A stretch of DNA of 16,603 nucleotides. It comes from SAR116 cluster bacterium (GTDB taxonomy: Bacteria; Pseudomonadota; Alphaproteobacteria; Puniceispirillales; Puniceispirillaceae). Under the pieces are notes generated by a model that worked only from the letters and a program-made list of their open reading frames with translations, was not told the origin of the DNA and did no database searches. The DNA lies in contig PBLR01000016.1 of NCBI GenBank assembly GCA_002722385.1, positions 4,550-21,152 on the forward strand, in the 5' to 3' direction. A program made the translations under genes and the position numbers. Below, piece by piece: positions 1-16,603 of the stretch (positions are counted from its first letter, which is position 1; every line of letters starts with the position of its first letter).

Positions 1-279
1 ATCATCAATACCTCACGCGGCGGGCTGATAAATGAGGCTGATTTGATTGACGCGCTGAAGAGCAAGCAGATTGCCGGGGCCGGTGTTGATGTGGTCAGCA
101 GTGAGCCTCCCGCGTCAGATCACATCTTCTTAACACATCTGGATTCGCCCAATTTCATCTTAACCCCGCATACAGGCTGGGCCTCAGATGAGGCGATGCA
201 GGTTTTGTGGGACCAGCTGGTTGGCCATATTAACCAGTTTGCGGCCGGCACGCCCACCCATAATTTATCTGCGGAATAG
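1..279 (+). CDS. D-2-hydroxyacid dehydrogenase, C-terminal part (glycerate dehydrogenase/hydroxypyruvate reductase type)
   Basis: This is the 3' end of a gene that begins before the window; frame 1 is open from the first base and gives 92 residues. Families of this kind use NAD(P)H to interconvert 2-keto acids and D-2-hydroxy acids. The three catalytic elements of the family are visible: Arg in the NTSRGG stretch (visible residue 6), Glu in SSEPP (residue 35) and His in LTPHTGWAS (residue 57). The Trp just after the catalytic His, in PHxxWAS, is common in D-glycerate dehydrogenase/hydroxypyruvate reductase (HprA-like) members, which suggests a 2-hydroxyacid such as glycerate as substrate. The exact substrate cannot be fixed from the C-terminus alone. 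The stop is three bases before the next small frame, so the two may be co-transcribed. Confidence 0.9.
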   Translation: MINTSRGGLINEADLIDALKSKQIAGAGVDVVSSEPPASDHIFLTHLDSPNFILTPHTGWASDEAMQVLWDQLVGHINQFAAGTPTHNLSAE

Positions 280-282
280 GTA

Positions 283-387
283 ATGCGCGAAAAGTTTAAC
301 GCAGAAGACAAACGGATCCTGCGCCAGTTCGGCATCAGCATCGGGCTGGCTATACTGGCGGTGATTGCGATCATCACCCTTGTATGA
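283..387 (+). CDS. 34-residue single-span membrane microprotein (hypothetical)
   Basis: A short frame starts three bases after the dehydrogenase stop and encodes 34 residues. The first 14 or so are charged and hydrophilic (MREKFNAEDKRILR). The rest is a continuous hydrophobic segment (roughly residues 15-34, ending ILAVIAIITLV) long enough to cross the membrane once. The positive charge before the segment predicts a cytoplasmic N-terminus. No function is recognised. Support comes from the tight spacing to the upstream gene, the clean amphipathic-then-hydrophobic layout, and an end only three bases from the convergent 89-residue gene, so it fills an otherwise empty gap. The ribosome-binding site is poor (a weak AATAGG overlapping the upstream stop), so translation may depend on coupling. 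Confidence 0.5.
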   Translation: MREKFNAEDKRILRQFGISIGLAILAVIAIITLV

Positions 388-390
388 GGC

Positions 391-660
391 TTACTTCACC
401 CAGGTGGAATAGCGTTTGCGCTGGCCTTCAATATCTGTGCGCATAAATTCTGAAAAAACCGTGGCCAGACCATTATAGGCCGCCCGGTTCTGTTTCAGCA
501 CCGCATCAAGAGGGATCACCACATCGCCATCTTTGCGCATATAGGGCTTTTCGTAATTCGGGAAGGTTTCAACCAGCTTATATAAGGCCTTCAGAAGCTC
601 TTTTTCTTGTTCGGCATTTTCGGCCGCGGTGCGCTTTTTTTCCTGATAATATTCAGACAT
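391..660 (-). CDS. Hypothetical 89-residue soluble protein
   Basis: I do not recognise this protein family. The product is 89 residues, highly charged, with no signal peptide or membrane segment. The N-terminal third (about residues 5-32) is rich in Glu, Lys, Ala and Leu and should form a helix or short coiled coil. It is followed by a KDGDVVIPLDAVL stretch that looks like a beta-turn-beta element and a second helical part ending in basic residues. The start is well supported by a GGAGA Shine-Dalgarno sequence six bases upstream of the ATG. The gene is transcribed alone on the minus strand, downstream of the tRNA-Val terminator, and ends 3 bp from the convergent microprotein. It is probably a real lineage-specific gene of unknown role. 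Confidence 0.7.
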   Translation of the reverse strand: MSEYYQEKKRTAAENAEQEKELLKALYKLVETFPNYEKPYMRKDGDVVIPLDAVLKQNRAAYNGLATVFSEFMRTDIEGQRKRYSTWVK

Positions 661-756
661 ATCTGTCTCCGGTTTTGGGTTGCTGTTGAGGAATAACGGC
701 AGGATTTTACAGTTTATCAGTCAGCTCAGAACCACCGGCCGGCCTGCCCGCCACGC

Positions 757-778
757 AAAACGGCGCCAAAAGGCGCCG
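757..778 (-). terminator. Intrinsic terminator of tRNA-Val
   Basis: A perfect 7-bp inverted repeat (CGGCGCC at 761-767 and GGCGCCG at 772-778) with a 4-base loop is followed, on the minus strand, by TTTT (757-760). It lies 17 bp past the 3' end of the tRNA and has the form of a rho-independent terminator. Confidence 0.8.
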
Positions 779-795
779 CATGCTTTCAGTTCAGA

Positions 796-870
796 TGGTG
801 GAGCGTACTGGGATTGAACCAGTGACCCCCACGATGTCAACGTGGTGCTCTCCCGCTGAGCTAACGCTCC
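796..870 (-). tRNA. tRNA-Val (anticodon GAC)
   Basis: The minus strand folds as a complete cloverleaf of 75 nt including an encoded CCA. It has a 7-bp acceptor stem (GGAGCGT with ACGCTCC), a D arm (GCTC/GAGC), an anticodon stem CCACG/CGTGG enclosing the loop TTGACAT, a 5-base variable loop and a T arm ACTGG-TTCAATC-CCAGT. The discriminator base is A73. The anticodon GAC reads valine codons GTC and GTT. All stems pair without mismatch, so the gene should be functional. Confidence 0.96.
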
Positions 871-927
871 CCTGCCATCTGTACCAACAGGGCTGCCGGT
901 AAAACCAGCACAGCTGTTGTGCGCACA

Positions 928-956
928 GCTTTAGATAAGTTTGCAGATCAAGTCAA
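928..956 (-). promoter_or_regulatory. Possible sigma-70-type promoter for tRNA-Val
   Basis: On the minus strand a good -35 box, TTGACT (951-956), is followed after 17 bp by TAAAGC (928-933), which matches the -10 consensus weakly. Transcription would start about 50 nt before the tRNA 5' end. A 10-bp perfect palindrome TGTGCGCACA (918-927) sits at the expected start site. The -35 box and spacing support the call; the -10 is poor. Confidence 0.4.
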
Positions 957-1102
957 GCAGAAGCCCATATGCGCACAGGCAGACTGAGCCGGACGGCGGC
1001 TGTTTTCGTAAAGATAAGGGCAGCTGGTGTTGCGCCCGGCATGGTGTGCAAGCTGATATAAAGATTTTGGCAGGGTTAAGAAAGTCAGATAGGCTGATAG
1101 CT

Positions 1103-2083
1103 ATGAATGAATTATCGCATGCCCTGTCCCCTGCCCGCCCTGACCTTCAGGAAAAAGAGGGCCTGCTGATCCCCCGCCTGATGCCTGATCATGATATTCC
1201 GGCCTTTCAGTTTATTGAAGGTGAGCCCGGCAGCCCGGTCGTGCTGTCTGTACCGCATGGCGGCTGGCTGTATCCGGAAAGTCTGGTTGGGGACAATAAT
1301 CTGAGCCAGTGTGCCAGCCTGTCTGATACCGGCACGGCCGAGCTGGGCCTGATGCTGGCGGGCGGGCGTTATCCGGCATTGATCGCCTGTTGCTGTCGGG
1401 CGGTGTGTGATTTAAACCGGCCGCCGGCCGCCCTTGACCCGCATTTATGTGAGGGTGCTGATCTGCCTCTGCCTACTGCCTATAAGCCCTATGTGGCCGC
1501 CGGATATGGGGTGATCCCGCGCCTATCTGCACAGAAACAGCCTTTATATTCACAAAAGCTGGGGCCAGCCCATTGGCAGGGCCTGCTGGCCGCCTGGCAC
1601 AGCCCCTATCACCGCCGCCTGAGCGACTTGCTGAGGCGGGCTACTGAACAGCAGGAGGATATTCTGCTGGTTGATCTGCATTCCATGCCGGACAGCCCGA
1701 AACAGGCCGGAAAGTCCCGGTTATTGCCGTTGCGGTCCGGACAGCTGCCTAATTTTGTGTTTGGGAATCTGCATGGGGCAACGCTGAGCCAGACCCATGT
1801 CAGACTGATTGATGAAGTGATGCGACAGAGCGGCTATAGCTGGCGCTGGAACACGCCTTATGCTGGCGGCTATATTCCCCGCCATTATGGGCTGGAAACA
1901 GATGAGGCGGAGGGGCAGACCCCTGCACAAGTTCTGCAGATAGAGGTGAATCGCGGCCTGTACAGTAATCCGGCCGGCAAAGTGGACCTCGACTGTCTGG
2001 TGCCTGTCAGCCAGCTGCTGAGCCAGCTTCTGGCCGCCCTGGCAGACAAACAGGACCAGCGGGATCAGCGTTTGGGCGCGTAA
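1103..2083 (+). CDS. N-formylglutamate amidohydrolase family protein
   Basis: This family hydrolyses N-formyl-L-glutamate to glutamate and formate, the last step of one branch of histidine breakdown, or related N-acyl amino acids. The predicted 326-residue protein shows the family's blocks in order: a metal-ligand type PHGGW motif (about residues 51-55), SDTGTAEL (74-81), DLNRPP (103-108), a DLHSMP block (191-196) and an EVNRGLY block near the C-terminus (281-287). I chose the ATG at 1103 because the homologous part begins about 30 residues later. The same frame is open back to 941, but that stretch reads as non-coding and holds the tRNA promoter. There is no strong Shine-Dalgarno. No other hut gene lies nearby, so a role in histidine use is not shown by context. 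A Cys-rich CCCRAVC segment precedes the DLNR motif. The 3' end overlaps the convergent der gene by 19 bp. Confidence 0.85.
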   Translation: MNELSHALSPARPDLQEKEGLLIPRLMPDHDIPAFQFIEGEPGSPVVLSVPHGGWLYPESLVGDNNLSQCASLSDTGTAELGLMLAGGRYPALIACCCRAVCDLNRPPAALDPHLCEGADLPLPTAYKPYVAAGYGVIPRLSAQKQPLYSQKLGPAHWQGLLAAWHSPYHRRLSDLLRRATEQQEDILLVDLHSMPDSPKQAGKSRLLPLRSGQLPNFVFGNLHGATLSQTHVRLIDEVMRQSGYSWRWNTPYAGGYIPRHYGLETDEAEGQTPAQVLQIEVNRGLYSNPAGKVDLDCLVPVSQLLSQLLAALADKQDQRDQRLGA

Positions 2084-3495
2084 GGGTTTTCACTGCCTTT
2101 GCGCAGCAGCATGCGAACCGGAATCCCCGCCAGCCCGAAATCAGCCCGCAGGCCGCCAATCAGATACCGCAAATAAGATTCAGGCAGATCAACAGGACGG
2201 CTGGCAAACAGCGCAAATGTCGGCGGCCGGGTGCGGACCTGTGTCATATAGCGGATCCGCAGACGCCGCCCCTGGCTCATCGGCGGGGGATGGGCTTCCA
2301 GCATCGGTTCAAGCCAGCGATTCAGACGGCCAGTGGAAATCCGCGTGTTCCACAGCTTGTGCGTGTCTTCAATCGTTTTCATCAGCCGGTCAAGCCCGCG
2401 CCCATACAAGCCAGAAATCGGCACCACAGGCACGCCGCGCACCTGGGCAAGAGAGGTTTCCAGCCGATCGTTAATCAGCTGCATCGCGGCCTGTTTATCT
2501 GCCACATCATCCCACATATTCGCGGCAATCACCAAGGCCCGGCCTTCATCTGTGATCTGGCGGGCAATGACCATATCCTGGCGATGCGGCGGCTGGCGGG
2601 CATCCAGCATCAGCACACACACCCGCGCATATTGAATCGCCCTCTGGGCATCATTGACCATCAGCCGTTCAACCTTTTCGGTGACCCGGGCCTGGCGGCG
2701 GATACCGGCGGTATCCACCAGCTGATAATTCTGACCCTGCCAGGCAAAGGGCAAGGTGATCGCATCACGGGTGATGCCTGCTTCCGGGCCTGTCAGCAGA
2801 CGCTGTTCACCCAGCAACGCATTCACAAGGGTGGATTTGCCCATATTCGGGCGGCCCACAACCGCAATGCGGATCGGATCATAAGCCGCCTCATCAATCC
2901 AGATATCCGGCTCATCTTCAGGATCAGAAGACAGATCATCAGCATCATCCTGTTCTGCTGCTGCCTCATCCTCACCAAATAAGGCCAGTTCAAGGCCTTG
3001 CTGGCGGGCCTGATCCAAAATCGCGTCATACAGATCAGACAGCCCGTCACCATGAGCTGCTGATACAGGCACCGCCGCCCCCAGACCCAGCTGCCAGGCT
3101 TCAGCCAGCGTTTCTACGCCTGATTTGCCTTCACATTTATTGGCCAGAACCACAACCGGGGTGCCACTGCGCCTGATCTGGCGGGCAAAATACAGATCAT
3201 CAGGCAGCAGGCCGGCCCGTGCATCTATCACCAGCAGGGTGATATCTGCCTGCTGGACCGCCAGTTCTGTCTGCTGGCGCATGCGGTCTTCCAGACTGCC
3301 TGATTTCGCCTTTTCAAGGCCAGCTGTATCAATCAGCCGGAACCGCATTTCTGCGAGACGCCCGTCCCCTTCACGCCGGTCACGGGTCACACCGGGCTGG
3401 TCATCAACAATCGCATGACGCGTGCCGGTCAGACGATTAAACAGCGTGGATTTGCCCACATTCGGGCGGCCAACAATGGCAAGGGTGACAGTCAT
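2065..3495 (-). CDS. der: Ribosome-assembly GTPase Der (EngA), double GTPase domain
   Basis: Der is an essential GTPase that helps assemble the 50S ribosomal subunit. The 476-residue product has the family architecture: GTPase domain 1 with P-loop GRPNVGKS (9-16), GVTRD switch I (35-39), DTAG (56-59) and NKCE (119-122). An acidic linker follows (about 173-203). GTPase domain 2 has P-loop GRPNMGKS (214-221), GITRD (240-244) and DTAG (261-264), and a C-terminal KH-like domain starts near residue 380. The G4 motif of domain 2 reads NMWD (326-329) where NKxD is expected; the lysine that normally stacks on guanine is methionine. It starts 3 bp after bamB stops, so it is almost certainly co-transcribed with bamB and the yfgM-like gene. 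Its 3' end overlaps the convergent amidohydrolase gene. Confidence 0.97.
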   Translation of the reverse strand: MTVTLAIVGRPNVGKSTLFNRLTGTRHAIVDDQPGVTRDRREGDGRLAEMRFRLIDTAGLEKAKSGSLEDRMRQQTELAVQQADITLLVIDARAGLLPDDLYFARQIRRSGTPVVVLANKCEGKSGVETLAEAWQLGLGAAVPVSAAHGDGLSDLYDAILDQARQQGLELALFGEDEAAAEQDDADDLSSDPEDEPDIWIDEAAYDPIRIAVVGRPNMGKSTLVNALLGEQRLLTGPEAGITRDAITLPFAWQGQNYQLVDTAGIRRQARVTEKVERLMVNDAQRAIQYARVCVLMLDARQPPHRQDMVIARQITDEGRALVIAANMWDDVADKQAAMQLINDRLETSLAQVRGVPVVPISGLYGRGLDRLMKTIEDTHKLWNTRISTGRLNRWLEPMLEAHPPPMSQGRRLRIRYMTQVRTRPPTFALFASRPVDLPESYLRYLIGGLRADFGLAGIPVRMLLRKGSENPYAPKR

Positions 3496-3498
3496 GAG

Positions 3499-4854
3499 TT
3501 AACGATACGCCCGCAGCCGGCCATCACGGCTCAAAACAACAAGTGTGTTCTGAACAATGACAGGATGAACATTCACCGCCCCGCCAAGAGAGGTTGTGCT
3601 GACCTGCTCGCCAGTATCAGCATTCAGGCTGTAGAGCCGGCCAGACGCAGAAATGACATGAACCTGACCGGCGGCAACAACCGGCCCGACATACCGGGCA
3701 ACATCTGTTGCCGAAATCCGGCCCAGCTCTGCACTGCCCGGCAGATCGGTGTGCCAGCGTACCGCCCCGTCAGCTTTGCGCAGGGCCACAATATGGCTGT
3801 TGGAGGTCAGCACAAACAGGCTGTCGCCAGCCACCCACGGGGTCTGGACACTGCTGATCGGCTGGTCCCACAGCAAGATACCTGTCAGCGGATCATAAGC
3901 CCCCAGCAAGCCAGACTGGCTGACCACATAAATCGCCTCGCCATCATGTACAGGTTCAGCCAGAATATCACCTAATTCTTCAAGAGGGGTGCGCGGGGCC
4001 AGAGTGGCCAGGCTGTCTGCCCACAGCAAGCCGCCGTCATTTACCGCATTTGCCGATACCTCGCCGCCGATACCTGCTGTAATCACCGCCCCGTCCCGGA
4101 CCGCTGGTGAGCCTGATCCCAGCACAACCGTATCTGCCGGCAGACCAGCAGACTGCCAGACCAGCACACCATCATTCAGCCGGAACGCCAGAGAGCTGCC
4201 GTCAATATCGGTGACCACAACACCTTCATCTGTAATCAGGGTCGGCCCGCCAGACAGAGGCTGATCATGTTCAACAGTCCAGATCACCTCATAGGTACTG
4301 GCATCAATAAGAGTCAATATCTTGCGGCCAGCGTGAACAGCCACAACTGACTGATTGGCGGCCAGCCCCCCAGCCACACCGGGATACAGGCCGCCTTCTG
4401 CATCATCAACCTGCAGTTCAGCCAGCACCTCACCTGTTTCCAGATCAAATACAGACAACAGCGCATCTGCGCCCAGCGCGAACACCTTGCCCTTCACCGC
4501 AACCGGCTGCGCCAGCGTTACGATATCTGTGTCTGTATCCGCAACCCGGGCTGACCACAGCCGATTCAAAGGCAGCTCAACAGACAGATGGCCGCCATCA
4601 TGTGCCGCGGTGACGCCTGGATGACCAAATTCATCATTCACAACCGGCGCGCCCAGGCCAGCCAGCTCGGCAAAAGCAGCTTCATCAACGCTGAGGCTGC
4701 GGGAACTGGCAAAGACATCCTCGCGCTCGCCAGACAGTCGTACCTCGCTCTCTGCACAGGCCGCCAGCATCCCAAAACCGGCGATAAGGCCCATACGCAG
4801 AGCTGTTCTGAGCAAACGGTGAGAGGGGAATAATCTGTTCTGTTGTTTCATCAT
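3499..4854 (-). CDS. bamB: BamB-like outer-membrane assembly lipoprotein (PQQ/beta-propeller repeats)
   Basis: BamB is a lipoprotein subunit of the BAM complex that inserts beta-barrel proteins in the outer membrane; it works on the periplasmic side. The 451-residue product begins with a basic N-region, a hydrophobic stretch (about 20-31) and a lipobox LAAC with the lipidated Cys at 33. The rest is built of repeated beta-propeller blades of the PQQ-repeat type, seen as recurring patterns such as VFALGADALLSVFDLETGEVL, GLLGAYDPLTGILLWDQ, HIVALRKADGAVRWH and RLYSLNADTGEQV. Two adjacent ATGs (4854 and 4851) could start it. The order yfgM-like, bamB, der, with only 3 bp between bamB and der, matches the arrangement known in gammaproteobacteria and supports the assignment over a generic PQQ-repeat protein. 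Confidence 0.9.
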   Translation of the reverse strand: MMKQQNRLFPSHRLLRTALRMGLIAGFGMLAACAESEVRLSGEREDVFASSRSLSVDEAAFAELAGLGAPVVNDEFGHPGVTAAHDGGHLSVELPLNRLWSARVADTDTDIVTLAQPVAVKGKVFALGADALLSVFDLETGEVLAELQVDDAEGGLYPGVAGGLAANQSVVAVHAGRKILTLIDASTYEVIWTVEHDQPLSGGPTLITDEGVVVTDIDGSSLAFRLNDGVLVWQSAGLPADTVVLGSGSPAVRDGAVITAGIGGEVSANAVNDGGLLWADSLATLAPRTPLEELGDILAEPVHDGEAIYVVSQSGLLGAYDPLTGILLWDQPISSVQTPWVAGDSLFVLTSNSHIVALRKADGAVRWHTDLPGSAELGRISATDVARYVGPVVAAGQVHVISASGRLYSLNADTGEQVSTTSLGGAVNVHPVIVQNTLVVLSRDGRLRAYR

Positions 4855-4907
4855 CTATCCACTCTTGTCGTTTTGTCTTTCAGGCTGAGCTGTGGCCGCA
4901 GGGGCGG

Positions 4908-5540
4908 TTACTGGCTTTGTGATATCACGCTGAGAATCTGGGCCGCCCGCTGGCGCAGGCTGGCCGGAATATCGGTCAGGGCGACCAGCCGGTTCAGCCT
5001 GTCAATCGCCGCAGCCGCATCGCCGCGCCGCAAATCAAGGGCCGCCATCTGTTCCAGAGCCAGACCCTGAAGTGAAGATGATGAAGCGGTCAGCGGCTCA
5101 AGCCGTACTTGCAGATCTGCAGCATCCGCTGACTGCGGGGCATGCATGACAGATAACAGCAAAGCAATGTCCCGATAAATCTGATCCGCATCGCTGCGCG
5201 CCGCCAGCGCCAGATAGCGTTGTTCAGCCTCGCCCGCCTGGCCGTTCTGGGCCAGAGCCGCAGCAGACCGGAATTCAGCCAGCAAACCATAGCCTTCGTT
5301 TAAATCAGGGGCGGCCGCCTCCAGGCTGCTGGTCACATCATCAGCCAAAATCGCCTGGAAGAAGGCATCTGCTGAGCGCGCGTCACGCTGGTTTGTGTAG
5401 TAGCTGTAGCCTTGCGACAAGCTTACCCCGGCGACAATGGCCACAACCACAGCAATCAGATATTTGCCATAACGTTGCCACAGGGCGGCCATGCGATCCT
5501 GTTTCAGCTCTTCATTAATTTCATCAAAGATATCAGCCAT
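4908..5540 (-). CDS. yfgM: YfgM-like tetratricopeptide-repeat inner-membrane protein
   Basis: The 210-residue product has a short cytoplasmic N-terminus (DIFDEINEELKQDR), one membrane segment (about residues 27-43) and a periplasmic alpha-helical domain rich in Ala and Leu, as in the TPR_21 (DUF2133) group that includes YfgM. In Escherichia coli YfgM works with the chaperone PpiD at the SecYEG translocon. Alphaproteobacterial members are mostly annotated only as TPR proteins. Helix pairs such as AALAQNGQAGEAEQRYLAL and ALDLRRGDAAAAIDRL are typical TPR-like elements. It is the first gene of the operon with bamB (53 bp gap) and der. A moderate ribosome-binding site (GGGAT) precedes the ATG. The family and operon position are convincing; the exact partner in this organism is inferred. 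Confidence 0.85.
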   Translation of the reverse strand: MADIFDEINEELKQDRMAALWQRYGKYLIAVVVAIVAGVSLSQGYSYYTNQRDARSADAFFQAILADDVTSSLEAAAPDLNEGYGLLAEFRSAAALAQNGQAGEAEQRYLALAARSDADQIYRDIALLLSVMHAPQSADAADLQVRLEPLTASSSSLQGLALEQMAALDLRRGDAAAAIDRLNRLVALTDIPASLRQRAAQILSVISQSQ

Positions 5541-5831
5541 TACATTTATCCCAAACAGTCAGACCCCTTTGAGCAGCCAGACTGTGCTGTTTCAACTGCT
5601 GCCTTTATACGTCTGTTAGGCAGGATTTTTCCAGCCTTTTTCTTGGCTATGTCTGCTGTGCTGGCGCACATCAGCTGCACAGCCGTTCTGCAGCTGCGTA
5701 TTTTCAGGGCTGTCCGGTCTGGTTTTCCTTGACCTTCAGGGCTGTCTGGTACACCGTTTACAGTGGGATTACAGCTTTATGTTTTCAAAAAAAAGCTGTT
5801 TTAAAAAAACCAGCGTCAGTCGATTGTTTGC
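5541..5831. other. 291-bp divergent intergenic region with repeats and hairpins
   Basis: This spacer lies between the yfgM-like gene (minus) and the DUF2794 gene (plus) and must hold both promoters, although I cannot place either with confidence. It contains three structures. An 8-bp inverted repeat CAGCTGCA (5672-5679)/TGCAGCTG (5689-5696) has a 9-base loop. An imperfect 16-bp direct repeat TTCAGGGCTGTCYGGT occurs at 5703-5718 and 5735-5750, differing at one base. A second hairpin is formed by ACAGCTTT (5771-5778) and AAAGCTGT (5792-5799), followed by TTTT and an A-run. A reading frame that runs through part of it is antisense to the yfgM-like gene and is not supported. Confidence 0.6.
5703..5750. 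repeat. Imperfect 16-bp direct repeat pair, 32-bp period
   Basis: Two copies of TTCAGGGCTGTCYGGT (5703-5718 and 5735-5750) match at 15 of 16 positions and start exactly 32 bp apart, close to three DNA helical turns. Same-face spacing in a divergent promoter region suggests a tandem protein-binding site, but nothing identifies the protein. Confidence 0.5.
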
Positions 5832-6158
5832 ATGTCTTATACCAGTGTAACCCGAAAGCAGCCCAAAGCCTTTTACTTCAGCCGTGCTGAGTTGTCCGTT
5901 ATTCTGTCTGCCTATGCCACCCGGGTAGCCAATAGTGACTGGCGGGATTATGCCCTTGATCATATTGCTAACTGCGCGATTTTCTCTATCTTCCGGCATA
6001 CTCATGAGCAGCCCCTGTTCACGATCGAAAAACACCGCCAGAAAGGTAAGGATAAGGCCTTGTTCATGTTGCGGGACAGACAGAAAATCCTGTTCAGAGG
6101 CTCAAAACTATCTGATCTGATCAGCTATCTGCACCGCCTGCCCCGGCTGGTAAAATAA
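5832..6158 (+). CDS. DUF2794 family protein
   Basis: The 108-residue product matches my knowledge of DUF2794, a family of unknown function found mainly in Alphaproteobacteria. Its recognisable features are an F-SR-ELS-IL-AY block (16-28), the WRDYALDH motif (37-44) and the central FSIFRHTHEQPLFTIEK segment (51-67), followed by a Gly/Lys-rich turn and a short beta hairpin (FMLRDRQKILFRG). It has no membrane segment and is basic overall. There is no clear Shine-Dalgarno before the ATG at 5832; a hairpin lies 33 bp upstream. It is transcribed divergently from the yfgM-bamB-der operon. The family assignment is fairly sure; the function is unknown. Confidence 0.85.
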   Translation: MSYTSVTRKQPKAFYFSRAELSVILSAYATRVANSDWRDYALDHIANCAIFSIFRHTHEQPLFTIEKHRQKGKDKALFMLRDRQKILFRGSKLSDLISYLHRLPRLVK

Positions 6159-6218
6159 CCCGCCCTTCAGCCCCCTCTTTCCTGATCTGAAAAAAGAACA
6201 GAAATCACATCTCCCCTC

Positions 6219-6247
6219 TTGTTTTATTTATCCCTAATGTTTAAATT
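6219..6247 (+). promoter_or_regulatory. Possible promoter of the zinc-ribbon gene
   Basis: TTGTTT (6219-6224), a 17-bp spacer and TAAATT (6242-6247) resemble a sigma-70 promoter of moderate quality. The candidate LexA box begins 2 bp after the -10 element, a position where a bound repressor would block transcription. Confidence 0.4.
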
Positions 6248-6248
6248 A

Positions 6249-6263
6249 GAACAAAACAAGAAC
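6249..6263 (+). promoter_or_regulatory. Candidate LexA (SOS) box, GAAC-N7-GAAC
   Basis: The sequence GAACAAAACAAGAAC is an exact match to the direct-repeat operator of alphaproteobacterial LexA, usually written GTTC-N7-GTTC on the other strand, including the A/T-rich spacer usual for strong sites. It lies 32 bp before the ATG of the zinc-ribbon-like gene, just after a plausible -10 element. A third GAAC at 6273-6276 is not in the correct phase. The motif is short, so chance occurrence is possible, but the promoter position supports function. Confidence 0.6.
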
Positions 6264-6295
6264 AAACTATCTGAACAGAGATGTGATACCGCAAA

Positions 6296-6574
6296 ATGGG
6301 CGCTTTCAAACAACAGCAGCTGCAAAAGACAGAACCGCGCCAGCCCATGTGCCTGCATCATCTGGTGCAGCAGAATTTAAACGTGTTCTGCTGGTGCAAC
6401 AGATGCAGCCATAATGCCGAGGTGGACACCGATCTTCTGATCGAGCGTCTGGGCCCGCTTTATCCGGTCCCTGAGCTGGGCATTCACCTGCGCTGCAGCC
6501 ATTGCGGGGCACAGGATGTAAGCACCCGCCCGGCCTGGCCCAGCCATGGCGGCCAGATTGCCCGGCATGGCTAG
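6296..6574 (+). CDS. Zinc-ribbon-like small protein, conserved hypothetical
   Basis: The 92-residue product has two CxxC knuckles, C34-NR-C37 (within CWCNRCSH) and C67-SH-C70 (LRCSHCG), separated by 29 residues, which is the layout of a zinc ribbon. The core from about residue 18, PMCLHHLVQQNLNVFCWCNRC, through the LGPLYPVPELG segment to RPAWPSHG and a terminal RHG resembles a small uncharacterised family that I recall from Alphaproteobacteria. The first 17 residues are Gln-rich and may not be translated: no clear Shine-Dalgarno precedes the ATG at 6296, and a second in-frame ATG lies at residue 18 (6347). The function is unknown; zinc ribbons often bind nucleic acid or proteins. The SOS-type box upstream suggests damage-regulated expression. 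Confidence 0.75.
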   Translation: MGAFKQQQLQKTEPRQPMCLHHLVQQNLNVFCWCNRCSHNAEVDTDLLIERLGPLYPVPELGIHLRCSHCGAQDVSTRPAWPSHGGQIARHG

Positions 6575-6699
6575 GCCGTAACCGTGCAGCAGTTTCCGGC
6601 AGCAAAGCCAGCACAGAGCAGATGTCCTCTCTGGACAGTCGCGGGCGGACAGGCTAGGGTCAGGCCGGTGATAACCCCAAGATACAGGCAAGACCATAA

Positions 6700-6909
6700 A
6701 TGACTCCGACTGAGATTGAAAAGCTGCAACGCTTCCTGCGCCAGACCTTTGGCAATCATGGCATCACCCTGGCCAGACGCCCGGAGGCCACTGATTCGGC
6801 CGAATTCCAGATTAATGGAGAGACCTTTGGGGCGGTGTATAAAGATGAAGATGAAGGCGAGCTGAGCTATAATATCCAGATGACCGTGTTGTCAGAAGAT
6901 CTGGACTGA
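6700..6909 (+). CDS. DUF3126 family protein
   Basis: This 69-residue acidic protein fits DUF3126, a small family that I know from Alphaproteobacteria with no assigned function. Characteristic parts are the N-terminal helix EIEKLQRFLRQTFGN, the TLARRPEATDSAEFQI strand region, and the C-terminal YKDEDEGELSYNIQMTVL segment, in which the acidic DEDEG turn and SYN are the strongest family marks. No signal peptide or membrane span is present. The 125-bp gap before it shows nothing recognisable, and the Shine-Dalgarno is weak. It ends 13 bp from the convergent exporter gene. Confidence 0.85.
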   Translation: MTPTEIEKLQRFLRQTFGNHGITLARRPEATDSAEFQINGETFGAVYKDEDEGELSYNIQMTVLSEDLD

Positions 6910-6922
6910 ACAGCCGGTTATC

Positions 6923-7549
6923 TTAACTGGTTATCTGGGTGAGCAGCAGAGCCGCGAACAGCAACATCACAAAGGCTGTGGCAAAATCAATCAGCTGCCA
7001 GGCGCGCACGCTGGTCATATACCGGCTGAAGCGGCGCGCACCAAACCCCAATACAGAGAAAAACAACAGGCTGGCGGCTGAGGCCCCGGCGGTAAAGGCC
7101 AGCTTTTCCCCCTCCTGATACGGGACTGACAGGCTGCCCAGCAAAATCACCGTATCCAGATAAACATGCGGATTAGCAAAGGTCAGCACCGCCACAACAG
7201 ATATCGTGCGTGCCAGTGATGTTTGCGGCAAACCGGGCGCGCTGGCCTTGTCAAATGAGGTGGCCATCTGCAGCCCGTCACGAAGCCGCAACACCCCATA
7301 TCCCGCCAGCCACAACGCCGCCAGAGCAAACAGCCAGGCCCCATACAGATCAAACACAGGGGTCAGAAGCTGGCCCAGCCCCAGCACACCAAGGCAGATC
7401 AGCATCATATCAGACAGGCCGCAGAACAGAACAACAGCCAGAACATGCTGGTTCAGAAGCCCTTGCCTGATCACAAAGCTGTTCTGCGCGCCAATAGCCA
7501 GAATCAGGGACAGGCTGAGCGCAAAGCCGGACAATGCCGCAGAAATCAT
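6923..7549 (-). CDS. LysE/ArgO-family amino-acid exporter
   Basis: Members export basic amino acids (lysine, arginine) or related compounds out of the cytoplasm and prevent toxic build-up. The 208-residue length is typical, and about six hydrophobic segments are visible. Family motifs are present: GAQNSFVIRQGL in the first helix region (20-31), and FANPHVYLDTVILLGS (124-139), closely resembling the ArgO/LysE signature around the conserved Asn-Pro and Asp. The start at 7549 is supported by a GGGGA ribosome-binding site eight bases upstream. ArgO and LysE genes are often controlled by a LysR-type regulator (ArgP/LysG), but none is in view. It is divergent from the Lin0512 operon and shares its 137-bp intergenic region. 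The substrate is not settled. Confidence 0.9.
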   Translation of the reverse strand: MISAALSGFALSLSLILAIGAQNSFVIRQGLLNQHVLAVVLFCGLSDMMLICLGVLGLGQLLTPVFDLYGAWLFALAALWLAGYGVLRLRDGLQMATSFDKASAPGLPQTSLARTISVVAVLTFANPHVYLDTVILLGSLSVPYQEGEKLAFTAGASAASLLFFSVLGFGARRFSRYMTSVRAWQLIDFATAFVMLLFAALLLTQITS

Positions 7550-7608
7550 CTGACCATCCCCAAAACAAAACCATCAGAACTTATTTCATGACAGACCAGA
7601 CGTCATTT

Positions 7609-7647
7609 CGCAATTGCGTATCTGTCCGGCAGGCGCATAATGGACAG
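7609..7647. promoter_or_regulatory. Promoter and possible operator of the Lin0512-deaminase operon
   Basis: On the plus strand TTGCGT (7614-7619), a 16-bp spacer and CATAAT (7636-7641) form a plausible promoter with a good -10. Two symmetric elements overlap it: the perfect 10-bp palindrome CGCAATTGCG (7609-7618) over the -35, and the 6-bp inverted repeat CTGTCC (7622-7627)/GGACAG (7642-7647) that brackets the -10. Both are placed where a dimeric regulator could act. The regulator is unknown. Confidence 0.4.
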
Positions 7648-7686
7648 GTTGTGAGCGCAAAACGATAAAAGACAGGACAGGTGATA

Positions 7687-8079
7687 ATGGCAAAAAAACG
7701 CGTGGCAATGGAGCTGGGCATGGGCACATCCCTGCGCCGTCAGGATTACACAAAGGCTGCTGTGAGGGCGTTACAGGACGCGCTGTGGCATAATTCGCTG
7801 ACGATGGCTGATGCGTTCGGCTTTTCGCGTGAAGATATGATCGTTGAGGTTGATATCGCGGTGCAGAAACCAGAGAAGGTGGATATTGAGGCGGTCAAGG
7901 CGGTGCTGCCTTATGGCCAGCCGCATATCAAAGTGGTGCATGGCGGCCTGGATATCGCCAAACCCCCAAAGCCAGGGGCCGATGCCGCCGATACTGACAA
8001 AACCGTGATCGCCAATGCCGCGGTCAATGTCTATTTTAATATGGAACCCGCACAAGACAGAGCAGGAGACAAGATATGA
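7687..8079 (+). CDS. Lin0512-family protein, copy 1 (divergent motif)
   Basis: The 130-residue product belongs to the Lin0512 family (TIGR02058/PF09585), whose function is unknown to me. Matching blocks are the N-terminal ELGMG, DYTKAAVRALQDALWHNSL, the VEVDIAVQKPEKVDIEAVKAVLPYG segment with the PEKVD and LPYG marks, KVVHGGLDI and VIANAAVNVYF. The family is described as having a nearly invariant GxGxDxHG motif near the N-terminus; here it reads GMGTSLRR, lacking the Asp, His and last Gly. I prefer the ATG at 7687 over the GTG at 7681 because AGGA and AGGTGA lie at workable distances before it. It is first in an operon and overlaps copy 2 by 4 bp (ATGA), implying translational coupling and a possible hetero-oligomer. 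Confidence 0.85.
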   Translation: MAKKRVAMELGMGTSLRRQDYTKAAVRALQDALWHNSLTMADAFGFSREDMIVEVDIAVQKPEKVDIEAVKAVLPYGQPHIKVVHGGLDIAKPPKPGADAADTDKTVIANAAVNVYFNMEPAQDRAGDKI

Positions 8080-8432
8080 GGCGCCTGATTCTGGAAATGG
8101 GTACAGGTAATGATCTGTATGGTGAGGATTATACCAAAGCCGCAAACCGCGCCGTGCAGGACGCGCTGCATCACAGCTCTCTGGTGTTGTTCAGATCGCT
8201 GGACCTGCCGCATGAGGCGATGCAGGTCAATGTCACCATTGGGGTGCAGGAGCCGGACAAGGTTGATGCAGATGCGGTTGCCGCCACCCTGCCCCGCGGC
8301 CAGGCCAGGGTGAATGTTGTGAAAGGCGGGCTGAATGTGGTGGATAAAGATAATGATACCGTATCTGTGATCGCCACAGCCGCGGTTGAAGCCTGTTATG
8401 ATATCCGGTCTGAAGACTGGCAGCTCAGCTGA
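8076..8432 (+). CDS. Lin0512-family protein, copy 2
   Basis: This 118-residue protein is a second Lin0512-family member, close to the usual length of about 116-120. It aligns with copy 1 along its whole length: LILEMGTGNDLYGEDYTKAA against VAMELGMGTSLRRQDYTKAA, then VQDALHHSSL, QEPDKVDADAVAATLPRGQ, VNVVKGGLNV and VIATAAVEACYD. Its motif reads GTGNDLYG, which keeps the Asp and final Gly of GxGxDxHG and replaces His by Tyr, so it is the more canonical copy. The start codon overlaps the stop of copy 1, with AGGAG seven bases upstream. The stop is 12 bp before the deaminase ATG. The function is unknown; the operon points to purine-like substrate metabolism. Confidence 0.88.
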   Translation: MRRLILEMGTGNDLYGEDYTKAANRAVQDALHHSSLVLFRSLDLPHEAMQVNVTIGVQEPDKVDADAVAATLPRGQARVNVVKGGLNVVDKDNDTVSVIATAAVEACYDIRSEDWQLS

Positions 8433-8444
8433 AAAGGAGTGTTT

Positions 8445-9845
8445 ATGCACAGACAGTTGCTGACACATATTGACGTTCTGGCCACCATGGATAATGGGGG
8501 GGACAATGGGGGCGATAAAGGATGCGGGCGCGAATTAACAGATGCAGCTGTGCTGATAGACGGTAATGTGATTACCAAAGTCGGCCCCACAAGCGCGCTT
8601 GAACAAGAGGCCGCCAGCTGTGATGAGGTTCATAATCTGGCCGGGCATATTGTGCTGCCGGGGCTGGTCAACACCCATCATCATCTGTTCCAGAACCTGA
8701 CCCGGGTTGTACCGGATGCCCAGAATCACAGCCTGTTCGGCTGGTTGCAGACCTTATATCCGATCTGGAGCCATCTGCGGCCGGAAGATATTTATGTTGC
8801 GGCGGCAACAGGCCTGGCTGAGCTGGCGTTAAGTGGCTGTACCACATCATCTGATCACCAGTATCTGTTCCCGCATGGCAGCCGGCTGGATGATTCGATA
8901 GAAGCGGCACATGATGTCGGCATCCGGTTTACCGCCACACGCGGGTCAATGAGCATCGGCGAGAGCAAAGGCGGGCTGCCGCCAGACCAGCTGACTGAGG
9001 CTGAAAACAGTATTTTGGAAGATTGTCTGCGGCTGATCGATGCCTATCATGACGCCTCTGCCCAGGCCATGACCCAGATTGCGCTGGCGCCCTGTTCTCC
9101 GTTTTCGGTCAGTACCGGGCTGATGCGTGATACCGCCGATATGGCCAAAGATAAGGGTGTGGGCCTGCATACACATCTGGCAGAAAATGTTGAGGATATC
9201 GACTATTCGCTGGCCCAGTTCGGCCAGCGGCCAGGTGATTATGCAGAAGAGCTGGGCTGGACCGGAGCGCATGTCTGGCACGCCCATTGTGTGCAGCTGA
9301 ATGAAGAGGAAATCAATTTGTTTGCGCGCACCAAGACAGGTGTTGCGCATTGCCCTTGTTCGAACATGCGGCTGGCCAGCGGGATTGCCCCTGTGCGCCA
9401 GATGATCGATGCCGGTGTGCCGGTCGGGCTGGGGGTTGACGGGTCCTCATCAAGTGACAGCGGGCATCTGATGAACGAAGCCCGGCAGGCGATGTTGTTG
9501 CAGCGGGTCCTGGGCGGGGCAGATAATCTGTCTGCGCGGCAGGCCTTGCGGCTGGCAACACGCGGCGGGGCTGAAGTGCTGAACCGCCATGATATCGGCC
9601 AGATTGCGCCCGGATTCGGTGCAGATATGGCGATTTTCAGCCGCAATTGCATTGAGCTGAGCGGGACCCAGACAGACCCGCTGGCGGGTCTTGTGTTCTG
9701 TGGGCCGGTCAAGCCGCGCCATGTGCTGATTAACGGCAAATGGGTGGTGCGGGAGCATCAGCTGACCACCTTGTCGCTGCCGGATTTGCTGGACCGGCAT
9801 CACCGTTGTGCCACAGATCTGCTGAACCGCAGCCAGGCGGGATGA
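8445..9845 (+). CDS. 8-oxoguanine deaminase-like amidohydrolase
   Basis: 8-Oxoguanine deaminases convert 8-oxoguanine to urate and ammonia; close relatives act on hydroxylated triazines (AtzB) and other purine-like rings. The 466-residue product is a metal-dependent amidohydrolase. It has an HxH pair in NTHHH (78 and 80), HTHLAE (242-247), HAHC (279-282) and the metal-ligand Asp in GVDG (332), with the subgroup's FGWLQTLYPIW (98-108), GCTTSSDH (131-138), CSPFSVS (217-223) and HCPCSNMRLASG (302-313) blocks. The ATG at 8445 is chosen because AAGGAG sits five bases upstream; an upstream in-frame GTG would overlap that site. An odd DNGGDNGGDKGCG insert (about residues 16-28) separates the first two beta strands. 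It is the third gene of the Lin0512 operon and ends just before a bidirectional terminator. Guanine or another purine is an alternative substrate. Confidence 0.87.
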   Translation: MHRQLLTHIDVLATMDNGGDNGGDKGCGRELTDAAVLIDGNVITKVGPTSALEQEAASCDEVHNLAGHIVLPGLVNTHHHLFQNLTRVVPDAQNHSLFGWLQTLYPIWSHLRPEDIYVAAATGLAELALSGCTTSSDHQYLFPHGSRLDDSIEAAHDVGIRFTATRGSMSIGESKGGLPPDQLTEAENSILEDCLRLIDAYHDASAQAMTQIALAPCSPFSVSTGLMRDTADMAKDKGVGLHTHLAENVEDIDYSLAQFGQRPGDYAEELGWTGAHVWHAHCVQLNEEEINLFARTKTGVAHCPCSNMRLASGIAPVRQMIDAGVPVGLGVDGSSSSDSGHLMNEARQAMLLQRVLGGADNLSARQALRLATRGGAEVLNRHDIGQIAPGFGADMAIFSRNCIELSGTQTDPLAGLVFCGPVKPRHVLINGKWVVREHQLTTLSLPDLLDRHHRCATDLLNRSQAG

Positions 9846-9856
9846 GCGTAAGGGAT

Positions 9857-9889
9857 AAAAAAACAGGCCGTGCTGAGACGGCCTGTTCT
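9857..9889. terminator. Bidirectional intrinsic terminator
   Basis: A perfect 9-bp inverted repeat ACAGGCCGT (9863-9871)/ACGGCCTGT (9878-9886) with a 6-base loop, extendable by one A-T pair, lies between the convergent deaminase and BMP genes. A run of seven A (9857-9863) gives a strong U-tract for transcripts arriving on the minus strand, and TTCTTTG gives a weaker one on the plus strand. It should end both operons. Confidence 0.9.
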
Positions 9890-9913
9890 TTGTTGATGTT
9901 GGTCTGATGAGGC

Positions 9914-11008
9914 TTAGTTCGGGATTTTGCCTTCTACGCCTTCGACATAGTAATTCATTCCCCACAGGCCGCCATCATCAAGCACTTCACCTGCTTTGAG
10001 AATCATATTCCCGCCATTATCTTTCATCGGCCCTTCAAAGATATTCAGGCTGCCATTGCCGATTCCATCACGGGCGGCCGCAGCGGCTTTCGCCACATCT
10101 GCCGGCATGTTCTTGAATTCTGTCAGAACCAGGAAGTCATCACCAATGCCTTTCCAGGTATTGCCTGCCCAATGATCCGGCCCGTCACCAGTTGACCAGC
10201 TGCCATCCATGACTTTTTGGACCTGTTCAATGTAATATGGGCCCCAATTGTTCACAGAGGCGAACAGCTGGGCGTTTGGGGCGAATTCATGCATGTCTGA
10301 AGACTGGCCAAAGCCTTTCACGCCTGCTTTTTCGGCTGTCTGAAGCATCGCCGGGCTGTCTGTATGCTGGGCCAGAACATCTGCGCCTTCAGCAATCAGA
10401 ACCTTGGCCGCATCTGATTCCTTGACCGGATCATACCAGCTGTTGACCCAGACCACTTTGATGGTGGCGTCTTTGTTCACAGACCGCAGACCGCGGGCAA
10501 ATGAATTAATCCCCTGAATCACTTCCGGAATCGGAAACGCGCCCAGATAGCCGATTTTATTTGATTTGGTGGTCAGACCCGCAACCACACCCTGAACATA
10601 GCGGCCTTCATAGAAACGGATGTTGCCGGTGGCCACATTCGCGGCCCGCTTATAGCCGGTGATATGGTCAAAATGCACATCCGGATATTCTTTTGCCACA
10701 CGGATGGTCGGGTCCATATAGCCGAATGAGGTGGTGAAGATCACCTTGTTCCCCTGTGCGGCCAGTTCACGAATCACACGGGCGGCGTCCGGACCTTCTG
10801 GAACATTTTCCACATAGCTGGTTTCTACCTTGTCACCGAAATGTGCCTGCAGTTGCTGGCGGCCCACTTCATGAGCATAGGTCCAGCCATGGTCACCCGG
10901 ATTGGTCAGATAGACAAAGCCGACTTTCAGCGCCTCTGCCTGTGCAGAGCCCAGACCCAAACCCAACAGGGCTGTGGCCAGAGCCAGTTTTGAGAGTAGT
11001 TTTTTCAT
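9914..11008 (-). CDS. BMP-family ABC transporter substrate-binding protein
   Basis: BMP (Bmp/PnrA/Med-like) proteins bind purine nucleosides, nucleobases or related compounds in the periplasm and deliver them to an ABC importer. The 364-residue product begins with a Sec signal peptide: KK near the start, a hydrophobic core and a likely cut after AQA at residue 24. The mature protein opens with the family's ALKVGFVYLTNPGDHGW, followed by the FTTSFGYMDP and HFDHITGYK blocks and IRFYEGRYVQGVVAG in the usual order. It is the last gene of the importer operon, 33 bp after the permease, with a GGAG ribosome-binding site about ten bases before the ATG. The neighbouring deaminase points to a purine-type ligand, but the binding residues alone do not prove which. 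Confidence 0.93.
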   Translation of the reverse strand: MKKLLSKLALATALLGLGLGSAQAEALKVGFVYLTNPGDHGWTYAHEVGRQQLQAHFGDKVETSYVENVPEGPDAARVIRELAAQGNKVIFTTSFGYMDPTIRVAKEYPDVHFDHITGYKRAANVATGNIRFYEGRYVQGVVAGLTTKSNKIGYLGAFPIPEVIQGINSFARGLRSVNKDATIKVVWVNSWYDPVKESDAAKVLIAEGADVLAQHTDSPAMLQTAEKAGVKGFGQSSDMHEFAPNAQLFASVNNWGPYYIEQVQKVMDGSWSTGDGPDHWAGNTWKGIGDDFLVLTEFKNMPADVAKAAAAARDGIGNGSLNIFEGPMKDNGGNMILKAGEVLDDGGLWGMNYYVEGVEGKIPN

Positions 11009-11041
11009 GATATGTTTTCTCCTTCCTCATGAATGTCAGTT

Positions 11042-11950
11042 TTACCGTGTTGGATGGAACACCCGGCCCAGATGCGCCGGAGCTCCGAAATAATTGCGGC
11101 CGCGGCTGGAGATAAACACCAGCACAAATATTGTAGCCAGATAGGGCAGCATCGACAAAAACTGTGGCGGTACAGTCCAGCCCTTGGCCTGGCCCGCCAG
11201 CTGCATAATGGTGACCCCGCCAAACAAAATTGCCCCGGCCACCAGCCGCCACGGCCGCCAGGACGCAAACACCACCAGAGCCAGCGCGATCCAGCCACGC
11301 CCGGCGGTCATCCCTTCGGCCCAGTGCGGGGTCAGCACAAGCGGCAGATACGCACCGCCCAGCCCGGCCATAAAACCGCCAAATAACACCGCACCTGTGC
11401 GAATCAGAAGAACAGGATAGCCCAATGCGTGCGCGCTGTCATGATTGACGCCCACAGACCGCAAAATAAGCCCCGCACGTGTTGACGATAAAAACCACGC
11501 CGTCAGCGCAACAAAACCAATACAGCCATAGGCCATTACATCCAGCTGAAAAGCAACACCCAGAACCGGAATCTGGTCCAGAACAGGGATCGCCAAAGAC
11601 GGCAGCCCGTCAATGGCCTGCCCCACCAGAGGCGCACCGACCAGCCCGGACAGGCCGGTACCGAAAATGGTCAGGGCCAGGCCCGTTGCCACCTGATTCG
11701 TGGCCAGACCCAGCGCAAATAATGCAAAAACAGCTGCCGTGGCAATACCCGCCAGACCGCCCCCCAAAATGCCTAAATACGGGCTGCCAGTTACAGACGC
11801 CGCGCCAAAGGCGGCCACCGCGCCCATCAGCATTATGCCTTCAACACCCAAATTCAACACACCGCTTTTTTCCGCCACAAGTTCACCTGTGGCCGCCAGA
11901 ATTAAGGGCACAGAAGTCAGCAAAACGGTCAGCAGAAGTTCATCAATCAT
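11042..11950 (-). CDS. BMP-type ABC transporter permease (second permease)
   Basis: The 302-residue protein is an inner-membrane permease of the branched-chain/ribose type (BPD_transp_2), in the NupQ/YufQ-like half that partners BMP binding proteins. The marker motif GELVAEKSGVLNLGVEGIML (22-41) is characteristic of this group. Around eight hydrophobic segments follow, and the C-terminus is short and basic (SSRGRNYFG). It overlaps the preceding permease by 4 bp (ATGA), so the two subunits are probably made in equal amounts through coupling. The permease pair forms the membrane channel for the substrate brought by the binding protein encoded next. Confidence 0.93.
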   Translation of the reverse strand: MIDELLLTVLLTSVPLILAATGELVAEKSGVLNLGVEGIMLMGAVAAFGAASVTGSPYLGILGGGLAGIATAAVFALFALGLATNQVATGLALTIFGTGLSGLVGAPLVGQAIDGLPSLAIPVLDQIPVLGVAFQLDVMAYGCIGFVALTAWFLSSTRAGLILRSVGVNHDSAHALGYPVLLIRTGAVLFGGFMAGLGGAYLPLVLTPHWAEGMTAGRGWIALALVVFASWRPWRLVAGAILFGGVTIMQLAGQAKGWTVPPQFLSMLPYLATIFVLVFISSRGRNYFGAPAHLGRVFHPTR

Positions 11951-13056
11951 GATCCCGCCCGCCTTTGTTGTGCGGTCTGGCCCGCGCGGCCGACCCAGAC
12001 CAGCTGATAGCGTGTCAGCGTTTCCCCCGCCAACAGCATGAATAAAAGTATACCCTTGAAAATACCGGTGACAACCTTGGGAATGGCCATAGAGATCTGG
12101 GCCGTATCACCGCCCAGTTCAGCCAGCGCAACCACCAGACCCGCCACAATCACCGCCAGCGGGTTCAGCCGCGCCAAAAACGCCACAATAATCGCGGTAA
12201 AGCCATAGCCGAATGAAATGTTGGGCTGAAGCTGGCCGATATTGGCGGAAACCTCAACCATGCCGGCCAGCCCGGCAAGGGCCCCAGAAGCCAGCAAAAC
12301 CGCCACCGTCACCCGGTTCGGGCTGAAGCCGGCGAAGGTCCCGGCGCGCGGGGCATCGCCCATCAGCTTGACCTGGAAGCCGCCCAGCATGCGTGAGAGC
12401 ACAATATAGCCCGCCACCGCGATCAAAAGTGCGGCCGGCACCCCCCAATGCAGCTGGCCAAGGCGGCCGATAAAGGGCAGATGCATCGCGCTGATCAGGC
12501 CCGCATCAGGATAATAAGGGGTCAAGGGAAAGCCGAATGACATCGGGTCACGCCAGGGCCCGCGCACAATCCAGTCAATCAACAAGGCCGCCACATAGGT
12601 CAGCATCAGCGAGACCAGAATTTCATTGGTTCTGAAGCGGACCTTGCAGACCGCCGGTATCGCCGCCCAGGCCGCCCCGCAAGCCATCGCGGCAAGCGCC
12701 ATACCGGGCAGCAAAAACACAGAAGTGGTGTCCGGAAAGGACAAGGCCAGCCCGCCTGCCCCAACAGCCCCTGCAATCAGTTGGCCTTCAGCACCGATAT
12801 TCCAGATATTGGCCCGGTAACAGAATACCAGCCCGGTGCCGATGATAATCAACGGACAGGCTTTGACCAGCAGATTGCCGAACTGATCCGGGCGGGACAG
12901 CGGGGCCACAAAAAATTCATATAAGGCAGGCAGAGGCGCATAGCCAAGCAGCGCAAAAATCAGCCCGCCCGCGACCAGAGTCACCAAGACAGAGACCACA
13001 GGCACGGCCAGCGTGACATAAACCGGAACCGCTTGTCGGGGCTGCAGGATAACCAT
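11947..13056 (-). CDS. BMP-type ABC transporter permease (first permease)
   Basis: The 369-residue protein is the larger permease of the importer, of the NupP/YufP-like type. Its signature is RANIWNIGAEGQLIAGA (81-97), and a later FGYGFTAIIVAFLARLNPL block is also diagnostic. It has an N-terminal hydrophobic segment (about 13-37) and several further spans. The C-terminal tail is hydrophilic and basic (GRAGQTAQQRRAGS). The start lies 1 bp after the stop of the ATPase gene and the stop overlaps the next permease by 4 bp, showing a tightly packed operon. The function is to form half of the membrane channel for uptake of a nucleoside, nucleobase or related compound. Confidence 0.93.
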   Translation of the reverse strand: MVILQPRQAVPVYVTLAVPVVSVLVTLVAGGLIFALLGYAPLPALYEFFVAPLSRPDQFGNLLVKACPLIIIGTGLVFCYRANIWNIGAEGQLIAGAVGAGGLALSFPDTTSVFLLPGMALAAMACGAAWAAIPAVCKVRFRTNEILVSLMLTYVAALLIDWIVRGPWRDPMSFGFPLTPYYPDAGLISAMHLPFIGRLGQLHWGVPAALLIAVAGYIVLSRMLGGFQVKLMGDAPRAGTFAGFSPNRVTVAVLLASGALAGLAGMVEVSANIGQLQPNISFGYGFTAIIVAFLARLNPLAVIVAGLVVALAELGGDTAQISMAIPKVVTGIFKGILLFMLLAGETLTRYQLVWVGRAGQTAQQRRAGS

Positions 13057-13057
13057 A

Positions 13058-14656
13058 TCAGACCGCCCCTGCCGGCTGTGCCGCCGCGCCGGATTTCTGG
13101 ACCCCGCCCATCAACAGGCCCACCGCCTGGGCAGACATGTCTGCAGCCGGTTGCGGGGCAGACAGACGGCCTTCAGACAACACCGCGATCCGGTTTGAGA
13201 TGGCAAAAATCTCTTCCAAATCCTGCGAGATCACAATCACGGCGGAGCCAGATGCAGCCAGTTCGATCATCGCCTGACGGATAAAGGTGGCCGCGCCGAC
13301 ATCAACACCCCAGGTAGGCTGGGCAACAATTAGAACACGCGGCTGTTTGATAATCTCGCGCCCGACCACGAATTTCTGCAGATTGCCGCCTGACAAAGCA
13401 GAGGCCTGCGGGTCAGCCATAGGTTTGCGCACATCAAAGGTGGTACTGATCTGTTCTGCCCGGGCCTGCAGCTTGTCTTGCCGGATAAAGCCGTTCGTGA
13501 CCATGCCGTCATCCTGAAAGCCGGTCAGAAGCGCGTTTTGCGACAGGCTCATCTGCGGGACCGCAGCATGACCGTTCCGTTCTTCAGGAATAAAACAAAT
13601 CTGATGCTGGCGGCGGTGATGCGGGCCAAGCTGGCTGATATCTGCCTGTTCCGCCCAGATAACCCCGCTATGCTGTCCCCGCCATTCACCAGACAGGGCG
13701 GCCATCAGCTCATCCTGGCCATTACCCGCAATACCGGCAATGCCCAAAACCTCGCCAGCATGGGCGGTAAGATTGACCTCATCAAGGGCCACTTCAAACG
13801 GGCCATAAGCAGCGCGGGAAAGGGCCCTGACGCTGAACAACACGTCTCCTGAGGACAGGCCTGCGCCGGTTTTGACCGCCTCAACAGAGGTTCCGACCAT
13901 CAATTCAGCCATCTGGTGTGTGGTTTTTTCAGCTGTATCCACCTCAGCCACCTTTTTGCCCCCGCGCAGGATGGTGGCGCGGCTGGTCAGCTGTTTAATC
14001 TCATCCAGTTTGTGCGAGATAAACAGAACCGCACAGCCTGTCTCTGCCAGACGGCGCAACACATCAAACAGCTGATCTGTTTCCTGCGGGGTAAGCACAG
14101 AGGTGGGCTCATCCATAATCAATAAGGACGGGTCCTGCAGCAAACAGCGCATAATCTCTACCCGCTGTTGCTGGCCGACAGACAAATCGGCAACCAGACT
14201 GTCCGGGTCCAGCGGAATACCATAATCTGCAGACCGGGTACGGATCAGCTCATTCAGCTGGTCGCGGGCTTGTGTCTGCGGCAGGGCCAGTTCAATATTT
14301 TCAGCAACCGTCAGGCTTTCAAAAAGAGAGAAATGCTGAAACACCATACCGATGCCCATCGCGCGGGCCTGTTGCGGGTTGGTGATTTGAACCGGCTGTC
14401 CCTGCCAGTCAAACTGGCCGGAATCAGGCTGCAGAAGCCCGTAAATCATTTTCACGAAAGTGGATTTCCCGGCCCCGTTTTCCCCAAGCAACGCGTGCAA
14501 TTCGCCCGGCCTGATGGTGAAGTCAATATCATCATTTGCCACAAATTGACCAAATGATTTGCGGATGCGGCGGCCAGACAACAAACTGCCTGTCTGTGGA
14601 GATACAGAACTGGTCATTTGTGCAGGGTCAGCCTCCAGAACATTCGCGCCGTTCAT
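13058..14656 (-). CDS. BMP-type ABC transporter ATP-binding protein (two nucleotide-binding domains)
   Basis: This 532-residue protein powers the importer and has two fused ABC domains. Domain 1 is complete: Walker A GENGAGKST (58-66), Q-loop near 107, signature LSVGQ (158-162), Walker B LLIMDEP with catalytic Glu 183, and the switch His 215. Domain 2 is of the degenerate type usual in this family. In place of a Walker A it has GIAGNGQDEL (308-317), it has a normal signature LSGGN (421-425), and its Walker B is VLIVAQPTWGVD with Gln instead of Glu and Ser 477 at the switch position. The start is uncertain: the ATG at 14656 has no Shine-Dalgarno, and a second ATG at residue 14 also lacks a well-placed one. 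It is first in the operon. Confidence 0.95.
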   Translation of the reverse strand: MNGANVLEADPAQMTSSVSPQTGSLLSGRRIRKSFGQFVANDDIDFTIRPGELHALLGENGAGKSTFVKMIYGLLQPDSGQFDWQGQPVQITNPQQARAMGIGMVFQHFSLFESLTVAENIELALPQTQARDQLNELIRTRSADYGIPLDPDSLVADLSVGQQQRVEIMRCLLQDPSLLIMDEPTSVLTPQETDQLFDVLRRLAETGCAVLFISHKLDEIKQLTSRATILRGGKKVAEVDTAEKTTHQMAELMVGTSVEAVKTGAGLSSGDVLFSVRALSRAAYGPFEVALDEVNLTAHAGEVLGIAGIAGNGQDELMAALSGEWRGQHSGVIWAEQADISQLGPHHRRQHQICFIPEERNGHAAVPQMSLSQNALLTGFQDDGMVTNGFIRQDKLQARAEQISTTFDVRKPMADPQASALSGGNLQKFVVGREIIKQPRVLIVAQPTWGVDVGAATFIRQAMIELAASGSAVIVISQDLEEIFAISNRIAVLSEGRLSAPQPAADMSAQAVGLLMGGVQKSGAAAQPAGAV

Positions 14657-14670
14657 GTCGTATAGTGGTG

Positions 14671-14699
14671 AGCATAAGAGGGTTTGAGAAGAGAGTCTA
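14671..14699 (-). promoter_or_regulatory. Possible promoter of the BMP importer operon
   Basis: On the minus strand TAGACT (14694-14699), a 17-bp spacer and TATGCT (14671-14676) each match the consensus at four of six bases. The start site would fall only about 7-10 nt before the ATG at 14656, giving a very short or absent leader, which would fit the missing Shine-Dalgarno. This is a weak call. Confidence 0.25.
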
Positions 14700-14761
14700 T
14701 GCAGCCGGAGACCAACTCTGCAATTTAAAGGCTGAGAGGCTTAAAAAACAGGCAACATCGC

Positions 14762-16177
14762 TCAGATTGTGACCACACGAAGGGCGTTTGTTGTCCCGGC
14801 CAGACCAAAGGGCATGCCAGACACCAGCACAATTGATTCGCCTGTGCGCGCCAGACCCCGTTGTTTGATCAGCGCCACCGCTTCATCAACCGCCTGTTCA
14901 TATGAAGTTTCATCCTGATGCGCGGTCTGGGTGCCCCAGAGCAGGCTGAGGCGGCGCTCAACCGCTGGTTCAGGTGACAGCACAAGCAAGGGCTGGGACG
15001 GGCGTTCACGGGCCAGACGCACCGCGGTATTGCCAGAAGCGGTAAAGGCCACAATTGCCGCCGCCTCAATCGTCTGGGCCAGCCTTACGGCCGCTTCGGC
15101 AACCGCGTGATAGACAGAGGGTTCAACCGCCAGCCGGGCCGGGCCGTCATGCGGATTATCCTGAACATGAGCTTCAGCCGCGCAGGCAATTTCCGCCATC
15201 ATCGCCACCGCCTGTTCCGGATAGTCACCCACCGCTGATTCAGCAGATAACATCACCGCATCTGCGCCTTCAAACACAGCCCCTGCCACGTCAGAGGCTT
15301 CAGCCCGTGTCGGGGCGGGTGAGGTGATCATGCTTTCCAGCATCTGGGTTGCCACAATCACAGGCTTGCCGACCTGGCGGCATTTGGCGACCAGCTGTTT
15401 CTGGATGGCCGGAACCTGGGCCGCGGGCAGTTCCACCCCCAGATCGCCCCTGGCGACCATCACCGCATCAGTGGCCTGAATGATCTGGTCAATTTCGGTC
15501 AGGGCTGAGGGTTTCTCGATTTTGGCAATGATTTGCGCCCGCCCGCCAATCCGGCTTTTTGCGTCCAGAATATCGCTGGCGCGCTGAACAAAAGACAGCG
15601 CGATATACTCAACATCCTGATCTAGCGCAAAGGCAAGGTCTGTCAGGTCTTTTTCGGTAAGCGGTGTGACATCCAGAGTCACATCCGGCAGATTCAACCC
15701 TTTCTGGCTGGATAATCTGCCCGCATGATGAAGCCGTGCCACCGCATGATGCGCGCCAAACGCGGTGACAGTGAACGTCAGCTTACCATCATCCATCAAC
15801 AGGGTGGATTTCGGCTCAAGGCTGGCGAAAATATCAGCATGAGGCAACGGAATGGCCGGAATGTTGCCGTCAAGCTCTGGTGCAGGCTGGTCAGGCAGAT
15901 AAAAACAGACCTGCTGGCCGGCTTCAAGTGACAAAGGGGCATCCAGCTTGCCAATCCGGTATTTCGGCCCCTGCAGGTCAGCCAGAATGCCAATCGGCCG
16001 GCCAAGGCGCTGTTCAACTGAGCGGATTGCCTGAACCCGCCTGGCCTGTTCTTCATGGGCGCCATGGCTGAAATTCAGCCGGAACAGATTGGCACCGGCC
16101 CTGGCCAGCGTTTCAATGACCTGTTCAGATGATGAGGCTGGTCCCAATGTGGCGACGATTTTTGTTGACCGTTGCAT
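14762..16177 (-). CDS. pyk: Pyruvate kinase
   Basis: Pyruvate kinase converts phosphoenolpyruvate and ADP to pyruvate and ATP in lower glycolysis. The 471-residue product is close to the usual bacterial length. It shows the N-terminal KIVATLGPAS block (6-15), the substrate and potassium/magnesium site around RLNFSHG (33-39), ADLQGPKYRIG (66-76), the pyruvate kinase signature IIAKIEKPSAL with catalytic Lys 219 and Glu 221, GDLGVELP (244-251), and ATQMLESM followed by PTRAEASDVA (276-299). A C-terminal regulatory-type alpha/beta domain begins near residue 350. A GGGGGA run about eight to thirteen bases before the ATG may act as the ribosome-binding site. It is followed on the same strand, after 105 bp, by the importer operon; I saw no clear terminator between them. 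Confidence 0.97.
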   Translation of the reverse strand: MQRSTKIVATLGPASSSEQVIETLARAGANLFRLNFSHGAHEEQARRVQAIRSVEQRLGRPIGILADLQGPKYRIGKLDAPLSLEAGQQVCFYLPDQPAPELDGNIPAIPLPHADIFASLEPKSTLLMDDGKLTFTVTAFGAHHAVARLHHAGRLSSQKGLNLPDVTLDVTPLTEKDLTDLAFALDQDVEYIALSFVQRASDILDAKSRIGGRAQIIAKIEKPSALTEIDQIIQATDAVMVARGDLGVELPAAQVPAIQKQLVAKCRQVGKPVIVATQMLESMITSPAPTRAEASDVAGAVFEGADAVMLSAESAVGDYPEQAVAMMAEIACAAEAHVQDNPHDGPARLAVEPSVYHAVAEAAVRLAQTIEAAAIVAFTASGNTAVRLARERPSQPLLVLSPEPAVERRLSLLWGTQTAHQDETSYEQAVDEAVALIKQRGLARTGESIVLVSGMPFGLAGTTNALRVVTI

Positions 16178-16245
16178 ACCCTAACATTCCCCCTTAGCCG
16201 ATACCGCCGGGAGCATAACATAGCTGACAGAAAAGTGAACCGGCT

Positions 16246-16603
16246 TCAGCCCTTTTCACGCAGACGAAACGCCACCAGCAGCCCGGCCAGAGCGGTCACC
16301 AGTATCGCCAGAAAGGCTAGCCGGAAGGAAGCCGCGGTATAGCTGGCCGGTCCGGCCTCAGCCAGCAAATCAAGCAGCAGGCCCACAACAGGCTGCAGCA
16401 CAGCCCCAGACGCCACGGTGAGCGAGTTCACAATCCCGACCGCCGTCCCGGTCAGATGATCAGGCATCACCTGACGCACCAGCGCAAAACAGCTGGTCAT
16501 GGTTCCGCCTGAAAACCCGATAAGGACCATCACTGCCACCGCCGCCGGCAGCGGCAAGGCGGGCACAAAAATCAACAGACATAACAAGGCAGAGACCGCC
16601 ACA
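16246..16603 (-). CDS. MFS transporter, C-terminal part (cut by window edge)
   Basis: The frame is open to the right edge, so the N-terminus lies outside. About 118 C-terminal residues are visible, with four hydrophobic segments and the pattern of major facilitator superfamily transporters in the second six-helix half. SCFALVRQVMP and the following GTAVGIVNSLTVASGAVLQPVVGLLLD resemble MFS helices 10-11. A short basic tail (FRLREKG) ends the protein in the cytoplasm. The substrate cannot be inferred. A 68-bp gap separates it from pyk on the same strand. Confidence 0.85.
   Translation of the reverse strand, partial: VAVSALLCLLIFVPALPLPAAVAVMVLIGFSGGTMTSCFALVRQVMPDHLTGTAVGIVNSLTVASGAVLQPVVGLLLDLLAEAGPASYTAASFRLAFLAILVTALAGLLVAFRLREKG

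Follow-up and report, generated by a model that had tools for sequence, protein, structure and literature searches.

The window, which is the whole 16,603-nucleotide stretch of SAR116 cluster bacterium DNA analyzed here, carries a single run of three tightly spaced genes on the + strand. The first two encode paralogues of the Lin0512 family, LinA (7687..8079, 130 aa) and LinB (8076..8432, 118 aa), and the LinA stop and LinB start overlap in an ATGA at 8076..8079. Twelve bases, AGGAG among them, separate the LinB stop (8430-8432) from the ATG, at 8445, of a 466-aa amidohydrolase of the 8-oxoguanine deaminase type (8445..9845). A terminator-like hairpin of 10 pairs with a 6-base loop and a T-rich tail (9862..9887, +) lies between this run and a convergent importer operon on the - strand; in the scanned region, four terminator-like sites were observed against 2.2 expected from shuffling. 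The importer comprises a BMP-type (PnrA-like) binding protein (9914..11008; PF02608, 168 bits), two permeases (11042..13056; PF02653, 96.3 and 120.5 bits) and an ATPase with two ABC stretches (13058..14656; PF00005, 170 bits). A sequence-only reading of this DNA had described the overlapping Lin0512 paralogues, the deaminase-like gene 12 bp downstream and the convergent BMP importer, and we confirm all three.

Upstream of LinA, at 7609..7641 on the + strand, the palindrome CGCAATTGCG is followed by GCGCATAAT, and the letters of this element are alike or nearly alike in the window and in two related loci, L001 and L003. The element is absent from the related loci L005-L007, and a sigma-70 scan did not detect it. 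It is possible that this putative element acts as an operator or promoter.

LinA and LinB, which are 42% identical in the window, both score above the cut-offs of PF09585 (123.4 and 122.4 bits, respectively; cut-off 23.4) and TIGR02058 (72.3 and 65.1 bits; cut-off 56.85) and are thus members of the Lin0512 family. PF09585 is the sole Pfam match of either protein at E 0.001, and at that threshold the FtsZ/tubulin GTPase nucleotide-binding domain was not found in LinA or LinB. Lin0512 is a named family that has had a crystal structure since 2008 and no function given, and no paper on Lin0512, PF09585 or TIGR02058 was found among the full texts searched. An AlphaFold2 model of LinB reached a pLDDT of 91 and a pTM of 0.83, and in a fold test LinA and LinB shared the fold of the solved family member, 3c8l. 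The predicted fold may be like that of the FtsZ C-terminal domain. A Foldseek search against viral models returned no match at E 0.001 or better. A GG is invariant across 204 A and B rows, and by residue counts LinB retains E7, D13, G16, K21 and R25; 3c8l, as aligned, has I at the K21 position.

We scanned genomes with a LinB-rich alignment and took the best 80 loci, a set that is biased towards pairs because the query was rich in LinB. LinA is followed by LinB, in that order, in 80/80 of these loci, so the window pair is more than a chance arrangement. In 77 of the 80 the spacing between the two genes is -8 to +3 bases (-4 in 36 loci, -8 in 21 and -1 in 16), measured from the in-frame LinB start nearest the LinA stop, a choice that leans to short values. 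The closest named loci are from SAR116 cluster genomes, with LinB identities of 89-90%. Lin0512 was present above cut-off in 11/200 Pseudomonadota genomes (one of them the chosen centre), in 20/289 Alphaproteobacteria (the class of Amylibacter; the centre and one window-clade genome included) and in 3/274 genomes of the class of Halomonas (centre included). All 20 positive Alphaproteobacteria encode two copies, and in 19 the copies are in tandem. In the other genome, G427, the A copy is mid-contig and the second copy is on another contig, so LinA and LinB are not always in tandem. Single copies occur in 3 of the 11 positive Pseudomonadota and in 1 of the 3 positives of the Halomonas class.

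For phylogenetic analysis, pairs at least 80% identical in LinB were thinned, which reduced 102 pairs to 53, and 8 lone rows were added. In the resulting tree, which was midpoint-rooted and built on few columns, every B row falls in one clade (100/93) and every A row falls in a second (96/88), together with the lone row of G427; the remaining seven lone rows belong to neither. Because A and B form two clades, a single duplication most likely preceded the spread of the pair. Fusions of the two genes also occur. Among 12 fused-looking matches examined, four read as clean A-B fusions (P0121, P0122, P0126 and P0134) and eight are probable frameshift products (P0124, P0127, P0132, P0133, P0137, P0138, P0191 and P0225). 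The AlphaFold2 model of fusion P0122 reached a pTM of 0.57, so it gives no confident prediction of the A-B contact. These data indicate that LinA-LinB is a genuine and ancient tandem.

The third gene of the run encodes a predicted 8-oxoguanine-type deaminase. The protein scores 657 bits against NF006055, the '8-oxoguanine deaminase' equivalog, whose cut-off is 532 bits, and among solved structures it matches 7ww2 best (575 bits), an entry that bears the name 8-oxoguanine deaminase or hydroxydechloroatrazine ethylaminohydrolase. It carries the motifs FQNLT, APCSPFS, LHTHLAE, VWHAHC and GLGVDGS. The catalytic Gln, Glu, His and Asp of the guanine-deaminase type, as given in PMC13054789, are present as Q83, E247, H279 and D332, assigned by eye from motif and spacing in the unaligned protein. 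According to PMC6186785, the substrates of enzymes in this deaminase group are 8-oxoguanine, guanine and isocytosine.

We also examined the deaminase on plasmids. In five of six plasmid regions examined (of 30 records), it is found with genes for purine permease, xanthine dehydrogenase, hydroxyisourate hydrolase, urate hydroxylase or guanine deaminase. In one case, on a Paroceanicella plasmid, a BMP importer is encoded next to the guanine and 8-oxoguanine deaminase genes. Because the deaminase accompanies known purine genes in five of the six regions, the deaminase-importer part of the window looks like ordinary purine scavenging, and there is no need for the undescribed route that the sequence-only reading had proposed for such purines, oxidised or modified. 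In L005 and L007, approximately 5 kb lie between the deaminase and the importer.

The strongest recurrent link of LinA-LinB seen outside the window is with CobS-CobT and sulfonate genes. cobS-cobT lies upstream of the pair in 16 of the 80 loci, more than the six that have the deaminase beside it. The 16 come from Halomonas relatives and Betaproteobacteria, and 10 of them have xsc within the fetched stretch (at least 80% identity to the xsc of L052, which is itself above the profile cut-off). Most of the Halomonas cobS-cobT loci also encode a TauE-type exporter and phosphate acetyltransferase (Pta); in Halomonas urumqiensis (L025), the exporter is present and cobS-cobT is absent. L131, from a separate sample outside the 80, has xsc, a phosphate acetyl/butyryltransferase gene, cobS, cobT and a single-copy, divergent Lin0512 gene, in that order and all on one strand. 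Nine of the 16 loci fall in the 50 genomes that we tested for CobN and Xsc. Eight of these 9 genomes gave no CobN match at E 1e-100, which suggests that CobS-CobT is no ordinary cobaltochelatase there, and Xsc was not found in 3 of the 9 at E 1e-150. The pair also occurs among cobalamin genes. In L107, cobO and cobB flank it closely, and cobW and cobN run divergently behind a cobalamin riboswitch. In L109, ~0.6 kb separates the pair from cobO, which is upstream of it, and cobN lies farther on. Profiles do not identify as Xsc the TPP enzymes encoded close to the pair in L022 (acetolactate synthase), L104, L108 and L109, and the TPP enzymes of other Litoreibacter-type loci share only ~27% identity with Xsc.

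These neighborhoods raise the alternative that LinA-LinB is a client, an adaptor or a metal/corrinoid partner of CobS-CobT and works with it in the metabolism of sulfoacetaldehyde or cobalamin, the deaminase operon being a secondary location. The recurrence of cobS-cobT upstream of Lin0512, the nearby xsc, TauE and Pta genes, the gene order in L107 and the CobN result are all consistent with this, and Xsc is present in 42 of 76 genomes that have Lin0512 versus 8 of 80 Alphaproteobacteria that lack it (41 versus 6 above cut-off), a comparison that uses 80 of 269 negatives taken in list order and sets of genomes that differ in kinship and size. However, 64/80 loci have no cobS-cobT in the fetched stretch, and the co-occurrence of Xsc with Lin0512 is patchy: 6 of the 20 positive Alphaproteobacteria have Xsc and 14 lack it, 11 of these 14 forming the more divergent clade of the tree. 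CobT was found in 11/11 Lin0512-positive and 42/189 other genomes of the Pseudomonadota sample, and its co-occurrence is uninformative because CobT is apparently general in one class. We took the 50 of these 200 genomes with CobT above 300 bits as a class proxy. The phylum-level excess of CobN (10/11 versus 36/189) fades within this proxy (10/11 versus 25/39, p 0.14). A literature search for CobS/CobT with sulfoacetaldehyde acetyltransferase returned nothing useful among the papers listed. Overall, we consider this role with CobS-CobT unlikely. Within the window, profiles identified no cob genes among the 10 proteins scanned, tblastn gave no match above 100 bits to CobO, CobB, CobN, CobW, CobS or CobT, and no cobalamin riboswitch reached the gathering score; we rejected a B12 role there on these grounds.

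From the ATGA overlap and the 12-bp spacing, the sequence-only reading had proposed that the pair is functionally linked to the deaminase. If so, LinA-LinB could serve the deaminase exclusively, as an accessory subunit or as a processing enzyme, in a pathway for purines that are oxidised or modified. The deaminase adjoins the pair, on its 3' side, in 6/80 loci (L001, where the gene is interrupted by the contig end, L002, L003, L005, L006 and L007). All six share the window's upstream gene order as well, so the adjacency of pair and deaminase is no better conserved than the rest of the block, and the linkage is limited to this clade. None of the other 74 loci shows the deaminase within the fetched stretch, although in a few of them this stretch ends early downstream (in L012 at once). 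The ORF listing of the 80 loci omitted ORFs with more than five unknown residues, the L002 deaminase among them, and the tblastn with neighbor genes omitted the short loci L081-L099 and L113-L115; apart from the centre genomes, longer loci represent the same places.

If the pair were dedicated to the deaminase, the two should also co-occur across genomes, and a survey of this kind had been suggested with the original proposal. Its outcome is divided. The deaminase is above cut-off anywhere in 26 of the 50 genomes that hold the first 50 of the 80 loci; the other 24 include G001, whose copy is interrupted by the contig end, and G036, with a partial match. Among 289 Alphaproteobacteria, the deaminase is enriched, being present in 7/20 Lin0512-positive versus 20/269 negative genomes (Fisher p 0.00095; p 0.0027 without G007 and G008), and in the 200 Pseudomonadota it is present in 8/11 versus 25/189 (8/11 versus 11/39 within the class proxy, p 0.013), all figures being uncorrected for kinship or genome size. 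On the other hand, 13 of the 20 positive Alphaproteobacteria have no deaminase at all. Of the seven that have both, only G007, from the window clade, has the deaminase adjacent to the pair; the other six carry it either on a different contig or at a distance of more than 350 kb. No plasmid record appears in both the Lin0512 list (12 records, E 1e-5) and the deaminase list (30 records, E 1e-120).

What survives is a weaker, loose link between Lin0512 and the deaminase at the genome level. We reject a dedicated deaminase partner as the main reading because the two are adjacent in only 6/80 loci, and we give it a slim chance of being correct. LinA-LinB is probably not a dedicated part of an 8-oxoguanine purine pathway, since the pair lies beside other genes in most of the related genomes examined. 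The tight operon, the conserved tandem and the genome-level enrichment stand, and a specific link to the deaminase is not supported; the original observation is sound, but its purine-specific interpretation is not general.

Further neighbors of the pair are lineage-specific and include an EamA transporter, a solute-binding protein, a PAS histidine kinase and biotin synthase. A threonine-dehydratase-like enzyme is encoded 1 bp upstream of the pair in L047, L048 and L051, an aminoacetone-oxidase-family enzyme is found near it in L019, and a DAO enzyme in L036. Together with RidA and chorismate mutase structures among weak Foldseek matches, these enzymes could point to a RidA-like role, in which LinA-LinB would hydrolyze the reactive imines or enamines that amine-removing enzymes produce. 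RidA/YjgF proteins have an active-site Arg at the trimer interface. We find this role very improbable, as such neighbors are few and lineage-bound, imine release is not expected from an 8-oxoguanine deaminase, and the RidA matches (TM ~0.4) are mixed with FtsZ chains and absent among the 50 matches listed in a second Foldseek search. A literature search for FtsZ-like/YjgF combinations yielded nothing useful among the papers listed.

A Foldseek search with the A-B fusion placed 5hy4 directly behind 3c8l (E 2.3e-3, prob 0.60); 5hy0 ranked 5th and 6dhj 18th in a list that also contained FtsZ and HypE chains. On pADP-1, the genes close to atzD include a BMP importer and an amidohydrolase resembling cytosine deaminase. 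LinA-LinB might accordingly be imagined as a relative, split in two, of the Toblerone cyclic amide hydrolases (AtzD, barbiturase), with ring opening of the deaminase product as its reaction. In Toblerone hydrolases, the Ser of the SGG motifs has a catalytic role, and the AtzD SGG is invariant in 17 rows. We rejected this candidate, which has the faintest prospects of all, because the alignments have a TM of ~0.2 on a model with pTM 0.57, hhalign comparison with the AtzD profile (PF09663) gave no significant similarity (probabilities of 0.1% and 0.6%), and the residue before the invariant GG is K, H, F or others, never S, in 36 aligned rows.

The reading that we favor, with somewhat better than even confidence, is that LinA-LinB is an old, self-contained and mobile two-subunit module that has been recruited into several catabolic operons, with a conserved site in LinB and LinA as its diverged partner. 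The two proteins would derive from one duplication of an FtsZ-C-terminal-domain-like protein and would most likely assemble into a hetero-oligomer. LinB is probably the ligand-binding or catalytic subunit, because it has kept the ancestral polar constellation E7, D13, K21 and R25, and LinA would be a structural or regulatory partner. We infer a small-molecule role for the pair. Because its neighborhoods vary, the module appears to move between operons. In the SAR116-like lineage, it would be co-translated with an 8-oxoguanine-type deaminase, expected to convert 8-oxoguanine to urate and ammonia, and the convergent BMP importer would probably supply purines. The module would then provide a general metabolic service to the catabolic operon rather than act as a dedicated deaminase subunit.

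The mobile-module reading leaves the enrichment of the deaminase in Lin0512 genomes unaccounted for. A further point against it is that the pair could be specific to one unrecognised pathway shared by all these settings.

A bolder proposal, and a distinctly unlikely one, is that LinA and LinB together make up an enzyme or binding machine of a kind not yet described, with LinB as the active subunit and LinA as its diverged partner, that is plugged into differing catabolic operons to deal with one common chemical problem. If true, such a module would span oxidised purines, sulfonates with an orphan CobS-CobT, and corrinoid synthesis. What began as a pair next to a deaminase can now be tested at the A-B complex, at the LinB site and at the CobS-CobT link in sulfoacetaldehyde clusters, a setting in which a knock-out phenotype should be easily read. 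These results also carry a warning that the pair should not be annotated as purine-related.

Compared with known systems, the window combines familiar and unusual parts. The cobaltochelatase proteins CobS-CobT, recurrent upstream neighbors of LinA-LinB elsewhere, were not found among the window proteins scanned. The window deaminase has APCSPFS and further motifs in common with the solved proteins 3hpa and 7ww2, and differs from known 8-oxoguanine deaminases in its unusual operon partner, LinA-LinB. In PMC13054789, N2,N2-dimethylguanine hydrolases (NdmH) cluster with AtzB and 8-oxoguanine deaminase and are marked by CQNN. At three of these four positions, mapped by motif spacing, the window deaminase reads C217, S218 and S221, the fourth having no certain mapping; with C-S-S in place of C-Q-N, it does not show the NdmH residues. 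The solved Lin0512 member 3c8l (Nostoc punctiforme Npun_R1471, an 'FtsZ-like protein of unknown function') has one chain type, whereas the window encodes two diverged paralogues joined by an ATGA overlap, one of which retains more of the conserved polar residues.

Upstream of LinA, the first gene of the tandem Lin0512 pair, the window carries a palindrome, CGCAATTGCG, and the motif GCGCATAAT at 7609-7641. Both are kept in the closest relatives, L001 and L003, and neither the CGCAATTGCG palindrome nor GCGCATAAT was seen in L005-L007, loci that share the upstream gene block. A tRNA gene lies on the minus strand at 799-870, approximately 6.9 kb before LinA, and this distance is similar in L003, L005 and L007. 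An ORF at 941-2083 resembles N-formylglutamate amidohydrolase; it matches PF05013 and scores under the NCBIfam HutG cut-off.

Among the sampled genomes, non-tandem Lin0512 copies were found only in G427, where they lie apart on two contigs (C92 48628-48930 and C123 1340-1651). A Listeria innocua record (L102 9524-10348) has a single Lin0512 gene with a helix-turn-helix gene directly before it.

In four Lin0512-positive genomes, including one Puniceispirillum and one SAR116 genome, the 8-oxoguanine deaminase gene lies approximately 1.4 to 6 kb from xsc (genome:contig sites G021:C20, G026:C47, G028:C50 and G445:C1). Genes annotated as bhcABCD, of the beta-hydroxyaspartate cycle, lie near the deaminase gene at locus L138, and a similar set of PLP-enzyme genes does so at L134.

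CobS-CobT pairs occur in sulfonate clusters with xsc, at L131 (1342-7433) and among the cobS-cobT loci (16 of the 80 relatives retrieved with a LinB-rich query). Because CobN was not found in 8 of 9 tested genomes with cobS-cobT-type loci, the CobS-CobT of these clusters can hardly be an ordinary cobaltochelatase.

On plasmid pADP-1 (L132 12491-22145), the neighbors of atzD include a cytosine-deaminase-like amidohydrolase as well as an importer of the BMP type, a layout that resembles the importer plus deaminase of the window.
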